Assembly (NCBI GenBank): GCA_019113245.1
Contig: DXHU01000016.1
Coordinates: forward strand, 1-64,000
Length of the DNA stretch: 64,000 bases
From: Candidatus Ornithospirochaeta avicola
GTDB lineage: Bacteria; Spirochaetota; Spirochaetia; Sphaerochaetales; Sphaerochaetaceae
Direction: 5' to 3'
The notes beneath the pieces are model-generated. The model saw nothing but the letters and a program-made list of their open reading frames with translations, was not told the DNA's origin and made no database searches. This document shows positions 1 through 64,000 of the stretch, piece after piece. The translations under genes were made by a program, and so were the position numbers. Positions within the stretch are counted from its first letter, which is position 1, and each line of letters opens with the position of its first letter.

Positions 1-253
1 TCACATACTTGTCGCAACCGTTGACATTTCTCAGATCTCCGCCACTTCTAATGGCTTCCATCAACGGATAAAGCATCATCATAGTCTTTGAGCATATTCC
101 ACACCCCTCCTGATTCACTGGACAACCATAGGAGCAGGAATATTTATCGCCAATCTATTCACCGTTGCGGCATAGGCCTTCAGGCTCTTCACCACTCAGA
201 TACCTTGTAACCTCAACTTCAAACTCGTATTTTTCATCCAGCCATTTCTTCAT
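1..253 (-). pseudogene. TIGR04076-like small protein, in-frame stop, cut by window edge
   Basis: Reading leftwards from an ATG at 253 gives MKKWLDEKYEFEVEV..., then an in-frame TAG at codon 33 (bases 157-155). The same frame continues openly to the window edge with IGDKYSCSYGCPV, GICSKTMMML and RSGGDL. The Cys-rich 'GICS' and 'RSGGD' blocks match my memory of the TIGR04076 family of short proteins of unknown function. Reading the TAG as GAG (Glu) would give GEEIGDKY, so a single-base nonsense change is the simplest explanation. The start and leader lie in a 114-bp repeat also found at 38233-38346. The 3' end is outside the window. Alternatives: sequencing error or stop read-through. Family assignment is moderately sure; function is unknown. 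Confidence 0.55.
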
Positions 254-347
254 ATTGCAATCGTATCACATCTGATGCTTTTTCCTCCGTTCCACTCCTC
301 CTTTCGCTCTGCTTAGAAGGTGGAGACTCCTGGAGATTAAGGTTGAA
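234..347 (-). repeat. 114-bp dispersed repeat, copy A
   Basis: This stretch matches 38233-38346 in opposite orientation, with 5 differences over 114 bases by eye. It contains a hairpin (arms ctccacctt / aaggaggag, one mismatch here) with a 13-base loop, then a purine-rich ggaggaaaaagc stretch, and ends inside the first seven codons (MKKWLDE) of the small ORF that follows. Beyond that point the two copies diverge. It may be a mobile leader or a duplicated gene head. Confidence 0.8.
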
Positions 348-361
348 GGCAGGTCTCACCT

Positions 362-379
362 CATGAAAACGTTTTCATG
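362..379. promoter_or_regulatory. LacI/GalR-type operator palindrome
   Basis: Perfect 18-bp palindrome catgaaaacgttttcatg with a central CG, the form typical of LacI/GalR-family operators (CcpA cre-like consensus TGNAANCGNTTNCA). It lies about 110 bp upstream of the TIGR04076-like start and just past the permease stop, so it probably controls the minus-strand unit running off the left edge. No LacI-family gene is in the window. Confidence 0.6.
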
Positions 380-418
380 GAAAATAATCATACGACTCTT
401 TTCTCTTTGCAAGGAAAA

Positions 419-1330
419 TCAGAGCCAGATTATGAAAAAGGTCACATATATTAAAAGGGATATGATAATTGACAGACTTCCTGCAAATCCGGCCTGTTCG
501 TTATTCCCATTAAGCTCTGTGACAAATGCGGCACTTGAACTGCTGATTGGAGAAAAGAGCGTGATTACAACAGCCCTTCTCATCTCAAGAGCAAGGGGAA
601 GGAAATTATAGACAAGCAAAGCCAGCACTGATGCGAATACAATTCTTATAAAGATTGTCTTGAATACAGGTAAAAGATCGTTCTTCTTTAATCTGAAATC
701 CAGCATGAGACCGATCATGAGCATGGCAAGCACTCCGTTTGCAGGGGAAATGAATGAGGCAAAGTCAATTATGAATGACGGCATTTTCAAACCAAGCAGG
801 GAGAGGATTATCATGATTATGTAGGCATCAAATGCTGGTTTTGTGAATATCTTCAGCACGTCCTTAAGCAAGCTTCTCTCCCCTTCTCTTTTCAATACTG
901 CAGAAGTGAATGCATAGCAGCCAGAGAGCGTGAGAAAAGATGCACCCATATCAAAAAGGCATGTGCCGATTACTCCATCAGGTCCTAAAAACCCCGACGA
1001 GAACGGAAGCGTGAAGTTCCCGATATTGTATGTCGGTGTGTTAAGAAGATAGAAAATCTTCTCGCTGTCTCTTTTGCCCCTTGCCAGAATATATCCGATG
1101 GCCTCAAGGGCAATGTTTGCAGTAAAGGAAATCAAGGGAATGAGAAGCAGCAGTGCTGTAAAGGAAAAAGATGAGAAACCTGAAATGACAGCAGATGGAA
1201 GAGTTATGTATAAAATTAGCTTTCCAAGGGCCTTGGAATCATCAGATTTCAGAAATCCTGCTTTTTTCAGGACATAGGCAAGGACTATGAGAAGGAAAAA
1301 GAAAAGTGCACGGGTGAGTATTGCGGCCAT
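419..1330 (-). CDS. Auxin efflux carrier (AEC) family permease
   Basis: A 303-residue, highly hydrophobic protein with about ten membrane segments, starting MAAILTRALFFF and ending in a hydrophobic helix. The internal symmetry, the polar break after the first five helices and the residues PTYNIGNFTLPF (about residues 98-109) are typical of the AEC/membrane transport family, which moves small organic acids or amino acids across the inner membrane. The substrate cannot be read from the sequence. It is the last gene of a three-gene unit with the SDR and guanine deaminase genes; its start overlaps the SDR stop by one base, so translation is probably coupled. Confidence 0.8.
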   Translation of the reverse strand: MAAILTRALFFFLLIVLAYVLKKAGFLKSDDSKALGKLILYITLPSAVISGFSSFSFTALLLLIPLISFTANIALEAIGYILARGKRDSEKIFYLLNTPTYNIGNFTLPFSSGFLGPDGVIGTCLFDMGASFLTLSGCYAFTSAVLKREGERSLLKDVLKIFTKPAFDAYIIMIILSLLGLKMPSFIIDFASFISPANGVLAMLMIGLMLDFRLKKNDLLPVFKTIFIRIVFASVLALLVYNFLPLALEMRRAVVITLFSPISSSSAAFVTELNGNNEQAGFAGSLSIIISLLIYVTFFIIWL

Positions 1331-2139
1331 CAGTACATCCTCCCAAGGATATAAAGAATCATGCGCTCAGGAAGGATCTTTACAAGAAACATCAGGATTT
1401 TATACTCAATGCCGACTGTTACTCTTACCGGAGGATTCCTCCTCTTGAGGATTCTTGAAACACAGCGTGCGACGGATTCCGGGCTCTTTCCGTTCATCTC
1501 ATCATTTTTCATCCTGTCTATTGCGCGCCTTGCATTCTTTTCATATACAGTATTCTCTATATTGCTTTCAATTCGGGATGATGTGAAGGAAGTCCTGGTG
1601 TCTCCCGGCTCGACGAGTACACTCTGAACGCCAAAAGGAGAAGCCTCGATTCTCAGGGCTTCCATATAGGCTTTGAGGGCATATTTTGATGAACTGTAAT
1701 GACTTTGAAAAGGAAGGGGCACAGAGGATGCGAAAGAAGAGACTGCAATTACAATGCTCCTCTTGTGCTTCCTCAGCTTCTCAAGAAAAACAGAGTTAAC
1801 TGAAAGCACGCCGAAATAATTTGTGTCAAACTGCTTTTTCACAAGATCAAGATCAGCGCATTCTGCAGGTGATGCGATTCCGAACCCGGCAGAATGAATT
1901 ATCACTGAAAGGTCATCAATTTTCTCTGCAGCCTTTCTGACAGATTCCTCGTCAGTCACATCCATCCGGATTCCTGTTATTCTGCCCTTTCCTACAGTTC
2001 TTACATCCTCACAGATATTCCTGCTTGCAGCATAGACATTCCATCCCTCTTCTGCAAGAGAGAGAGCTATTGCCTTGCCTATCCCGCTTGAGGCACCTGT
2101 TACCAGAACATCCTTTTTATATTTAGCGCTTTCCTTCAC
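1330..2139 (-). CDS. Short-chain dehydrogenase/reductase (SDR)
   Basis: A 269-residue classical SDR. It has the Rossmann nucleotide-binding motif TGASSGIG (residues 14-21), HSAG in place of NNAG (82-85), Asn107 in DTNYFG, Ser around 134-139 and the catalytic pair YSSSK (Tyr148, Lys152). The extended C-terminal part resembles SDRs that act on lipids or small ketones; the substrate is unknown. The only reasonable start is GTG at 2139. No ribosome-binding site precedes it, but a TATCAT box sits 8 bases before the start, so it may also be made from a leaderless message. It lies between guanine deaminase and the AEC permease in one operon. Confidence 0.85.
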   Translation of the reverse strand: MKESAKYKKDVLVTGASSGIGKAIALSLAEEGWNVYAASRNICEDVRTVGKGRITGIRMDVTDEESVRKAAEKIDDLSVIIHSAGFGIASPAECADLDLVKKQFDTNYFGVLSVNSVFLEKLRKHKRSIVIAVSSFASSVPLPFQSHYSSSKYALKAYMEALRIEASPFGVQSVLVEPGDTRTSFTSSRIESNIENTVYEKNARRAIDRMKNDEMNGKSPESVARCVSRILKRRNPPVRVTVGIEYKILMFLVKILPERMILYILGRMY

Positions 2140-2182
2140 AAAGCAGAATGATAAGGAAAAGAATGGAAAATTGCCATATTAC

Positions 2183-3445
2183 TCAGACCACTTTCCTTCC
2201 CTTTATGAATTTTGCTACAACAGGAAGCTCTGCACAACTGTAAACATAGCGCTCAAGGCGCTCTGAGAGGCTAAGCCCTTCATTCAGCGTGCTCTTGATG
2301 CTGCTGTCAGAAATCACAACAAGATCGGCATCCCAGGATGGGAAGATTGAGCCAGATTGAGAAGAGAACAGCGGAGAAGAAGAAAGACATGAAAGATAGA
2401 AAGCCTCCGGGAAAGTCAGAGCCCTGTCAGAAAAGAAAGCATTTCTGATTCTGCTGTGTGAAAGTGCCCTTGAAATGACAGAGAACATTGAAATGCTGCT
2501 TCCTCCGGCCACATCGGATGAGAGCGTGACATTTATACCCCGCTCGAGCATTCTTGAAACTGGTGCGATGCCGGATGAGAGATTTTCATTGCTTGACGGA
2601 CTATGGGCAACAAATACATTCCTGTTTTCAAGAAGATCAAGCTCAGCATCTTCGGGCCAGCATACATGAGCCATTATGCTTTTGTTTCTCCTTCCGAGCA
2701 TGCCGTAGCGGTCATAGACAGAAGCATAGTTTTCTGCCTCAGGATGAAGAGATCTTACCCACTCTATCTCATCCTTGTTCTCGCACAGGTGGCTCTGCAC
2801 TACAAGGCCAGGATTATCAAGGAGGATTTCACTTAAGGCTTTCATCATACTGTCTGTGCAGGATGGGACAAAGCGTGGAGTGACTGCAGAGCTTATATTC
2901 TTGAGCTTTTCTGTTCTTCTGATAAATGAAAGCGTGCTCTTTATGCTCTCTTCAGTATCCTCTGTAAGATCTGGAGGACTGTTCCTGTCCATGTTGACCT
3001 TTCCGACATAGCCTGAGTATCCTGCATCATCAAGCATGGATGCAAGAAGGAAGCTTGAATCCTCATGAATTGTTGCAAAACAGGAGAGCCTTGTTGTAGG
3101 GCTTTTGTTGAGAGCGGATATGAAAATTGAATAAGCTTTCTCAGCATATTTCATATCCTTGTATTTTGCTTCTTCAGGGAAGGTGTGCTCATTCAGCCAC
3201 TCAAGCAGGCTCTTATCCATATACAACCCTGCAAACTGATACTGGGGAGCATGCAGATGCGTATCCGAGAGTCCTGGAATGATTATATTGTCTGAAAAGT
3301 CATATTCCTCATCAGATGGTACAGCATGATCGGAAAATGAAACAAATCGTCCGTTTTCAATAATAAGGAAAGCATTCCTCTTTTCCTCGAGGCGTTCCTT
3401 GCTAAGGGGATATATAAAATTCCCTTTTATAAGAATTCTTTTCAT
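2183..3445 (-). CDS. guaD: Guanine deaminase
   Basis: Amidohydrolase of 420 residues that would convert guanine to xanthine and ammonia in purine salvage. The family signature is clear: DTHLHAPQYQ with metal-binding His63 and His65, followed by FAGLYMDKSLLEWLN, then SHLCEN, AHVCW and SSDVAGG carrying the remaining metal and catalytic residues. Start chosen at ATG 3445 because GGAGG lies five bases upstream; an in-frame TTG at 3457 falls in front of that site and is unlikely. It is the first gene of the minus-strand operon and is divergent from the MATE pump, with only 87 bp between starts. The linked permease could handle purines or their breakdown products (inference). Confidence 0.9.
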   Translation of the reverse strand: MKRILIKGNFIYPLSKERLEEKRNAFLIIENGRFVSFSDHAVPSDEEYDFSDNIIIPGLSDTHLHAPQYQFAGLYMDKSLLEWLNEHTFPEEAKYKDMKYAEKAYSIFISALNKSPTTRLSCFATIHEDSSFLLASMLDDAGYSGYVGKVNMDRNSPPDLTEDTEESIKSTLSFIRRTEKLKNISSAVTPRFVPSCTDSMMKALSEILLDNPGLVVQSHLCENKDEIEWVRSLHPEAENYASVYDRYGMLGRRNKSIMAHVCWPEDAELDLLENRNVFVAHSPSSNENLSSGIAPVSRMLERGINVTLSSDVAGGSSISMFSVISRALSHSRIRNAFFSDRALTFPEAFYLSCLSSSPLFSSQSGSIFPSWDADLVVISDSSIKSTLNEGLSLSERLERYVYSCAELPVVAKFIKGRKVV

Positions 3446-3496
3446 ATATGCCTCCAAATTATTTTAACATAATATTGCCAAAGGCTGAAAGAAATA

Positions 3497-3525
3497 TTGT
3501 TTCTCCATCCTTTTAGTGCTATATC
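3497..3525 (+). promoter_or_regulatory. Promoter of the MATE gene, leaderless layout
   Basis: TTGTTT, a 17-base spacer, then TGC-TATATC (an extended -10), followed by only seven bases before the ATG at 3533. There is no Shine-Dalgarno sequence. Transcription would start at or next to the A of ATG. Confidence 0.5.
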
Positions 3526-3532
3526 TTCACTC

Positions 3533-4894
3533 ATGAGCGCAAATATCGACTTCACCACAGGTAGCATAGAAAAAGGGATAGTACGCTTTGCAATACCGCT
3601 GTTTTTAGGAAACCTCTTCCAGCAGCTTTATAACGCGGCAGACAGCCTGATTGTAGGAAATTTTTTAGGCCCTCTTGCCCTTGCATCCGTCTCATCCTCA
3701 TCGTCTCTTATCTTCATGATGGTAGGGTTCTTCAATGGAGTTGCTGTGGGAGCTGGCGTTGTCATAAGCCGTTATTTCGGCGCGCGCGATTCTGAAAAAC
3801 TAAAGAAAGCAGTGCATACAGATATCGCATTCGGCCTGATATCCTCAATAGTGCTCACTGTTTTTGCAGTCATTTTCACTCCATCAATCCTTCGCCTGAT
3901 GCAGACGCCTGAAGATATAATGCCGAACAGCATAGCTTACTTCAGAATCTACTCATACGGGCTCGTGTTCAACATCATGTACAACATACTGATGGGAATA
4001 ATGAATGCAGTGGGAGACAGCCGTCATCCTCTTTATTACCTTATTCTTTCCTCAATGATCAACGTCGTTCTGGATATTCTCTTTGTAGGAGTCTTCGGCT
4101 GGGGAGTTGGATCGGCAGCTCTTGCAACCATAATAAGTCAGGCAACAAGCAGCATACTCTGCCTTATAAAGCTCTCAAGGGTGAATGGCGCACACCGCTT
4201 TGAGATCAGGAGTCTCAAAATTGACAGAAGAACACTCAAGGAGATAATCCGTTACGGCCTTCCTTCGGGAATACAGAACTCAGTCATAGGATTTGCAAAT
4301 ACGATTGTGCAGACAAACATAAACACATTCTCTTCCTCTGCTGTTGCCGGAAGCGGTGCATACAGCAAGATCGAGGGCTTTGCCTTCCTCCCGATTACAA
4401 GCTTTTCAATGGCTCTTACGACATTTATCGGGCAGAATCTCGGGGCAAAGGACCTTGAGAGGGCAAAAAAAGGTGCACGTTTTGGAATTCTCTGCTCGAT
4501 CACGCTTGCGGAGCTGATCGGAATATGCGTGTTCATATTCTCTCCTCTTCTCGTATCCCTCTTCAATAGTGATCCGGCTGTTGTACGCTATGGCACAAAC
4601 CAGGCAAGAATTGAAGGCCTTTTTTATCTCTTCCTGGCCTTGAGCCACTGCATTGCAGGAATTTTAAGAGGCGCAGGACGAGCAAGTGTTCCCATGTTCA
4701 TAATGTTCGGATCATGGTGCCTTCTGAGAGTTGTATATATCACTGTCACACTGCTCTTTGTCCACAATATTGAAGTCGTGTACTCTGCTTATCCTCTTAC
4801 ATGGTCAGTATCTTCGATACTCTTCCTTGTATATCTCAAATACAGCAACTGGCTGACCGGTTTTGACAAAAAGCATGGCACTCTATCTAAATAG
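3533..4894 (+). CDS. MATE family multidrug/Na+ efflux transporter
   Basis: A 453-residue inner-membrane antiporter with twelve predicted helices in two repeats. The N-terminus TTGSIEKGIVRFAIPLFLGN, followed by FQQLYNAADSLIVGNFLG, is the standard MATE opening; SGIQNSVIGFANTIVQ in the second half is the matching repeat. It would export cationic or other amphipathic compounds using an ion gradient. Start chosen at ATG 3533 because it fits family alignment; a TTG at 3497 is in frame but coincides with the -35 box. The last 20 bases overlap the LysR-like gene downstream. Confidence 0.9.
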   Translation: MSANIDFTTGSIEKGIVRFAIPLFLGNLFQQLYNAADSLIVGNFLGPLALASVSSSSSLIFMMVGFFNGVAVGAGVVISRYFGARDSEKLKKAVHTDIAFGLISSIVLTVFAVIFTPSILRLMQTPEDIMPNSIAYFRIYSYGLVFNIMYNILMGIMNAVGDSRHPLYYLILSSMINVVLDILFVGVFGWGVGSAALATIISQATSSILCLIKLSRVNGAHRFEIRSLKIDRRTLKEIIRYGLPSGIQNSVIGFANTIVQTNINTFSSSAVAGSGAYSKIEGFAFLPITSFSMALTTFIGQNLGAKDLERAKKGARFGILCSITLAELIGICVFIFSPLLVSLFNSDPAVVRYGTNQARIEGLFYLFLALSHCIAGILRGAGRASVPMFIMFGSWCLLRVVYITVTLLFVHNIEVVYSAYPLTWSVSSILFLVYLKYSNWLTGFDKKHGTLSK

Positions 4895-5606
4895 CATCAG
4901 AAAATTTCTTGACGGAGATTTAAGCAGGAGCACAGTAGCTGAAATTGAAAGAGAATGCTCAATCAAGGTTTCTGATGCAAAACGCCTTACAAAAAGCGGA
5001 ATCATAGCAAAAAGAGCACTAGAAGAATATATAAAATATTCAGATGCGCTTCTTGATGTGATAAAAAGGGAATGCATGAGTGCTGAAAGCTGCCTTTTTG
5101 CAGCCTCATCTGCTTTCTACAATGAGTCCTACATCGAAGGCGAAAAGAAAACAGTAACCATTTCCCTTCCGCCAGATGAGACAGCTGCATTGCTCAACAG
5201 TGAGATTGATGCTTTCTATTTTTATTATGATGATAAGTTTCTCAAATCAAATATGCTCAAGGCAGAAGAGAAGAAGTATTTCTGTCCTGAAATTGAGATG
5301 AGCTCCAAGGATGAGCTGAAAAATCTGGAAAATCTTGAAATCGAGGATCTGTATGGAAGAGTTTTATATGTTCCTCAAAGCCCCAACAACAGATATATTG
5401 ACATGCTGGTTTCAGACCTCACCTCATTTCATAAGAAGATAAATATAAAAACATTCCCCTACTACTGTGAAAGCATTGAAAAGAGGGTCATCGATGAGCA
5501 GAACCTTCTTCTTTCATTTGAGCCTTTCAGAATCAGGGAGGACGCTGAAAGAAAAAGAGTTAACTGGAATTACAAGGTCCCTTTTGGCGTTCTCTTGCCC
5601 ACTTGA
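4875..5606 (+). CDS. LysR-like protein with truncated DNA-binding head
   Basis: A 243-residue protein I do not firmly recognise. Residues from about 18 to 65 (TVAEIERECSIKVSD, AKRLTKSGIIAKRALEEY) can be aligned with the second half of a LysR helix-turn-helix and its linker helix ('LTeaGe...a'), but the first helices are missing. The region around residues 105-230 looks like a short LysR effector fold (DLYGRVLYVPQSPNNRYIDML). It could be a regulator that has lost DNA binding, or an unrelated fold. ATG 4875 is preferred over TTG 4863. Its last codons (VPFGVLLPT, stop) lie inside a direct repeat also found before tig, marking the edge of an insertion. Confidence 0.5.
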   Translation: MALYLNSIRKFLDGDLSRSTVAEIERECSIKVSDAKRLTKSGIIAKRALEEYIKYSDALLDVIKRECMSAESCLFAASSAFYNESYIEGEKKTVTISLPPDETAALLNSEIDAFYFYYDDKFLKSNMLKAEEKKYFCPEIEMSSKDELKNLENLEIEDLYGRVLYVPQSPNNRYIDMLVSDLTSFHKKINIKTFPYYCESIEKRVIDEQNLLLSFEPFRIREDAERKRVNWNYKVPFGVLLPT

Positions 5607-5615
5607 TTCCTTTTT
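5578..5615 (+). repeat. 38-bp direct repeat, left copy
   Basis: Begins tcccttttggcgttctcttg and matches 6537-6574 with one mismatch. It covers the last nine codons and stop of the LysR-like gene plus a T-rich tail. Together the copies enclose a 0.96-kb segment carrying brnT/brnA. Confidence 0.85.
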
Positions 5616-5719
5616 CCTCATCTTCGCATACATCTGAATCATTCAGAAATTAATAAACCTACCGGCGCATTTGCGTGGATACCGAAGCAATTTTTCTGTA
5701 TCCCCGAAATTTTCCCGCT

Positions 5720-6022
5720 TCACGCGCCCATTATCTCTTTTCTAAGGATTGCATTGATTCTCGTCTGATATCCTTTGCCCTGAGCCTTGAGAGCCAAAAG
5801 CAAATCATTGTCAATCATGATTGTAATCTTGCTTTTAGTGGGCTTATAACATCCAGGATGAACTTTACTCCAATGCTTGAAACCTTCGAGCTCATCCTCT
5901 GTCATAAAAGGACAATCATCGCTTTCAACAGGTTTTGCCTCTCTTATCACCTTCTTCTCTTCATCGGAAAGAGGAGGCATGGCTTTCACTTCTTCAATTG
6001 TCATTCTTTTTATAGTACTCAT
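5720..6022 (-). CDS. brnA: BrnA-type antitoxin
   Basis: A 100-residue antitoxin starting MSTIKRMTIEEVKAMPPLSD. The C-terminal part (KITIMIDNDLLLALKAQGKG, then YQTRINAILRKEI) is a ribbon-helix-helix DNA-binding domain of the BrnA/CopG type; the N-terminal acidic part would wrap BrnT. The start is ATG 6022, with GGAGG 8 bases before it, inside the 3' end of brnT (29-base overlap). An upstream in-frame extension to 6121 runs through brnT and is not real. BrnA normally binds BrnT and represses the operon. The gene lies within the repeat-bounded insert. Confidence 0.85.
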   Translation of the reverse strand: MSTIKRMTIEEVKAMPPLSDEEKKVIREAKPVESDDCPFMTEDELEGFKHWSKVHPGCYKPTKSKITIMIDNDLLLALKAQGKGYQTRINAILRKEIMGA

Positions 6023-6275
6023 TGCATTCCTCCTTAGTTGCTTTTCTTGCAGAAATAATTCTGATGGTATCAGCATCACGCTCTGTGTACACAACAAAAA
6101 GCAATCTTTCAACCATTCCAATCACATTATACCGGTCTTCATCGATGGAATGTTTGCAATCATATCTCTCAATTCTGTTTCCATCAAGAAAGACACGGAC
6201 AGCCATGTGGAAACTGATTCCATCATGTTTCTTGATATTTGCAATATTCTTTTCTTCATCCCATTCAAATTGCAT
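5994..6275 (-). CDS. brnT: BrnT-type ribonuclease toxin
   Basis: A 93-residue protein with the BrnT pattern: FEWDEEKNIANIKKHDGISF at the N-terminus, then EDRYNVIGMVERLLFVVYTE and a C-terminal RIISARKATKEE. In the known family this RelE-like fold cleaves RNA and stops growth until neutralised by BrnA. All usual family segments are present, so it appears intact. A weak Shine-Dalgarno (AAAGGA) precedes ATG 6275. It is transcribed first, with brnA overlapping behind it, the usual gene order for this type II module. Confidence 0.9.
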   Translation of the reverse strand: MQFEWDEEKNIANIKKHDGISFHMAVRVFLDGNRIERYDCKHSIDEDRYNVIGMVERLLFVVYTERDADTIRIISARKATKEECNEYYKKNDN

Positions 6276-6294
6276 CAGTCAATCCTTTGTGTTT

Positions 6295-6312
6295 ACATAT
6301 TAAATTATATGT
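6295..6312. promoter_or_regulatory. Candidate operator/promoter of brnTA
   Basis: ACATAT-N6-ATATGT, an 18-bp dyad 20 bp upstream of brnT. On the minus strand TTGCAA, 17 bases and TAATAT can be read across it, so BrnA bound here would block the promoter. The site is AT-rich, so chance is possible. Confidence 0.35.
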
Positions 6313-6536
6313 ATAAATCTTGCAATATAACTACTATCATTTCTTCTTTTGTTCTACAGAATTCAAAACAGATGAGGAGGGAAAGCGGGTCAGAAAACTG
6401 CAACGCAAAGGAAACCTGGCCATTTGCTGAGAGTCTGTCAAACAGACAAGTAGGAATACTCAACTACTTTAAGACCTTTTCACGAATTCTGTATTGAAGA
6501 TTTACAACTTCCAGATAAGCATCGTATAATCATAAA

Positions 6537-6574
6537 TCCCTTTTGGCGTTCTCTTGCCCACTTGATTGCTTTTT
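6537..6574 (+). repeat. 38-bp direct repeat, right copy
   Basis: Same sequence as 5578-5615 with one change (g for c at 6568). It ends 11 bp before the tig promoter. The 394-bp gap between brnT and tig otherwise holds the brnTA control region, a small imperfect structure with TACAGAATTC arms (6355-6364 / 6484-6493), and no credible gene. Confidence 0.85.
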
Positions 6575-6585
6575 TCAAAAAGGTC

Positions 6586-6614
6586 ATGACAAAGCTTGAA
6601 TAATCTATTATATT
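6586..6614 (+). promoter_or_regulatory. Promoter of tig
   Basis: ATGACA (-35), 17 bases, TATATT (-10). The expected transcription start near 6621 leaves a leader of about 50 bases before the tig ATG. AAGGA lies 5 bases before that ATG. Confidence 0.55.
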
Positions 6615-6669
6615 ATGGAAGCTAATGTTTTAGTTACAAAGAAATTTTCGAAATACAAGGAAGGACATC

Positions 6670-8001
6670 ATGGTTCTAAATAAGAGCGTAAAGAGACTTG
6701 AGAACTCAATGTGCGAGCTCACAATCACTGTTGATAAAGAAAGCATCGAGAAGGCTTACAGTGAGAGAATTAACAAATACAGAAAGGATCTCCAGATTCC
6801 TGGCTTCAGAAAAGGCATGGCACCTCTTTCAGTAATCGAGAGAAAGTGGGGAGATGCTATCAGAGAAGAGGCAACATTCAGCACTCTTGAAAGTGCTGTC
6901 GGAGAGGCAACAAAGGATCTTGAGATGACAGAGCGCCCGCTGCCTTACTCAACTCCGGAGCTCCAGGATGAGGAAAAGCTCATTCCTTTCAAAAAGGACG
7001 AAGATGTCACTTTCACAGTAAAGTATGAATCCTATCCTGTTTTTGAGCTTCCTCAGTACAAGGGTCTTGAAATCGAAGTGGATGAAGCTGAGGTGACAGA
7101 TGATGATGTCAACGAGGAAATCGAGCGCCTCAGAGACCAGAATGCAATTGTCAGAAAGAAGGACGGAGAGATTGCAAAGGGAGATATCGTCACACTCAGC
7201 TATGTTGAGCTTGATGAGGAAGGAAAGCCTGTTGCTGAAACAGAGAGAAAGGATTTCACATTCACATGCGGAACAACATACAACTACTACAGAATCGATG
7301 ATGATATTGTAGGAATGAAGAAGGGTGATGAGAAAGTCATCGATAAAAAATATGCGGATGATGATGTCACATTCAAGGGCAGAAGCGTAAAGCTCAGCGT
7401 AAAGATTGATGAAGTCAAGTTCCGTGACCTTCCTGAAGTCGATGATGACTTTGCACAGGATGTGAAGAGCGAATACAAGACAGTTGAGGACCTCAAGAAA
7501 GGCACAAGAGAGAAGCTTGAGAAAGAAGCTGAGGAAAAGGCAAAGAACGATAAGATGAATGCTCTTGTCGACAAGCTTGTCGAGAGCGTCAAGATTGACA
7601 TTCCTTCAAGCATGCTTAAAGTAGAGCTTGACAACAGCTGGAGAAATTTCGTAAAGCAGTCAGGACTTGATGACAAGACTCTCGACATGTTCCTCAAGAT
7701 GCAGAACAACACAAAAGAGCAAATCATGGAGGACTGGAAGCCTTCTGCAGAGAAGAACATAAAGGCTCAGCTCATCATGGAAGCAATCCAGAAGAAAGAA
7801 GACTTCAAGCTTGATGAAGAAGAATACGAGAAGAAGTGTTCTGAGCAGCTTAAGGATATTGCAGACGAGGAGACAAAGGGCTATTACAAGGAACTCATAA
7901 AGGATGAGATGCAGTACAGCATGGTTCCATCCTTCCTGCTTGAAAACAACAGCTTCAAGACAGGCAAGAAGGTTTCCTTCAAAGAATACATGGGCAGGTA
8001 A
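6670..8001 (+). CDS. tig: Trigger factor, ribosome-associated chaperone
   Basis: A 443-residue protein. The N-terminal ribosome-binding domain carries the signature PGFRKGMAP (about residues 44-52); the middle part (about 150-250, IAKGDIVTLSYV ... GMKKGDEKVI) is the FKBP-like prolyl isomerase domain; the C-terminal half is helical and charged, as in the substrate-binding arms. It binds emerging chains at the ribosome exit. Length and domain order match the family. It is followed by clpP and clpX, a widely conserved arrangement. Codon use is of the highly expressed type. Confidence 0.97.
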   Translation: MVLNKSVKRLENSMCELTITVDKESIEKAYSERINKYRKDLQIPGFRKGMAPLSVIERKWGDAIREEATFSTLESAVGEATKDLEMTERPLPYSTPELQDEEKLIPFKKDEDVTFTVKYESYPVFELPQYKGLEIEVDEAEVTDDDVNEEIERLRDQNAIVRKKDGEIAKGDIVTLSYVELDEEGKPVAETERKDFTFTCGTTYNYYRIDDDIVGMKKGDEKVIDKKYADDDVTFKGRSVKLSVKIDEVKFRDLPEVDDDFAQDVKSEYKTVEDLKKGTREKLEKEAEEKAKNDKMNALVDKLVESVKIDIPSSMLKVELDNSWRNFVKQSGLDDKTLDMFLKMQNNTKEQIMEDWKPSAEKNIKAQLIMEAIQKKEDFKLDEEEYEKKCSEQLKDIADEETKGYYKELIKDEMQYSMVPSFLLENNSFKTGKKVSFKEYMGR

Positions 8002-8023
8002 TTAATCCTGTTTCAATCCATTA

Positions 8024-8046
8024 GGCCTTGCTTTTGTGGCAAGGCC
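8024..8046 (+). terminator. Hairpin between tig and clpP
   Basis: ggccttgc-ttttgtg-gcaaggcc, an 8-bp perfect stem 22 bp past the tig stop. The T-run after it is short, so it may act as a partial terminator or 3' stabiliser that sets tig and clpPX levels apart. Confidence 0.55.
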
Positions 8047-8073
8047 ATACTATTTTCTAACTGGGATACTTTT

Positions 8074-8679
8074 ATGAAGAAAGAAGAAAGAATGCATTCA
8101 CTGGTTCCCTATGTCCTGGAGCAGTCCGGAAACGGTGAAAGACAGTACGACATATTCTCACGCCTTCTGCGCGACAGAATAATATTCATTGACGGCGAGA
8201 TAAATGACAACACTGCAGATCTCGTGGTGGCCCAGCTCCTTTTCCTTGAGGGAGAGAATCCTGAGAAAGAAGTGAGCGTCTACATAAACAGCCCCGGAGG
8301 AAGCGTGACAGCAGGGCTTGCAATCTATGACACTATGATGTATATCTCATGCCCTGTCAGAACAATATGCATGGGACAGGCATGCAGCATGGCTGCCCTG
8401 CTTCTTGCATCTGGAACAAAGGGAATGAGAAGCATACTCCCCTCTGCACGCGTCATGATACATCAGCCTTACGGAGGAGCTGAAGGACAGGCAAGTGACA
8501 TAATAGTTGCAAACAGGGAACTTCAGAGGATTAAGAAAGTCACAACAGATATCCTTGCTCTTCACACAGGAAAAAGTGCAGAAGAAATTGAGAAGGATAT
8601 CGAAAGAGACATGTATTTTTCTGCTGAGGAGGCAAGGGACTACGGGATTGTGGACAGTGTTGTTAGGAGTAGAAAATAA
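8074..8679 (+). CDS. clpP: ATP-dependent Clp protease proteolytic subunit
   Basis: A 201-residue serine peptidase subunit that assembles into a barrel fed by ClpX. The catalytic Ser105 ([10 protein letters not shown]) and His130 (ARVMIHQP) are visible, with the Asp near residue 179; [11 protein letters not shown] is the oxyanion-region signature. Two starts are possible, ATG 8074 and ATG 8092 ([11 protein letters not shown]); the second gives a more typical length. Neither has a strong ribosome-binding site. The stop codon overlaps the clpX start by one base, so the two are coupled. Confidence 0.96.
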
Positions 8680-9932
8680 TGGCAAGAGGTAAATACTGCT
8701 CATTTTGCGGAAGAAGTGCTGAAGAGGCTGGACAGCTGATCACATCCGGAGGCGTCGCCATCTGCCGCGACTGTGTCGAGACATGCCATGACATGTTCAA
8801 AAACAGCGTGCCGGCAGTATCTGATGGAGAAATACTCTCAGGTCCTGTCCCGACCCCCAGGGAAATAAAGGAATATCTTGATGAATATGTAATTGGACAG
8901 GATGAGGCAAAGCGTGTGCTCTCTGTTGCTGTCTACAATCATTACAAGAGAGTAATCAACAAAGATAAAATTCTTTCTGAAGGAGTTGAACTTGACAAGT
9001 CAAATATCCTCATGATAGGTCCGACTGGAACAGGAAAGACACTTCTTGCAAGAACACTTGCAAAGAAGCTCCAGGTTCCGTTTGCAATTGCAGATGCGAC
9101 CACGCTTACTGAAGCAGGATATGTCGGGGAAGATGTTGAGAACATACTTTTAAAGCTCATCGATGCGGCTGACTATGACATTGCAAAAGCCCAGAAGGGA
9201 ATAATCTTCATTGACGAGATAGACAAGATTGCAAAAAAGAGCGAGAACGTCTCGATAACCAGGGATGTCTCCGGAGAAGGAGTGCAGCAAGCTCTTCTGA
9301 AGATAATAGAGGGAACGGTTGCTTCAGTTCCTCCTCAGGGAGGAAGAAAGCATCCGAACCAGGAAATGCTTAAAATCGACACGAAGGACATCCTCTTCAT
9401 CTGCGGAGGTGCTTTTGTCGGACTTGAGAAAGTCATCGAAAGAAGAACAAGGGAGAGCAATTACGGCTTTGGATCTTCTGTTGCAAAAAAGAGCAACAAG
9501 GAGATAAGGGAGATATACAAATCCCTTCATCCAGATGATCTTGTAAAGTTCGGCCTTATTCCTGAGTTCATCGGAAGGCTCCCCATTCATGTAACCCTTG
9601 ATGATCTTCGCCTTGAAGACCTGAAGAGAATCATAACAGAGCCAAAGAACTCGATCATAAAGCAGTACCAGGCATCAATGAAGCTCGACGGCATTTCCTT
9701 AATCTTCACTGATGATGCAGTCTCAGCAATTGCGGAGAAAGCTTACACACAGAAAACAGGAGCACGAGGACTGAGAAGCATAGTTGAGAATCTCATGCTC
9801 GGAATTTCCTACGATCTTCCTTCAATCAAAGAGGCTCGAGAAGTCATAATCGACAGGGAGAACGTGGAGTCAGACAAGGAGCCCAAGGTCCTGCTTGCAG
9901 ATGGAAATGAATATGTTCCCCAGACCAGATGA
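8679..9932 (+). CDS. clpX: Clp protease ATP-binding subunit ClpX
   Basis: A 417-residue AAA+ unfoldase. The N-terminal zinc domain has CSFC and CRDC pairs (within the first 35 residues). Walker A GPTGTGKT is near residue 111, Walker B FIDEIDK near 175, and the C-terminal small domain has [11 protein letters not shown]. It recognises, unfolds and threads substrates into ClpP. Length and motifs are complete. The 3' end overlaps the start of the DHH gene. Confidence 0.97.
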
Positions 9933-10857
9933 AGACTTTCTGAACATAATCAGGAATAGAGATGAATTCATCCTCATTGCACACAGAAAGTGTGATGGGG
10001 ATGCTCTTTCTTCAATCAGGGCAATGGGAAACATTCTTAAAAAGAGTGGGAAAAAGGTCAGCATGCTTGCTGACTTTCCTCTTGAGAGAAATATTAAATG
10101 GATGGCAGAGGGAATTGAAGAAAACTGCGAGTGCAGTAGCGATGCACTTATAATCCTTCTTGATGCTGGAGATATGGAGAGAACAGCTTTTCCTTCCCTT
10201 TTTTCTTCTCACGATTATATTGTAATTGACCATCATAGGAGCACTGCTAAAACAGCGGGCTCTCTCTCTTCATACATTGTGCCCGAAAGCCCATCCTGCA
10301 CTCTTCTTGTGAACAAGGTACGCTCAGCGCTGAATATTCCTCTTGATAAAGAGACAGCAGCATTTCTGCTTGCAGGATTCATGACAGACACCGGCTTCTT
10401 TCATTTCATATCAGAGGAGCAGGCAGAGGAAAGCATGGCTTTCGCCCTTGAAATGACAAGAGCAGGAGCTGAAATCTACTCTCTTTACGACCGCTTGAAA
10501 ACAAGCATCACAATTGCTGAAACAGAAAGCCTTGCAAAGGCGCTTTCAAGCATCAGGATAATAAAGGGAGGAGAGATAATTACAGCACGAGATGAATCTG
10601 AAGTGAATATATCATATCTGCTCTACCCCATTCTGCTTTCCATAGAGAATGTGCGCCTAGTATGCCTTTTCAAGAAAAGAGGAAATACAATTGAACTGGG
10701 GCTTAGAGCAGTAAAAGGAAAGAATGTTGACTGTGCACAAATAGCAGCAGCCTTCTTTGGAGGAGGACACACACTTGCCTCGGGAGCAAGATTTGAAACT
10801 GAAGATTTTTCAAAAACAGCCAATGAATGTGAAAGAAAACTCGAAAAAATGATCTGA
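9901..10857 (+). CDS. DHH-family phosphoesterase, NrnA-like
   Basis: About 318 residues of the DHH/DHHA1 family, most like NrnA, which degrades very short RNAs and/or 3'-phosphoadenosine 5'-phosphate. Visible metal-binding motifs: [11 protein letters not shown] (family: HxxPDGDA; Pro is replaced by Cys), LLDAGD, DHHRS and DTGFF. The C-terminal [10 protein letters not shown] is the DHHA1 substrate loop. The start is uncertain: ATGs at 9901, 9907 and 9913 lie within the clpX 3' end and a TTG at 9895 is also in frame. It overlaps clpX, so it is probably co-expressed with it. A cyclic-dinucleotide phosphodiesterase role is an alternative. Confidence 0.85.
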
Positions 10858-10916
10858 TAAGCTGTTATAGTCTTTAAGCAGAACAAATTAAAATCTCGCT
10901 TTTTTCAAAAAAAAGC

Positions 10917-10932
10917 TGGCATGATTCTTGCC
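10917..10932 (+). promoter_or_regulatory. Sigma-54 (RpoN) promoter
   Basis: TGGCATG-ATTC-TTGCC, matching the -24/-12 consensus TGGCACG-N4-TTGCW with GG and GC exactly ten bases apart. The expected start, near 10943, leaves about 20 bases that hold AGGAGG (10952-10957) and then ATG 10963. An inverted run gctttttt/aaaaaaagc just upstream may be a bent or factor-binding site. No enhancer-binding protein gene is visible. Confidence 0.65.
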
Positions 10933-10962
10933 TAATGTTTCTTAGGAAAATAGGAGGTAAGA

Positions 10963-11940
10963 ATGAAGAGGTATTTTTCAAAGGAGGAAGACGAGATACT
11001 CACCAGTCTTGTCTTGAGCTACAACTGTACAAAGGACGAGAAGAAAAAGGAAAGTCTTGAGAAACTGGTGTTTGCCCGTACTGAGCTGCTGATTTATCTG
11101 ATACCAAAAGCAAAAGGATATCTGGAAGAGGAATATCTGGCAGAATTCTTTTTCCAACAGAGAGAATATGTCAGGGAAATGGTTTCTGCATATGTGCTGA
11201 CAAGGCTGTCTTACATAGACTATCTTGCTGTCATACTCAGAAAAAGAGCAATGACATTTCTTATAAAGGAAAAGGAAAAAGAGGAAAAGAACGGCAACCT
11301 TATCTATGAAATCGGTAAAGTCAATGCAGAGAACATGATAAGCGACAGCGCTGTCGCTTATGATTACGACAAAAACGCTCTTGTGACAGTCAATCCCGAT
11401 CGCCTTCATCTTTATGACAACATAAGCATGAAGGCAATCATCAATACCATGAGTGATGCAAAAAAGAACAGCAGCACAGGAAAAGAGGGAAAACAGAGAT
11501 ACAGGATTCTGATGTTCCTGCTTTCAGTGCCCCGGATTGAAAATCCCGAGCTCATTGCAAAGCTTTCAGATTTTCTTTCTGTCAATCAGGAGCTGCTCTT
11601 TGCATTCTTCAAGAAAAAAGATGAGCTCTGCTCGTATGATGAGAAGAAGATCGACAACCTCAGGGCAATAATATTCAGACATTACAGAATAAGACTAAAT
11701 CTGCTCCTTGCAAAAGAAAAGGAAGGAGATGAAAAAAGGATTGAGAAACTGAGCGAGAACGCCCAGAAACTTCTTTCTGCAGAAATGAAAAGAAGAAAGG
11801 AGCTGTCAAACCTAAAAAAAGGCCTAAGCCACAGAGAGATTGCCCAGATTATGGATGTATCACGCTCTCTTGTGTCTCTTAATATAAAGAAAGCAAAGGC
11901 ATACCTTGAAAAGGTGCTGGAAAACAATCAGATGATGTGA
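10963..11940 (+). CDS. Unknown HTH protein behind a sigma-54 promoter
   Basis: I do not recognise this 325-residue protein. It is rich in Lys and Glu and mostly helical. The C-terminal stretch GLSHREIAQIMDVSRSLVSL (about residues 286-305) is a clear helix-turn-helix of the sigma-region-4/LuxR type, followed by NIKKAKAYLEKVL. The first 110 residues (MKRYFSKEEDEILTSLVLSY ...) may be a second helical domain in which RAMTFLIKEKEKEE resembles the end of a sigma region 2; this is weak. A strong AGGAGG site precedes the ATG. It could be an unusual sigma-like or anti-terminator factor; a nucleic-acid-binding role is inferred only from the HTH. Confidence 0.6.
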   Translation: MKRYFSKEEDEILTSLVLSYNCTKDEKKKESLEKLVFARTELLIYLIPKAKGYLEEEYLAEFFFQQREYVREMVSAYVLTRLSYIDYLAVILRKRAMTFLIKEKEKEEKNGNLIYEIGKVNAENMISDSAVAYDYDKNALVTVNPDRLHLYDNISMKAIINTMSDAKKNSSTGKEGKQRYRILMFLLSVPRIENPELIAKLSDFLSVNQELLFAFFKKKDELCSYDEKKIDNLRAIIFRHYRIRLNLLLAKEKEGDEKRIEKLSENAQKLLSAEMKRRKELSNLKKGLSHREIAQIMDVSRSLVSLNIKKAKAYLEKVLENNQMM

Positions 11941-11966
11941 AGATGTGAGCACAAAAGAAGAAAATC

Positions 11967-11975
11967 TGCTAGAAT
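11967..11975 (+). promoter_or_regulatory. Extended -10 box before the 11982 lipoprotein gene
   Basis: TGC-TAGAAT followed by six bases and then ATG 11982, with no Shine-Dalgarno. The same nine bases precede the WYL regulator gene at the same distance. Confidence 0.5.
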
Positions 11976-11981
11976 TCGGCT

Positions 11982-12356
11982 ATGAGAAAACTTCTAGCTT
12001 TCCTTCTCATGGCCCTGTTTCTGCTCTCTTCATGTGCACAGAGCAAAAGCGTATTCATGCCAAAAGAGGAAAAAGAAGAGAAAAACGGAGTGAATCTGTA
12101 TTTTCTGATGGGCCCGTTTTTCTCATTCATAGAAAAAACTGGGGAAGATTTCTATCTGTCTGTTCCCGATGATGGAATAAACAGGCTCAAAATGAACAGA
12201 TATTCATCAGGAGATTCTGTAATCCTTCAGGAGACAAAGAACAACATAACTATCAGAATATATACCGATCATGTCTTTTACATCTATTCCCACTACTGGG
12301 GAAATACTGAATATTATGATTCCCTCTCCTCCTCTCCTTTATTCAACAAATCGTAA
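11982..12356 (+). CDS. Small lipoprotein of unknown function
   Basis: A 124-residue protein with a lipoprotein signal: MRKLLAFLLMALFLLSSCAQ, cleavage and lipidation before Cys18. The mature part is a compact alternating-hydrophobic sequence (NLYFLMGPFFSFIEK ... ITIRIYTDHVFYIYSHYW) suggesting a small beta fold. No family recognised. It starts 42 bp after the HTH gene, but its own extended -10 lies in that gap. It is followed 20 bp later by rdgB. Confidence 0.7.
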   Translation: MRKLLAFLLMALFLLSSCAQSKSVFMPKEEKEEKNGVNLYFLMGPFFSFIEKTGEDFYLSVPDDGINRLKMNRYSSGDSVILQETKNNITIRIYTDHVFYIYSHYWGNTEYYDSLSSSPLFNKS

Positions 12357-12361
12357 AATTC

Positions 12362-12370
12362 TGCTATCTT
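12362..12370 (+). promoter_or_regulatory. Extended -10 box before rdgB
   Basis: TGC-TATCTT, six bases, then ATG 12377. There is no Shine-Dalgarno; leaderless layout. Confidence 0.45.
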
Positions 12371-12376
12371 CATCTC

Positions 12377-12967
12377 ATGGAAATCTTTTTCGCATCATCA
12401 AACGAGCATAAGAAAAAGGAAATGCAGGCATTGTTTCCTTCTGTCAATATAATTCTTCCAAAGGAAATTGGGATTGATTTTGATCCTGTGGAAGACGGTT
12501 CTTCCTTCATAGAGAACGCACTTATCAAGGCCCAAGCTCTTTTTGACATAGTTAAACTACCTGTTTTGAGCGATGATTCAGGACTGTGTGTGAAAGCACT
12601 CGGATGGAAGCCTGGTATACATACTGCCCGCTATGGAGAAAAAGAGATGGGAAGGAAGCTCACTGACAGGGAAAAATATGAATACCTGCTTTCAAATATG
12701 AAAGAAATTAATGACAGAGAAGCATATTTTGTCTCAGCTCTTGTTCTGATTTGCTCTCCATGGGAAAAATATGTGGTTCAAGAGTCATGCAAAGGCGAGA
12801 TTGCAAGAAAAGCAGAAGGAGCAAACGGCTTTGGCTATGACCCTGTATTCTTCAATAGTGAAGCTGGCATGATATCAGCACTGCTGAGCGAAGAAGATAA
12901 GAACAGATTTTCCCACAGGGGAAAGGCTGCAAGAAAGATGAATCTGATTATAGAGGAGGTTTTGTAA
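12377..12967 (+). CDS. rdgB: XTP/dITP diphosphatase (RdgB/HAM1)
   Basis: A 196-residue house-cleaning enzyme that hydrolyses dITP, XTP and related bases to monophosphates so they are not built into DNA. Signature features: FASSNEHKKKEMQ at the N-terminus (substrate loop), FIENALIKA, LSDDSGLCV (metal-binding Asp pair), PGIHTARYG and GFGYDPVF, followed by SHRGKA at the end. All core motifs are present and the length is normal. It overlaps nothing; pepF starts 2 bases later, so they are probably co-transcribed. Confidence 0.95.
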   Translation: MEIFFASSNEHKKKEMQALFPSVNIILPKEIGIDFDPVEDGSSFIENALIKAQALFDIVKLPVLSDDSGLCVKALGWKPGIHTARYGEKEMGRKLTDREKYEYLLSNMKEINDREAYFVSALVLICSPWEKYVVQESCKGEIARKAEGANGFGYDPVFFNSEAGMISALLSEEDKNRFSHRGKAARKMNLIIEEVL

Positions 12968-12968
12968 T

Positions 12969-14747
12969 ATGGAAAGAAAAGACAGAAAAAAAGAAGATCT
13001 GTGGGATTTGAGCACATTATCTGTTTCTGACGAGAAGTGGTACGAGGATTTTGCTGTTCTGAAGGAAGAATTAGAGAACATAAGGCAGCTTAAAGGAAAG
13101 ATGGCGCTTTCTTCTGACAGTTTTCATCAGACCCTCATCTTTCTCGAAAAGTTCTTCAAGGAAGAAGAGAGACTCGGCTCCTATGCATTTTTGAAATACA
13201 GCGCAGACAGCACAAACTCTCAGGTTGCAAAAATGGCCGGAGAATTCGATGCATTCGAGGCATCTGTAAGTGAAGCTGTCAGCTTCTTTGACACAGAGCT
13301 TGTGAAAATGGATGAGAAGAAACTCTCCTCCTACATGGCAGAAGAGAGGAACAAGGACTATCTGGTATTCATAAAAAAGAGTCTCAGAATGAAAGAACAC
13401 ATCCTTTCTGAAAAAGAAGAAAGGCTCCTTTCACTCTACTCTCCTGTCGGTGCATCTGCACAGGACATTTTCATGGATTTGAACAACATAGATCTTGATT
13501 TCGGTACTGTAAACGGAGAAAAGCTGACTCATTCAAGTTTTGCAAGGTTCATAAGAAGCGAGGATGAGAAGACAAGAAAAGATGCATACATGGGCATGTA
13601 TAATGCATACCTCAAGAATGGGCACACGATTGCAAGAATCTACTCATCCAGCATAAAGGGAGACATATTCCTTGCAAAGGCAAGAGGATACGGATCATCC
13701 CTTGAGAAGGCGCTTTTTCCTGACAAGATTGACCAGAGCGTCTACAGAAATCTCATTTCCACAATCCATGAGGCCCTTCCATCTTTAAATCATTTTTATG
13801 AGGTCAAGGCAAAGGCTCTCAACAAGGATCACCTCATGCACTACGATGTGTATCTTTCTATGACAAAAGGAGTTGAGAGCAGGCATACTTACGACGAGGC
13901 TGTATCACTGATATCAAAGGCAATAGAGCCTCTTGGAGAGGATTACAGAAAAACACTTATAAGAGGACTGACAGAGGAACACTGGGTCGATAAATACGAA
14001 AACACAGGAAAAAGAAGCGGTGCTTTCTCCTCCGGATCCTACACAGGGCATGCATACATTTTGACCAATTTTGAGGAAGAGGTTTTAGACAGTGTATTCA
14101 CACTCATCCATGAAGGCGGTCACAGCATGCACTCATATTACTCTGTGAAGAACAATCCTTTCATGAGCTACAACTACACAATTTTCGAGGCAGAGGTCGC
14201 ATCGACATTCAATGAAGAGCTTTTAATGCACTACCTCTTGAAGAACACTGATGACAAAAACATGAGGATGTACCTTATAAGCAAGAAGCTTGATGATATG
14301 GTTGCAACCCTCTTCCGCCAGACGATGTTTGCAGAATACGAGCTTATCGTGCATGAGGCGGCAGAGCGCGGAGAGGCTCTCACTTTTGAGTTCTTCAGGC
14401 AGGAATACAGAAAACTGCTTGAGCTTTATTTCGGACCGAAAGTTAAGATGCTTGATGTCTCTGATCTTGAAGGACTGAGGATTCCGCATTTCTACAGGGC
14501 ATTCTATACATATAAATACGCCACAGGACTTTCTGCCAGCATCGCACTTGCACGAAGAGTGCTCTCAGGTGGAGAAAAAGAAAGAAATGAATATCTTTCA
14601 TTCCTCTCAAGCGGCGGAAGCAAGTATCCTCTTGAATCTCTGAAGGAGGCAGGAGTTGATATGTCAAAGCCTGATCCGGTGAGAGAAGCAACAAAGCAGT
14701 TCAAAGAGTATCTTGCAGAATTCGAGCGTCTTGCCTCAGAGAACTGA
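12969..14747 (+). CDS. pepF: Oligoendopeptidase F (M3 metallopeptidase)
   Basis: A 592-residue cytoplasmic zinc peptidase that trims short peptides. The zinc motif HEGGHSMH lies at about residues 380-387, with the third ligand Glu in YTIFEAEVAS about 25 residues later. The N-terminal helical domain and the ending match M3B peptidases of the PepF type. A GAGGAGG site lies 9 bases before ATG 12969. The last 12 bases overlap the convergent gene on the other strand. Confidence 0.95.
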   Translation: MERKDRKKEDLWDLSTLSVSDEKWYEDFAVLKEELENIRQLKGKMALSSDSFHQTLIFLEKFFKEEERLGSYAFLKYSADSTNSQVAKMAGEFDAFEASVSEAVSFFDTELVKMDEKKLSSYMAEERNKDYLVFIKKSLRMKEHILSEKEERLLSLYSPVGASAQDIFMDLNNIDLDFGTVNGEKLTHSSFARFIRSEDEKTRKDAYMGMYNAYLKNGHTIARIYSSSIKGDIFLAKARGYGSSLEKALFPDKIDQSVYRNLISTIHEALPSLNHFYEVKAKALNKDHLMHYDVYLSMTKGVESRHTYDEAVSLISKAIEPLGEDYRKTLIRGLTEEHWVDKYENTGKRSGAFSSGSYTGHAYILTNFEEEVLDSVFTLIHEGGHSMHSYYSVKNNPFMSYNYTIFEAEVASTFNEELLMHYLLKNTDDKNMRMYLISKKLDDMVATLFRQTMFAEYELIVHEAAERGEALTFEFFRQEYRKLLELYFGPKVKMLDVSDLEGLRIPHFYRAFYTYKYATGLSASIALARRVLSGGEKERNEYLSFLSSGGSKYPLESLKEAGVDMSKPDPVREATKQFKEYLAEFERLASEN

Positions 14748-15098
14748 GATACTTGAAATTCTGTTTTCCATAAAGGAGATATCGATTACGGTGCCATCTG
14801 ATGAATATACACGGATGGCATTGTTTTTTTTCTCGCTGATCACGAAATTGTCAAGAGGAAGCATTTCTGCAAGGATTTTATATGTGCTCTCAATAAGCAC
14901 CTTCTCTGCTGTAGTGTATTCATCATACCATGAAAGGCTTACTTCGCTTTTTAGTGCCTTTATGGCCATTTCTTCAGCACTTCCTTCTTCAGCTGCATGC
15001 AGAATCTTAAGGCCATCTCTGCTTATTGCGTCAAATGCAGAAAAGAGCATAAGCGATGACAAAAATAAAAGCAGTAGAACTGACAGGAATCTCTTCAT
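14736..15098 (-). CDS. Small secreted protein, unknown
   Basis: A 120-residue protein with a signal peptide (MKRFLSVLLLLFLSSLMLFS then AFDA). The mature part is acidic and helical (LKILHAAEEGSAEEMAIKAL) ending in a short beta-like stretch. No family recognised. A TATACT box sits 7 bases before the ATG and no Shine-Dalgarno is present, so the message may be leaderless. It is convergent with pepF (12-base overlap) and divergent from the HD gene, 48 bp between starts. Confidence 0.6.
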   Translation of the reverse strand: MKRFLSVLLLLFLSSLMLFSAFDAISRDGLKILHAAEEGSAEEMAIKALKSEVSLSWYDEYTTAEKVLIESTYKILAEMLPLDNFVISEKKNNAIRVYSSDGTVIDISFMENRISSISVL

Positions 15099-15146
15099 GA
15101 AAAACAGTATACAAAGTTTTTCCCACTTGTGGTATTTTATTCTTCT

Positions 15147-16433
15147 ATGAAGAAGACAGAATTGCTTAATCTCCTATTTGATTCATTCGACCATTCGGTA
15201 AATGATGTGATTCATTCATCGGTTCCTTTCACAAAGGAGATGAAGGACATACTGAAGGCAAAAAGCGTTGACAAGCTGAACAGGATAAGGCAGAACGGGC
15301 CAGCATACCTTATATACCCGTCAAATGTACATACAAGGCTCAACCATTCAATTGGAGTCTATGCAATAGGAAGAAAGATAATCCTCACGCTTTTGAGCAA
15401 GAATGAAAGCCTTCCGTTTTCAAAAGAAGGCGTGATGAGCTTTTTCATCGCATGTCTTCTTCACGACATAGGGCATTTCCCATACGCCCACTCTCTCAAG
15501 GAGCTTTCAGTAAGGGAGCATGAGGAAATAGCTGAAGACATAATTCTGCATGACAGCGAGCTGTATGAAAAAATAAAGAAAGCCAAAGGAGTTCCTGAAT
15601 ATGTTGCGCTGATAATCAACAAGGAAAGAAAGTGCGCAATAGAAGAAATTGAGATTTATCGCAACATACTTTCAGGGACTCTGGATCCGGACAAGCTTGA
15701 TTACCTTTCCCGTGATGCGTATTTTTCAGGTGTCCCGTATGGAATGCAGCATACTGAGTTCATTCTCAAGAGTCTTGATTTGAGAAACGGCCGCCTTGTG
15801 CTCGATGAGGATGCACTTATTTCTGTCGAACAGATACTTTTCTCAAAATACATGATGTACCGCACTGTGTACTGGCATAAGGGAGTAAGGTGTGCAACCA
15901 GCATGATTAAAAAAGCACTTGTAACAGCGCTGGAAGATAATAAGATTTCATATGATGATCTCTATTTCAAGGACGATTATGAGTTTGCATCATTTGCAAG
16001 GAAAAAGAGAATAGAGATTGATGCTTTTTCTCTGATTGAGATGGTTGAAAGCGGACAGCTTTTTGAAAAGAAAGCAGAAATACCTCTTTCAGATCTCAAT
16101 ATGCTTTTAAAAAAAGCTCTTTCTATAAGAACAAGGGCTGTAGCAGAAAGAGAAATCTATAATCATATAAAGGCAAAATACCCGGCTTTAAAGGATTATG
16201 AGGTGATTATAGATATTCCGGAGCCTATAAACTTTGAAAGCCACATCGAAATACTCAGGCATGATGGATCTGTTTCTCCTGTCAGAGATGAAGAAACGAT
16301 TTTTACAGAAAATGTTGGCTCTGAGTTCTCAAAGAGACTCAGAAAGCTCTCTGTCTTTGCTCCCTCCTATGTTAAGGAAGCAGATGTGATAAAGGCTCTT
16401 GGCGAGGTGGATTTTGGAAAAGCTGAGCTATAA
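15147..16433 (+). CDS. HD-domain phosphohydrolase (dNTPase/SAMHD1-like)
   Basis: A 428-residue HD hydrolase. Metal-binding residues are seen in the blocks RLNHSIGVY, CLLHDIGHFPYAHS and GTLDPDKLDYLSRDA, the layout of the YdhJ/SAMHD1-type group that may hydrolyse (deoxy)nucleotides. The exact substrate is not readable. ATG 15147 is chosen over GTG 15129: the peptide MKKTELLNLLFD fits better and TATTTT/TTTTAT boxes lie 6-8 bases before it. The 3' end overlaps the next gene, whose ribosome-binding site lies inside this one. Confidence 0.85.
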   Translation: MKKTELLNLLFDSFDHSVNDVIHSSVPFTKEMKDILKAKSVDKLNRIRQNGPAYLIYPSNVHTRLNHSIGVYAIGRKIILTLLSKNESLPFSKEGVMSFFIACLLHDIGHFPYAHSLKELSVREHEEIAEDIILHDSELYEKIKKAKGVPEYVALIINKERKCAIEEIEIYRNILSGTLDPDKLDYLSRDAYFSGVPYGMQHTEFILKSLDLRNGRLVLDEDALISVEQILFSKYMMYRTVYWHKGVRCATSMIKKALVTALEDNKISYDDLYFKDDYEFASFARKKRIEIDAFSLIEMVESGQLFEKKAEIPLSDLNMLLKKALSIRTRAVAEREIYNHIKAKYPALKDYEVIIDIPEPINFESHIEILRHDGSVSPVRDEETIFTENVGSEFSKRLRKLSVFAPSYVKEADVIKALGEVDFGKAEL

Positions 16434-17184
16434 GAAACTGATTGAAGGCGAAATCCCGCCATGGGTGAGAAGATTCATCAAACAGACAGGAAAGGGAATA
16501 AACGACTTCAAGATGATTGAAGAATCTGACCAGATACTCATATCTGCAAGCGGAGGAAAAGACTCTCTTGCCCTGTCGCTTGCCCTTTCACTGAGAAGAA
16601 AATGGCTTCCCATAAATTACAAGCTCAAGGCTGTAATGATCAACTGGAACGAGCACCCCGTTGAAGAGAGAATGCTTGATAAACTCAAAGAATATTACAG
16701 TGACCTTGATATAGATTTCACAGTTTTCAACGAAATGCAGTTCCCCTCTTCTTTCAAAGGGGAATTCAACTGCTATCTCTGTGCAAGAAACAGAAGAAGG
16801 ATTCTCTTTTCTTATGCAGACAGGATGGGAATAAAAAAGATTGCAATGGGTCATCATCTCGATGACCTGGTAGAGACAGTTCTCATGAACCTGTGCTTCA
16901 GGGCAAATTTCGCGCCAATGCAGGCAGTACAGGAGTTTTTTGACGGGAAGCTGTATGTCATAAGACCTATGATACAGGTTCATGAAAGTGCTATCAGGAG
17001 ACTGGCAGAATGCTATGATCTGCCTGTTGTAAAGCCCGTATGCCCGTATGACCAGAGCAATGTGAGAGCAAGGCTTAAACCCATTGTCAGCTCTCTTTCT
17101 CATCTTGATAAACTTACAAGAGAGCATATATATTCATCTCTTGAGCTTGAAAATCCCTTCAAAGAAAGCAAAAAGGACCAATAA
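16414..17184 (+). CDS. TtcA/TtuA-type tRNA thiolation enzyme
   Basis: An ATP-pyrophosphatase of about 256 residues in the family that puts sulfur on tRNA bases (2-thiocytidine 32 in the TtcA branch). The PP-loop SASGGKDSLAL sits near residue 45; Cys residues in NCYLC and VCPYD would hold the Fe-S cluster; GHHLDDLVETVLMNL is the second family motif. Start taken as TTG 16414 because GAGGTGG lies just before it; TTG 16399 is an alternative. Overlap with the HD gene suggests coupling. Whether it is TtcA itself is not settled. Confidence 0.85.
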   Translation: MEKLSYKKLIEGEIPPWVRRFIKQTGKGINDFKMIEESDQILISASGGKDSLALSLALSLRRKWLPINYKLKAVMINWNEHPVEERMLDKLKEYYSDLDIDFTVFNEMQFPSSFKGEFNCYLCARNRRRILFSYADRMGIKKIAMGHHLDDLVETVLMNLCFRANFAPMQAVQEFFDGKLYVIRPMIQVHESAIRRLAECYDLPVVKPVCPYDQSNVRARLKPIVSSLSHLDKLTREHIYSSLELENPFKESKKDQ

Positions 17185-17243
17185 AGGTAAAAAACAGTGG
17201 CAACTTTGGCTTTATATATGCTAAACTCTGATAAGAGGTTTCT

Positions 17244-18341
17244 ATGAAAAAGAAATTAAGTTTATTTCTAATCATGCTTTTGGCAGTTACAGGACTTTTC
17301 GCATCCTCCTATGTAACTGTCTCCACAAGCAATATCCGCCTCTTTGATGAATATGGTACAAGCGTGGACATAAACACTGTCACAGATTACACAGGTCTGA
17401 TTATCTTTGCAGACGAAGATGTGACATTCAACTGTCCATTCGGCGATATCCTTTTAAATGAAGGATCTCTTATTACAGTGCTCTCCTGGACACAGGATAA
17501 GGCAGAGCTCTATCTTGTCAACGGAGAAGCAAGAGTAAACCTGATTGGTAAAGCTGATTTAAACATATACACACCTGTAGCTCTTGCTGGAATGTACTCA
17601 AAAGGAGAATACAGGATTGTCTCAACAGAAAGTGAAGAAGCTTTCTTCAACTATTCTGCTGGAAGCGCGCTTTATGTAGACTCCCTTCTTGGAGAGCTGA
17701 AGCAGGTTGACTGGCTTTCAAGTTCAGATATCCTTACAGGACATGATAATGTTATCAGTTTCTCCCAGTATGAAAATGAGGCACGTTACAGCAACAGCTT
17801 CATCTCATCTTATTACGAAAAGAAGAATGCTCCTGTAGAAGTCGAGCCAGAAGAAGCTCCGGCAGAAGAAGAAGCTGAAGAACCTGCAGCTTTAGAAGAG
17901 GAAGAAGTTCCGGCAATCCCGGAAATGACAGCAACTGTTGAAGAAGCTGAAGAACCTGAGGTGCCAGCAGCTCCTGAGATGACAGTTACAGTTGAAGTGC
18001 CTGAGGAGAAGATTCCTGTTCCATCTGCCGCTGTTCTTGAAGCAGTATCATCAGAGCTGATTGTCACACCGGATGCTCCATCTTTCCTTGAGCCGAAGAG
18101 GGAAATGCTTAGAGAAGCTGTGCCTACAGCTCCAAAAATCACATACACAAGCACACTTGAAGGAAGAAAGGATATTCCAGATGCTCCGCTCTTTTTTGCA
18201 GTTGAAGTAACTCCAGGACTTTCACTTTCACCGCTTCCTGTGAAATTCTCTTCCGTTACAGTCACTCCGGAGGGTGGTCTCCTTGCACCGGTTGTGACAG
18301 TTGATGTCGAAAAAAAAACAGATTCAAATTTGACTTATTGA
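17244..18341 (+). CDS. FecR-like secreted protein; N-terminal part of a split gene
   Basis: Signal peptide MKKKLSLFLIMLLAVTGLFA, then a FecR-like domain (about residues 60-150: LNEGSLITVLSWTQDKAELY, LVNGEARVNL, TPVALAGMY), then a Glu/Pro-rich linker with a near-repeat VPAIPEMTATVEE / VPAAPEMTVTVEV (about residues 220-255). It ends only eight codons after a run of nine A (18310-18318). A -1 shift on that run joins it without a gap to the barrel ORF at 18338, giving about 1147 residues with a signal peptide and an outer-membrane C-terminus. I infer that the two ORFs are one gene. ATG 17244 has GAGG upstream and a TGC-TAAACT promoter box at about 17219. Confidence 0.8.
   Translation: MKKKLSLFLIMLLAVTGLFASSYVTVSTSNIRLFDEYGTSVDINTVTDYTGLIIFADEDVTFNCPFGDILLNEGSLITVLSWTQDKAELYLVNGEARVNLIGKADLNIYTPVALAGMYSKGEYRIVSTESEEAFFNYSAGSALYVDSLLGELKQVDWLSSSDILTGHDNVISFSQYENEARYSNSFISSYYEKKNAPVEVEPEEAPAEEEAEEPAALEEEEVPAIPEMTATVEEAEEPEVPAAPEMTVTVEVPEEKIPVPSAAVLEAVSSELIVTPDAPSFLEPKREMLREAVPTAPKITYTSTLEGRKDIPDAPLFFAVEVTPGLSLSPLPVKFSSVTVTPEGGLLAPVVTVDVEKKTDSNLTY
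18310..18318 (+). repeat. A9 homopolymer at the frame break
   Basis: Nine A in the codons GAA AAA AAA ACA. The heptamer A-AAA-AAA is an ideal -1 ribosomal slippery site, and runs this long also cause RNA-polymerase slippage. Ten A, or a -1 shift, restores one continuous reading frame. Confidence 0.75.
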
Positions 18342-20686
18342 TAAAAACCAAATCATATCAGGACGGGAACGAGGGATATAATGAAATATCTCTGGTTCCT
18401 GTTTTTTATGCCGGAAGGTTTTCTCTTGCCCTTTCTCTCAACGCACTGAAAATCACGGAAATCGCATGGAAGGAAAAGACTGTTCAGAACATTCTCTCCT
18501 ATGCTTTCTCCTTTATTGAAGAAATAAAATACACAGATAACAGGAGCTTTGATTTCTTCATCGACAGAAGTTCCACGCTCCGTCAGGACACCTCTGGTCT
18601 GATGAGCATCACAGATCATAAATGGGAAAACATAGAAGAGAAACTTTCGCTAAATTTCGATATACGCACCAAGCGATTCTCTTTGCGGCTCTTTTCCCCT
18701 GATATCTCGTTTGAAGACTACTCTCTTCTCTACGGCGCTGATGTCTCATTCATGCCGCTTAACCCTTTGTCGGTTGGAATAAACATGCTCAGCTATGCTG
18801 ATTTTGAAAAGGAAAGCTATTCATACTATCCATCTCTTTATGCTTCTCTTTCCTTCTATAGGACAGAGGAACTTGATATAGCGCTCAGGGCAGGATACAT
18901 AAGTGCTATTGCTGACGGCATGGACAGCCGTGCAAATTATGCCTACTACATCTCTCTTCCTCTTTCTTACCAACTCAATTTCATGAACATGGGAATGATG
19001 TATAAGAAAGGAGAAGTCAGCTACAACATGTTCAATGAAAGCTACAGCGCAGAGTCAGAGGACGGGTACACCCTTTTCCTCACATCCACTATGAAATCTC
19101 CCCTTTTCGATTTCACATTCTCATCATTCATGGGCTTTAATGAAAATTTCTCACTACTTCCTGAGCAGTCGTTTGTGGATGCATCAATCAGGGCGGCGCT
19201 GGGAAACACATCTTTGAAAATCGGAGTGAAGAAGGATAATCTTTTCTCCTATTCTGAATTCCTGAAATCATCAGATTTCTATATATCCCTAGAGACACAG
19301 AGCGGCTCCCTTCTAACCGAATTCACTCTCAAGATGCTCAAAGGCAGGCCTGCAATAGGATTCATGACAAGACTTGCCTTAATTGATATAGACAATGTGG
19401 TTGAGAATACTAAAAGCAGGTTCTTTGACTTATACATAAACCTAGGGATTACAAGCTTTAAAGACAGTGTATATTTCAACACGACACCGGTTGTGAGAAT
19501 CGGTGGAGAAAACAATTATTTTTCTCTCCGTCTTCCTCTCAAATACAGCATCTCTGACAACGAGTTCTATCTTTATCATGACAAGGGCGACAGCAATTTT
19601 GACATAGTCAAAGACAGCTATGATGACTTTTCTGATATCTTTGACTCTATTTCAGATGTATTTACATTCATTGAAGGGTTCTCTCTTTCAAGTGAGGATG
19701 AAATGACATATATCAGAGCATCAAGGGACGAGAAGACAAACAATGTGTTCTTTGACAACTACTCCTCATACAATTCTCTTTCTCTCAATGCCAGAGTATC
19801 GTTCCAGAACATGTCTCTTTCACTTTTTGTCGATGACCTTGAGAATATCAGGATATTCAATGCTGAAATTGGCTTCTACCCATTCTCAAGCGATGGAAGC
19901 GGAGTAATCCTATCTGCCCCATCATCTCTAACAATCAAGGATGAGAAGAACTACAGTCTGACGACATTTGCAGGCCTTACATACAAGCAGATACTTACAG
20001 AAGAACTTGCTCTCAGCCTGTTTCTTTTTGGAGAACTGCACGTGGACTATGTTGACGGCAAGGCAGAGAACATAAGAATCATATATGATACTGAAAGGGA
20101 AAAGCTCTTTGGCTATCTTGCAGGTAGCGAGATAAACTGGCATAACGAGAATATTGATTTCTCATTCTCTCTTGGCCTGCATGCAGGACGAATAAGGCCA
20201 GCAATCTACAACGCGTTCAGTGCATTGAACCCTGCACTGGGACATGAGAATTCTGTTTTCGATGACACTGAAGGAAACACCTTCTACAGCCAGATAAAGC
20301 TTATCCTTGATTTTGAGAATGTGGACTTCACTCTCAAATACTCGCTTACAGATATAATCTCACTCTTCTCATCCTTCTCTTCTTATGATGAGGACATACT
20401 CTCTCTTTCCCTCTCCTTCACACTGAGAAACGGTATAGGACTCGATTTCTCCATTGCAAGAAAGGGCTTTATCTCAAGTGCGGATGAAATTCTCAATTAC
20501 AGCACATACTTCCTAAGCAGCGATACAATCTATTCTGTATCACTTATCAAGAAATGGGAGAATGTCGAGCTCTCACTTGCTCTTGAAAGCGGAGGAATCT
20601 ACGAAAAAGACGATTCTTATGCTAACATTTATAAACTGAAGGAAGTACAGCCTCTTTTCAGCATAACTACAAGGATGGGATTCTGA
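18338..20686 (+). CDS. Outer-membrane beta-barrel; C-terminal part of a split gene
   Basis: An ORF of 782 codons if started at TTG 18338, but it has no signal peptide and no ribosome-binding site. Its frame stays open back to 18305, across the A9 run, and those codons (NRFKFDLLIKTKSYQDG) already look like a first beta strand. The body shows repeated alternating hydrophobic/polar strands (FSLALSLN, LSLNFDI, FSLRLFS) separated by short Asp/Ser turns and ends in ...SITTRMGF, the aromatic C-terminal residue expected for barrel insertion. I infer it is exported as the C-terminal half of the 17244 product. The stop overlaps the mutL start. No named porin family recognised. Confidence 0.75.
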   Translation: MIKTKSYQDGNEGYNEISLVPVFYAGRFSLALSLNALKITEIAWKEKTVQNILSYAFSFIEEIKYTDNRSFDFFIDRSSTLRQDTSGLMSITDHKWENIEEKLSLNFDIRTKRFSLRLFSPDISFEDYSLLYGADVSFMPLNPLSVGINMLSYADFEKESYSYYPSLYASLSFYRTEELDIALRAGYISAIADGMDSRANYAYYISLPLSYQLNFMNMGMMYKKGEVSYNMFNESYSAESEDGYTLFLTSTMKSPLFDFTFSSFMGFNENFSLLPEQSFVDASIRAALGNTSLKIGVKKDNLFSYSEFLKSSDFYISLETQSGSLLTEFTLKMLKGRPAIGFMTRLALIDIDNVVENTKSRFFDLYINLGITSFKDSVYFNTTPVVRIGGENNYFSLRLPLKYSISDNEFYLYHDKGDSNFDIVKDSYDDFSDIFDSISDVFTFIEGFSLSSEDEMTYIRASRDEKTNNVFFDNYSSYNSLSLNARVSFQNMSLSLFVDDLENIRIFNAEIGFYPFSSDGSGVILSAPSSLTIKDEKNYSLTTFAGLTYKQILTEELALSLFLFGELHVDYVDGKAENIRIIYDTEREKLFGYLAGSEINWHNENIDFSFSLGLHAGRIRPAIYNAFSALNPALGHENSVFDDTEGNTFYSQIKLILDFENVDFTLKYSLTDIISLFSSFSSYDEDILSLSLSFTLRNGIGLDFSIARKGFISSADEILNYSTYFLSSDTIYSVSLIKKWENVELSLALESGGIYEKDDSYANIYKLKEVQPLFSITTRMGF

Positions 20687-22488
20687 TGGGAAAGATAAAC
20701 ATACTGGATTCACTGGTTGCCTCCCGCATAGCAGCAGGAGAAGTTGTTGAGCGTCCGGAGTCAATACTCCGCGAGTTTCTTGACAACGCTCTGGATTCAG
20801 GAGCAGAAAACATCACATGCTCCATTGAAGGAGGAGGAATTGATGAGGTTTCTGTCCAGGATGACGGGGAAGGAATTAAAAAAGCAGACCTTTCTCTTAT
20901 TGCAAACGATCATGCGACAAGCAAGATAAAAACGGGAGATGATCTATACAACATAACAACTCTCGGATTTAGAGGTGAGGCGCTCTACTCCATCAGTGCT
21001 GTAAGCAGGCTTACAATATCATCATTCGACAGCGATGAGGAAAAAGCAAATGAGATTGTAATAGATAACCTTTCACGCTCAGAGATCATGCCATCTGCTC
21101 TTGAAAAAGGGACAAGAGTCAAAAGCGAGGATCTTTTTGCCTACCTTCCCGCGCGAAGGGCTTTTTTGAAGCGTCCTCAGACTGAATCATCATTATGCCA
21201 GAAGACATTTATATCAAAGGCACTGCCTTTCTTCGATAGATCGTTCTGGTTCTATTCAGACGGAGCGCTCAAGGTAAGGTTTGAAAAATGCCAGAGTCTG
21301 AAAGAAAGAATGATGATGCTCTACCGTCCTATGGGAATTGCAGATGCTGATGTTCTGCATCTGAGAACAAAAAGTGATGATTTTACAATTGATATCATAG
21401 CTGGAAACAGCGGAGTAAAAAGAAGCGACAGAAAGGAAATAAGAATATATGTAAACAACCGTCAGGTTGATGAATACTCCCTTCTTCAGGCTGTCATTTA
21501 CGGCTATGGGGAGCTTCTTCCAGGAGGAACATTCCCAGTTGCCGCAGTCTTCATAAATGACAAGGCTGAGCTTGTTGATTTCAATATCCATCCGGCAAAA
21601 AAAGAAGTGAAGATAAGAAACATAGGTGACATACATCACGCAATCGTGCTGCTTATTCAAAACGGCATAGAAAGAAAAATACCAAAAATCAGCCTGAAGG
21701 AGGAACAGAGTCCCCTTCTTTTTGATAATGACAGCTATATCAGAACAGGCTCTGAAAACAAGGACCGCTCTCATTTCTTTGAGCACAGGGAAAACTATAG
21801 AAGCTTCATGCCACATCAGAAAAGCACGAAGATGGAAGAAAAAGCTGCGAGGACAACAGAGCGTCCTGAAGATCCTTCATGGATAGAACAGGCACGGGAA
21901 CTTAAGAAGATAAAGGACGAGAAGAAGGAAAACGAGGAAGAGAATAAAGAAATAGAATTTGAATATATCGGGCAGGCTTTCAATCTCTTTCTTATCTTCA
22001 CATCAGGCGATGAACTTTATTTTCTTGACCAGCATGCAGCACATGAAAGAATACTCTATGAAGAAATCAAAGCAAAAAAGAACATACAGAAACTTCTGAT
22101 TCCTCTTGCCCTGGATCTGGAAAAGGATGCAGAGAGCTTTCTTGAAAAGAACATTGAGATTTACAGCAGCATCGGAATAAAGATTGAAAAAAAGGATGGG
22201 AAGTTTTTTATCACAGAGCTTCCTTCCAGCATGAGATGCACGGAAGACAGGATTGTATCATATATTGAGAGCACAGTTGCGGATGAAAAGAAAATAGAGG
22301 CAGATATTTTTGCAATTGTTGCATGCAAGGCCGCCATAAAGCAGGGAGATGAAATTGACCGTTACACAGCTGAGTCTCTGATTGAGAAGACTCTGCTCCT
22401 TGATTCTCCATCATGCCCTCATGGAAGGACATTCCTTGCAAAGATATCTGATGATGAGCTAAAGCGTCTGGTCGGGCGAACGAAATAA
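20686..22488 (+). CDS. mutL: DNA mismatch repair protein MutL
   Basis: A 600-residue GHKL ATPase. N-terminal motifs: IAAGEVVERPESILREFLDN, DDGEGI and GFRGEALYSI. After a charged linker (about residues 350-430) the C-terminal dimerisation domain carries DQHAAHERILYEE, which fits the endonuclease motif DQHA-x2-E-x4-E, plus SCPHGRT and ACKAAIKQGD, so this MutL is probably a nicking endonuclease as in bacteria without MutH. ATG 20686 overlaps the upstream stop by one base. The 3' end overlaps the convergent lipoprotein gene by 30 bp. The mismatch-repair state would influence the homopolymer tracts in this window. Confidence 0.96.
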   Translation: MGKINILDSLVASRIAAGEVVERPESILREFLDNALDSGAENITCSIEGGGIDEVSVQDDGEGIKKADLSLIANDHATSKIKTGDDLYNITTLGFRGEALYSISAVSRLTISSFDSDEEKANEIVIDNLSRSEIMPSALEKGTRVKSEDLFAYLPARRAFLKRPQTESSLCQKTFISKALPFFDRSFWFYSDGALKVRFEKCQSLKERMMMLYRPMGIADADVLHLRTKSDDFTIDIIAGNSGVKRSDRKEIRIYVNNRQVDEYSLLQAVIYGYGELLPGGTFPVAAVFINDKAELVDFNIHPAKKEVKIRNIGDIHHAIVLLIQNGIERKIPKISLKEEQSPLLFDNDSYIRTGSENKDRSHFFEHRENYRSFMPHQKSTKMEEKAARTTERPEDPSWIEQARELKKIKDEKKENEEENKEIEFEYIGQAFNLFLIFTSGDELYFLDQHAAHERILYEEIKAKKNIQKLLIPLALDLEKDAESFLEKNIEIYSSIGIKIEKKDGKFFITELPSSMRCTEDRIVSYIESTVADEKKIEADIFAIVACKAAIKQGDEIDRYTAESLIEKTLLLDSPSCPHGRTFLAKISDDELKRLVGRTK

Positions 22489-22809
22489 GTATTCTCCGCA
22501 GCTTTCAACTCCATCTGATGATATTATTTCCCATTTGTACGTGCCGTCAAGCAGGACTGCGCCTTCAGTAATTCTTATCTGGGCTGAAAAGAAATCTTCT
22601 CCCTCATTTTCGAGCATTCCAGACCATGAAAGGATTCCTGATGGGGATGTGAGGGTAAAAGAATAATCCTCACTTCCGCTTATCATGAAGGAAATGAGGT
22701 ATACCCCGTCTGCAGTCTTCTCAAGATTCCTCATCAGGGCTGTATACTCTTTGCCCTGACAGGAAACCAGCAAAATGGAAAGAAACAGAGCAATCAGAGT
22801 TTTCCGCAT
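22459..22809 (-). CDS. Small lipoprotein, unknown
   Basis: A 116-residue protein with lipobox ...LSILLVSC (Cys17). The mature domain (YLISFMISGSEDYSFTLTSP ... GTYKWEIISSDG) looks like a single small beta-sandwich, possibly Ig-like. No family recognised. Its start lies within the end of the acyltransferase gene, indicating coupling; its 3' end overlaps mutL on the other strand. Confidence 0.65.
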   Translation of the reverse strand: MRKTLIALFLSILLVSCQGKEYTALMRNLEKTADGVYLISFMISGSEDYSFTLTSPSGILSWSGMLENEGEDFFSAQIRITEGAVLLDGTYKWEIISSDGVESCGEYLFRSPDQTL

Positions 22810-23924
22810 TGTTCGAGATAGCTCTTTACAGGATTTGCATACCCTCTGATGACTTCCATCTTGACTTCCTCTGTAAGGTGGGAAAGTCTGTTGATGAAGC
22901 TTGCTCTGTCAAAATCAGAATAATTTGACTTGAACTCATTTTTTCCTGAAAGTATGTCGTATGCGATATAGTTCGTGCTGAAGAGTCTGTATGAAAGATG
23001 AATCTGTCTGTCAATTTCCTTAGCAACTTCTTCAGGATTCTCATAATCCCCTTCAAGAGCCTGGCCGAATGATACATGCACTCTGCCCTTGTAGCCCTTG
23101 ATTCCCCTCATCATTGATATCGTATCCTCATACTTTTTCTTCTCGTGCGCACCGTTCTTCCTTATTGCAACTTCCTCACGCGCCATGTTTATGTCGTTCG
23201 GGTTGTACTCATAGGAGATGCTTACAGGAACGATACGCACACTTTTGATCAGATCAGCAAAAGAAATACCATCTTTCTTCTTTGAAAGAAACAGCATCTT
23301 GATTATTGCAGGATGTGTAATATCAAGCCCGTCCTTGCTTCTCCCGCTCTTCTGGGCAATCCAGATTGAGCAGTTGTCAAGGGTAACGGTGTCTACCAGA
23401 TATTCGCTTAGCCTGATGGACTCAAGATATTTTTCTCTCATCGGTAGGTCTCTTTTCACTATCACACCACCATTGAGACGGAAAAGATCCTCTACAAACT
23501 GAGATGAAATAAGATTGTCTCCAAATGCCATCTGGCACAGAGGTTTCTTGCTGAGCATCAGAGCATAGTCAGTAAGAGCGCAGTCAAGGACTATATCACG
23601 ATGCGTTGAGATAAAAAGATAACCTTTATCATTATCCAGATTCTCAGTTCCACTGAAAGAGAATTCCTTGACTGTCTTTTCCACTATCGCAGGAATCAGG
23701 ACACCTGCTGTAATCACATTCTGGAAATCAGAATAGTTCTGTATCCTGTCCTTCGTGCTGTAGATGAAAGATGTAAAGAGATCCTTTCTTGGATCATCAT
23801 CAAGAAGAAGATTCCCGACAAATGCTGATAGCATGTCTGTCTTTGAAAGGAAACGCGCAAAGCTCTCTTTGAAATCCACACCCTTATATGGCTCTATATC
23901 CCTGTATTTACTGCTGTCAAACAT
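22794..23924 (-). CDS. Acyltransferase (PlsB/PlsC-like)
   Basis: A 376-residue protein with the acyltransferase block STHRDIVLDCAL (about residue 106) standing for the usual NHxxxxD motif, and later a GGVIVKRD segment and a KSGRSKDG stretch that match the glycerol-phosphate-binding and arginine regions of this superfamily. It would transfer an acyl chain to glycerol-3-phosphate or a related acceptor at the inner face of the membrane. The exact acceptor is unknown. It lies 4 bp downstream of the DHOD-like gene and overlaps the lipoprotein gene. Confidence 0.75.
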   Translation of the reverse strand: MFDSSKYRDIEPYKGVDFKESFARFLSKTDMLSAFVGNLLLDDDPRKDLFTSFIYSTKDRIQNYSDFQNVITAGVLIPAIVEKTVKEFSFSGTENLDNDKGYLFISTHRDIVLDCALTDYALMLSKKPLCQMAFGDNLISSQFVEDLFRLNGGVIVKRDLPMREKYLESIRLSEYLVDTVTLDNCSIWIAQKSGRSKDGLDITHPAIIKMLFLSKKKDGISFADLIKSVRIVPVSISYEYNPNDINMAREEVAIRKNGAHEKKKYEDTISMMRGIKGYKGRVHVSFGQALEGDYENPEEVAKEIDRQIHLSYRLFSTNYIAYDILSGKNEFKSNYSDFDRASFINRLSHLTEEVKMEVIRGYANPVKSYLEQCGKL

Positions 23925-23928
23925 ATTC

Positions 23929-24903
23929 CTACCTTATGGTCTTTAGGAACTGGACTCTCTCCCAGTTATAGCCCTCAGCATGATTTTCCTGGGCCAGAAG
24001 ACCAGTGAACTCTGAAATATTAGCATATCCCTTCTCTTTCATAAAGCTCTTTATGCCTTCATTGATGCGTGTAATGGAAGCAAATCCTTCTTTTATGATC
24101 ACTGAGCAGATTTCAACAGCCTTTGCCCCTGCAAGTAGCATCTTGACTGCAGTATCTGCATCATGTATTCCAGTGTTTGCCGCAAAATCCAGAGACACTT
24201 CAGCGCTCATCAGTGCAATCCATCGAAGTGCATTTGAATACTCATTGTCTTCAGAAAGATTATTCTGAGCTCTAAAAGAAAGAGTATCAAGATCTATATC
24301 AGGACGGAAGGCCCTGTTGAAGAACACGAGAGAATCAATTGAAAGCTCATCAAGACGCCTTGTTATGTATGACAGTGATGAGTAATTAGATGACAGCTTG
24401 ATGGAAAGAGGACAAGATATGCTCTTTCTCGCCTTCTCAGCAAAGGAGAACAATGCCTTGTCCACTTTCTCTCCGCTTATGCTGCTGTCGCTTGCAACAG
24501 GGAAATAATTGAGCTCGATGGCATCTGCACCGCTTGCAATAAAGCGCTCAGCATATTCAATCCAGCTGTCCATCCTGCTGCAGTTGATTGAAGCAATTAC
24601 AGGGATATCAAGTGCGTTCTTGGCATCCTTTATGAGCTTTGCATACTTTTCGATGTAGTAATCCTTCGTTAAAGATGTGAAATACTCATAATTGTCATTA
24701 TGGTCAAGTGTATCCAGAGCTGAAGCATCACGCTCTGCATCCTTTTCAATCTGCTCTTCAAAAATGCTTTTGAGCACAACAGCGCCCGCTCCGTAATCCT
24801 GGCATTTTTTCAGGTTCTCTATGCTTGCCGTAAGCGGCGATGAAGAGACAATCAAAGGACTTTTCAGTTCCAGTGCCATGTATTTTGTATCCAGCTCTGA
24901 CAT
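23929..24903 (-). CDS. Dihydroorotate dehydrogenase-like protein
   Basis: A 324-residue TIM-barrel flavoprotein of the DHOD-like group. Residues LKSPLIVSSSPLTAS at the start, IPVIASINCS in the middle and AANTGIHDADTAVKMLLAGA near the end are the FMN-contacting regions. The usual catalytic environment (Asn-Ser-Cys) is only partly kept (INCSRMDSW), so pyrimidine synthesis is not certain; this branch is often found apart from pyr genes. ATG 24903 is chosen because GGGAGG stands 8 bases before it; the upstream extension to 24936 lies within serC. The gene overlaps no conserved partner besides serC. Confidence 0.8.
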   Translation of the reverse strand: MSELDTKYMALELKSPLIVSSSPLTASIENLKKCQDYGAGAVVLKSIFEEQIEKDAERDASALDTLDHNDNYEYFTSLTKDYYIEKYAKLIKDAKNALDIPVIASINCSRMDSWIEYAERFIASGADAIELNYFPVASDSSISGEKVDKALFSFAEKARKSISCPLSIKLSSNYSSLSYITRRLDELSIDSLVFFNRAFRPDIDLDTLSFRAQNNLSEDNEYSNALRWIALMSAEVSLDFAANTGIHDADTAVKMLLAGAKAVEICSVIIKEGFASITRINEGIKSFMKEKGYANISEFTGLLAQENHAEGYNWERVQFLKTIR

Positions 24904-24916
24904 GCAAACCCTCCCT

Positions 24917-25993
24917 TTATCCGTTCTTTCTCTCAAATTCCTTCATGAATGCAGCAAGTGCTTCAACATCTTCCATCGGACATGCATTGTATAAACTTGC
25001 CCTCAGGCCTCCTACACTTCTGTGGCCCTTAAGACCAAGCATTCCTTCCTTCTTGCTCTCTTCAATAAAGCGGGCTTCAAGCTCCTCAGAAGGAAGACGG
25101 AATACAATGTTCATCCTGCTCCTGCTCTCTTTCTCAACAGGGCTTGTGAAGAAATCAGAAGAGTCGATGATTGAATAAATTAAAGATGACTTTGCTTCTG
25201 CCCTTTCATCCATCTTCTTGACTCCGCCCATTTTCTCGACCCAGTCAAGAACAAGCTTCACGGCCCAGATTGAGAATACTGGCGGTGTGTTATACAGCCC
25301 TTTTTCCTTGCTGTGAAGAGCATAGTCCATATATGCTGTTAGGTTTTCATTGCGCTTTTCAAGCATATCTTTTTTCATGATTATGAACGTTGCTCCTGCC
25401 GGTCCCATGTTCTTCTGGACTCCGCCGTAGATCATGGCAAAACGGGATACATCAACAGGGCGTGAGAGAATATCTGATGACATGTCAGCAATAAGAGGGA
25501 TACTGACTGAAGGGAAATTTCTCCACTCTATTCCCCCTATTGTCTCATTTGCACAGAGATATAGGTACGAGCTGTCTGGAGAGACCTTGAGTTCTTCTGG
25601 CTTTGGAATCCTGGTGTAATTTATGTCCTTGCCGTCCCATGCAATCTCAACATCTCCTATCTTCTCTGCATCCTTTTCTGCTTTGTTTGACCAGCTTCCG
25701 GTCTTTACATAGCTGGCTTTCTTTCCCTTGATGAGGAAGTTCTGCGGAATCATTGTGAACTGAAGCGTGGCACCTCCGCCAAGGAAATAAACATCATAGT
25801 CATCCGGAATATCCAGCAGGCGGCGGAATGTGGAGAGAGCTTCATCATACATTTTCTCGAACATGCCGCCCCTGTGGCTTGCCTCTATCATGGAAAGCCC
25901 TTCTCCCTCATAATCTACAATCTGGTCCCTTATTTTCTCCAGCACTTCAAGAGGAAGCACTGACGGTCCTGCAAAAAAGTTCTTCTTTCTCAT
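24917..25993 (-). CDS. serC: Phosphoserine aminotransferase
   Basis: A 358-residue PLP enzyme converting 3-phosphohydroxypyruvate and glutamate to phosphoserine. Clear features: NFFAGPSVLPLEVLE at the start, EASHRGGMFE, FLGGGATLQF and YGGVQKNMGPAG, where the Lys binds PLP, and GHRSVGGLRASLYNA near the end. It overlaps serA by 4 bases in the order serA-serC, making the first two steps of serine synthesis. No serB was seen in the window. Confidence 0.96.
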   Translation of the reverse strand: MRKKNFFAGPSVLPLEVLEKIRDQIVDYEGEGLSMIEASHRGGMFEKMYDEALSTFRRLLDIPDDYDVYFLGGGATLQFTMIPQNFLIKGKKASYVKTGSWSNKAEKDAEKIGDVEIAWDGKDINYTRIPKPEELKVSPDSSYLYLCANETIGGIEWRNFPSVSIPLIADMSSDILSRPVDVSRFAMIYGGVQKNMGPAGATFIIMKKDMLEKRNENLTAYMDYALHSKEKGLYNTPPVFSIWAVKLVLDWVEKMGGVKKMDERAEAKSSLIYSIIDSSDFFTSPVEKESRSRMNIVFRLPSEELEARFIEESKKEGMLGLKGHRSVGGLRASLYNACPMEDVEALAAFMKEFERKNG

Positions 25994-26877
25994 TTCAATA
26001 CTCCTAGTGAAACATATTTATCTATTGTCTGGATGACCTCTTCTCCGATTCTGAGAAGATTCTCATTGCTGTTAGCTCCTACATGAGGAGTAAGAGTGAT
26101 ATTTTCACATGACAAAAGAGGGCTTGCCATATCAAGCGGCTCTGCTGAATATACATCAGCACAGTACCATGAGACCTTCCCTTCCTTGAGAGCAGCAGCC
26201 ATATCCTCATCACTTACACATTTTCCACGCCCTGTGTTTATGATGACAGGTGCCTTCTCCATCTTGTCAAACAGATTCTTTGAGAACATTTCCTTTGTCT
26301 CATCAGTAAGCGGAAGATGTATGGAAATATAATCGGCATATCTTACAGCATCTGCTGCACTTTCCTTCATCTCAGCAAGATCGCTTTCTTTCACGTATTT
26401 ATCATAGGAGACGACATTCATGCCGAATGCGCGGGCCCGCTTTGCAACTTCTTTTGCAATGTTTCCCATACCCATGAGAGCAAGAGTCTTGCCATAAAGC
26501 TCAGTTCGCTTTGTCTTCTTCTGCCACTCTCCGGCCTTTGTGGTCGTATCATAGAAAACAATATGGTTTGGAACACTGAGCATCAGCGAAAAAGCAAGCT
26601 CCGCAACTGCTATTGCGCTTGAATGTGGAGTATTGGTTGCAACAATCTGCTTTTCCTTTGCATAAGGAATGTCAATATTGTCCATACCTACCCCGCCACG
26701 TATTATCAGCTTGAGATTCTTTGCACTGTCGAGATAAGCCTTATCAGCCTTTGTCTTGCTTCTGATCAGGACGACATCAGCTTCGCTGAGTCTTTCCTTG
26801 TCTTCGGTCACTTCCCCGAACCTGCTGAGTTTCTCCGGAAGTGATTTGTCAAATGCATCGGAAATAAGAATCAACAT
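25990..26877 (-). CDS. serA: D-3-phosphoglycerate dehydrogenase, short form
   Basis: A 295-residue NAD-dependent 2-hydroxyacid dehydrogenase. The nucleotide-binding site is GMGNIAKEVAKRARAFGM; catalytic Arg, Glu and His lie in NTGRG, the DVYSAEP region and TPHVGANS. It lacks the C-terminal ACT regulatory domain, so serine feedback through that domain is absent. Start ATG 26877 has AAGGAGG upstream; the in-frame extension to 26937 has no support. Its neighbour serC supports phosphoglycerate as substrate. Confidence 0.93.
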   Translation of the reverse strand: MLILISDAFDKSLPEKLSRFGEVTEDKERLSEADVVLIRSKTKADKAYLDSAKNLKLIIRGGVGMDNIDIPYAKEKQIVATNTPHSSAIAVAELAFSLMLSVPNHIVFYDTTTKAGEWQKKTKRTELYGKTLALMGMGNIAKEVAKRARAFGMNVVSYDKYVKESDLAEMKESAADAVRYADYISIHLPLTDETKEMFSKNLFDKMEKAPVIINTGRGKCVSDEDMAAALKEGKVSWYCADVYSAEPLDMASPLLSCENITLTPHVGANSNENLLRIGEEVIQTIDKYVSLGVLK

Positions 26878-26977
26878 ACACAATCCTCCTTCTTCTTGAT
26901 TCAATCTAATTGTCTCACGAGGATTGCCATATGTCAAAAAAAGTTGAAAATTAATTGTTTTATCATTGCATTGGACG

Positions 26978-27002
26978 AAAAAAAAACACCTCTTTCGAGG
27001 TG
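26978..27002 (-). terminator. Terminator of rpsU
   Basis: On the minus strand, cacctc-gaaa-gaggtg followed by nine T: a typical intrinsic terminator ending the rpsU transcript before serA. Confidence 0.9.
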
Positions 27003-27008
27003 CATGGA

Positions 27009-27218
27009 TTAATAGGCCTTGCTTGCGTGCATCTTTCTGACCTTCTTCATCTGTTTTCTGGCCATAGCCTTGTTCTTTCTGTTCTTGATTGTTGAAGGCT
27101 TTTCATAGTATTCACGCTTCTTCCATTCGCGGATAATGCCTTCTTTCTCAACCATTCTCTTGAATCTCTTGATTGACTTCTCCAAAGGTTCATTATCGTC
27201 AACTCTTACGTATGCCAC
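27009..27218 (-). CDS. rpsU: 30S ribosomal protein S21
   Basis: A 69-residue, strongly basic protein starting [20 protein letters not shown] and containing REYYEKPS, the S21 signature, followed by a Lys/Arg-rich tail. It belongs to the small ribosomal subunit near the anti-Shine-Dalgarno end of 16S rRNA. AGGAGG precedes ATG 27218 by 8 bases. The gene is followed by its own terminator. Confidence 0.96.
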
Positions 27219-27261
27219 TATTAATCACCTCCTTGCTTCCGAAGACGGTTAAGCAAACAGA

Positions 27262-29400
27262 TTATTGCTCATTTTCACTTTCATTGTCAATAATCTTCTC
27301 CATGCGGATTATATTGATTTCAAATCTCTTTATTCCTTTGTACACATTCACTTCCGGTGAGAATATGATTTCTATCTCATCGCCGCTTTTTATCTTCCCA
27401 TCCCCTGCATTCCAGCATACTGCTGGCCATACCTTGCTGTTTATTTCAACAGAGAGCCTCATCCAGTCATTTCTGTTTGCAATATGATAGCTTTCAACAA
27501 CACTGGCCTTTGAAAGATGAAGCTTTATATTCTCATTCTCCATCCCGAAAGGAGCAAAGAATGATGATATCTTCCAAAGTGATGTATCCATCAGGACTTC
27601 GGGAATATCGAAATCGACAGAAATGCTCTCTTCTTCCTGCAGAAAATATTCTGCATTTGTGAGGACAAAATCAGAAAGTGCCTCCTTGAATGCAGGAAGG
27701 CTCTCTTTAGCCATAGAAAAACCGGCTGCGCACCTGTGCCCGCCATAGTCTGAGAAAAAGCTCTGGAAATTATCCAGAAATGCCTTTGCATCAAAGTTCT
27801 CGGGACTTCTCATGCTAGCACTGATTCTGTCATCCATTTCTGAGGATAGAACCATTGTAGGTATTTTCATCTCATTCATGATCTTTGAAGAGATGTTTCC
27901 TGTCAGACCTCGCGGGATTTCAGACTCAATAAGGACAAAGCGTCCTGAAAAGAACTCCTTTGAGGAAAGAGCCTGGGAGCGAGCATTGACAGCCAGAGAT
28001 TCTGTCAGGCGCTGCCTTTCCTTATTCATAGCCTCAAGCTCTGAATAAAGCTTTTCTATCTCATCATCAGAGGAGGACAGAAGGAAGCGGACTGCCACAT
28101 CGGGCCTCCCCATCCTTCCGGAAGAATTAAGTAAAGGCGCAATTGAGAACGAGATATCTCTTGCTGTCAGATCCTTTGAAAGCAGATTAAGCTTGCCAAG
28201 CATATAAAGAAAGGCCTTGTTCTTTGTTTTCTTTAACTCTTTCAAACCTTTCTTGACTATTATCCTGTTCTCATCTTTCAGCGGCATGAGGTCTGCTACA
28301 GTCCCGATTGCTGCAAGGATGAGCGGATAGTCAATATCCTCATAAAGGCTCTTGTCAGAATGAAGAGAGAAAGACTTGAAGAGGCTTTTCAGGCTCAGGA
28401 TTTCCTCATCTCCTTCCTCATATCTGGGAGCATGGGAAATCTTTGATATCTCAAAAAGGCTCTTGTCCTTTACTAGGGGAATTATTTTCTCTATTCTGCT
28501 CCTGATATCAATCAGATTTATCTCAAGCTGTGTTCCGAAAGCTTTTTCAAGCATGTTCTTCTCATAAGAGGAATCAAGCACGAGAATCGGAAGATTGTCA
28601 TCAAGGAAGGAGATGATCCTGCTCATCTCAGCACTGATATATCCGTCAGTTGAAATTTCCTCCGTGCATTCATCATACTCAATCAGGTTCTCCATCTTAA
28701 CGGCACTCATTCTTATGCTGTCATTCTGGGGCTCAGCATGAAAGAGTATGCATCTTTCCTGATAAAACCCTGTCCTGCTGTAACGCAGAGCAAATGCCGC
28801 CTTGAATGCTACAGCGCATCCGGAAAGGGATGGAAAAGGATACTCCTCCCCTTCGATTTTCGGATCTATCAGAGCACAGGCGGGAGGAAAATCAGAAGAG
28901 GCAAGATGATGGTCAAGGACTATTGTGTCTATGCCCTTTTTCCTAAGGGTGCGGATTTCCGGTGCGGCACTGATTCCGTTGTCAACTGTTATGACAAGAG
29001 TTACTTCTTTTTGCTCTATCTCCTCTACAACAGCATCAGTCAGCCCATACTGTTCATCAGAAAGAGGAAGGCGATATGAAAGATTCTTGACTCCCGCTCT
29101 CTTCAGCTCAGTGTAAAGGAGGGCTGTTGATGTTATGCCGTCAGCATCCCTGTCTCCGAAAATCAGGACATTCTCCTCTCTCTCAATTGCCTCTGTAATC
29201 CTGTCGACAAAGTTCTGCATGTCCTCAAAAAGAAATGGAGAATGCTGATATACCAGATCGTTTTCTAAAAAAAACTTCAGATCTTTTTTCTCACTTATTC
29301 CTCTTCTCAATAGGATGGTGGATGTGATCATATCAAGAGAGAAAGCCTCAGAAATCGATGCACATTTTTCAGTATCTATCTTGTTTATATGGTATTTCAT
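27262..29400 (-). CDS. recJ: Single-strand DNA exonuclease RecJ, enlarged
   Basis: A 712-residue DHH-family 5'-3' exonuclease. Metal motifs: DRDADG (83-88), DNGIS (about 140), DHH (163-165) and GTVADLMPL (366-374); the DHHA1 domain has GRMGRPDVA and GGHRCAAGFS near residues 580-590, and an OB-like C-terminal part follows. Compared with the usual length of about 570, an extra block of about 150 residues sits between the third motif region and GTVAD (about 207-355). The gene overlaps recO by 4 bases, linking two recombination-repair genes. Confidence 0.93.
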   Translation of the reverse strand: MKYHINKIDTEKCASISEAFSLDMITSTILLRRGISEKKDLKFFLENDLVYQHSPFLFEDMQNFVDRITEAIEREENVLIFGDRDADGITSTALLYTELKRAGVKNLSYRLPLSDEQYGLTDAVVEEIEQKEVTLVITVDNGISAAPEIRTLRKKGIDTIVLDHHLASSDFPPACALIDPKIEGEEYPFPSLSGCAVAFKAAFALRYSRTGFYQERCILFHAEPQNDSIRMSAVKMENLIEYDECTEEISTDGYISAEMSRIISFLDDNLPILVLDSSYEKNMLEKAFGTQLEINLIDIRSRIEKIIPLVKDKSLFEISKISHAPRYEEGDEEILSLKSLFKSFSLHSDKSLYEDIDYPLILAAIGTVADLMPLKDENRIIVKKGLKELKKTKNKAFLYMLGKLNLLSKDLTARDISFSIAPLLNSSGRMGRPDVAVRFLLSSSDDEIEKLYSELEAMNKERQRLTESLAVNARSQALSSKEFFSGRFVLIESEIPRGLTGNISSKIMNEMKIPTMVLSSEMDDRISASMRSPENFDAKAFLDNFQSFFSDYGGHRCAAGFSMAKESLPAFKEALSDFVLTNAEYFLQEEESISVDFDIPEVLMDTSLWKISSFFAPFGMENENIKLHLSKASVVESYHIANRNDWMRLSVEINSKVWPAVCWNAGDGKIKSGDEIEIIFSPEVNVYKGIKRFEINIIRMEKIIDNESENEQ

Positions 29401-30137
29401 AAATAGTCCTCTAAATTAAAATCGAGGCTTCTGATGTGAATTGGATATATTTCCTTCAAAAGACGCACAAGCCAGTTTAGCACTTTTTTTTCCTGAGAGG
29501 AACTGACAGAAAGAAGAAATGCATCCTCAAAGGAAATCTCGCTTATCCTCTTTATGAATTTCCTGGCATTCATGGGAAGAATGAATGTTTCCCTTCTGCT
29601 GTCGCAGCTCAGGCATGACAGTGTCTGATACCTGTCATTAAAACCCAGTGTCTCCTCTTCTGTATACTGCCTCTGGCATACGGGACAGAAGGTAAAAGAA
29701 GGAAGAAGGCCGGAAATGGAGAGAAAATGTATTATAAATGCAATAACAGTCCTCTCTGCATTCTCAGTAAGGTTCAAGTAATCAAGGGATTTTGAATAAA
29801 GAGCATAACTTTGCTCATCAGCACTCTTGCTGCTTATGATTAGCTCAGAAAAAAGAGAGGACGCAAGTGTCTTCCCAATGCTCTTTGATATATTCTCCCT
29901 GTCATTTACAATATCTGCATCTTTCAGCGAGTATGAGTCCTTTTCCCTTTTATAATAAAGCGAGAATACTCCTTCGCCATAAAGAGGAACCTGTATGGCT
30001 TTTGAGCTTTTTCTTGCGCCATATGCTGTTGCATATATTATTCCATCAGATGGAGAAAAGAGTGTGAGAAGCTTGTTTACTTCACCCTTTTTATCTATAT
30101 TTACTACTGTAGCAAGGCTCTTTATATCTCTTTCCAT
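29397..30137 (-). CDS. recO: DNA repair protein RecO
   Basis: A 246-residue recombination mediator. The N-terminal OB fold begins MERDIKSLATVVNIDKKGE; GAYATAYGARKSS-like residues (IYATAYGARKSSK) follow; the zinc-binding cluster FCPVC ... LSCLSC lies at about residues 155-180. RecO helps load RecA onto SSB-coated DNA. ATG 30137 is chosen: the family starts here, and a near-perfect promoter (TTGACA-17-TATCTT) ends 7 bases before it, so the upstream extension to 30173 would lie inside the promoter. The message would be leaderless. Confidence 0.9.
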   Translation of the reverse strand: MERDIKSLATVVNIDKKGEVNKLLTLFSPSDGIIYATAYGARKSSKAIQVPLYGEGVFSLYYKREKDSYSLKDADIVNDRENISKSIGKTLASSLFSELIISSKSADEQSYALYSKSLDYLNLTENAERTVIAFIIHFLSISGLLPSFTFCPVCQRQYTEEETLGFNDRYQTLSCLSCDSRRETFILPMNARKFIKRISEISFEDAFLLSVSSSQEKKVLNWLVRLLKEIYPIHIRSLDFNLEDYL

Positions 30138-30144
30138 CACAAAA

Positions 30145-30173
30145 AAGATAAGAGCCAAAAAGGAGGATGTCAA
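30145..30173 (-). promoter_or_regulatory. Promoter of recO-recJ, leaderless layout
   Basis: On the minus strand TTGACA (perfect -35), 17 bases, TATCTT, then seven bases and the recO ATG. The same DNA on the plus strand holds AAGGAGG and part of the start of the divergent DUF4105 gene. Confidence 0.7.
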
Positions 30174-31445
30174 TTGAAAAAGCTTTTTTCTCTTCTCACT
30201 CTCCTTTTCATCACATCTTCTATTTTTGCGCTCTCCTTTCTGGGTGAAAATGCAAAAGACCCGTTTGAAAGCCAGGAAGAGCTTGATAATTTTTCTTTTG
30301 ATGAATCAGGATCAACAGCTGATGATGTGAAAATCTACCTTATAAGTGCCGAAACGGGGGATGAGGTGTTCACCTTCTTTGGACATACTGCCCTTGCAGT
30401 CGTGAAAGAAGGAAGCATATCTTTTGCCGCAGACTATGGCTCTTTTTCTTTCTCAGAAGGTTTTTATCTGAAATTCGTTGAGGGTCTTCTTCTTTACAAC
30501 ATGGTGATTTCTGACCTAGAAAGAAGAGTCCAGGTTTTTGAAAATGAAGGAAGGACATATTACCTGACTGAAATAAAGGGTCTTGAAAGCAGGGAGAAAA
30601 AAGGAATAATAGACTTCCTTCTTTACAACAGCCAGGAAGGAAACAATGTATACCTCTACCATTATTATGAGGATAACTGTGCAACAAGAGTAAGGGATAT
30701 ACTCAACTGGGCAACTGGAGGAGATTTCTCCAAAATGTATTCAGATACATACCGCGGTGCCACATACAGGAACACTGCCGCACTCTATCTGGACAAGAGC
30801 TTTCTCTTCTCTTTTCTTTTAAATTATCTGCAGGGACCTGAGATTGACAGAGAAATATCTCTTTATGATGAGATGTATCTTCCCCTTACGCTGAAGGAAG
30901 CTGCTGAGGATTACTTTTCATCATCCTCTGTTAAGATGAACACGGATACAGAAAGATCAGAATACAGAAGCTTCAGCTTAATGGAAATGACAGCAGTTTT
31001 CTCTTTAATCCTCTTTTTATCATTATCTGCACTTTATGCCTCAAAAATAAAGCTTTTCTCGCGCATTGCAGATTTTGTTTTTGCACTCATATTCATTCTC
31101 TTTTCTCTGCTCTCATCTGCGCTTATCATCCTTGAAATATTCTCAAACCACAGCGTCACGTATTTCAATTCGAATTTCATATACGCATCTCCGCTTCTGC
31201 TTGCAGCCGCAGCTGAGGCAATAAAGGGAAAGAGCATCAATAAGCGCTTTTATCTGTCTCTCATGCACTTGTCTTTCATAGCAATAGCTGTAATGCTGAA
31301 AGGCCTTTTCCCGCTTTTCTTCATACAGGAAAACCTGTTTCTGTTTGTTTTCCTCTCTCCTCTTTACATCATCAACATAATCAGATATGCACTCTCGTGC
31401 CATCAAGATGAGAAAGAGAAGGAAGAAGCTTTTCTGGACTCGTGA
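30174..31445 (+). CDS. DUF4105 (Lnb-type) membrane protein
   Basis: A 423-residue protein with signal peptide MKKLFSLLTLLFITSSIFAL, a periplasmic DUF4105 domain and four to five membrane helices after about residue 265. The domain shows VFTFFGHTALAV and EDNCATRVRDIL, which supply the His and Cys expected for a Cys-His type active site. Members of this family in Bacteroides are reported to N-acylate lipoproteins; that role here is inference, but the window is rich in lipoproteins. TTG 30174 is the start, six bases after AAGGAGG. It is divergent from recO with overlapping control DNA, and its 3' end overlaps arcC. Confidence 0.8.
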   Translation: MKKLFSLLTLLFITSSIFALSFLGENAKDPFESQEELDNFSFDESGSTADDVKIYLISAETGDEVFTFFGHTALAVVKEGSISFAADYGSFSFSEGFYLKFVEGLLLYNMVISDLERRVQVFENEGRTYYLTEIKGLESREKKGIIDFLLYNSQEGNNVYLYHYYEDNCATRVRDILNWATGGDFSKMYSDTYRGATYRNTAALYLDKSFLFSFLLNYLQGPEIDREISLYDEMYLPLTLKEAAEDYFSSSSVKMNTDTERSEYRSFSLMEMTAVFSLILFLSLSALYASKIKLFSRIADFVFALIFILFSLLSSALIILEIFSNHSVTYFNSNFIYASPLLLAAAAEAIKGKSINKRFYLSLMHLSFIAIAVMLKGLFPLFFIQENLFLFVFLSPLYIINIIRYALSCHQDEKEKEEAFLDS

Positions 31446-32322
31446 TTATTCCCTCGTTTCCTGTTGCCTTGATATAGCTCAGAACAGCCTCAATCTTCGG
31501 TTTCATGCTTCCTGGAGGGAACTGACCTTCTTCCATGTATTTTTCTGCCATCTCGACAGAAAGGTCTGAAAGCGCACGCTCGTTTTCTTTCTTGTAGTTT
31601 ATGCACACTTTGTCCACTGCCGTGGATATTATGAAGAGATCTGCATTCAGTTTTCGCGCAAGAAGGGATGCAACAAGATCCTTGTCAATAACTGCTTCTC
31701 TTCCTTCCAGCATTCCGTCTTTCTCTACAACAGGAATGCCGCCGCCTCCGCATGCTATTACCACCTGATCGTTATCAAGAAGTGTTTTTATTGTCTCTTC
31801 TTCTATGATTCTCACCGGTCGTGGAGATGCAACGACACGGCGGTAGCCTCTTCCTGCATCCTCAACTATGCTCCAATTGTCCTTTGCCCTGTGGTACTCG
31901 GCAACCTCCCTGCTCATGAAAGAGCCGATTGGTTTTGTAGGATTGGAAAATGAAGGATCATCGTCAGATACTTCGACCTGTGTAACAACAGTTGAAACAA
32001 TCTTTTTCAGGCCAAAAGCTTCAAACTCGTTTCTCAGGGCCCTCTGAAGCTGGTATCCGATTGCGCCCTGCGTGTCTGCAACACAGGAATCAAGGGGAAC
32101 TGTATGAAGAATTTCTCTTGCATATTCTGCCCTAAGAAGTATATACCCGACCTGAGGTCCGTTACCGTGCACAATCACAACACGGTTTCCCTCTTTGACA
32201 AGCTTTGCAATCTCATGTGCTGTCTTTCTTGCAGCCTCGTACTGCGAAGAGACGGTGACATGGGATGGATCTTCAATTAGGCTGTTGCCTCCGATTGCGA
32301 TGACAATAAGTTTTCCTTTCAT
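31381..32322 (-). CDS. arcC: Carbamate kinase
   Basis: A 313-residue amino-acid-kinase-fold enzyme that makes ATP from carbamoyl phosphate, or the reverse. Signatures: VIAIGGNSLIEDP at the start, VIVHGNGPQVGYIL, QGAIGYQLQRAL, ACGGGGIPVVE and a final GSMKPKIEAV. No arcA or arcB is near, so the pathway (arginine, agmatine or purine/allantoin fermentation) is open. The 3' end overlaps the DUF4105 gene by 65 bp tail to tail. Confidence 0.95.
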   Translation of the reverse strand: MKGKLIVIAIGGNSLIEDPSHVTVSSQYEAARKTAHEIAKLVKEGNRVVIVHGNGPQVGYILLRAEYAREILHTVPLDSCVADTQGAIGYQLQRALRNEFEAFGLKKIVSTVVTQVEVSDDDPSFSNPTKPIGSFMSREVAEYHRAKDNWSIVEDAGRGYRRVVASPRPVRIIEEETIKTLLDNDQVVIACGGGGIPVVEKDGMLEGREAVIDKDLVASLLARKLNADLFIISTAVDKVCINYKKENERALSDLSVEMAEKYMEEGQFPPGSMKPKIEAVLSYIKATGNEGIITSPEKLLPSLSHLDGTRVHI

Positions 32323-32396
32323 AATTAAAGCTTATCATAAGTGCAACAGAATGCAACATAATTCTTATATAGGCTTGTTCTGTTTTAACTCATCAC

Positions 32397-32425
32397 TTGC
32401 CTGAAGTGCATTAATTTTATTAAAT
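32397..32425 (+). promoter_or_regulatory. Promoter of lon
   Basis: TTGCCT, 17 bases, TTAAAT, then seven bases and ATG 32433, without a Shine-Dalgarno. A near-palindrome with arms cattaatttta / ttaaattaatg (32409-32430, one mismatch) covers the -10 and could bind a repressor. Confidence 0.5.
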
Positions 32426-32432
32426 TAATGTC

Positions 32433-34892
32433 ATGGAAAATAACGAAGAAAAGAATACTTACACTGTAAAGCTGCTGGTTGTGACAGAGCGTCCTGTGTT
32501 TCCAGGTGGAATAACAACTCTTGTTGTGTCCAGAGCTGAAGAGATAAAACTTATCGAAAACCTTGGAAAAGGTGGCATATTCGGAATCCTGATGGCAAAG
32601 GAAAGGGACAGTTTTGACAACTGCATTATGGACTCTACTCTGCCTCCTGAATTCTATGAGGTGGGAACACTATGCTCAATAAACAGATTCATACATCTTC
32701 CAAACGGAAGTCTGCATGTGTTTGTGACAACAATGAGAACATTCACTGTCCACTCTGTGGATACGCTTCTTTCCCCTTATGAGGCTGTTGTCGAGGACAG
32801 GAACACAGAATATGAGAGCATGCGCCCTATTGTTCCCTATATGAGGCTTTTAAGGAAGATTCTCTCAGAGCTTGTGACCCAGTCCCCGCTCTTTTCCTTT
32901 GCAAGCGAGGTGAATATTGCGAACATCACAGACGCAGAGAACCTTGTGAACTATACTGCAAGCTGTCTCACAGCTCCAAAGGAATTTCTGCAGCAGGTGC
33001 TTGCTCAGCAGAACCTTATTGCCCGCTATGAGAAAGTGCTTACATATCTTGAAAGCGAGAAAGACCTTGTAATCATGCAGAACCAGATCAGAAGCGATCT
33101 GATAGACAATGTCAAAAGAAGAAATCAGGAACAGGTTCTGAAGCAGCAGATAAGCACACTGCAGCAGGAGCTGGATAAGATAACAGGCAAAGGAGGAAGC
33201 GCAGGTGCGTTCTCACCAAGGGGGATGGATATAGCAGAGCTTGCTGACAAGTATGACAAGATTAAGGATCTGCTTCCTCCTATCTACATTGAGACAGTTG
33301 ACAAGGAAATGAGCAGGATGAATTCGATGGACCCATCAAGTCCTGACTATACTCTTACAAAAACTTACATAGACACGATTCTGTCTCTTCCCTATTCAAA
33401 AAAGAACCAGAAGGTAAAATACACAATTGAAAATGTTCGCGAGAAGCTGGACAAGGACCACTACGGGCTTAAGGATGTCAAAGACAGGATTCTTGAATTC
33501 CTCGCATCACGCACCTTGAGCAGATCTCAAAGCGGAGCAATAATATGTCTTGTAGGACCTCCCGGAGTGGGAAAGACAAGCATCGGACGCTCCATTGCAT
33601 CAGCCCTTGGAAGAAAATACTACCGCTTCAGCATGGGCGGAGTGCGTGATGAGGCTGAGATAAAGGGACACAGGAGAACATATGTAGGCGCCCTTCCCGG
33701 AAAATTCATCCAGGCTCTCCTTGAGACCAAGGAAGTCGATCCTGTAATCCTGATTGACGAGATTGACAAGATGGGCTCATCTTTCCAGGGAGATCCTGCA
33801 AGTGCGCTTCTTGAGGCGCTGGATCCAGAGCAGAACAGCCGCTTCAGAGATCTCTATCTTGATCTTCCGTATGATCTTTCGAAAGTGCTTTTTATCGTGA
33901 CTGCAAACACTCTGGAAACAGTTCCTGAGCCACTTCTTGATAGAATGGAAGTCATAGAAGTCTCCGGTTATACTTCGCAGGAAAAACTGAATATTGCAAA
34001 AGGATATCTTATTCCGCGTCTTATAAAGAACAACGGACTGGAAAAGAGAAATATAAGCCTCAGCGATGATGCGCTTTTATCCATAGCAGAAGAGTATTCA
34101 AGAGAAGCCGGAGTTAGAAATTATGAGAAGAATCTTGACAAGATTTTCAGAAAGCTCTCTCTTGAAATCCTTGAAAAGAAAAGCGATGGCAATCTCTTGA
34201 TTGAGAAAAAGGATGTTGAGAAATATCTTTCCATTCCCCGCTTTGATTTAAGCGAGAAGATTGAAGCAGAAGAGGCAGGAACAGCAATAGGTCTTGCATG
34301 GACAAGCATGGGAGGAGATGTGCTTTTAATAGAGGCAGAAGCCCTGCTTTCCCATGAGGAGTTCAAGATAACAGGACAGCTCGGAGATGTGATGAAGGAG
34401 AGCTGCAACATAGCGCTGAGCACAGTGAAGAAAGAGGCTGCTCTGAGAGGAATAGATCCTGCATATTTCCGCCACCATATGATTCATCTCCATGTTCCAG
34501 AGGGAGCAACTCCTAAAGACGGACCGAGTGCAGGAATAACAATGACATGCGCACTCTGGGGAATGATTACAGAACAAGTAATCAAGAAGGACCTTGCAAT
34601 GACTGGAGAGCTTACGCTGACAGGACATGTTATGCCTATCGGCGGACTGAAGGAGAAAGTGCTTGCAGCCAAGAGAAACCATATAAAGGAGATAATAATT
34701 CCTCAAAAAAACAAAAGAGATCTGGAGATGCTGGATGAGGATGTCAAGAAAGACATCACATTCCATCTGGTGTCAGATATCTCAGAAGTCCTTGCTCTTT
34801 CATTCCCTTCTGACAGAACAAGAAGGCTTACTGAGAGCGAGCTTGAGAAAGCTCAGGAGAACTGGGAAAAGGAGAATCAGAAGAATGGTTGA
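32433..34892 (+). CDS. lon: ATP-dependent protease Lon
   Basis: An 819-residue Lon protease of the LonA type: N-terminal substrate domain (about 1-220), coiled coil, AAA+ module with GPPGVGKTS (about residue 375) and VILIDEIDKMG (about 440), and C-terminal peptidase domain with catalytic Ser in DGPSAGITM and Lys in GGLKEKVLAAKR. It degrades damaged and regulatory proteins in the cytoplasm. There is no visible ribosome-binding site. The final 8 bases overlap the U32 peptidase start. Confidence 0.97.
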   Translation: MENNEEKNTYTVKLLVVTERPVFPGGITTLVVSRAEEIKLIENLGKGGIFGILMAKERDSFDNCIMDSTLPPEFYEVGTLCSINRFIHLPNGSLHVFVTTMRTFTVHSVDTLLSPYEAVVEDRNTEYESMRPIVPYMRLLRKILSELVTQSPLFSFASEVNIANITDAENLVNYTASCLTAPKEFLQQVLAQQNLIARYEKVLTYLESEKDLVIMQNQIRSDLIDNVKRRNQEQVLKQQISTLQQELDKITGKGGSAGAFSPRGMDIAELADKYDKIKDLLPPIYIETVDKEMSRMNSMDPSSPDYTLTKTYIDTILSLPYSKKNQKVKYTIENVREKLDKDHYGLKDVKDRILEFLASRTLSRSQSGAIICLVGPPGVGKTSIGRSIASALGRKYYRFSMGGVRDEAEIKGHRRTYVGALPGKFIQALLETKEVDPVILIDEIDKMGSSFQGDPASALLEALDPEQNSRFRDLYLDLPYDLSKVLFIVTANTLETVPEPLLDRMEVIEVSGYTSQEKLNIAKGYLIPRLIKNNGLEKRNISLSDDALLSIAEEYSREAGVRNYEKNLDKIFRKLSLEILEKKSDGNLLIEKKDVEKYLSIPRFDLSEKIEAEEAGTAIGLAWTSMGGDVLLIEAEALLSHEEFKITGQLGDVMKESCNIALSTVKKEAALRGIDPAYFRHHMIHLHVPEGATPKDGPSAGITMTCALWGMITEQVIKKDLAMTGELTLTGHVMPIGGLKEKVLAAKRNHIKEIIIPQKNKRDLEMLDEDVKKDITFHLVSDISEVLALSFPSDRTRRLTESELEKAQENWEKENQKNG

Positions 34893-36114
34893 ACTACTTT
34901 CTCCTGCTGGAAATTATGAGAAGCTTGTAACTGCATTCAATTTCGGCGCAGATGCCTGCTACATGGGCCTGAAGGATTTTTCATTGAGGGCAAATGCAGG
35001 CAACTTCTCTTTATCTGAGGCAGAAAAAGTCAGAGCGCTCAAAGAAAAAAGCGGAAAGAAGATTTACTGTACGATGAACATCCTCTTTAACGAGGATGAG
35101 ATAGAAAAACTGGACCAGATGAAAGATTATATTGCATCCTACCCTTTTGATGCATTCATAATCTCCGATATAGGCCTTGTTCCTTTCCTCAAGAAGAATT
35201 TCCCTCATGCCCAGCTTCATCTTTCAACTCAGGCTTCCTGCCTGAACAGCGAGAGCGTGAAGATGTATAAGAGCATGGGTTTTTCCCGTGTAATCCTTGG
35301 AAGAGAAGCAAGCATTGACCAGATAAAGAGAATAAAGGACAAAGTTCCAGAGATGGAGCTTGAGGCATTCGTCCATGGTGCGATGTGCATGAGCTATTCA
35401 GGCCGGTGCATGCTCTCTGCTTTTCTAAGCGGAAGGAGCGCAAATCAGGGGGACTGTGCCCATACATGCCGATGGAACTACAAGCTCTATTTAGAAGAGG
35501 AAGAGAGAAAAGGAAAATACATGCCTATTGAGGAAAACGGCGGCTACACCACCATACTCTCAAGCAAGGATCTCTGCATGATCGACCATGTGGATGACCT
35601 TGTTGATGCAGGACTTTCGAGTCTTAAAATCGAAGGAAGAATGAAGAGCGTGTACTATGTGGCTGTAACTACCAGAGCATACCGAAAGGCGCTTGATCAT
35701 GCTGAGGACCTGGATGAATACAAAAAGGACATATTCAACGTATCGCATAGGGAATTCACAACAGGCTTCTTCTACTCAAACGGAAAAATTGAAGGGGACG
35801 GAAATGTTGCAGATGTATCACGTCCGACAAGCTACGGTTATGAGAGAAGCTATCAGTTTTTAGGAACAATAAAGGAAAAGCTTTCTCCCTCACTTTATCT
35901 TCTTGATGTGAAGAACCAGATCAAAAAAGGAGAGAAAATTGAGTTCATCGGCCCGGATGTGCCTTTGCTTACAGAAGAAAGTGTAACAATACTGGATGAA
36001 GAAATGTTTCCTTTATTACAGGCAGACCATGGGAAATATGCTATGATAAAGACTGCCCTTCCCTTAAAGGAAGGCTATATCCTGAGAAAGGAAATGAAGG
36101 AGAAATACGTTTGA
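34885..36114 (+). CDS. Peptidase U32 family protein (TrhP/YegQ-like)
   Basis: A 409-residue U32 protein. It opens MVELLSPAGNYEKLVTAFNF and has GADACYMGL, VHGAMCMSYSGRCMLSAFLS and NQGDCAHTCRW, whose Cys residues probably hold an Fe-S cluster. Such proteins in other bacteria take part in hydroxylation of tRNA uridine-34 rather than proteolysis; which applies here is not provable from sequence alone. Start ATG 34885 with AAAGGAG 11 bases upstream; a longer in-frame start at 34735 would read through lon and is rejected. Confidence 0.88.
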   Translation: MVELLSPAGNYEKLVTAFNFGADACYMGLKDFSLRANAGNFSLSEAEKVRALKEKSGKKIYCTMNILFNEDEIEKLDQMKDYIASYPFDAFIISDIGLVPFLKKNFPHAQLHLSTQASCLNSESVKMYKSMGFSRVILGREASIDQIKRIKDKVPEMELEAFVHGAMCMSYSGRCMLSAFLSGRSANQGDCAHTCRWNYKLYLEEEERKGKYMPIEENGGYTTILSSKDLCMIDHVDDLVDAGLSSLKIEGRMKSVYYVAVTTRAYRKALDHAEDLDEYKKDIFNVSHREFTTGFFYSNGKIEGDGNVADVSRPTSYGYERSYQFLGTIKEKLSPSLYLLDVKNQIKKGEKIEFIGPDVPLLTEESVTILDEEMFPLLQADHGKYAMIKTALPLKEGYILRKEMKEKYV

Positions 36115-36830
36115 GGAAGCTTCTTACTCTCACACTTGCGTTTTTTTTCTGCATGTGTTCGCTTTTTGCTTATACCGATTCATTCAGTTATCTTGCCCAG
36201 GATTATGATTATGCTCTTTTGATCGACAGCATAAAGGAAAATGATGAGTATGATGACTTTGTCTCCCTTTATGAGAAAGTGTTCTCATCTCTTTCTGATA
36301 CTGACAAGGTAAGGCTCGAGTATCATATGATACGCTATTTCACAGACAGGAATGAAAATGAGAAAGCCTCTGAGCATCTTCTGATCCAGGAAGATTATTT
36401 TTCACTTCTTGAAAACGATGGAAGCCTCTCATACCGCCTTGCAGAGCTTGACTATTACAGCTCAAGGTATTATGTGGACAAGAAGATTTCAGACGGGCTA
36501 AAGACTAACAACCTGACAAAAGAACTATATGAGGATTACCCGGAGGAAAACATAGTTGCACTCACAGAGGCCTTCAGGCTGCTGAATGCTCCGATGATTG
36601 CAGGCGGATCAAAGAAAAAGGCCTACACTCTCTTTTATGATATCTACACAAATTTGACTGAGGTGAGCAAGACAGACCTTTTCTCCCTGCTTTCAGGACT
36701 TGGAATGAGTGCGTACGAAAACAAGGAATATGCGCTGAGCAAGGCATATTTCAATGCATCCCAGACAATATATCCTGCAGATAATGCGATGATGGATTAT
36801 ATAGAGAATCTTGAGGAAAAGGGGTACTGA
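36111..36830 (+). CDS. Secreted TPR-like protein, unknown
   Basis: A 239-residue protein with signal peptide MRKLLTLTLAFFFCMCSLFA. The mature part is helical, with repeated helix pairs (YDDFVSLYEKVFSSL, KASEHLLIQEDYFSLLE, ENKEYALSKAYFNASQ) like degenerate TPR units. TTG 36111 is used as start: AAGGAG lies 12 bases upstream and it overlaps the U32 stop by four bases. Its partner is unknown; the following glycosyltransferase could be in the same operon. Confidence 0.65.
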   Translation: MRKLLTLTLAFFFCMCSLFAYTDSFSYLAQDYDYALLIDSIKENDEYDDFVSLYEKVFSSLSDTDKVRLEYHMIRYFTDRNENEKASEHLLIQEDYFSLLENDGSLSYRLAELDYYSSRYYVDKKISDGLKTNNLTKELYEDYPEENIVALTEAFRLLNAPMIAGGSKKKAYTLFYDIYTNLTEVSKTDLFSLLSGLGMSAYENKEYALSKAYFNASQTIYPADNAMMDYIENLEEKGY

Positions 36831-36831
36831 T

Positions 36832-37974
36832 ATGGATGTCTTTCTAACAACACTGTCTGTCTCTCTTTTCATCCTCGGCATATATTCAGTTATAACAACT
36901 TTTTCCAACTTCATACATTTTTCCAACATAAAGAGGAAAGCCGCTTTAGTTAATGAGGGTGATCTTGTTTCTGTCATAGTGCCGGCAAGGAATGAAGAAA
37001 AAAACATAAAGACCCTTGTTTCATCCCTCAAGAGCCAGGACTACAAGAACATTGAATTCCTTATTATAAATGACTGCTCTGAAGACAAGACTGCAGAGAT
37101 TCTTGAAGAGGAAACCAAGGGGGACTCAAGATTCAGGATCTTCAATGGCTCACCTGATTTCAAGAAGGCCAAGAATGGCAAAATTAATGCGCTTTTGCAG
37201 GTGCTGCCGCACGCAAAAGGCAAATACTTCTATCTCACCGATGCAGATACTGTGCACGAAAAGGGAGCAGTTAGCTACGCCTACTCTGTCATGATTGACA
37301 GGAATCTTGACATAATATCCGGATATCCGCATGAAAAATGCGGTACATTCTTTGCATCCGTAATCGTCTCTGCAATGAATTTCGTGATATTCCTTGTTCC
37401 ACACTACATCGAACGCTTTATCAATTCATCATTCTTCTCCGTTGCTATCGGACAGTTCATAATGGTCAAGCGCTCAAGCTATGAGAAAACTGGCGGCTAC
37501 GAGATGATAAAAGACAATGTATGCGATGACATGGCCCTTGCCCACTATATGGTCAGAAACCGCATGCACTATCATTTTGTGCCAATCAGCAGATACATCA
37601 CATGCAACATGTATCCAAACTCAAAGGAGGCATTTAACGGAATCACAAGAAGCGTAAATGGGGCAATTCCTATGAGGACAAGGGTTTATCCAATTACTTT
37701 TGTAATAGTTGCGGCACTTCTTCTTTTGTCTGTTTCTCCGCTTCTCACTTTCCTCTATCCTGTTTATCCATCTCTTCTGATGTATGCCCTCGGCATGTCA
37801 GGATGGATTATGTTCTATCTATGCTGGACAGTTTCAGCTCTTTCCACAAAAACAGGAGCATCTATATCTTTGTGTGGTCCTGTTGCCATTTTCATGACTG
37901 CCGTAATGTATGTCACAGGCATATTCAGAAAGGTGTTCAAGATAAGCTTTGTATGGAAAGGACGCAAGCTGTAG
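36832..37974 (+). CDS. Family 2 glycosyltransferase, membrane-bound
   Basis: A 380-residue processive-type GT-A enzyme. One N-terminal membrane helix, then VIVPARNEEKNIKTLVSSLK, IINDCSEDKTAEIL, the DAD nucleotide/metal motif in YLTDADTVHEKG, a CDDMALAHYM acceptor region, and two or three C-terminal membrane helices. It would add a sugar to a lipid carrier or polysaccharide at the inner membrane. Start ATG 36832 is placed right after the previous stop with GAGGAAAAGG upstream; an earlier start at 36811 overlaps that gene and is less likely. Confidence 0.85.
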   Translation: MDVFLTTLSVSLFILGIYSVITTFSNFIHFSNIKRKAALVNEGDLVSVIVPARNEEKNIKTLVSSLKSQDYKNIEFLIINDCSEDKTAEILEEETKGDSRFRIFNGSPDFKKAKNGKINALLQVLPHAKGKYFYLTDADTVHEKGAVSYAYSVMIDRNLDIISGYPHEKCGTFFASVIVSAMNFVIFLVPHYIERFINSSFFSVAIGQFIMVKRSSYEKTGGYEMIKDNVCDDMALAHYMVRNRMHYHFVPISRYITCNMYPNSKEAFNGITRSVNGAIPMRTRVYPITFVIVAALLLLSVSPLLTFLYPVYPSLLMYALGMSGWIMFYLCWTVSALSTKTGASISLCGPVAIFMTAVMYVTGIFRKVFKISFVWKGRKL

Positions 37975-37993
37975 CGTTTTTTTAACATTTTTA

Positions 37994-38021
37994 TTGCAAT
38001 TTGTAGCAATAATGGTAGAAT
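37994..38021 (+). promoter_or_regulatory. Promoter of the Hc1-like gene
   Basis: TTGCAA, 16 bases, TAGAAT; ATG 38051 follows about 22 bases after the expected start, with AAAGGTGG as ribosome-binding site. Confidence 0.55.
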
Positions 38022-38050
38022 TAGCATAAAGGTTAAAAAAAGGTGGTTAT

Positions 38051-38227
38051 ATGACAACACATGAAACACTTGTGTCCCTGTGGGATACATATGTGGCAGA
38101 AAATGCCAAGTTCGAAGAAAAAGGAGTCAAGGTAGCTGGCTCCAGAGCAAGAAAGGCCCTTAACGAGATTTCCAAGCTCTGCAAGGAAAGAAGAAAGGAA
38201 ATTTCTGAAAGCAAGAATGCAGAGTAA
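38051..38227 (+). CDS. Histone H1/Hc1-like small DNA-binding protein
   Basis: A 58-residue gene, easily missed because of its size. The peptide MTTHETLVSLWDTYVAENAK is followed by GVKVAGSRARKALNEISKL and CKERRKEISESKNAE. The KxAGxRARKxxxEIxKxxKExRKxS pattern matches the Hc1-like histone H1 family of Bacteroidetes and Chlamydiae as I remember it. Such proteins bind and compact DNA. It has its own promoter and ribosome-binding site. Copy B of the 114-bp repeat starts five bases after its stop. Confidence 0.7.
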   Translation: MTTHETLVSLWDTYVAENAKFEEKGVKVAGSRARKALNEISKLCKERRKEISESKNAE

Positions 38228-38232
38228 TTGTA

Positions 38233-38346
38233 TTCAACCTTAATCTCCAGGAGTCTCCACCTTCTAAGCAGAGCGAAAGGTGGAGAGGAATGGAGGAAAA
38301 AGCATCAGATGTGATACGGTTGGAATATGAAGAAATGGCTGGATGA
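38233..38346 (+). repeat. 114-bp dispersed repeat, copy B
   Basis: Counterpart of 234-347 in the opposite orientation. Here the hairpin is perfect: tctccacctt ... aaggtggaga with a 13-base loop ctaagcagagcga. The copy ends inside the seventh codon (MKKWLDE) of a short ORF. Confidence 0.85.
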
Positions 38347-38473
38347 GGGAAAAGACATCCTGAACCGCTGGGCTAGCGGGGATAGCTCACTGATACTGGC
38401 ACCATCAGGTGTCTTGAGTGAGAAGAAGCTCCATCCTCAGGCTCGCTACAATGTGAGACAGGACGGAGAGTAG
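38327..38473 (+). CDS. 48-codon ORF starting in the repeat, unknown
   Basis: ATG 38327 to TAG 38471. The first seven residues (MKKWLDE) are identical to the TIGR04076-like ORF at the left edge because they lie in the repeat; the rest (GKDILNRWASGDSSLILA ...) is unrelated and matches nothing I know. No Shine-Dalgarno at the usual distance. It could be a relic made by recombination, not a working gene. The 284-bp stretch 38228-38511 otherwise holds only the repeat and the region before the response regulator. Confidence 0.25.
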   Translation: MKKWLDEGKDILNRWASGDSSLILAPSGVLSEKKLHPQARYNVRQDGE

Positions 38474-38511
38474 GTCACTCTTGCACGATTATTATATATG
38501 CGTAGGAAAAT

Positions 38512-39195
38512 ATGAGAATCCTTGTTGCAGAAGATGAGAGGGATTTAAACAGACTTATCGTCAGGAACCTTGAGGACGAAGGGTATGCGGCAGACTGTGT
38601 ATATAACGGAAAGGATGCCCTTGATTATCTGGAGAGCACATCATATGATGTGGCCCTTCTTGATGTGATGATGCCTTTCCTTTCCGGCTTTGAGGTGCTT
38701 GAGAGATACAGGAAGAGTGGAGGAAAGACCCCTGTTGTATTCCTTACGGCAAAAGACGGAGTGGAAGATAGGGTTGCAGGGCTTGACGGAGGAGCAGACG
38801 ACTATATAGTAAAGCCATTTTCATTTTCAGAGCTGCTTGCGAGAATACGGGTGGTGCTAAGGCGCTCAGGAGAAAAGAATACAAGCATATTGAGAACAGA
38901 GGACCTTGAGCTTGATATGAAAGGCCACAGGGTGAAAAGGGCAGGAAAGGAAATAAACCTCAGCAGCAAGGAATATGCAATTCTGGAGTACATGATGCTC
39001 AATGAAGGAGCTGTGCTCAGCAGGGAAAGCTTCATAAGCCACATATGGAACTGGGATTATGAGGGTGAGTCGAATGTTGTTGATGTTTATATAAGGCTTC
39101 TGAGAAAGAAGATTGATGATGAATTTGAATTGAAGCTCATACACACCGTGCGCGGAAGCGGCTATATCTTCGGAAGGAGGGGAAATGACAATTAA
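38512..39195 (+). CDS. OmpR/PhoB-family response regulator
   Basis: A 227-residue two-domain regulator. Receiver: acidic pair in VAEDERD, phospho-acceptor Asp51 in LLDVMMPF, Thr in FLTAKDG and Lys in YIVKPFS. The C-terminal winged helix ends VDVYIRLLRKKIDDEFE followed by TVRGSGYIFG, typical of OmpR-type DNA binders that recognise direct repeats. It overlaps the kinase gene by 11 bases. The likely target is the PepSY gene downstream, which has an 11-bp-spaced repeat in front. Confidence 0.95.
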   Translation: MRILVAEDERDLNRLIVRNLEDEGYAADCVYNGKDALDYLESTSYDVALLDVMMPFLSGFEVLERYRKSGGKTPVVFLTAKDGVEDRVAGLDGGADDYIVKPFSFSELLARIRVVLRRSGEKNTSILRTEDLELDMKGHRVKRAGKEINLSSKEYAILEYMMLNEGAVLSRESFISHIWNWDYEGESNVVDVYIRLLRKKIDDEFELKLIHTVRGSGYIFGRRGNDN

Positions 39196-40525
39196 AAAGC
39201 GCATTATAATCTGGTATTCAATCTGGATGAGCATCATCATACTGGCTCTTCTTGCCCTTGCTCTCTCTTTCGGAGATTATTTTCTCCGCCGCGAGGCCTC
39301 AGATGATCTAGCGGATGCCATTTCCGATGCTTTTAAGGACATAAGCATAAGAAGAGGAGAAGTATATCTTGATGACATCGATTATTTTGATGACGGGGTA
39401 TATCTTGTAATAAAAGATAGAAACGGTGCATATCTTCTTGGAGAGGATGATGAGCGCTTTCCATCTGTTCCCTTCAGTGAGGGAAGAATGAGGCAGGTGG
39501 AAAAAGATGGATCGCTCTGGTATGTTCTTGATGAAAGAGGAGCAGAGGGAATAGAGATTCGGGCATTGATGAGAAGCTATGTGGAAAGTTCTTTTTTCTC
39601 TTCCCTGCAGTTTCTTTTCCTGATTGTCCTTCCCCTTATTCTCATTCTTTCTGTCTTCGGGGGGTATATCATAGTAAGGAGGTCATTCCGCCCGGCAGAT
39701 GAGGCGATAAAGAAGGCAGAAACAATTGCAGCGAGCAATGATCCCTCTGAGCGCATAGGGCTAGGGAATGGAAAGGATGAAATCCATCAGATGGCTGCAG
39801 CATTCGATGCTGTTCTTGAAAAGAGGGAAGCTTCCTTTAAAAAGGAAAAGCAGTTCACATCAGATGCCTCCCATGAGCTCAGGACTCCTCTTGCGGTGAT
39901 TCTTGGAGAAAGCGAATATGCCATGAAGCATCTTGATGACAAGCAGAGAGTCAGAGAATCTGTTGAGTCAATAAACCGCCAGGCAGTAAGGATGAACCGC
40001 CTTGTTGAAGAACTTTTGGCCCTTGCACGCTCTGACGGAGGAAGGATGAAAGTGGAAAAGGAGGTCTTCAATTTATCCCTTCTTGCCGACGCAGTCTTTT
40101 CATCCCTTGAAGAGAGTGCAGGCAAAAAAGGCATAAGGATGATTAAGAAGATAGATGATGATATTCTTGCATTCTCAGATTCAGGCCTCATAACTCGTGT
40201 GATAGTGAACTATCTGAACAATGCGATTGCTTATACTCCCTCCGGGGGATTTGTGCTTCTGCGCCTCGAAAAAGAGGATGGTAAAATCCTTCTTTCCGTC
40301 GAAGACAACGGAAAGGGCATAAAGAAGGAAAACCTTGAGAAGATCTGGGACCGCTTTTATCAGGAGGATGAGGCGAGAAGTGATGGAAGCTCAGGATGCG
40401 GACTGGGCCTTGCAATGGTGAAGGAGATAGCAAAAGCTCTTTGTGCGACAGTTTATGCCGAGAGCACGGAGAAAAATGGGAGCACTTTCCATTTCATCTT
40501 TGAAGATGAAGGAAAGAAAAAGTGA
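39185..40525 (+). CDS. Sensor histidine kinase
   Basis: A 446-residue membrane kinase. TM1 lies at about residues 12-33, a sensor loop of about 100 residues follows, then TM2 at 141-164, a HAMP-like linker, and the dimerisation domain with phospho-acceptor His230 in DASHELRTPL. The ATP-binding lid shows NYLNNAIAYTPSGG, DNGKGI and GCGLGLAMV. The sensed signal is unknown; the acidic loop (DDIDYFDDG) might bind cations. It forms a pair with the preceding regulator. Confidence 0.95.
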   Translation: MTIKKRIIIWYSIWMSIIILALLALALSFGDYFLRREASDDLADAISDAFKDISIRRGEVYLDDIDYFDDGVYLVIKDRNGAYLLGEDDERFPSVPFSEGRMRQVEKDGSLWYVLDERGAEGIEIRALMRSYVESSFFSSLQFLFLIVLPLILILSVFGGYIIVRRSFRPADEAIKKAETIAASNDPSERIGLGNGKDEIHQMAAAFDAVLEKREASFKKEKQFTSDASHELRTPLAVILGESEYAMKHLDDKQRVRESVESINRQAVRMNRLVEELLALARSDGGRMKVEKEVFNLSLLADAVFSSLEESAGKKGIRMIKKIDDDILAFSDSGLITRVIVNYLNNAIAYTPSGGFVLLRLEKEDGKILLSVEDNGKGIKKENLEKIWDRFYQEDEARSDGSSGCGLGLAMVKEIAKALCATVYAESTEKNGSTFHFIFEDEGKKK

Positions 40526-40538
40526 AAAAATTCTTTCT

Positions 40539-40576
40539 TTTAATTTTCTTTTAATCTTCATGTCTTACGCTTTAAT
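40539..40576 (+). promoter_or_regulatory. Response-regulator box before the PepSY gene
   Basis: Three TTTAAT hexamers at 40539, 40550 and 40571: the first two are 11 bp apart and the third is 21 bp further, so all fall on one face of the helix. OmpR/PhoB-type proteins bind such repeats. AAAGGAG at 40592-40598 precedes ATG 40608. Confidence 0.55.
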
Positions 40577-40607
40577 CAGAAACAAAGAATAAAGGAGAAA
40601 AATACAG

Positions 40608-41315
40608 ATGAAAAAGATTTTGGTTTTAGTATTCGTTTTAATGATTTTGACAGCAAGCCTTTTTGCTCAGGATATATCAAAGAAGAAAGCTGAGGATATT
40701 GCTTTGTCTGATGCAGGACTCACATCTTCTTCTGTCTCTGCTTTAAGAAGCCATAAGGACAGGGATGACGGGGTTTTTGTATATGATGTCTCTTTCAGAT
40801 CAGGAGATAAGGAATATGAGTATGAGATAGAAATCTCTGACGGCTTTATCTCTGAGAAAAAGTGGGAGACATACAAGGGAAAAAGGGGCTTTGATGTGAA
40901 CATTGAAAGCTCAGAGGCACTTTCTGCCGCTCTCAGCGACGCAGGTGTCAAGGATTACAGGAGTGAGAGAGTGCGTCTTGACAGCGATGATGCGATGATG
41001 GTCTATGAGGTTGAGTTCTCTTCCTCCTCTTCATACTACGAGTACAAGATTAACGCAGCAGACTCTTCTGTTGTGGAAGCAAGCGTGAAGAACTACAGAA
41101 GCCAGAACAGCACTTCAATAACCGAGAATGAAGCAGTATCTCTTGTCCTGAACAGGGTTGATGGTGCATCAGAGGATGACATGTACATCTATAAAGAGTA
41201 TGATGACGGACGCCTTGTTTACAAAGGAGAGCTCTGGAGCGGACGTTATGAGTACGAGTTTGAAATCGATGCGTCAACAGGAAGCTTCATAGAGTGGGAT
41301 AGAGACAGAATATAA
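40608..41315 (+). CDS. Secreted PepSY-repeat protein
   Basis: A 235-residue periplasmic protein with signal peptide MKKILVLVFVLMILTASLFA. The mature part has three PepSY-like units, each starting with a short helix (KKKAEDIALSDAG; SEALSAALSDAG; ENEAVSLVLNRV) followed by two or three strands ending in YEYEIE, YEYKIN and YEYEFE. PepSY proteins inhibit proteases or bind ligands and are often controlled by neighbouring two-component systems, as here. It is the likely output gene of that system. Confidence 0.85.
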   Translation: MKKILVLVFVLMILTASLFAQDISKKKAEDIALSDAGLTSSSVSALRSHKDRDDGVFVYDVSFRSGDKEYEYEIEISDGFISEKKWETYKGKRGFDVNIESSEALSAALSDAGVKDYRSERVRLDSDDAMMVYEVEFSSSSSYYEYKINAADSSVVEASVKNYRSQNSTSITENEAVSLVLNRVDGASEDDMYIYKEYDDGRLVYKGELWSGRYEYEFEIDASTGSFIEWDRDRI

Positions 41316-41324
41316 TATAGGAAA

Positions 41325-41342
41325 GGGACCCGTCCGGGTCCC
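41325..41342. terminator. Terminator between PepSY gene and alcohol dehydrogenase
   Basis: gggaccc-gtcc-gggtccc, followed by tgtttt on the plus strand. A strong GC stem placed between two convergent genes; it probably serves both. Confidence 0.85.
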
Positions 41343-41347
41343 TGTTT

Positions 41348-42523
41348 TCATCTTGCAGCTTTGAAGATTGCTCTCATGTCATCGTCTGAAAGCATCTTGA
41401 ATGCACCGAGTGTTCTCCTGTGGCCAAGTGTTGCTTTCCAGACCATCTCATCAATCTGTTCATCGCTTACGCTTATTCCTGCATCCTTTAAGGAAAGAGG
41501 CATCTCAAGGGCTCTGAATACATTCTCGAATGCTTCGATTGTCTTTAGTGCACCTTCTTCACCTTTTTCTTCAATGCCGAACACCAGCTTGCCTAAGAGA
41601 GCAAAGCGCTCCGGGTTTTCCTTATACACATAGCGGCTCCAGTGAGGAAAGAGGATAGCCAGTCCCGCTCCATGCGCGATATCGAACATGCCTGAAAGCT
41701 CATGCTCCATATTGTGGCATGCCCAGTCTCCTCTCTGGTCATTTCCAACAGCCATGAGTCCGTTATGGGAAATGGAGGATGCCCACATGAGGCTTGCTCT
41801 TGCCTCATAGTTCTCCGGATTGTCAATGCAGATCAGGGCCTTTTCGAAAACGTTCTTCACAAGTGCTCCTGCAATTTCGTCTGTTATGCTTATTCCTTCT
41901 CCCGCATGAAAAAAGCGCTCGATTGTGTGCATTGCAATGTCAACAGAGCCTGCTTCTGTTTGATAGCGGGGAACAGTGTATGTGAGAACTGGATTTAAAA
42001 GAGCAAACCGTGCGCGGCTCTTGTCATTGTTGTATCCTCTCTTGAGTCCTCCGTCTTCATTTGTTATGACAGAGCTGTCGCTCATCTCGCTTCCTGTTGC
42101 AGAGAGAGTGAGGATGACTCCAAGAGGAGTGCAACCTTCAGCCTCTGCCTTCTTGTCATAGATATCCCACACATCGGTGTTTCTGTTATAAAGTCCGTAT
42201 CCGATTGCCTTTGCACTGTCTATTACAGATCCGCCTCCGAGTGCAAGAATGAAATCCACTTTCTCTTTTTTCGCAAGCTCTATGCCTTTTCTTACAAGGG
42301 AAAGCCTCGGATTCGGCTTCACCCCTCCCAGGCACACAGTCTTTATGCCTTCTTTTTCAATAAGGCTCCTGACTTTCCCAAGAAGCCCTGATTTCTCTGT
42401 CCTGCTGCTTCCATAGTGTATGAGGACGCATTTTGCATTTTCTCTCTTTATTTCCTTTCCGACATTCTCTTCAGCATTCTCCCCGAAAGTGACGCGGGTA
42501 GGGGTGTAATATGGGCTAATCAT
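41348..42523 (-). CDS. Iron-containing alcohol dehydrogenase
   Basis: A 391-residue group III alcohol dehydrogenase, nearest in pattern to the butanol dehydrogenase/YqhD branch. It has LALGGGSVIDSAKAIG for nucleotide binding and metal ligands in VDIAMHTIE, a NMEHELSG His and FDIAHGAGLAIL. It would reduce aldehydes at the end of fermentation with NAD(P)H. ATG 42523 has AAGGAGG before it and lies inside the end of the upstream gene, so the two are coupled. Confidence 0.92.
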   Translation of the reverse strand: MISPYYTPTRVTFGENAEENVGKEIKRENAKCVLIHYGSSRTEKSGLLGKVRSLIEKEGIKTVCLGGVKPNPRLSLVRKGIELAKKEKVDFILALGGGSVIDSAKAIGYGLYNRNTDVWDIYDKKAEAEGCTPLGVILTLSATGSEMSDSSVITNEDGGLKRGYNNDKSRARFALLNPVLTYTVPRYQTEAGSVDIAMHTIERFFHAGEGISITDEIAGALVKNVFEKALICIDNPENYEARASLMWASSISHNGLMAVGNDQRGDWACHNMEHELSGMFDIAHGAGLAILFPHWSRYVYKENPERFALLGKLVFGIEEKGEEGALKTIEAFENVFRALEMPLSLKDAGISVSDEQIDEMVWKATLGHRRTLGAFKMLSDDDMRAIFKAAR

Positions 42524-45437
42524 CTTTTTCCTCCTTCACAACTGCCATCTGGTTTTTCCCGTCTGCTTTTACAATCAGCGGTTTATCAGATTTAATATGC
42601 ATAAAGTGAGAGCTTCTTTCAATCACGTTCATGCTTTCAAGCTTCTTAAAATCAACAAAACTTTTCCCCATCTTTCCCTGCACTGTGAGATATATTGCTC
42701 CCAAGCTGGTCATGTTCTGGAAAAAGTGTGTTCCCTGGCTCGGCTCGGCAACTACATCGGCAACACTTGCCTCGGCAATCACGCGAGCATTGCTTATATC
42801 TGACCATGAGCACGGGATTCCAAGCCACGGGTCTGATGAACCGAGGCGGCCAGCGGATATGAGAATGTAGTCAGATCCTATTTTTGAATTAAAGTGTCTG
42901 AGCTCAGAAGCCATCATGGCCATGTCCTTTGCCTTGAAAAGATGCGGATCTATTGTGACAATGTCCATTATGTTCTCAAAGTTCCCGTTTCCCATCACCA
43001 TGTCTGAGAACACGATAGCCCCTTCTTTTTCTTCCTCCTTGACTTCTATGCTGGACTCCTTGGTCAGCTCAGAAATCGGCCTTAACTGAAGGATGGTGAA
43101 CTCCGGTTTTTCGCTCTGTGTGTTTACCGCAAACTCAATCTCAACAGGCTCTGCCATTGCCTTTTCTCCGAGCTTGAGAGTATCGTTTACTATCTTTGCC
43201 AGAGGAAGGCTCTCGTATTTCAGAATTCCGTTGAAGGTGAGCATGTTGACAGAAGTCTTATCAACACATTCTCTCATAAAACCTGAAGAGTCGAAAGATG
43301 AGGCTATGTTCTTCAATGCCTCAGGATATTTCTCATATGCCTCTTCGATTTTTATTCTTTTCAGGTTGTCTATGTCAGAGGCGGGATTAAATGTTCCTGA
43401 GAGGTCCAGGGCATAGAAAGAGGACTGGGGAGATGTCTCGACTCCGCTCAGATTCATGCTCGGTTTTTTGGGCTTTGCCGGACAAAAGCGGAATCCTGTT
43501 CCTTCATCCACAATCATCTTCCCGAAGCCGAAGGAGAGAAGCCCGACTCCATCCTCCCTTTCCTGTCCGGGAGCGGGGTAGTAATTGAGGCTCCTTGCCA
43601 CACCGGATATGGAAGGAAAGAATAAAGAGGAATGAGCTGATCCTGTGATCTGCTGGATTATTACAGCCATCTTCTCTTCTTCAAGAGTGTGGTCAGTGCT
43701 TTTAAGATATACTCTCGCCCTTGAAAAATATGTGCTTGCCCACACAGTCTTTATTGCCATCTCAAGAGCTTCAAGACGGGAAGAGAAACTTCCTCTGTTG
43801 CTAAGCATGCATGTTTCATACACTCCGGCAAAAGGATGGAAATGCGAGTCCTCAAGAAGGGATGAGGATCTTATTGAGAGAGGATCTGTGGTCACCTTGA
43901 GTATCTCAACAAGGTCTTCCTTCAGCCCATCCGGTATCTTCTTTGAGAGAAAGAGACGGAGAATCTCCTCATCGCTTTCTTCACAGAACTGCAGGCTTTT
44001 GAGATTGTTTTCCTCCATGAACGTGTCAAAAAGCTCTGTGGTTATCACAACAGTGCGGGGAATCGAGAGGTTCACAGAATCATATTTTTCTGCAAGGGAA
44101 GAGGAGAGCATCTCAAGGGATAAAAATGCAAGGCCGCGACCCTTTCCTCCCATGCTTCCTTTTCCTATCCTGGAAAAGTGAAGAGTCTCGTCATAGCGGG
44201 AGAGAGAGAACTCTGCGATTACTCCACGCGCACGGCGGAGCCTGTAGTCCCTTATCGTTCTGTAAAGCTTTTCCCTTGTTTCTTCGGCACTCTCCCTGTC
44301 ATTTAAATTGATGCCTTTTATCATGCCGGCAAGGCGGTAAAGGCTCTGGGCTCTGAGCCAGCGGGAGAAGTCGTTCCTTCTTGAGTGGTAGACAAAGGAC
44401 CTAATGTCCATTGTCTTTATCAGGCTTTGGACTCCTCTCATCGTGTCGGCTGTAGCAACAGTCTTGCCTGTATCTGGATCTATTACATTAAATGGACCGA
44501 AATTATAGCGCTTTATGAAATGATCTGAGAGATCCTGAAGCAGTGTCTCTGAAAGCTTATAGAGGAAATCAGCGCCGTTTTCTTCAGCTTCCTCTTTGTA
44601 TCTGATGTCGCGCGACTGGATAAGGACAGGTATTTCCTTGTCCACATTCTTGATTTCCTTCAATAGTTCTATTCCAGCCTTCTCCTTTCCTTTTTCTGAG
44701 GGGAAGGAGACATCTGCAATGACTCCGAGGATGTTTTCCCTGTAGCGGTAAAAGAGATCTGAGGCTTCTTTGTATGTCCTTGCAAGAACAATCTTCGGTC
44801 TTCCCCTCATTCTGAGAGTCTTTCCCCATTCATTTAAGGCTTCTAGTATGCTTGATCTGTTCTGCTGAATCAGGCATGTATACATCTGAGGAAGATAGCT
44901 GCTTATGAATCTGACAGAATCCTCTACAAGGATTATGACCTGGACATCCGCTTCCTTTGTGTCATGCTCAATGTTCATCCTGTCTTCAATCAGCTTTATC
45001 ATTGCAAGGAAAAGGGATGCATTTCCCTGCCAGTAGAAAAGATAGTCTATGTATGGGCAGTTCTCTCCTTTGAGGACCCTTGCTTTTCTGTGATCCGGGC
45101 TTGGTGAGAGTGCGATTATGGGCATTGAATATTTTATCTTCTTTATCTCTTCTGCAAGCTTTTCCACCTTGTTGCTCTTAAGGTCAAGCATCGTGATAAC
45201 AAGGTCGAAATTCAGCCGGTTTATCATGCTGAGAGCTTCATCCGGGTTGTTTGTGTGGCTTATCTTCGGGGGATTTGAAAGCCCGAGCTGGGTGTATTCC
45301 TTATAAAGCTCTTCCTCAACCCTCCCATCTTCTTCTAAAGTGAAACGGTCGTAATCCGAGCAGATAAGAAGAACGTTGTAAATATGCTTCAGCATCAGGT
45401 TTGAAAACGGAAGCCATGTCTCATCTAGCAGGTACAT
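42516..45437 (-). CDS. Double receiver fused to PEP/pyruvate-binding domain
   Basis: A 973-residue protein. Residues 18-150 form a receiver-like domain (Asp85 in ITMLDL); residues 165-305 form a second one (VIILVEDS, Asp242 in GVIADVSFP, Lys near YKLS). A helical linker leads to a PPDK/PEP-synthase N-terminal ATP-grasp domain: GKGSMGGKGRGLAFL (about 425-439) and IRSSSLLEDSHF ... AGVYET (about 515-538), then ILQLRPIS near 785. The phosphohistidine domain (GGxTCHxAI) and PEP-using barrel are absent, so it is not a complete PEP synthase. I infer a sensor or signalling protein. TGC-TAAAAT lies six bases before the ATG. Confidence 0.8.
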   Translation of the reverse strand: MYLLDETWLPFSNLMLKHIYNVLLICSDYDRFTLEEDGRVEEELYKEYTQLGLSNPPKISHTNNPDEALSMINRLNFDLVITMLDLKSNKVEKLAEEIKKIKYSMPIIALSPSPDHRKARVLKGENCPYIDYLFYWQGNASLFLAMIKLIEDRMNIEHDTKEADVQVIILVEDSVRFISSYLPQMYTCLIQQNRSSILEALNEWGKTLRMRGRPKIVLARTYKEASDLFYRYRENILGVIADVSFPSEKGKEKAGIELLKEIKNVDKEIPVLIQSRDIRYKEEAEENGADFLYKLSETLLQDLSDHFIKRYNFGPFNVIDPDTGKTVATADTMRGVQSLIKTMDIRSFVYHSRRNDFSRWLRAQSLYRLAGMIKGINLNDRESAEETREKLYRTIRDYRLRRARGVIAEFSLSRYDETLHFSRIGKGSMGGKGRGLAFLSLEMLSSSLAEKYDSVNLSIPRTVVITTELFDTFMEENNLKSLQFCEESDEEILRLFLSKKIPDGLKEDLVEILKVTTDPLSIRSSSLLEDSHFHPFAGVYETCMLSNRGSFSSRLEALEMAIKTVWASTYFSRARVYLKSTDHTLEEEKMAVIIQQITGSAHSSLFFPSISGVARSLNYYPAPGQEREDGVGLLSFGFGKMIVDEGTGFRFCPAKPKKPSMNLSGVETSPQSSFYALDLSGTFNPASDIDNLKRIKIEEAYEKYPEALKNIASSFDSSGFMRECVDKTSVNMLTFNGILKYESLPLAKIVNDTLKLGEKAMAEPVEIEFAVNTQSEKPEFTILQLRPISELTKESSIEVKEEEKEGAIVFSDMVMGNGNFENIMDIVTIDPHLFKAKDMAMMASELRHFNSKIGSDYILISAGRLGSSDPWLGIPCSWSDISNARVIAEASVADVVAEPSQGTHFFQNMTSLGAIYLTVQGKMGKSFVDFKKLESMNVIERSSHFMHIKSDKPLIVKADGKNQMAVVKEEKDD

Positions 45438-45443
45438 AGAAAG

Positions 45444-45452
45444 ATTTTAGCA
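45444..45452 (-). promoter_or_regulatory. Extended -10 before the receiver/PEP-binding gene
   Basis: On the minus strand TGC-TAAAAT, six bases, then ATG 45437, with no Shine-Dalgarno. Same layout as the WYL, rdgB and lipoprotein genes. Confidence 0.5.
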
Positions 45453-45537
45453 TATTTTTCAAGCAGTGCGTAAAGCCTGGCAATAAATATTTCTTGACCG
45501 CAAGAATATCTGTTTTAAACTGGAACTGGAGGAAGAG

Positions 45538-46875
45538 ATGTATAATCTTGACGAATTTATTTCCAGACTTGAAAGGCGCAATCCCAGCCAGGGAGAGTTC
45601 ATTGACGCCGTTAAAGAAGTGCTTGAATCCGTGATAGACACAGTGAACAGCAATCCTGTGTATCTCAAGAACAGGATTCTTGACAGGATTACAGAACCGG
45701 ACAGAGTGATCTCATTCAAGGTTGAATGGGAAAACGATGAAGGGGATATTGAAGTCAACAAAGGCTACCGCGTTCAGTTCAACAATGCAATAGGCCCTTA
45801 CAAGGGAGGTCTAAGATTCCACTCCTCAGTCACCCTTGGAACAATGAAGTTCCTTGCCTTTGAGCAGGTGTTCAAGAACAGTCTCACAACACTCCCGATG
45901 GGAGGAGCCAAGGGAGGAAGCGATTTTTCTCCAAAAGGGAAAAGCGATGCAGAGATTATGAGGTTCTGCAAGGCCTTCATGACAGAGCTTTATAAATATA
46001 TCGGTCCAGATGAGGATGTTCCTGCAGGTGACATCGGAGTAGGAGGACGTGAGATAGGATTCCTTTACGGGCAGTACAAGAGAATAAAGACCGTGCATGA
46101 GGGAGTCCTTACAGGAAAGGGTCTTGAATACGGAGGATCCCTTGTGCGCCCTGAGGCAACAGGATTCGGAACAATGTACTTTGCTTCTGACATGCTGAAA
46201 GAGAAAGGGGAGGAGATGGAAGGAAAGCGCATTGCCGTATCAGGTTTCGGCAATGTCGCATGGGGTGCTGTGATGAAAGCAAGCCAGATGGGAGCTAAGG
46301 TTGTCACAATCTCCGGTCCTGACGGTTATATCCTTGATGAGGATGGCATAAACACGAAGGAAAAATGGGACTATATGCTGGCTCTCCGTGCATCGAACAG
46401 GGATATAGTCAGCCCGTATGCCGAGCGCTTTGGCGCCAAGTTCATCGCAGGCAGGAAGCCATGGGGAGAGAAGGTAGACATGGCTTTTCCGTGCGCAATC
46501 CAGAATGAGCTGACTCTTTCTGATGCAAAAGAGCTTGTAAGCAACAATGTCTCGTATGTTGTCGAGACATCTAATATGGGAGTCTCGTCAGATGCCAGGG
46601 AATATCTGATAGAGAACAAGGTGAATTTTGCCCCCGGCAAGGCTGCAAACGCAGGAGGAGTTGCAGTTTCAGGTCTTGAGATGAGCCAGAATGCCCTGCA
46701 TCTTTCATGGTCTTCTGAGGAAGTTGATGCAAGGCTGAAGGAGATCATGCACAATATCCATGCATCCTGTGTCGAGCATGGAAGAAAGGATGACGGGTAC
46801 ATCAATTACACGGATGGAGCCAACATCGCAGGATTCAAAAAAGTAGCAGATGCCATGTGCCGTGAGGGGTATTGA
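45538..46875 (+). CDS. gdhA: NADP-type glutamate dehydrogenase
   Basis: A 445-residue hexameric-type enzyme that makes glutamate from 2-oxoglutarate and ammonia. Signature stretch PMGGAKGGSDFSPKGKS contains the catalytic Lys; PAGDIGVGGREIGFL and VSGFGNVAWGA (dinucleotide fold) are typical of the biosynthetic NADP branch. CTGGAGG stands 7 bases before ATG 45538. It is divergent from the receiver/PEP-binding gene. Confidence 0.97.
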   Translation: MYNLDEFISRLERRNPSQGEFIDAVKEVLESVIDTVNSNPVYLKNRILDRITEPDRVISFKVEWENDEGDIEVNKGYRVQFNNAIGPYKGGLRFHSSVTLGTMKFLAFEQVFKNSLTTLPMGGAKGGSDFSPKGKSDAEIMRFCKAFMTELYKYIGPDEDVPAGDIGVGGREIGFLYGQYKRIKTVHEGVLTGKGLEYGGSLVRPEATGFGTMYFASDMLKEKGEEMEGKRIAVSGFGNVAWGAVMKASQMGAKVVTISGPDGYILDEDGINTKEKWDYMLALRASNRDIVSPYAERFGAKFIAGRKPWGEKVDMAFPCAIQNELTLSDAKELVSNNVSYVVETSNMGVSSDAREYLIENKVNFAPGKAANAGGVAVSGLEMSQNALHLSWSSEEVDARLKEIMHNIHASCVEHGRKDDGYINYTDGANIAGFKKVADAMCREGY

Positions 46876-46987
46876 TTAAATGTTTAAGATACAAAAACTG
46901 GTCTCTCAGTGAAATTTAAGTTGAACTGGAGGGACTTATCATTTATTATTTTTGTATTAAAACAGGTCTTTGAAGGGGAGGAGCCTT

Positions 46988-47203
46988 ATGGTTCGCACGG
47001 TAAAAGAAGTAGCAGAGGAGTTCGGAGTATCTGTTGCATCCATATCCGCAAAGCTTAAGAAGAAGGGACTGAAGAAGATTGCGGGTATGTATCAGATAGA
47101 CGAGGACACCTACAGATGGCTTAAAGCCAGAAGAGGACAGGTAGGCAGACCTTGGAATACTGATATCTACTCCATAAGCTATTCAGAAGACCAGGAAGTC
47201 TGA
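46988..47203 (+). CDS. Small helix-turn-helix protein
   Basis: A 71-residue protein: MVRTVKEVAEEFGVSVASIS, then AKLKKKGLKKIAGMYQIDED. This is a MerR/excisionase-like winged HTH with nothing attached. GGGGAGG is located 8 bases before ATG 46988; an upstream TTG at 46970 is less likely. It lies behind gdhA and might be a regulator of it (guess from position only). Confidence 0.65.
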   Translation: MVRTVKEVAEEFGVSVASISAKLKKKGLKKIAGMYQIDEDTYRWLKARRGQVGRPWNTDIYSISYSEDQEV

Positions 47204-47287
47204 GAAACTGACAGGCATTCCGGCAATACCGGACTTTGGAAAGCATTTCCCTAGGAGGGAAAAACGGGGCAAAGAAGGTAAAAAAGA

Positions 47288-47320
47288 AGAGATTCACGCT
47301 TTGTGAATCTCTTTCTTTTT
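47288..47320. terminator. Convergent terminator
   Basis: agagattcac-gcttt-gtgaatctct followed by ctttcttttt. A 10-bp stem between the small HTH gene and the S9 peptidase, usable from both directions. Confidence 0.8.
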
Positions 47321-47323
47321 CTC

Positions 47324-49264
47324 TCACTTTAGGTGTTTATCCATCCATTTCGTGATTTCCTCAAGCCTTTTTATCCTGCTTTTTGGCCTTCCACTCCTGC
47401 TCAGTTCATGGTTCTCCTTATGGAACATGACCATCCTTGATTCAACATTCTTCTCTTTCAAAATAGAAAGCAGCTGGTAGCCCTGCTCAACAGGACAGCG
47501 GTAATCCTCTTCTGAGTGGATTATGAGGGTAGGAGTCTTTGCATTCTCTATCACGCCAAGAAGCGGGCTTCGCTCCAATAGTCCCTTTATGTCCATATCA
47601 AGAAGCTTTGCACCGCACTGGTCTTCTGCAAAGTACGGACCTATGTCGCTTGTTCCCCAGAAAGAAAGCCAGTTGAGGATGCTTCTCTGTGTTGCAATTG
47701 CCTTGAAGCGGTCTGTGTGCCCTAAGATCCAGTTGGACATAAAGCCTCCATAGCTTCCTCCTGTTTCTCCGATTCTGTCCTTGTCTATTTCCGGATAGCG
47801 TGCAATTACTTCGTCAGTCAGGCGCATCAGGTCATCATAGTCTATGGTGCCGTATTTGCCACGGATATCTGCAAACTCATCACCCCTGCCATCTGATCCC
47901 CTCGGGTTTGTGAAGAACACGAAATAGCCCTCATTTGCCCAGAACTGCATCTCATGATAGAAAACCTTTCCGTAAACAGTCTTCGGGCCTCCGTGGATAT
48001 CCAGGATTGCAGGATATTTCTTCGACCTGTCAAAGTCTTTCGGAAAGAGCACATAGCCTTTTAAGCTTACGCCGCCGCTTTCGAATGTAAATTCTTCAAC
48101 AGGAGCGACATATTTTCCTTTAAGAGCCTTGTCGTTAAGCTTTGTGATGCATTTCTCATCCTTGTAGATTTCCTCCAGCTTTCCTTCTGCCATCCTCACT
48201 GAATATATAGCATCATCCCTTACGATGAACCCGTCAGTGGAATAGCCGTCAGAAGAGACGCAGGATATGGTAGCATCTTCAGAGAGGCAGTAGACCATGG
48301 AAGAATCATCGAGTGTTGTTGTGAAGTAGTATTTGCCGTTCTTTATCGCAGATGATGGGTTGGAGCCATAGCGGCAGTCTGAACCGACAGAAGAGTAGGT
48401 GCTCTCTCCCCAGGATGCGAATTTCTCGACCTTCCCTTCTGAAAGGATGAAGAAATCATCATTCTGGTTGATTCCGTGCTTTTCCATGAACGAGCCCTGA
48501 AGTATTGTCTTGCTTCCAAGGAAGAAGGCTTTGCTCACACTCATCTTTTCATCTTCTGAAAGCACCATCTCAGTCTTCATACATTCAAAGCAGCAGGAGA
48601 AAACAGTTGAATAAAGATTGACAGATTCTGTCTTCCTTGTTGCTGTTATGAGCGCTTTCTTCCTGTCTTCACTTATGCATACGTCGTTTACTGCAAAACC
48701 TTCCGGGGTTATGTCGCTGAATTTTTTCTTTCTGATATCATAGACAGCGATGCGGCTTTCCTTGTTTGCAGTGAAACCTGCTGCGTTAAGATAGAACGGA
48801 AGCTCGTCAATCTCCTTCCAGTCCTCGTCGCTCTTTTCTATCTCTCTTCTTTCTTTCAGGGTTTTCATGTCCTTTGTACGGCTGTCTGCTGTATATCTGA
48901 CAAGAAGAGTGTTATCTGAGAGGAATGTTATTCTGCTTACCGGGTATTCAAATGAGAAAGCTTTCTTTGCTTCACCCCCGTCAAGGGCAAGAGAATAGAT
49001 ATCCGTACATCCTTCTTTCTCATCCTCGCTTTTTCTCTTTGAAGTGAAATATACCTTTCCTCCATGATAGAATATGCTTCCTGTCTTTCCGTCAGAAGTC
49101 AGCTCTCTGACTTTGCCGTTTTTCAGCAGGCATATGTCGCTTTTGTAGCTGTTCTTCTTGATGTCTGCCTGGCTTTTGACAAAAAGAATCCCGTTTTCTT
49201 CAGCATCTGCAAGTTCTCTTATGAATGAATATGAGAGAAAATCCTTGAGTTCAAGTTTCTTCAT
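47324..49264 (-). CDS. S9 family prolyl-oligopeptidase-like peptidase
   Basis: A 646-residue protein with a beta-propeller N-terminal half (repeating blade-like strands up to about residue 380) and an alpha/beta hydrolase C-terminal half. The nucleophile Ser is in GETGGSYGGFM (about residue 503); Asp is in IIHSEEDYRCPV and His in FHKENHELSRSGRP. No signal peptide, so it probably cleaves small peptides in the cytoplasm. AAGGAG precedes the ATG. Confidence 0.92.
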   Translation of the reverse strand: MKKLELKDFLSYSFIRELADAEENGILFVKSQADIKKNSYKSDICLLKNGKVRELTSDGKTGSIFYHGGKVYFTSKRKSEDEKEGCTDIYSLALDGGEAKKAFSFEYPVSRITFLSDNTLLVRYTADSRTKDMKTLKERREIEKSDEDWKEIDELPFYLNAAGFTANKESRIAVYDIRKKKFSDITPEGFAVNDVCISEDRKKALITATRKTESVNLYSTVFSCCFECMKTEMVLSEDEKMSVSKAFFLGSKTILQGSFMEKHGINQNDDFFILSEGKVEKFASWGESTYSSVGSDCRYGSNPSSAIKNGKYYFTTTLDDSSMVYCLSEDATISCVSSDGYSTDGFIVRDDAIYSVRMAEGKLEEIYKDEKCITKLNDKALKGKYVAPVEEFTFESGGVSLKGYVLFPKDFDRSKKYPAILDIHGGPKTVYGKVFYHEMQFWANEGYFVFFTNPRGSDGRGDEFADIRGKYGTIDYDDLMRLTDEVIARYPEIDKDRIGETGGSYGGFMSNWILGHTDRFKAIATQRSILNWLSFWGTSDIGPYFAEDQCGAKLLDMDIKGLLERSPLLGVIENAKTPTLIIHSEEDYRCPVEQGYQLLSILKEKNVESRMVMFHKENHELSRSGRPKSRIKRLEEITKWMDKHLK

Positions 49265-49389
49265 TTTTTTCTCCTTTTCCTGAAATATTAAAGCATCAGG
49301 AAAAAGAAAACAAATTATAATTTGTTGTTTTCTTGATTTTTCTTATGAAACATTGTTCCAAAACTGTGTTTTCTTTCCTCCTTTTGGAT

Positions 49390-49421
49390 AATCAAAGATT
49401 GCAAAGTTGCAAAACTTGATT
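49390..49421. promoter_or_regulatory. Large dyad operator before nifJ
   Basis: AATCAA-N3-TTGCAA-N2-TTGCAA-N3-TTGATT, a 32-bp two-fold symmetric site with all 12 arm positions of each half matching. It lies 68 bp before the nifJ ATG. The 224-bp gap 49265-49488 also holds a small gtggc-tttat-gccac hairpin at 49443-49457. Confidence 0.6.
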
Positions 49422-49488
49422 TATCCTGATGGTGAACATTATTGTGGCTTTATGCCACGAAATCTATATTAATCGGAGAGTAACTTAA

Positions 49489-52400
49489 ATGGCAGAAAAG
49501 AAAATGGTTACAATCGACGGTAATACAGCGGCAGCGCATATAGCATATGCATTCAGCGATGTTGCTGCAATTTACCCAATCACACCATCTTCCCCGATGG
49601 GTGAGTATGCAGAACAGTGGTCCAGCACTGGCAAGGAGAACCTCTGGGGCAAGAAGGTAGACATCATGGAGATGCAGAGTGAGGCAGGTGCAGCAGGTGC
49701 TGTCCACGGATCTCTTGCAGCTGGTGCTCTTACAACAACATTCACAGCCAGCCAGGGTCTTCTTCTCATGATTCCTAACATGTACAAGATTGCAGGTGAG
49801 ATGATTCCTACAGTCTTCCATGTCTCAGCAAGAGCTCTCGCAGCTCAGTCTCTTTCAATCTTCGGCGACCACTCAGACGTTATGGCATGCCGCAACACAG
49901 GATTTGCAATGACATGTGCTTCCTCTATCCAGGAGACAATGGATATTGCACTGGTTGCTCACCTTTCAACACTTGAGGCTCAGGTGCCATTTTTGAATTT
50001 CTTCGACGGATTCAGAACAAGCCATGAGATCCAGAAGGTTGAGGAAATCTCTTATGATGATATCAAGAAGCTTGTAAGAGAAGAGTATGTTGAGCGCTTT
50101 AGATCAAGAGCTCAGCGCCCTGAGCACCCGATGACAAAGGTTGCAGCTCAGAACGAGGACGTATACTTCCAGGGAAGAGAGACTGTAAACAAGTACTATG
50201 ATGCAGTTCCTGCTATCGTACAGAAGTACATGGACGAGGTTGCAAAGATTACAGGCAGACAGTATCACCTCTTTGACTATGTCGGAGCTTCTGATGCAAC
50301 AGATGTTGTGATCGTCATGGGTTCTGCAGCAGACACATTCGAGTGGGTTGTTGACTACATCAACGCTCGCGGCGGAAAGGTCGGCCTTGTCAAGGTCCGC
50401 CTCTATCGTCCCTTTAGTGCAGAGCATCTTGTTGCTGCTCTTCCTGAGTCTGTAAAGAGAATTGCTGTTCTCGACAGAACAAAGGAGCCGGGTGCAATCG
50501 GTGATCCTCTCTATCTTGATGTTGTTGCAGCTCTTGACCTTATGAAGAGAACCGGCATCAAGGTCATCGGAGGAAGATACGGTCTTTCAAGCAAGGACTT
50601 CACTCCGACTCATGCAAAGGCAGTATTTGACTTCCTTGCATCAGATGATGCATTCCATAACTTCACAGTCGGCATCAACGATGATGTGACACACAGATCA
50701 ATTCCTGTAGGCCAGCCGATTGATGTCACTCCGAAGGGAGTCGTATCTTGCATGTTCTGGGGTCTTGGATCAGACGGTACAGTCGGTGCAAACAAGAACA
50801 GCATCAAGATCATCGGCGACAACACAGACCAGAATGCTCAGGCATATTTTGCTTATGACTCAAAGAAGAGCGGCGGTATCACAGTAAGCCATCTCCGCTT
50901 CGGAAAGGGCAAGCTTGACATGCCATGGCTCATTGACCATGCAGACTTCGTAGCATGTCATAACCCGGCTTATATCGGCCGCTACGATATGCTTTCTGCT
51001 CTCAAGCCAGGCGGAATTTTCCTCCTCAATTCTCAGATTCCTTCAGATGAGGTATTCAATCATCTTACAAGAGAGATGCAGGAGCAGATTATCAGCAAGA
51101 AGATCAGATTCTTCAACATCAATGCTCTTGAGATTTCTCAGCGCGTAGGACTCGGATCAAGAATCAACACAGTCATGCAGGCTGCATTCTTCAAGATTTC
51201 CCAGATCCTTCCTGAAGATGAGGCAATTGCTCTTATCAAGAAGTATGCTCAGAAGACATTCGCAAAGAAGGGAGATGAGGTTGTAAAGAAGAACTGGGCA
51301 GCAATCGATGGCGCAAGTGCAGCTCTCGTTGAGGTCAAGATTCCTCAGACAATTACAGCCAGCTATGAGCCGAAGAGACTCATTCCTGAGAATGCTGATG
51401 AATTTGCAAAGAACATCATCGAGCCGATTATGCACCAGAAGGGCAATGACATTCCTGTATCACACATGTCATTTGACGGCAAGCTTCCGACAGGAACAGC
51501 AAAGCTCGAGAAGCGCGGTGTAGCAGCATTCGTTCCATCCTGGGACAGCAGCAAGTGTATCCAGTGTAACCAGTGTGTTTCCTCATGTCCTCATGCAGCT
51601 ATCAGAGCAAAGCAGATCACACCAGAGGATGTTGCTGCAGCTCCGAAGAACTTTGTGACAATCAAGAGCAATACAAAGAACGACAGAAACCTCCAGTTCA
51701 GAATCCAGGTTTATCCTGAGGACTGCCAGGGCTGCGGAGTATGTATCGAAGCTTGTCCTGCAAAGGAGAAGGCACTCTCATTCGTAAGCATCCAGGATGC
51801 AAGAGATGCAGGCGAGAGCGTGAATGCTGAATACTTTGAGGCTCTCACATATGACAACCTTGACGGACTGAATATGAACACAGTCAAGGGCATGCAGTTC
51901 AAGCAGCCTCTCTTCGAGTTCTCAGGTGCATGTGCAGGTTGTGGAGAAACCCCGTATGTCAAGCTTCTCAGCCAGATCTGCGGTGAGAGAGCAGTCATTG
52001 CAAATGCAACAGGATGTTCTTCAATCTACTCAGGTACATTCCCGACAATCCCGTATACAAAGAGAGCTGACGGAAGAGGACCAGCATGGGGCAACTCACT
52101 CTTTGAGGACAATGCTGAGTATGGGCTCGGTATGCGCCTTGCTATCGACAGCAACAGGAACCTCCTCAAGATGAAGGCAGATGAGCTTATTTCAAAGGGA
52201 TGTTCAGATGCACTCAAGGCTGCAATCGAGAAGTGCTACAGCCTCTGGGACAATGACGGAGAAGAGGGAATTGTTGCTCAGAAGGAAGTTCAGAAGGTTC
52301 TTGCTGAAGAGAAGGCAACAAGCGAGAACAAGGAAGTTCTTGCTAAGGTCATCGAGCTTCAGGACTACTTCACAGACAAGGCAGTTGTCATCATCGGTGG

Positions 52401-53028
52401 AGACGGATGGGCATATGATATCGGATACGGCGGTGTTGACCACGTTGTAGCATCCGGCAAGAATGTCACAATCCTCGTACTTGATACAGAGGTATACTCC
52501 AACACAGGTGGACAGGCTTCCAAGAGTACTCCTATTGCTGCAGTTGCAAAGTTCGCAAACAGCGGTAAGCAGGTAGGAAAGAAGAACATGGGATTCATGT
52601 GTATGTCATACGGCCATGTATATGTTGCATCCTGTGCTCTCGGCTATAACCGCCAGCAGACACAGAATGTTCTCCAGCAGGCTGTTTCCTACAAGGGCCC
52701 GTCAATCGTATTCTGCTACTGCCCATGTATCAACCACGGTATCAACATGAGATACTCACAGGTTGAGGCTAAGAAGGCTGTTGAAGCAGGTTACTGGCCA
52801 CTTTATCACTTCGATCCGCGCCTTGAGAAGGGCAAGAGATTTGTCTGGGAGACAAAGCCGGCAACAAGTGATTATGAGGAATTCATCAAGGGTGAGACAA
52901 GATATGCATCCCTTTACAAGACAAATCCGCAGCATGCTGATGAGCTCTTCAAGAAGAGTGCAGCAGATGCAGCAGAGCGCCTGGCATTCTACCAGAAGTG
53001 CGGTGAGGTTCTTGGAGAGACTATCTGA
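49489..53028 (+). CDS. nifJ: Pyruvate:ferredoxin (flavodoxin) oxidoreductase
   Basis: A single-chain 1179-residue PFOR that turns pyruvate and CoA into acetyl-CoA, CO2 and reduced ferredoxin. Domain order is normal: pyruvate-binding domain (about 1-250: YPITPSSPMGEYAEQW), transketolase C-like part, two 4Fe-4S clusters (CIQCNQCVSSCP near 689 and CQGCGVCIEACP near 745), a proximal cluster region (CAGCGETPY), and the thiamine-diphosphate part (GGDGWAYDIG, YSNTGGQ, about 966-1000). Codon use is strongly biased, as in an abundant protein. This is the central step of anaerobic carbon flow in the organism. Confidence 0.98.
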   Translation: MAEKKMVTIDGNTAAAHIAYAFSDVAAIYPITPSSPMGEYAEQWSSTGKENLWGKKVDIMEMQSEAGAAGAVHGSLAAGALTTTFTASQGLLLMIPNMYKIAGEMIPTVFHVSARALAAQSLSIFGDHSDVMACRNTGFAMTCASSIQETMDIALVAHLSTLEAQVPFLNFFDGFRTSHEIQKVEEISYDDIKKLVREEYVERFRSRAQRPEHPMTKVAAQNEDVYFQGRETVNKYYDAVPAIVQKYMDEVAKITGRQYHLFDYVGASDATDVVIVMGSAADTFEWVVDYINARGGKVGLVKVRLYRPFSAEHLVAALPESVKRIAVLDRTKEPGAIGDPLYLDVVAALDLMKRTGIKVIGGRYGLSSKDFTPTHAKAVFDFLASDDAFHNFTVGINDDVTHRSIPVGQPIDVTPKGVVSCMFWGLGSDGTVGANKNSIKIIGDNTDQNAQAYFAYDSKKSGGITVSHLRFGKGKLDMPWLIDHADFVACHNPAYIGRYDMLSALKPGGIFLLNSQIPSDEVFNHLTREMQEQIISKKIRFFNINALEISQRVGLGSRINTVMQAAFFKISQILPEDEAIALIKKYAQKTFAKKGDEVVKKNWAAIDGASAALVEVKIPQTITASYEPKRLIPENADEFAKNIIEPIMHQKGNDIPVSHMSFDGKLPTGTAKLEKRGVAAFVPSWDSSKCIQCNQCVSSCPHAAIRAKQITPEDVAAAPKNFVTIKSNTKNDRNLQFRIQVYPEDCQGCGVCIEACPAKEKALSFVSIQDARDAGESVNAEYFEALTYDNLDGLNMNTVKGMQFKQPLFEFSGACAGCGETPYVKLLSQICGERAVIANATGCSSIYSGTFPTIPYTKRADGRGPAWGNSLFEDNAEYGLGMRLAIDSNRNLLKMKADELISKGCSDALKAAIEKCYSLWDNDGEEGIVAQKEVQKVLAEEKATSENKEVLAKVIELQDYFTDKAVVIIGGDGWAYDIGYGGVDHVVASGKNVTILVLDTEVYSNTGGQASKSTPIAAVAKFANSGKQVGKKNMGFMCMSYGHVYVASCALGYNRQQTQNVLQQAVSYKGPSIVFCYCPCINHGINMRYSQVEAKKAVEAGYWPLYHFDPRLEKGKRFVWETKPATSDYEEFIKGETRYASLYKTNPQHADELFKKSAADAAERLAFYQKCGEVLGETI

Positions 53029-53048
53029 TAGTTTTAACCTGAATTTTT

Positions 53049-53080
53049 GAGGAGAGTGAAGAGCTCTCCTCATTTTTTTT
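53049..53080 (+). terminator. Terminator of nifJ
   Basis: gaggagag-tgaagag-ctctcctc followed by eight T. Typical intrinsic terminator 20 bp after the stop. Confidence 0.92.
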
Positions 53081-53092
53081 CTTTTGTTGTAT

Positions 53093-53098
53093 TACTAT
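53093..53098 (+). promoter_or_regulatory. -10 box before the patatin gene
   Basis: TACTAT, six bases, then ATG 53105, and no Shine-Dalgarno; leaderless layout. The -35 is not evident. Confidence 0.35.
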
Positions 53099-53104
53099 TT
53101 CAGT

Positions 53105-53944
53105 ATGAGAACAGCAGTGATAGATGTAGGCGGCGGTATGCGCGCAATATTCGGTTGCGGTGTATTCGACTGCTTTTTAGAAAACAATATAACATTTGAT
53201 GCAGCATACGGGGTTTCTGCGGGAGCAAGCAACATTGCAACATTTCTTGCTCAGCAGAAAAAGAGAATGTACCGTTTTTATACCGATTATTCCTTCAGAA
53301 AGGAATATATGAGCATATCAAATTTCATCAAAAAAGGCTCTTTTCTCGATATGGAGTATATTTACAAGACACTGCCCGAGGCAGAGGATCCTTTTGATTT
53401 TGAGACTTTTGAAAAGGATGAAACACTTTTTAAAATGGTTGCAACAGATGGCCTTACTGGAGAGAGTGTCTATTTTGATAAAGCCACGATAAGAAGGGAG
53501 AATAATGACACGATGAGAGCAACTGCAAGCCTCCCTGTCATAAACAAGCCCACAGTAATTGATTCAGTCCCGTATTTTGATGGGGGAATATCTGATCCGA
53601 TTCCTTTTAAGAAAGCCATTGAGGATGGAGCAGATTTCATAATCATAATTCTTACAAAGCCGCAATATGTCAGAAGAAAAGAAAAGGATGATGAACTATT
53701 TGTAAAGCTTCTTAAAAGGAAATATCCTGCATCATCAGAGGCTCTCAGGAAGAGAGCTGAGACATACAACAGCGAGCTTGATGAGGCTGAAAGCCTAGTG
53801 AAAGAAGGCAGAGCGCTTATTATTTCCCCAGATGACACTTTCGGCATCACTACAACAAAGAAAGACAGAGCTGGACTGGAGAAATTCTATGCTCACGGGT
53901 ATGAAAAAGCCCAGAGCGTGGTTGATAACATAAAACTCCTTTGA
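53105..53944 (+). CDS. Patatin-like phospholipase
   Basis: A 279-residue serine lipase-fold protein. It has the oxyanion loop DVGGGMRAIFGCG, the nucleophile elbow GVSAGAS (Ser about residue 42) and the catalytic Asp in YFDGGISDP (about 165). It resembles the bacterial YjjU/RssA-like patatin group that acts on phospholipids or related esters; no signal peptide. ATG 53105 is chosen over an earlier TTG-type start at 53084 because it fits the family start. Confidence 0.88.
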   Translation: MRTAVIDVGGGMRAIFGCGVFDCFLENNITFDAAYGVSAGASNIATFLAQQKKRMYRFYTDYSFRKEYMSISNFIKKGSFLDMEYIYKTLPEAEDPFDFETFEKDETLFKMVATDGLTGESVYFDKATIRRENNDTMRATASLPVINKPTVIDSVPYFDGGISDPIPFKKAIEDGADFIIIILTKPQYVRRKEKDDELFVKLLKRKYPASSEALRKRAETYNSELDEAESLVKEGRALIISPDDTFGITTTKKDRAGLEKFYAHGYEKAQSVVDNIKLL

Positions 53945-53953
53945 AAAAGAAGA

Positions 53954-53978
53954 GAGCTACCTGGAATACGGGTAGCTC
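53954..53978 (+). terminator. Hairpin after the patatin gene
   Basis: gagctacc-tggaatacg-ggtagctc, an 8-bp stem 10 bp after the stop, without a T-run. Possible weak terminator. The 224-bp region up to the WYL gene contains nothing else I can name. Confidence 0.5.
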
Positions 53979-54168
53979 AGCAAAGGGGGGTGTGATGTGT
54001 ATCACAACTAAAGGATACCACAAAAAGATCAAAATACAAGGAAAATGTTTGTTTTTTCTTGTAATATAATGAGATACATTCAACTTAAGGTGTTTGTATA
54101 CAATACTGTATAATTGTTTAATCCTTGAGCTCTATATGTTTAAACGACGATTTACGAGGGAAAACAGC

Positions 54169-55131
54169 CTATTTTCTGTAAATGTTTATGATGCTTTCAA
54201 GATAGGAAAGGAGTCTTTTTTTGTAGCTTTCTGGAGAAAGGACCTCGACACTTGTTCCGCTCTGAATTATGCGCAGCATTGTCTCTATGCTGTTTTCCGC
54301 CTTGAAGGAGCATATTAGCTCGCCTTTCTCGTTTATTTTAGTTTCTATATCGCTGTGGATTATTGTGCTGAAGCTGTTCAAAGCAGAGCGCTCTTTTATC
54401 TTGATTGTAAGAGGAATCATATCAATTGCATCATAACCGGGTGTTTTTTCCTTTGTCTTGAACGGCTTGAGATTGTCTGGGATTGTATATGTCTCATCAA
54501 GCATTATAGCGCTCTTAATGCCGGAGATGTTTATGGTCACTATGTCCATCGTATGGCGAAGTCTTCCTGTGACTGTTATAGGATAGCGTCCAAGAGAGTC
54601 TTCCTTGAAGCCGATAAAGTAGGGTGCCATCTCAACTTCTTCCCCGCTTTCTACAATCATTCTGGCAATATGCCCCGATACCCAGCAGTCAATGAGGACT
54701 TCTAAAATCTTGTTGTATACCTTTGTTCTGTTAGTGCTGTTTTCAAGGCTTTTCTCAATCTTGTCAGCAAGAGCGAAGATGTTGTCGCTGATCTTAGGGG
54801 CATAGCTTCTCATAGACATGGCAATCTTCCTCAGTCCTGATGCAAGATGAGGATTCTGGATATCAATGGAACTCACAAGAGCCTCAGCTGACATATTGAG
54901 CGCAAGAGCCTCATAAAGACTCAGGTTCTCAATCTCCTGTTCATCTGGAGGATTCTTTATCTTTATGAGATTATTGTCATCAATTAGCTCAACTTTGTTC
55001 TTCAGTTCCTCCACATAGCGGGAGATAGTAGAGCGGTGGACTCCCAGGCGGCGTGCGATTTCAGCCCTCCTTAATCCCTCTGGATGACTTTTAAGCAGAA
55101 GCTCAAGCTGTGCGACTCTTTCCCCTTTCAT
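54169..55131 (-). CDS. WYL-domain transcriptional regulator
   Basis: A 320-residue protein with an N-terminal winged HTH (RRAEIARRLGVHRSTISRYV, about 21-40) and a C-terminal WYL-type domain (about 150-300; VTINISGIKSAIMLDETYTI with the basic ligand-facing residues only partly kept). Such regulators respond to nucleotides or DNA ends and often repress stress or defence genes. An extended -10, TGC-TAGAAT, lies six bases before the ATG with no Shine-Dalgarno. Two similar palindromes stand about 100-160 bp upstream, probable binding sites for this protein or a neighbour. Confidence 0.85.
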   Translation of the reverse strand: MKGERVAQLELLLKSHPEGLRRAEIARRLGVHRSTISRYVEELKNKVELIDDNNLIKIKNPPDEQEIENLSLYEALALNMSAEALVSSIDIQNPHLASGLRKIAMSMRSYAPKISDNIFALADKIEKSLENSTNRTKVYNKILEVLIDCWVSGHIARMIVESGEEVEMAPYFIGFKEDSLGRYPITVTGRLRHTMDIVTINISGIKSAIMLDETYTIPDNLKPFKTKEKTPGYDAIDMIPLTIKIKERSALNSFSTIIHSDIETKINEKGELICSFKAENSIETMLRIIQSGTSVEVLSPESYKKRLLSYLESIINIYRK

Positions 55132-55137
55132 AGCTTC

Positions 55138-55146
55138 ATTCTAGCA
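55138..55146 (-). promoter_or_regulatory. Extended -10 of the WYL gene
   Basis: On the minus strand TGC-TAGAAT, six bases, ATG 55131. TTAACT 17 bases further upstream can serve as -35. Confidence 0.55.
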
Positions 55147-55231
55147 GAGAAAGAGAGAGAAGTTAAGGATTTTGTTGCGTTTTGTTTCAAAGGGATTCCA
55201 GAGGTGCAAATATAATTTCATCTTACCTCGA

Positions 55232-55252
55232 CTTCTCAAGAATTTTGAGAAG
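55232..55252. promoter_or_regulatory. Palindrome 1 (operator candidate)
   Basis: Arms CTTCTCAA / TTGAGAAG around five bases; perfect 8-bp arms. Centre at 55242. Confidence 0.55.
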
Positions 55253-55272
55253 CGACATGGAAAATCAAAATG

Positions 55273-55293
55273 CTTCTCAAAGATTTTTAGAAG
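55273..55293. promoter_or_regulatory. Palindrome 2 (operator candidate)
   Basis: Arms CTTCTCAAA / TTTaGAAG, the same motif with one mismatch. Its centre is 41 bp (about four helix turns) from palindrome 1, as for a cooperatively bound pair. Confidence 0.55.
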
Positions 55294-55336
55294 TGTGTTA
55301 TATCGGGAAATACAGTAATATCAGGATTCTTGCTTC

Positions 55337-55372
55337 ATAAAAAACCCTTCAGCCATAATCTGACTGAAGGGT
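55337..55372 (-). terminator. Terminator of the large lipoprotein gene
   Basis: On the minus strand cccttcag ... ctgaaggg with an 11-base loop, followed by a T-run. It ends the 55393-58456 transcript. Confidence 0.9.
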
Positions 55373-55392
55373 AGTGCAATAGCTGGAAAGAT

Positions 55393-58300
55393 TTAATAGC
55401 CCATGCTTAAAGCCTTCCAGACTCCATCAACTCTTATTCCTCTTTCCACTTGCCCTGTAATTCCATCAATTGTATAGTCAAAATAATATTCTTTGCCATC
55501 TACTGTGACTGGTCCATGCAGTGACAAATATGAATACATTTTTGAAGGATCAGGATTTTCTTCACTCATTCCTGTAGTGTCAACATCCATAGTCACATGC
55601 AATCCTTCTGATGAATATGAGATATTTTCATCATAGGTATAGACTTTGAAGTCTTTTAGAGATACCAGATATTCATGGTTCTGAATCATAGTATTCATTA
55701 CAGGATCTATTACATCCATCTCATAATTTTTTATGTTGATAACAACGTTTTCACTCAGAGTAATATCCTGACCAAAGAGAGCTTTGACAGCATTTGTTTT
55801 GAACATAGCCACATTTGCATCAGAGCTTATGAATGTACAAACAGCATCAGCTATGGCTAAAAGATGTTCATCGTCAATGATTGTTTCATCTGATATAAGA
55901 GTTCCGTCAGAATCTGATTCTGATGGAGTGTACTCATACGTTTTCCCCTCATATGTAAAATAAATCTTTATATCAGAAAAACCTTGAACTTGGTGCATAT
56001 AGCTGTTCTTCAGAATAGTCACATCTGCAGAGAAGTATTCGTATTCCCCAGATGTTTCATTGTAAATTTCAGCGGTCACCTTCTCTTGATAATCATTTAT
56101 TACAGTTGCTTCTATTTCGAAATCAGACATTGTAATACTCAGATTTCCAACAGTTTCATTTTGTATATCTGCATTACTGTAGATTGCCTGCACCGGAAGA
56201 TAAGTTATGTCAGACTTCACAATAGTGGTAGCTGTTTCCCACTCTTCAGGTGTAGTCTCATGTCCCATATCCTGATATTCCTCAGTAGGCATTACTGGAG
56301 GATCAAGAGGTTCTGGAACGCATGCAACACCGTTTAAGTAGAAAACTCTGTTGACGCAAGTGACTTTAAAAACATTGTTTTCTGAATCTTGGATTGTTAC
56401 ATCAGCATCTGTCACCTCACCAGTGTAATAATTAATAGTTCCTTCTCCCCAGAATATGTAGGATTCTGTCTGGTGTCCTGACATCTTGTAGGTGATGCTT
56501 CCGTCGTCATTTTCTATTGTCTCAAGGCGTGAGCTTCCTGGGCTCTGAATCAGCTCTGAAAGGACAGAGTTTACGTAAGATAGCTTATCATCTCCAGTTG
56601 CGCCTCCAAAGCTTTCGTCTGTATTCACTTCAGGTGGAGTAGAAGGAATCACGACAAGCACTTCTCCGTTAAGAGTATAGGAGTCTCCTTCTGCTTTTAC
56701 GGTGAATGCATTTGCGTTGCTGTCTTTTACAGTGAGATCGATGCTTTCTCCATTCTTTGTTCCCCAGAAAGTGTAGCCTCCGCTTACATAACCATAATAT
56801 GTGTAGCCAGTTTCTGTTTTCTCAGCAGTCCTGTTAAGATTAAATGAGCCGTCAGATGTTTCATAGAACGTGATGCTACTTTCATCAAGTGAGGAAAGAA
56901 CAGTTTCTACAAATTCTATCTTGCTGTCATCTGTATTTCCTCCAACGCTGTCACTTGCGTTTTCTGGCTTTTCTGCTGCAGCTGATGCCTCAATAGAAAC
57001 AGAAACTGGAGTATCTGCTGTCCATTCATCTTCTCCTGATTTTACAATCCAATAAAGAGAGAGACTACCATTCAAGTTTTCTGGAACAGCAATCTTTCCT
57101 TCACTAATCTGAAGTTCATTCTCATTTGCTTTTACAGCTACACTTGCGCTCTCTGGTGCGTTGAGCTTGTATTCAACAGAAAGAAGAGCTTTCTCTGGAG
57201 CCTCAAGAGGACTTACGCTGAAGCTTTCCATATCAGGACTGATATCAATTGAGGAAGAATAATCTTTTGTAACACCGCTTGCGTTGAGTGTGAGAGTAAC
57301 TGGAATATTCTTTCCAATTACAGATGGAGTGAATGTGGATGATGCAAGAATCTCCTCCTGTACTTTCCATACTGCGCTTGTTCCTTCTGGAATATCTGAG
57401 CCAGAATATGTGAGTGTGACTTCTTTGCCAAAAACAGCATCTGCTTCTGTTGAGATTGTAACATTATCAGGAAGTGTGACGCCTTCTATTACAGTAACGC
57501 TCTTGCTCTCACTCCAGATTATGCTGTTTTCTTCTACAAAAACTGTTAATGTGAGTTTCTCTCCCTTGCTGTAGTCTGTAATATCCTTAGAGAAAGTTGA
57601 AGAGTTTGCATTCTCAACCTTCACTCCATTGATATACCAGGAGAACTGAGGAGATGAGAGATTGGTAACGCTTGCCTCAGCACTCAGTGTGCCGTTTGCT
57701 GCAATAGTTTCTCCTGATGTGATATCAAGATCAAGATCTGGAGTCCTTATGATCTCATCATTTATTTCCACATCAGCGAGCTCTCCTTCATAAGTGGTAT
57801 AGCAGAGTGTTGTCAGATCGCTATACACTCTTGCTGAATCAAAAACGATTATTTCAGCATCATTTGCCTTAATTGAGATTTTATAAAAGCCGTTTGATAC
57901 TTTTGCAGAACCGGAGAAAAGATTATTTTCATCTTTGCTGAGTGTCACTGTAGTTGTTTTATTTTTACTGTCCGTGATTTCTGCTGAAAGAGACTCTACT
58001 GAATTTGTCCCGTCTTTTATGTTGAAGGTTATGTCTCCTTTGCCTTCAACTTCTTTGATTGTAATTGTGCACTCTGCTGTGCTTCCGGGCGTTACAGTTA
58101 CACTAGTGCTTCCTTTTCCAATGACAAAATCCTTGCTATTCTTTGCTTCTGCTTCAAGCGCCCATTGTCCTGGAGCAATATTGTTGATTTCTAAAGCATT
58201 TTCAGAGCTAGGAATGTCATCGTAAACAAGGACAGATCCTGCTGGGCCCGTTGCCGTTATCTTATATTGAGATATCTCAAGAGGTGGCTCTATGCCTCTT

Positions 58301-58456
58301 GCTGAGACTTCCCCCCCCCCTAGAATTTTCGACGGAATTATTGATTCTTACATTAATCCCGCCTTTGGCCTCCGGAGATGTGTTGTCGCCATTACAGGAA
58401 GGAAACAGCACAGCCAGGAGACAGAGAAAAACAAATAGTATTTTTCCTCTCTTCAT
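55393..58456 (-). pseudogene. Large surface lipoprotein interrupted by a G10 tract
   Basis: Translation should start at ATG 58456, 7 bases after AAGGAG. The first 21 residues are a lipoprotein signal (MKRGKILFVFLCLLAVLFPS, then Cys21). At codon 47 a run of ten G (58320-58311 on this strand) shifts the frame and the peptide stops at residue 59. Removing one G (or adding two) joins it without a gap to a frame open to 55393, giving about 1020 residues: Ig-like beta segments (ISTEADAVFGKEVTLTYSGS) and two copies of a roughly 110-residue unit (SVGGNTDDSKIEF ... YTLNG and SFGGATGDDKLSY ... FYLNG). I infer a phase-variable lipoprotein caught in the OFF state. A sequencing error in the G-run is the alternative. 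Downstream, GTG 57948 would lack any signal. Confidence 0.75.
58311..58320 (-). repeat. G10 homopolymer, putative phase-variation tract
   Basis: Ten C on the plus strand (ten G on the coding strand), just behind the lipoprotein signal region. G9 or G12 gives the full frame; G10 and G11 give truncated peptides. The longest G/C run in the window. Confidence 0.8.
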
Positions 58457-58580
58457 ACGCTTCTCCTTTTTCTTTTAATGTACTCTCAGAGTCCATCAAA
58501 ATGTGCCATCTGTCAATATTTCTTCTTTTTGCTTTTAAGAAAAAGGATGGATGAGGGATGCAAATGGTGAAACAGTGTAT

Positions 58581-58586
58581 TATAAT
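58581..58586 (+). promoter_or_regulatory. -10 box before slyX-like gene
   Basis: Perfect TATAAT 28 bp before ATG 58615; the -35 is poor (ATGCAA at 17 bases). Confidence 0.35.
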
Positions 58587-58614
58587 TTTTGCCTGTAGGG
58601 TGTAATATCAGAGT

Positions 58615-58812
58615 ATGGACAACATAGAGGCACTGGAGATAAAGATAGCGTATCTTGAGAAGCAGAATGCAGAGCTTTCGGAGCTTTTGATTGAAGCAGA
58701 CAAGGACATTGCAGGCCTTAAGAAGAAGCTTGATGCGCTTGAGAAAAAGGTAGAGGATATTATAGAAGAGGGCGGAGTGGACAGGCCAAACCGCCGGCCT
58801 CCTCATTATTGA
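58615..58812 (+). CDS. SlyX-like coiled-coil protein
   Basis: A 65-residue, almost entirely coiled-coil protein (MDNIEALEIKIAYLEKQNAE ... LKKKLDALEKKVED) with a C-terminal NRRPPHY, the PPHY ending that marks SlyX. The function of SlyX is not known. It ends right where the convergent thioesterase gene ends. Confidence 0.75.
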   Translation: MDNIEALEIKIAYLEKQNAELSELLIEADKDIAGLKKKLDALEKKVEDIIEEGGVDRPNRRPPHY

Positions 58813-59613
58813 TTATTTCCCAATCCAGAGTGAAGAGCTTTCAAATAGCAGGGTAATGCTTTTATCCTCATTCTCTCTCATTATCCTCTGGCTTATTCTT
58901 ACCTCATCATCTTTCTTTTCTGTTATAGCAGACTCGACATAGATTTTATCATGCTCGAAAGTCTGGCTGACCCACTGGACATCGATTTCCTTTATCCTGT
59001 GAGCAAGCAGGAAATCATCAGGGAGGGCAGAGATTATCCAGCGTGTGTATACGACATTGTTAATATGGCGGTTGTAGTCCACATCAAAAAAGCATGGGGA
59101 CGGATAGTAGATGGGGAAAAGCTCAAGCTTCTCCTCATCTTCATATTTCCTCATCTTCCCGATATCCGGATCAATATAATGCTTGTCTTCGCTCGGGACA
59201 GGAAGACGCTCCTCAATTTCCTTCGGGCGGACAGGGCGCTTTCTTGCAAGATCCAGAACAACCCAGTGGCTCATTGAGGAAAAGATACTCTTGCCATCCT
59301 CTGTCTCTGCCTCGATTACTCTTGGGCATACAAGGTGAAAACCTTTCTGTGGCCATGATCTCATCTTTATTGTCTCTCCCCAGTGAGGCCAGTAATTGAA
59401 TGTTATTTTCTCCCTCGTTATCATCCAGGTCTTCTGCTCTTCTTCTGTCATGCTTTTAAGCCCCATGCCTTTTTCTGTTGCATGAAGTCCTGCAATCTCC
59501 TGGCAGGATGCGAAGAAGAAGGGGAGTGTGGCATCATAAGTTCTGTCTGTATCTGCTGTAGATATATATAAGTCCAGAGTAGACACGCATTCCTTATCGT
59601 CAAGATAGAACAT
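58813..59613 (-). CDS. Acyl-ACP thioesterase
   Basis: A 266-residue double-hotdog thioesterase of the FatA/bacterial acyl-ACP group. The N-terminal half carries TWMITREKITFNYWPHWGET; the second hotdog has DVDYNRHINNVVYTRWI, in which the Asn/His pair is catalytic. It releases fatty acids from acyl carrier protein in the cytoplasm. AAGGAG precedes ATG 59613; the start overlaps the rsmD stop by 14 bases. Confidence 0.9.
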   Translation of the reverse strand: MFYLDDKECVSTLDLYISTADTDRTYDATLPFFFASCQEIAGLHATEKGMGLKSMTEEEQKTWMITREKITFNYWPHWGETIKMRSWPQKGFHLVCPRVIEAETEDGKSIFSSMSHWVVLDLARKRPVRPKEIEERLPVPSEDKHYIDPDIGKMRKYEDEEKLELFPIYYPSPCFFDVDYNRHINNVVYTRWIISALPDDFLLAHRIKEIDVQWVSQTFEHDKIYVESAITEKKDDEVRISQRIMRENEDKSITLLFESSSLWIGK

Positions 59614-60157
59614 CTTCAGATTCTCCTTTTTTATAGATTCTGACCATCGAACGGCCGTATTTCTTTATTCTTTCAAGGCGGAGCGCTTCAAAGTCATCCT
59701 TCCAGAGTTTTTCATCCTCTTCAGGATAATGGATGATGACAAGACCTCCGTCCTTTACTATGTCATTTTTTTCGATTTCTTTCAGCATCTCAATCTTTCC
59801 TTCCATTTTGAATGGAGGGTCCAGATAGATTATTGAATACTTTTCATCTGTTGTTTTTATAAATGTCACTGCATCCATAAGAAAGAGCTTTTTCCTCTCT
59901 TCCACAAATGCAAGGTTTTTCTCGATTGTCTCTTTCTTGCCCCGGTCCATCTCGACAAGATGAACAGGATCTGCGCCGCGGCTTGCAGCCTCTATTGCAA
60001 CACAGCCGCTGCCTGAGAAGAGATCCAAAAAGGAGCATCCTGTAAGGTCTCCGAGTATTGAAAAGAGAGATTCTCTCATTCTGTCCATGGCTGGCCGGAT
60101 GACTCCGGGAGGACAGATGACATTACGTCTTACATATTTTCCGCCAGTGATTCTCAT
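59600..60157 (-). CDS. rsmD: 16S rRNA (guanine-966-N2)-methyltransferase
   Basis: A 185-residue SAM-dependent methyltransferase. It opens MRITGGKYVRRNVICPPG, has the SAM loop FLDLFSGSGCVAIEAASRGA and the catalytic IYLDPPFK. It modifies G966 of 16S rRNA in the small subunit. All motifs are intact. It sits 21 bp after recG on the same strand. Confidence 0.94.
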   Translation of the reverse strand: MRITGGKYVRRNVICPPGVIRPAMDRMRESLFSILGDLTGCSFLDLFSGSGCVAIEAASRGADPVHLVEMDRGKKETIEKNLAFVEERKKLFLMDAVTFIKTTDEKYSIIYLDPPFKMEGKIEMLKEIEKNDIVKDGGLVIIHYPEEDEKLWKDDFEALRLERIKKYGRSMVRIYKKGESEDVLS

Positions 60158-60178
60158 ACAGGCAAAAGCATAGTGCTC

Positions 60179-62197
60179 TTAATATGTTTTTTCAAGGTTT
60201 TTGCGGATTACAGTGTTCTCCGCATTCAAAAGGCCCCAGTCAGATGAAGATATTTCCTCTGCGGCAAGTTTTGCTTTCTTTATGATTTCATAATCCCTTG
60301 CAAGGTCTGCAAATTTCATGGAAATAAAGCCGGACTGCCTGTTTCCTGTAATCTCTCCCGGCCCTCTTATTTCCAGATCCTTTTCAGCAATGAGGAATCC
60401 GTCATTGGTATTTCTCATTATCTTCAGCCTTTCTTTTCCATCCTCGCTTATCTGATCTGAGTAGACCAGAAAGCAGTAGGAAGCAAGAGAGGATCTTCCG
60501 ACTCTTCCCCTCAGCTGGTGAAGGGCGGCAAGCCCGAAGCGCTCTGCATGCTCTATGACTATCACAGTGGCCTTCGGTATGTCGATTCCCACCTCAATAA
60601 CACTTGTTGAGACAAGATAGTCAAGCTCTCCTTTCTGAAACGAATTCAGTATTCCTATCTTCTCATCCTCATCGAGTTTTGAGTGTATTATTCTAGATCT
60701 TCTTTCCGGGTATATTTTCTTAAGCTCCTCGTACATCGAAGTCACGGCCTTCAGGTCAGAGGCTTCCGTCTCTTCGATTCTCGGATAGACAAAATAAGCC
60801 TGATGCGAGCGTGCAAACTCAACTTCTATTGCCTTGAACATATCTTCCCTTTTTCTTTCAGAAACAAGGTATGTCTTTATGTCTTTTCTCCCATACGGTT
60901 TTTCCTTTATTGTGGAGATATCCATATTTGCATAGAAGGTGAGGGCAAGTGTCCTCGGAATCGGAGTTGCCGTCATGAAGAGGACATCAGCATTTCTTCC
61001 TTTTCCTTCAAGCTCCTTCATCTGCTCAACTCCGAAGCGGTGCATCTCGTCAATTATTGCAAGGCGCAGATTCTTGAAGTGTACATCCATCGAGAAAAGC
61101 GCATGTGTCCCTATAAGGATATCTATGTTCCCGCTTTCCAGGTTTTCAAGAAGCAGTCTTCTTTCCTTTCCCTTTGTTTCTCCGGAAAGGAAAGCAATCT
61201 TTATTCCAAGGGGAAGAAGCAGCTTTGCGGCATTTTCTGCATGCTGCTTTGCAAGCAGCTCCGTAGGTGCCATGAATGCGCACTGTCCTTTCTTTGCTAT
61301 CACATTAAGCGATGCCAGATATGCGACAAGCGTCTTTCCTGATCCTACATCTCCCTGAAGAAGCCTTGTCATCCGGCTTTTGCTTTCTATGTCGCTTCTT
61401 ATTTCATCAAGTGCATCTTTCTGAGCGGCTGTAAGAGAAAAGGGAAGAGAGGAAATAAGTTTTTTCTCAAGCTCTGTTTCTCTCCCTTTTCCTCTGTTTT
61501 CTTTTTTTCCTCTTGTCCTGAGCGCAGAAAGCTCAAGATAAAAGAGCTCTTCAAACGCAAGGCTCTTTCTTGCCATTTCTGCTTGCTGCAGGTCTTTGGG
61601 AAAATGAAGGGAAAAGAAAGCATCCTTTCTTCTCATGAGTGAAAAGGCCTCATAGAAAGAAGAGGGAAGGGTGTCTTCTATCTCAGCTGAAAGGAGCGCC
61701 GATCTGACTGCCTGGCGCACTGTATTCTCATTGAGCTTTCCTGTTAAAGGATAAATGGGAAGAATCTGCCCGATTCCAAGTTCCTCTTTCGTCCTCTTTA
61801 TCTCGAAAGAGGATGTCTCATATCTGCCCTTGTCCAGTCTGTTAATGACGGCAGAGATATAATATTCCTCTCCGCTTATTAAAAATCTTTCAAGATATTC
61901 TCTGTTGAATGCCAGTATGCTGAGCTTCTTCTGGTCATCATCTTCTGCATCGATCTTAAAGACCTTTCTTCCTTTTGCAATAAATGATGATTTTCCTGTT
62001 ATCCTTATTCTGCAGTATATATGACGGTCTTCGTCTCCGGGATGAATTGAGGAAAGCCTCTTTTCATATCTCCTGTCTTCATAAGCTCTGGGAACAAAGG
62101 AGATAAGGTCTTTTATTGTCCTTATCCCAAGTGATGCAAAATCCTTTGCACGAGCCTTTCCTATATTGCTGAGGCAGGAGATATCTCTATCAATCAT
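60179..62197 (-). CDS. recG: ATP-dependent DNA helicase RecG
   Basis: A 672-residue branch-migrating helicase. The N-terminal wedge/OB domain (about 1-200) begins with a helix-hairpin-like IGKARAKDFASLGI; the helicase core has GDVGSGKTLVAYLA, IIDEMHRFGVEQ (DEMH instead of the more usual DEQH), TATPIPRTLAL, and the C-terminal QLRGRVGRSS, followed by RGPGEITGNRQSG. It remodels stalled forks and Holliday junctions. ATG 62197 overlaps yggT by 4 bases. Confidence 0.96.
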   Translation of the reverse strand: MIDRDISCLSNIGKARAKDFASLGIRTIKDLISFVPRAYEDRRYEKRLSSIHPGDEDRHIYCRIRITGKSSFIAKGRKVFKIDAEDDDQKKLSILAFNREYLERFLISGEEYYISAVINRLDKGRYETSSFEIKRTKEELGIGQILPIYPLTGKLNENTVRQAVRSALLSAEIEDTLPSSFYEAFSLMRRKDAFFSLHFPKDLQQAEMARKSLAFEELFYLELSALRTRGKKENRGKGRETELEKKLISSLPFSLTAAQKDALDEIRSDIESKSRMTRLLQGDVGSGKTLVAYLASLNVIAKKGQCAFMAPTELLAKQHAENAAKLLLPLGIKIAFLSGETKGKERRLLLENLESGNIDILIGTHALFSMDVHFKNLRLAIIDEMHRFGVEQMKELEGKGRNADVLFMTATPIPRTLALTFYANMDISTIKEKPYGRKDIKTYLVSERKREDMFKAIEVEFARSHQAYFVYPRIEETEASDLKAVTSMYEELKKIYPERRSRIIHSKLDEDEKIGILNSFQKGELDYLVSTSVIEVGIDIPKATVIVIEHAERFGLAALHQLRGRVGRSSLASYCFLVYSDQISEDGKERLKIMRNTNDGFLIAEKDLEIRGPGEITGNRQSGFISMKFADLARDYEIIKKAKLAAEEISSSDWGLLNAENTVIRKNLEKTY

Positions 62198-62784
62198 ATT
62201 GGGATGTATCTTAGCGCTGCTGTTGCAAGAAATGCAAAGGCATATTTCAGGCCAAAGTAAAGGATAATCATTATGACAAGCATTATGAGAGTGCTCATCC
62301 AGCGCTTTGGAATGCTGTGAGGAAAGAAGATGCGGTTTATTTTCTTCTCAATCGGGTCCAGAAATGACGGCATGCTGTTTATTCCGTAGCTGAAGGATCC
62401 GTTTGTAAAGCATGCAATCATCTTCATTACAAGCAGGATGATTGCGAGAATCAGGAAGATGGAGACTGCGTAGCTCCATATTGCTGAAATGAAGAGGTAG
62501 CATATTATTGAAAGCCTCATTATCCCAAGCTGTGCATATGTTGAGAATACAGCCTGTACAACAGCAAGAAGTCCGATTGCGACAAGCGGTGAGAAATCAA
62601 GGAAGCCGAGTCTCATTCTCCTTGAACGGAAAAGATTGAGGTATGGGTCCACTATTGAAGAAAGATAATATGAAATAGAACCCGGGCGATTGTACGGGAT
62701 GAGCCATGACATGAAGATACGCACCCATATGAGCAGGGAATACACGCTCAGTAGTTTAGAAATGAAATCTGCTATCTGTACCAT
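62194..62784 (-). CDS. YggT-family membrane protein
   Basis: A 196-residue integral membrane protein with two YggT units: WLIPYNRPGSISYYLSSIVD then PYLNLFRS, and later a second PFLDPIEKKINRIFFP-like block. Each unit has two membrane helices. The function is uncertain; relatives are linked to osmotic stress, cell shape or cytochrome assembly. It starts 9 bp after the dnaE stop and overlaps recG. Confidence 0.85.
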   Translation of the reverse strand: MVQIADFISKLLSVYSLLIWVRIFMSWLIPYNRPGSISYYLSSIVDPYLNLFRSRRMRLGFLDFSPLVAIGLLAVVQAVFSTYAQLGIMRLSIICYLFISAIWSYAVSIFLILAIILLVMKMIACFTNGSFSYGINSMPSFLDPIEKKINRIFFPHSIPKRWMSTLIMLVIMIILYFGLKYAFAFLATAALRYIPI

Positions 62785-62793
62785 AGAATAAAA

Positions 62794-64000
62794 CTAATAA
62801 ATTACGAGGTTCTCGACAACGGGAAGCTCTCTTATCTCCTTTATTGCATCTGCCGAATATTTCAGTCCCATATTGAACGGGAGTTTTACTGCTTCTTTTT
62901 CCCACCCGAGGGCAAGGTACACCGGATTGTCTCCGCTGTAAGCGGTGATGACATTTTTCAGCTCCTCAAGAGCCCCTTCATCCCTCAAGTGCGAAGAAGA
63001 GAGATAGATCATTATCTTTTCAATTGAAAGAGGTGCAAGAAGCTCCGGGGCAGTTGCTTCTTCTATTACAAAGTTTACTGAGTCCCCTCTATCCGATATC
63101 TGTCCGGTAAAACCGTAAATGCCATCGTTTTCTATCATCTGTGAAAACTTTGCATAGACTTTAGGGAACATTACTGCCTCGATTTCTCCTTCCTTTGTCT
63201 GAAGGTTAAGCGCGGCCATCTTCTCTTCCTTCTTTGTTTTCAGGACCTTGATCTGAGTGACCATTGCAATGAGGTTCACATCCCTTGCGCGCGGAAGCGA
63301 GGATATGTCATCAAGGCTTATTCTCACGCATTCGCTTATCTTGTCACGGTATTTGTCAAGAGGATGGCCTGAGATATAGAATCCCATCATCTCCTTTTCT
63401 GTTCTCAGCTTCTCGTCTTGACTCCAGTCCGGAACATTCTTCATCGTGAAGGTGTTCATCACCTCATCATCTCCAAAGAGAGACATCTGTCCGCCCCTTG
63501 TCATCTCTCTTGTGCCCTTGTCATATTGAAGGGCATCCTCGATGTTAGCACAAAGCATGGCTCTGTTCTTTTCAAGCGAGTCAAAGGCTCCTGCCTTTAC
63601 AAGGGATTCAAGCAGACGGGAGTTCGGGCTTTCTTTCTGGCGAGAAATGAAGTCTATGAAACTTGTGTAGGCTCCGTTCTTTTCCCTTTCCTTGACAATT
63701 TCCTCAACTGCATTCTCGCCGACATTCTTTATGCCTGCCAGCCCGTAGACAATGTCTCCTTCAGATACATTGAAGTGCTTGTCCGAGCGGTTTATGTCCG
63801 GAGGAAGGATCCTGAGATTCATCTGCGGAGCAAGATTTAAATATTCCTTAAACTTGTCAGGGTTTCTCATCTCGTTCGTGAGGTTTGCGGCAAGGAACTC
63901 TGCGGGGAAATTCGCTTTCAGGTACGCTGTCTGATATGCAACGACAGAGTAGGCGACTGCATGGCTCTTATTGAATCCGTATCCTGCAAAAGGCTCGAGG
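62794..64000 (-). CDS. dnaE: DNA polymerase III alpha subunit, 3' part
   Basis: C-terminal part of DnaE; the 5' end lies beyond the window. The frame is open to 64000 with FAGYGFNKSHAVAYSVVAY, QTAYLKANFPAEFLAANL, then LPPDINRSD, a helix-hairpin-helix region (GLAGIKNVGENAVEEIV) and an OB fold (about residues 200-300 of the visible part, VNLIAMVTQIKVLKTKK). It is the replicative polymerase subunit. The last residues (LVIY) are followed nine bases later by yggT, probably in the same transcript. Confidence 0.95.
   Translation of the reverse strand, partial: LEPFAGYGFNKSHAVAYSVVAYQTAYLKANFPAEFLAANLTNEMRNPDKFKEYLNLAPQMNLRILPPDINRSDKHFNVSEGDIVYGLAGIKNVGENAVEEIVKEREKNGAYTSFIDFISRQKESPNSRLLESLVKAGAFDSLEKNRAMLCANIEDALQYDKGTREMTRGGQMSLFGDDEVMNTFTMKNVPDWSQDEKLRTEKEMMGFYISGHPLDKYRDKISECVRISLDDISSLPRARDVNLIAMVTQIKVLKTKKEEKMAALNLQTKEGEIEAVMFPKVYAKFSQMIENDGIYGFTGQISDRGDSVNFVIEEATAPELLAPLSIEKIMIYLSSSHLRDEGALEELKNVITAYSGDNPVYLALGWEKEAVKLPFNMGLKYSADAIKEIRELPVVENLVIY

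Follow-up and report, generated by a model that had tools for sequence, protein, structure and literature searches.

The locus raises the question of what a sigma-54-type promoter element would control when it stands directly before a gene whose protein resembles no familiar family. It lies in the window, the stretch of 64,000 nt at the start of contig DXHU01000016.1 from Candidatus Ornithospirochaeta avicola that was analysed (source genome: a spirochaete, 1.50 Mb in 23 contigs, 96.9% complete). The gene order is tig, clpP, clpX, DHH phosphoesterase, the sigma-like gene, a small lipoprotein-like ORF, rdgB and pepF, where tig and pepF are probable assignments made from their sequences. The genes that define the locus are the following.

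8679–9932, plus strand: clpX, conserved neighbour two genes upstream (Pfam; synteny)
9895–10857, plus strand: DHH-family phosphoesterase, conserved upstream neighbour (Pfam DHH, E 1.5e-11; synteny)
10963–11940, plus strand: gene for a 325-residue sigma-70-like protein (ORF; orthologue in 36 of 36 genus genomes; syntenic)
12377–12967, plus strand: rdgB (Ham1 family), conserved downstream neighbour (Pfam, E 5e-52; synteny)

The small ORF that follows the sigma-like gene (11982–12356) has a lipoprotein-like start and no Pfam match; a related ORF occupies the same place in 10 of the 36 genus loci. Elsewhere in the window, a BrnT toxin/BrnA antitoxin pair is encoded on the minus strand at 5720–6275 (Pfam E 1.6e-25 and 3.1e-15).

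A sigma-54 element conserved before orthologues

The signals directly upstream of the gene can be read off the sequence.

10917–10932, plus strand: -24/-12 element of a sigma-54 promoter, TGGCATG-N4-TTGCC (sequence; conservation before orthologues)
10943–10962, plus strand: predicted sigma-54 leader of 20 nt (start at about 10943–10945, placed by spacing, -12 C plus 12)
10952–10957, plus strand: Shine-Dalgarno AGGAGG (sequence)

In the element, TGGCATG and TTGCC are separated by ATTC, with GG at 10918–10919 and GC at 10930–10931 (spacing GG-N10-GC). The letters at 10917–10932 and their spacing, the 20-base leader that holds AGGAGG and is followed by ATG at 10963, and the ORF of 325 codons are all as the earlier note had described them. 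With respect to the consensus used (TGGCAC-N5-TTGCA-like), TGGCATGATTCTTGCC at 10917 has two mismatches, its GG and GC standing 10 nt apart. At up to two mismatches the motif occurs 7 times in the window, for 7.36 occurrences expected by chance, and the single site is not above that level; it is by its conservation before orthologues that the element stands out from chance.

A search with the single protein found an orthologue in all 36 genus genomes (the source genome included) and in none of 24 genomes of other families; a 95% identical protein is present in an “uncultured Spirochaetales bacterium” MAG. A family profile gave matches in 86 of 392 genomes of the phylum, some of them to region 4 only, for example on ordinary sigma factors, and no relative among the viral contigs searched. 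In 32 loci inspected outside the genus, DHH lies upstream in 20 and rdgB downstream in 20, both being present in 16 and neither in 8. Hence, as judged from sequence comparison, the protein is a member of a spirochaete family often located between the DHH gene and rdgB.

Elements within 120 nt upstream of the start were counted as strong when they reached at least 22.5 of 25.5 points on a simple weighted scale. With these weights, chosen from the sigma-54 consensus after the upstream regions had already been inspected, a strong element precedes 22 of the 36 genus orthologues. The controls gave 3 of 3950 random windows from the same loci (0.08%) and none of the windows before flanking genes (0/27 for DHH, 0/30 for rdgB and 0/28 for pepF; 0/85 in total). 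In addition, 16 of 35 further loci scanned were positive. Four of the 35 belong to additional members of the genus (one of them positive); without these, the count outside the genus is 15 of 31 loci, compared to 54 of 4320 control windows (1.25%). The scan omitted L115, whose upstream region is missing, as well as L117 and L123, which represent the same places as L136 and L121, respectively. Outside the genus, the element of L140 is a poor match, and some elements fall just inside the longest ORF, so that the true start must be further downstream there. In L031, where the reading frame is broken near the start, the alignment used the open part of the protein and the upstream start was set by eye. 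Several loci are close kin (L002/L003, L017/L018, L004–L006 and L080–L083), and P-values ignore relatedness.

The 14 genus orthologues without a strong element count against sigma-54 control. On the protein tree, the state of the element changes at least four times and the element is present in the outgroup, which makes it look ancestral and sometimes lost.

The source genome also encodes the machinery that such a promoter would need. RpoN is full length (PF04552, E 7e-48; TIGR02395, 339.7 bits for a cut-off of 277.35). Five proteins match the sigma-54 activator domain PF00158, four of them strongly: two NtrC/AtoC-like response regulators, one PspF-like protein and one shorter protein. In the genus, rpoN was detected in 35 of 36 genomes. 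G030, the one genome in which it was not found, also lacks the element, as do other genomes that have rpoN.

A possible activator site lies in the zone 30–120 nt upstream of the -24 element: the palindrome ACANNTGT is found there in 12 of the 23 promoters, always at -65 to -78, versus 1.9% of random 90-nt windows. In the same zone, no good copy of ACANNTGT precedes the window's promoter or that of its near twin. One other candidate lies upstream of the window's gene.

10855–10869, plus strand: degenerate palindrome TGATAAGCTGTTATA, possible activator site (noticed by eye only; the conserved ACANNTGT is not matched here)

Overall, the gene at 10963–11940 is very probably under sigma-54 control. 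The earlier note had proposed that RpoN controls the gene; the conserved elements, together with RpoN and its activators in the genome, support this. The lack of conserved GG/GC elements before orthologues, which it had set against its own proposal, was looked for, and the elements were found to be conserved. The note had placed this link “in this lineage”; it does hold in the genus, but the wording is too narrow, as the link extends to other families of the class.

Nature of the encoded protein

Two parts of the protein can be related to sigma factors, in which region 2 serves core binding and the -10 element and region 4 is the HTH that recognises the -35 element.

11077–11286, plus strand: probable sigma region 2-like part, about residues 39–108 (N-terminal pieces of relatives; hhalign E 0.011)
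11710–11919, plus strand: sigma region 4-like part, about residues 250–319, with an HTH at 287–313 (Pfam, family counts, hhalign)

For the window protein itself, the match to Pfam Sigma70_r4_2 (E 0.00045) is below the Pfam cut-off. Across 30 family members at E up to 1, Sigma70_r4_2 is matched in 22; two sigma region-4 models are matched in 22 and 18 members, versus 5 for GerE/LuxR. Alignment of the family with ECF region 4 by hhalign gave E 2.2e-8 and a probability of 95.3. The C-terminal HTH had been described beforehand as sigma-like or LuxR-like: the first assignment holds and the second, with GerE in 5 of 30 members, was rejected. Comparison among relatives shows the region-4 domain, as it does the conserved locus and the conservation of the promoter.

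Matches for the N-terminal part are weaker. When N-terminal pieces were searched alone, 5 of 10 members matched sigma-70 models (E 0.011–0.048), always in the register of region 2; the piece from the window protein is not among them. By hhalign, region 2 is aligned with E 0.011, a value reached by 3 of 100 column-shuffled controls; for the alignment to a group-2 sigma factor, 86 of 100 shuffles reach the score. The sigma70-ECF superfamily model matches all 30 aligned members with E values no higher than 1 (8e-13 in the best case), and in 7 of 10 members scanned separately the match spans region 2 to region 4 across a long insert. The family pattern E-D...F...Y-L...I-R, compared by eye, is similar to that of ECF region 2. 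On the other side, whole-family hhalign against ECFs, with a profile made from loci kept at E < 1e-7, aligned the C-terminus alone, and the window protein passes no curated sigma cut-off (TIGR02937, 23.9 of 42.9 bits). The part between regions 2 and 4 matched no known family. AlphaFold2, run on the window protein and its 95%-identical relative, gave an unusable model (mean pLDDT 36.9), and a sequence search of solved structures with a 30-row profile returned, with a best E of 0.003, matches to HTH proteins and a single DARPin at chance level.

From these comparisons, the protein probably belongs to the sigma-70 family and region 2 is probably present, and we lean slightly towards a working sigma factor. 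The “unfamiliar regulator” proposed earlier is indeed unfamiliar, and can now be narrowed to a divergent sigma-70-family protein. Alternatively, under the same sigma-54 control, the protein could have lost sigma function and now activate or repress genes as an ordinary DNA-binding protein that retains the region-4 HTH. The clarity of region 4 alone, the weakness of region 2 and the unmatched part between them would fit such a loss, which we nevertheless consider rather unlikely given that N-terminal pieces from half of the members searched fall into the region-2 register of sigma-70 models.

With respect to ECF sigma factors (TIGR02937, PF08281), the protein shares the C-terminal region-4 HTH, and region-2 models fit its N-terminus in the right order. 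Usual ECF sigma factors are about 180 residues long and autoregulated. Unlike them, the window protein has 325 residues, a long part between the regions, family scores that are mostly under the curated cut-offs and a sigma-54 promoter.

A predicted leader hairpin

The promoter overlaps an inverted repeat that extends into the start codon.

10924–10933, plus strand: 5' arm of the inverted repeat, ATTCTTGCCT (lies over the -12 box; an mRNA that begins at 10943 lacks it)
10955–10964, plus strand: 3' arm, AGGTAAGAAT (takes in half of the Shine-Dalgarno and reaches two bases into the start codon)

The predicted fold of 10917–10990 has an energy of -17.8 kcal/mol (z -2.5), and the cost of opening the window's Shine-Dalgarno has p = 0.06 relative to shuffles. 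In the predicted fold of the mRNA from 10943 on, the Shine-Dalgarno is free. The comparison was extended to the 36 genus loci plus L097, L107 and L108 (L099 was left out). With 70 nt upstream included, 20 of these 39 orthologues have a Shine-Dalgarno whose opening cost exceeds that of shuffles (p 0.05 or less). Flanking-gene controls, from which loci lacking a Shine-Dalgarno-bearing start were dropped (17, 13 and 33 kept; 5 kept for rlmE), gave 1/17, 0/13 and 0/33. Two other sigma-54 genes show costly opening in 7 of 30 and 4 of 30 loci, so the composition of promoters may give part of this signal. The 23 predicted sigma-54 leaders are 10–28 nt long, and none of them hides its Shine-Dalgarno (paired at 0.9 or more).

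For the long fold to matter, transcription would have to enter from upstream. No terminator-like site was found on the plus strand between the DHH stop and the sigma-like gene, and read-through is therefore possible. In L022 and L029, DHH and the promoter are separated by a strong inverted repeat and a T-rich sequence after it, and less read-through would be expected in these loci. Since the Shine-Dalgarno is predicted to be hidden in the read-through fold and free in the sigma-54 leader, we propose a lock nested in the promoter, whereby read-through mRNA would stay silent and sigma-54 mRNA would be translated. We hold this reading tentatively.

We dropped the idea that the hairpin substitutes for the promoter because promoter-bearing orthologues have the hairpin too: in equal 70-nt windows, opening is costly in 9 of 23 orthologues with the element and in 11 of 16 without.

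Instead of locking read-through mRNA, the hairpin could be an RNA thermometer or the target of a small RNA. The hairpin persists in 11 of the 16 orthologues that lack a strong element, and small-RNA-like units driven by sigma-54 and carrying a CCUCC motif occur in the genus. On the other hand, in the sigma-54-driven copies the predicted start falls downstream of the 5' arm, so that the normal mRNA would lack this arm, and nothing at the window gene closely matches the target of the small-RNA core. This alternative appears improbable, more so than the loss of sigma function considered above. Finally, a mere chance match at the element, with expression of the gene coming solely from read-through or a sigma-70 promoter, is highly improbable: the chance-level count of the single site and the lack of a terminator-like site on the plus strand after DHH would agree with it, but the element is kept in 22/36 genus and 15/31 other loci versus at most 1.25% in controls.

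Taken together, we favour an explanation in which a divergent ECF-like sigma factor, driven by sigma-54 and guarded by a read-through lock, forms the second tier of a stress cascade; sigma activity, the lock, the activator and its signal are the steps that we infer. RNA polymerase with sigma-54 (RpoN) and an enhancer-binding protein would turn the gene on from 10917–10932. The product would be a strongly diverged, ECF-like protein of the sigma-70 family in which a long insert separates regions 2 and 4, and would most likely serve as the second tier of the cascade by redirecting RNA polymerase to its own promoters. In read-through mRNA from the clpX-DHH operon, the inverted repeat would mask the Shine-Dalgarno, and the short sigma-54 mRNA would begin after the 5' arm, leaving the Shine-Dalgarno free.

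The wider sigma-54 regulon and known cascades

Other genes of the genus carry the same type of promoter, among them that of a more conventional sigma factor.

G000:C15:32004–32904 (L069, L173): group-2, RpoS/RpoD-like sigma gene under a sigma-54 element

This gene encodes 287 residues; of its 30 loci in the genus, 27 carry a sigma-54 element before it. The protein scores 250.7 of the 378.7 bits required by the RpoS model and, being under the cut-off, is termed RpoS-like rather than RpoS. An NtrC-like activator and a histidine kinase are encoded about 3 kb upstream of it (L086). The small heat-shock gene hsp20 (L233–L262) has the element in 26 of 30 genus loci. In the source genome, TGTGTCATTTTGACA-like repeats precede both hsp20 and the group-2 sigma gene and may be a common activator site. 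Two pspA-like genes, both preceded by a sigma-54 element, flank the gene for the PspF-like activator (the identities of PspF and of one of the two pspA proteins were checked). The names of these targets suggest that sigma-54 is a stress regulator here, whose targets would include an ordinary sigma gene as well as a divergent sigma-like one.

Two tandem small-RNA-like units lie upstream of rlmE (G000:C13, about 96305–96590; L088 and L203, with orthologous loci L204–L232). Each carries a sigma-54 element, a terminator and the conserved core ACAGAGCAA(A)CAG-U-run-CA..ACCUCCUU, and a CUCUCCCACCCC loop is frequent in unit B; the CCUCC motif occurs in such units in the genus. The element is present at unit A in 26 of 30 loci and at unit B in 24 of 30 (26 found). 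In the stem of unit B, three predicted pairs show changes on both sides. RNAalifold returned no structure for unit A, which we attribute to misaligned terminator columns, and Rfam gave no match over the gathering score for L088, L203, L212, L224 and L002. By their sequence, the tandem units look like an undescribed pair of sigma-54-dependent small RNAs.

The nearest known system is the Rrp2-RpoN-RpoS cascade of Borrelia burgdorferi, in which a gene of the sigma-70 family is expressed from a sigma-54 promoter under the control of an NtrC-like activator (PMC3037356). The window shares with it a spirochaete sigma-54 promoter before a sigma-70-family gene, but its protein is a diverged ECF-like one and not a group-2 RpoS. 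In the genus, the group-2 sigma factor is a second, separate sigma-54 target, and it is there, rather than at the window gene, that the Borrelia-type feature sits. Translation of Borrelia rpoS is reported to be limited by a 5'-UTR structure and relieved by DsrA, a small RNA (PMC3966842); the available passages do not describe a nested promoter-in-hairpin layout like that of the window gene. The Psp system (PspF, sigma-54, PspA) has a counterpart in the source genome, but its output is an envelope-stress protein, not a sigma-like protein. A Leptospira review lists sigma-54, sigma-28 and 11 ECFs and gives, in its accessible sections, no link from sigma-54 to an ECF (PMC12655853). In its accessible text, a survey of sigma-54 regulons from 2025 has four passing mentions of Spirochaetia (PMC12316311). 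The open-licence papers searched yielded, in their accessible parts, no description of the protein family, which is also unnamed in the available portions of PMC12655853, PMC12316311, PMC3966842 and PMC11109971.

Cascades from sigma-54 to sigma-70-family proteins in spirochaetes are known in detail from Borrelia. The present locus would add a second, apparently old cascade in non-Borrelia spirochaetes, built on a different and barely recognisable sigma-like protein. It is conceivable, at a strength below that of the explanation for the single gene, that a family of divergent sigma factors at the DHH-rdgB locus across Spirochaetia is an ancestral second tier of sigma-54 control, with the promoter nested in a hairpin so that only sigma-54 transcripts would be translated, and that within the genus sigma-54 would command two sigma factors and a small-RNA pair. 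From the cascade reading, one would expect a single start site, a regulon and a translation lock. For this gut spirochaete and many relatives, the apparent activation by sigma-54 of the gene for a second, very unusual sigma-like protein points to a two-step relay in the stress response.

Follow-up and report, generated by a model that had tools for sequence, protein, structure and literature searches.

A lipoprotein gene interrupted only at a G10 tract, a probable translational phase-variation locus in a genus of uncultured spirochaetes with many poly-G tracts

Poly-G tracts are known from the spirochaete T. pallidum, where those of tprE/G/J/L and tp0126 lie in promoters, the tp0126 tract being placed between the -35 and -10 boxes (PMC7864442). 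Promoter poly-G/C tracts occur also in Neisseria, in porA and opc, and that of porA controls the promoter spacing (PMC7864442), while the hmbR/hpuAB genes are ON only with tract lengths that preserve the reading frame (PMC3786947). In a survey of the Neisseria phasome, the cut-off for poly-G/C tracts was 9 and the modal length was 9 (PMC5953494). In Bifidobacterium breve, a pilus is switched ON and OFF by replication slippage (PMC9187656).

The locus described here lies on the minus strand of a 64 kb window, the whole stretch of DNA that was analysed, and to this strand all the coordinates of its features refer. It shares with the T. pallidum system a spirochaete host, poly-G tracts of about 7-11, surface proteins and many tracts per genome, and other tracts of its genome and genus were found, like that of tp0126, between -35 and -10 boxes (PMC7864442). 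However, the focal protein is a modular lipoprotein and not a Tpr or OmpW porin, and its tract lies in the coding frame, unlike the T. pallidum promoter tracts, so that control would be translational. The analogy with Treponema drawn in an earlier note on this DNA thus held for the mechanism, and failed for the protein family and for the tract position, which is promoter-borne in tpr and tp0126 (PMC7864442). A poly-G promoter switch of the tp0126 or porA type was ruled out at the focal gene, since the tract is within the ORF and not between -35 and -10 boxes. The frame-dependent ON state would be like that of the intragenic hmbR and hpuA switches (PMC3786947), although bacterium and genes are unrelated; compared to Neisseria, most tracts of this genus precede lipoproteins, in one stereotyped TTGACA-N8/9-G8-12-TANNNT layout. 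The pilus switch of B. breve (PMC9187656) is similar in that replication slippage turns a surface structure of a gut commensal ON and OFF, but it concerns pili, not lipoproteins, and a different phylum.

As the earlier note had described, the gene begins with a good ribosome-binding site, AAGGAG (58463..58468), located 6 nt before the ATG at 58456, followed by a lipoprotein signal peptide, MKRGKILFVFLCLLAVLFPSC, with the lipobox cysteine Cys21 (58394..58456), and by exactly ten G (58311..58320), the proposed slippage switch, which lies 136 nt after the ATG. As assembled, this short frame (58277..58456), which would give the OFF product, runs over 59 codons and ends at a TGA (58279-58277), the stop at residue 59 that had been reported. 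The main body of the lipoprotein is in a shifted frame (55393..58310), open over 971 aa from 58308 to a TAA at 55395-55393, in agreement with the claimed 970 codons or so; it holds the terminal stop only, with 66 and 93 stops in the other two frames, and its codon usage is like that of the neighbouring genes throughout (+0.27 bits per codon vs -0.75 and -1.12 for the other frames). The first start codon of the body frame, a GTG, comes 363 nt downstream and has no ribosome-binding site apparent by eye before it, which bears out the lack of a good start, and the modulo-3 arithmetic by which G9 or G12 restores one protein of about 1020 residues was right. Downstream of the gene, an intrinsic terminator with a 12-bp stem and a T run (55344..55372) is kept in the sister species. 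A weak promoter candidate upstream, ATTACA-16-TATAAT (58579..58606), is present in the sister species too; the count of such promoter-like sites in the search was not above that in shuffles.

The tract is near the 5' end of the ORF and exceeds a poly-G/C threshold of 8-9 or more. The longest G or C run elsewhere in the window is 6 and the dinucleotide-shuffled window contained a mean of 0.39 G8 words, so that the focal G10 is not a chance occurrence.

Search of the genus gave one full-length homologue, P0002 of genome G017 (CALXLV010000014.1, G017:C14), 34% identical and encoded in a single frame of 1030 codons, together with shorter relatives in G007 (P0003; CALXKU010000013.1) and in G034 (CASDRU010000010.1). 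The N-terminal piece alone aligned, signal peptide included, with residues 4-47 of P0003 (E 2e-9) and had no significant match in the G017 protein, whereas the body alone matched P0002 from residue 48 (E 2e-129; 32% over the whole length). The two pieces, the second with its 971 open codons, thus match adjacent parts of intact homologues in which they are contiguous, and the G tract is therefore the sole discontinuity of the focal gene. At the sequence level, these comparisons establish a single gene interrupted at the G10 tract only. Around the tract, the focal protein is longer than its homologues by a few residues, and the G007 homologue has an in-frame G8 of its own, immediately behind the lipobox. 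A clear homologue was absent from most of the 48 congeners and no close orthologue was found, the best full-length homologue being that with 34% identity; in the GTDB genome collection, close relatives of the body numbered 0 with single-sequence patterns and 3 with an alignment query. Another, related family of lipoproteins, about 690 aa long and free of tracts (L032 at G000:C4:101702-102136 in the focal genome, and relatives L023-L033), is common to many congeners and usually adjoins a small membrane-protein gene on the opposite strand.

The N-terminal part of the focal protein exhibits the basic residues, hydrophobic stretch and lipobox cysteine of lipoproteins, all shared with the homologues; its lipobox, FPSC, is atypical, and those of the homologues read VPSC, LPAC and FTSC. 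The protein had been called repeat-containing, and this was partly right, as the body holds two adjacent repeats of about 110 aa (31% identity, E 3e-14), preceded by a predicted chain of beta-sandwich modules. An AlphaFold model built from 4 sequences, usable over approximately residues 10-660 with a mean pLDDT of 68, showed similarity at the fold level only, with very low TM-scores, to Ig-like modules arranged in chains, and we therefore make no functional claim from it. Membership of the Tpr / Msp outer-membrane family was rejected, with no homology found, Ig/PKD-like matches that were all sub-threshold in the Pfam scan and no relative in the PDB sequence search. The predicted features would suit a lipoprotein that is exposed and acts as an adhesin-like or decoy protein.

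In the focal genome (G000; assembly of 1,498,588 bases, 96.9% complete), pattern searches for G/C runs gave 2, 5, 4 and 1 with lengths of exactly 7, 8, 9 and 10, respectively, so ten of at least 8, where about 1-2.6 are expected by extrapolation from the run-length decay of the window. The focal G10 is the longest. Tracts were found in the spacer behind a TTGACA-like -35 box at C6:1582, before an exported protein, at C9:21659 and at C23:250610; that at C11:2529 occupies the spacer of a TTGACA-17-TACACT promoter before a lipoprotein, and that at C23:236160 immediately precedes the ATG of a gene whose lipoprotein product has Listeria-Bacteroides repeats. The tracts at C3:40739, C3:42906 and C13:14944 had no clear target gene; the first two of these (L002, L003) have near-identical 60-bp neighbourhoods 2.2 kb apart, each with a G8, where the sister species has the interrupted AAGGGTGGG. 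At C13:10469-10476 (L009), a G8 is located between an HsdS frame of 421 aa, in which Methylase_S occurs as two stretches, and another Methylase_S segment in a different frame. This arrangement, a candidate for phase-variable type I restriction specificity, resembles the homonucleotide tract of the NgoAV type I HsdS, as cited in PMC5953494, a parallel that concerns this locus and not the focal gene.

G8 words were present in 48/48 genomes of the genus. The pattern TTGACN{0,10}G8 gave 161 matches in 37 genomes, overlapping words of one tract being counted separately, compared to 0 for the reversed control. Elsewhere in the family, it was found 45 times vs 0 in genus g2 and stayed at background (4 vs 3) in the well-sampled genus g16. 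Inspection of 30 sites, one per genome, showed a layout of TTGACA, 0-9 nt, G8-G12 and often TANNNT, in which most spacings were 16-20; 25 of the sites were followed by a lipoprotein signal peptide, and these lipoproteins belong mostly to unrelated families. The same kind of test was positive for 1/46 window genes. Near a lipoprotein start were 25/56 tracts vs 13/606 random positions, a difference for which p = 1e-20 is indicative only, since the loci are not independent, and for which both counts are probably low, since the signal/lipobox test is a crude pattern that misses the focal FPSC and the lipobox of P0003. The modal tract length was 9 in 40 sampled stretches from three congeners, and not a decay with length. 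Further intragenic tracts were a G8 in a G006 lipoprotein, in frame and 108 nt from the start of its ORF, and tracts within the ORFs of a Wzi-like protein, a glycosyltransferase, a C5 methylase and an Mrr/ResIII restriction enzyme. The C5 cytosine methylase ORF (L149, G007:C4:97600-101000) has a Hint/intein-like insert and carries a G8 and a G9, and the Mrr/ResIII restriction helicase ORF (L126, G005:C1:36700-39800) has a C9 run within its coding region. Tracts are thus over-represented at surface or restriction genes of the genome and clade; if the tracts of the genus have any effect, most would exert it through promoters.

The sister species G034, 94-95% identical around the focal locus, lacks the segment 55449..58568, which is replaced by approximately 60 bp similar to an internal part of the gene; past the missing segment, the last codons and the terminator are kept. 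These remnants indicate that the focal gene is old and was lost in the sister, and that it is dispensable. Between the two species, compared with one composite DNA query that recovered only partial pairs, three comparable tract sites differ (G9/G8, G8/shorter and G8/interrupted). In G034, an IS-like end, TGAACTAACCCCCAAAAGGTAGAC, occurs near position 1501 of L075, L078 and L086 (C3:30761, C5:13061, C11:36784), with all three copies 2-5 bp from a C9-C11 run and two of the three preceded by the apparent -10 box and apparent gene of a poly-G promoter; the element either lands in poly-G/C tracts or carries one.

The loss in the sister species and the scarcity of clear homologues among the 48 congeners would suit an early-stage plain pseudogene, in which the G10 frameshift is a fixed loss of function in a dispensable gene that has acquired no further lesions yet. 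We consider this unlikely, as the focal body has 971 codons with no other stop or further disabling lesion and native codon usage all along, the terminator is intact, and the lesion coincides exactly with the genome's longest G/C run, a kind of run that in this clade is the mark of surface genes. Homopolymers are the usual site of indel errors and the sequence comes from a single draft metagenome assembly, so the true tract might also be constant and in-frame and the gene ordinary and always on. Other long genes of the window are however uninterrupted despite A9 and T8 runs, which makes an error very improbable, and a one-base miscount would still leave G9-G11, around the genus mode of G9, which keeps the locus a candidate switch in any case.

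Long homopolymers are known in principle to allow slippage, and if RNA polymerase slipped or ribosomes shifted frame at the G run, the gene could be expressed constantly at a low level with no genetic switching. The body is however in the +1 frame, out of reach of a -1 shift, and the tracts of the genus are mostly in promoter spacers, where frameshifting is irrelevant and which point to a change of DNA length; we regard such expression as slightly less probable even than an assembly error. A gene broken only by its G10, in a genus where the same runs occur at many surface genes, is very probably an on/off switch. Against this count the remnants in G034 and the intragenic position, the less common type in the genus.

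We therefore hold it highly likely that the focal locus is a translational phase-variation (contingency) locus, assembled in the OFF state and one member of a genus-wide poly-G phasome. The contingency locus proposed in the earlier note gained support from the excess of G8-G12 tracts at surface-protein genes in genome and genus, from the second family member with its own intragenic G8 and from the divergence of comparable tracts between the sister species. In the proposed mechanism, slipped-strand mispairing at the G10 would change the tract length by whole bases, and only lengths that are multiples of three would join the signal peptide to the body of about 970 residues; the ON product would be an outer-surface lipoprotein of about 1020 residues, and the assembled G10 allele is OFF. 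Most other tracts of the genus are placed between the -35 and -10 boxes of lipoprotein promoters, and a few inside restriction-modification or surface genes. We infer slippage, its reversibility, surface exposure and selection by host immunity or phage, and switching at the focal locus is suggested by the clade-wide pattern and by analogy with the established cases of T. pallidum and Neisseria.

No paper describing phase variation in this clade came up in a literature search, and a genus-wide poly-G phasome of lipoproteins is seemingly undescribed. It appears probable that this genus and a neighbouring uncultured spirochaete genus run a large combinatorial phasome, in which tens of unrelated lipoprotein genes have independently acquired one stereotyped promoter, with G8-G12 immediately upstream of the -10 box, and which also includes switched restriction systems and intragenic switches like that of the focal gene, in organisms that are not known to be pathogenic. 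Genes of the focal kind will be misannotated as broken. The focal mechanism is ordinary, a known type of poly-G translational switch, and its place is new, so the wider interest is in the genus-wide lipoprotein phasome of uncultured spirochaetes rather than in the focal locus alone. For a 2025 review, it is a major open question why genomes with multi-locus phase variation appear to be confined to pathogens, a pattern that might also reflect database bias (PMC11868660). An uncultured, metagenome-derived spirochaete clade with genus-wide poly-G switching of diverse lipoproteins would make this question directly testable from existing metagenome reads.
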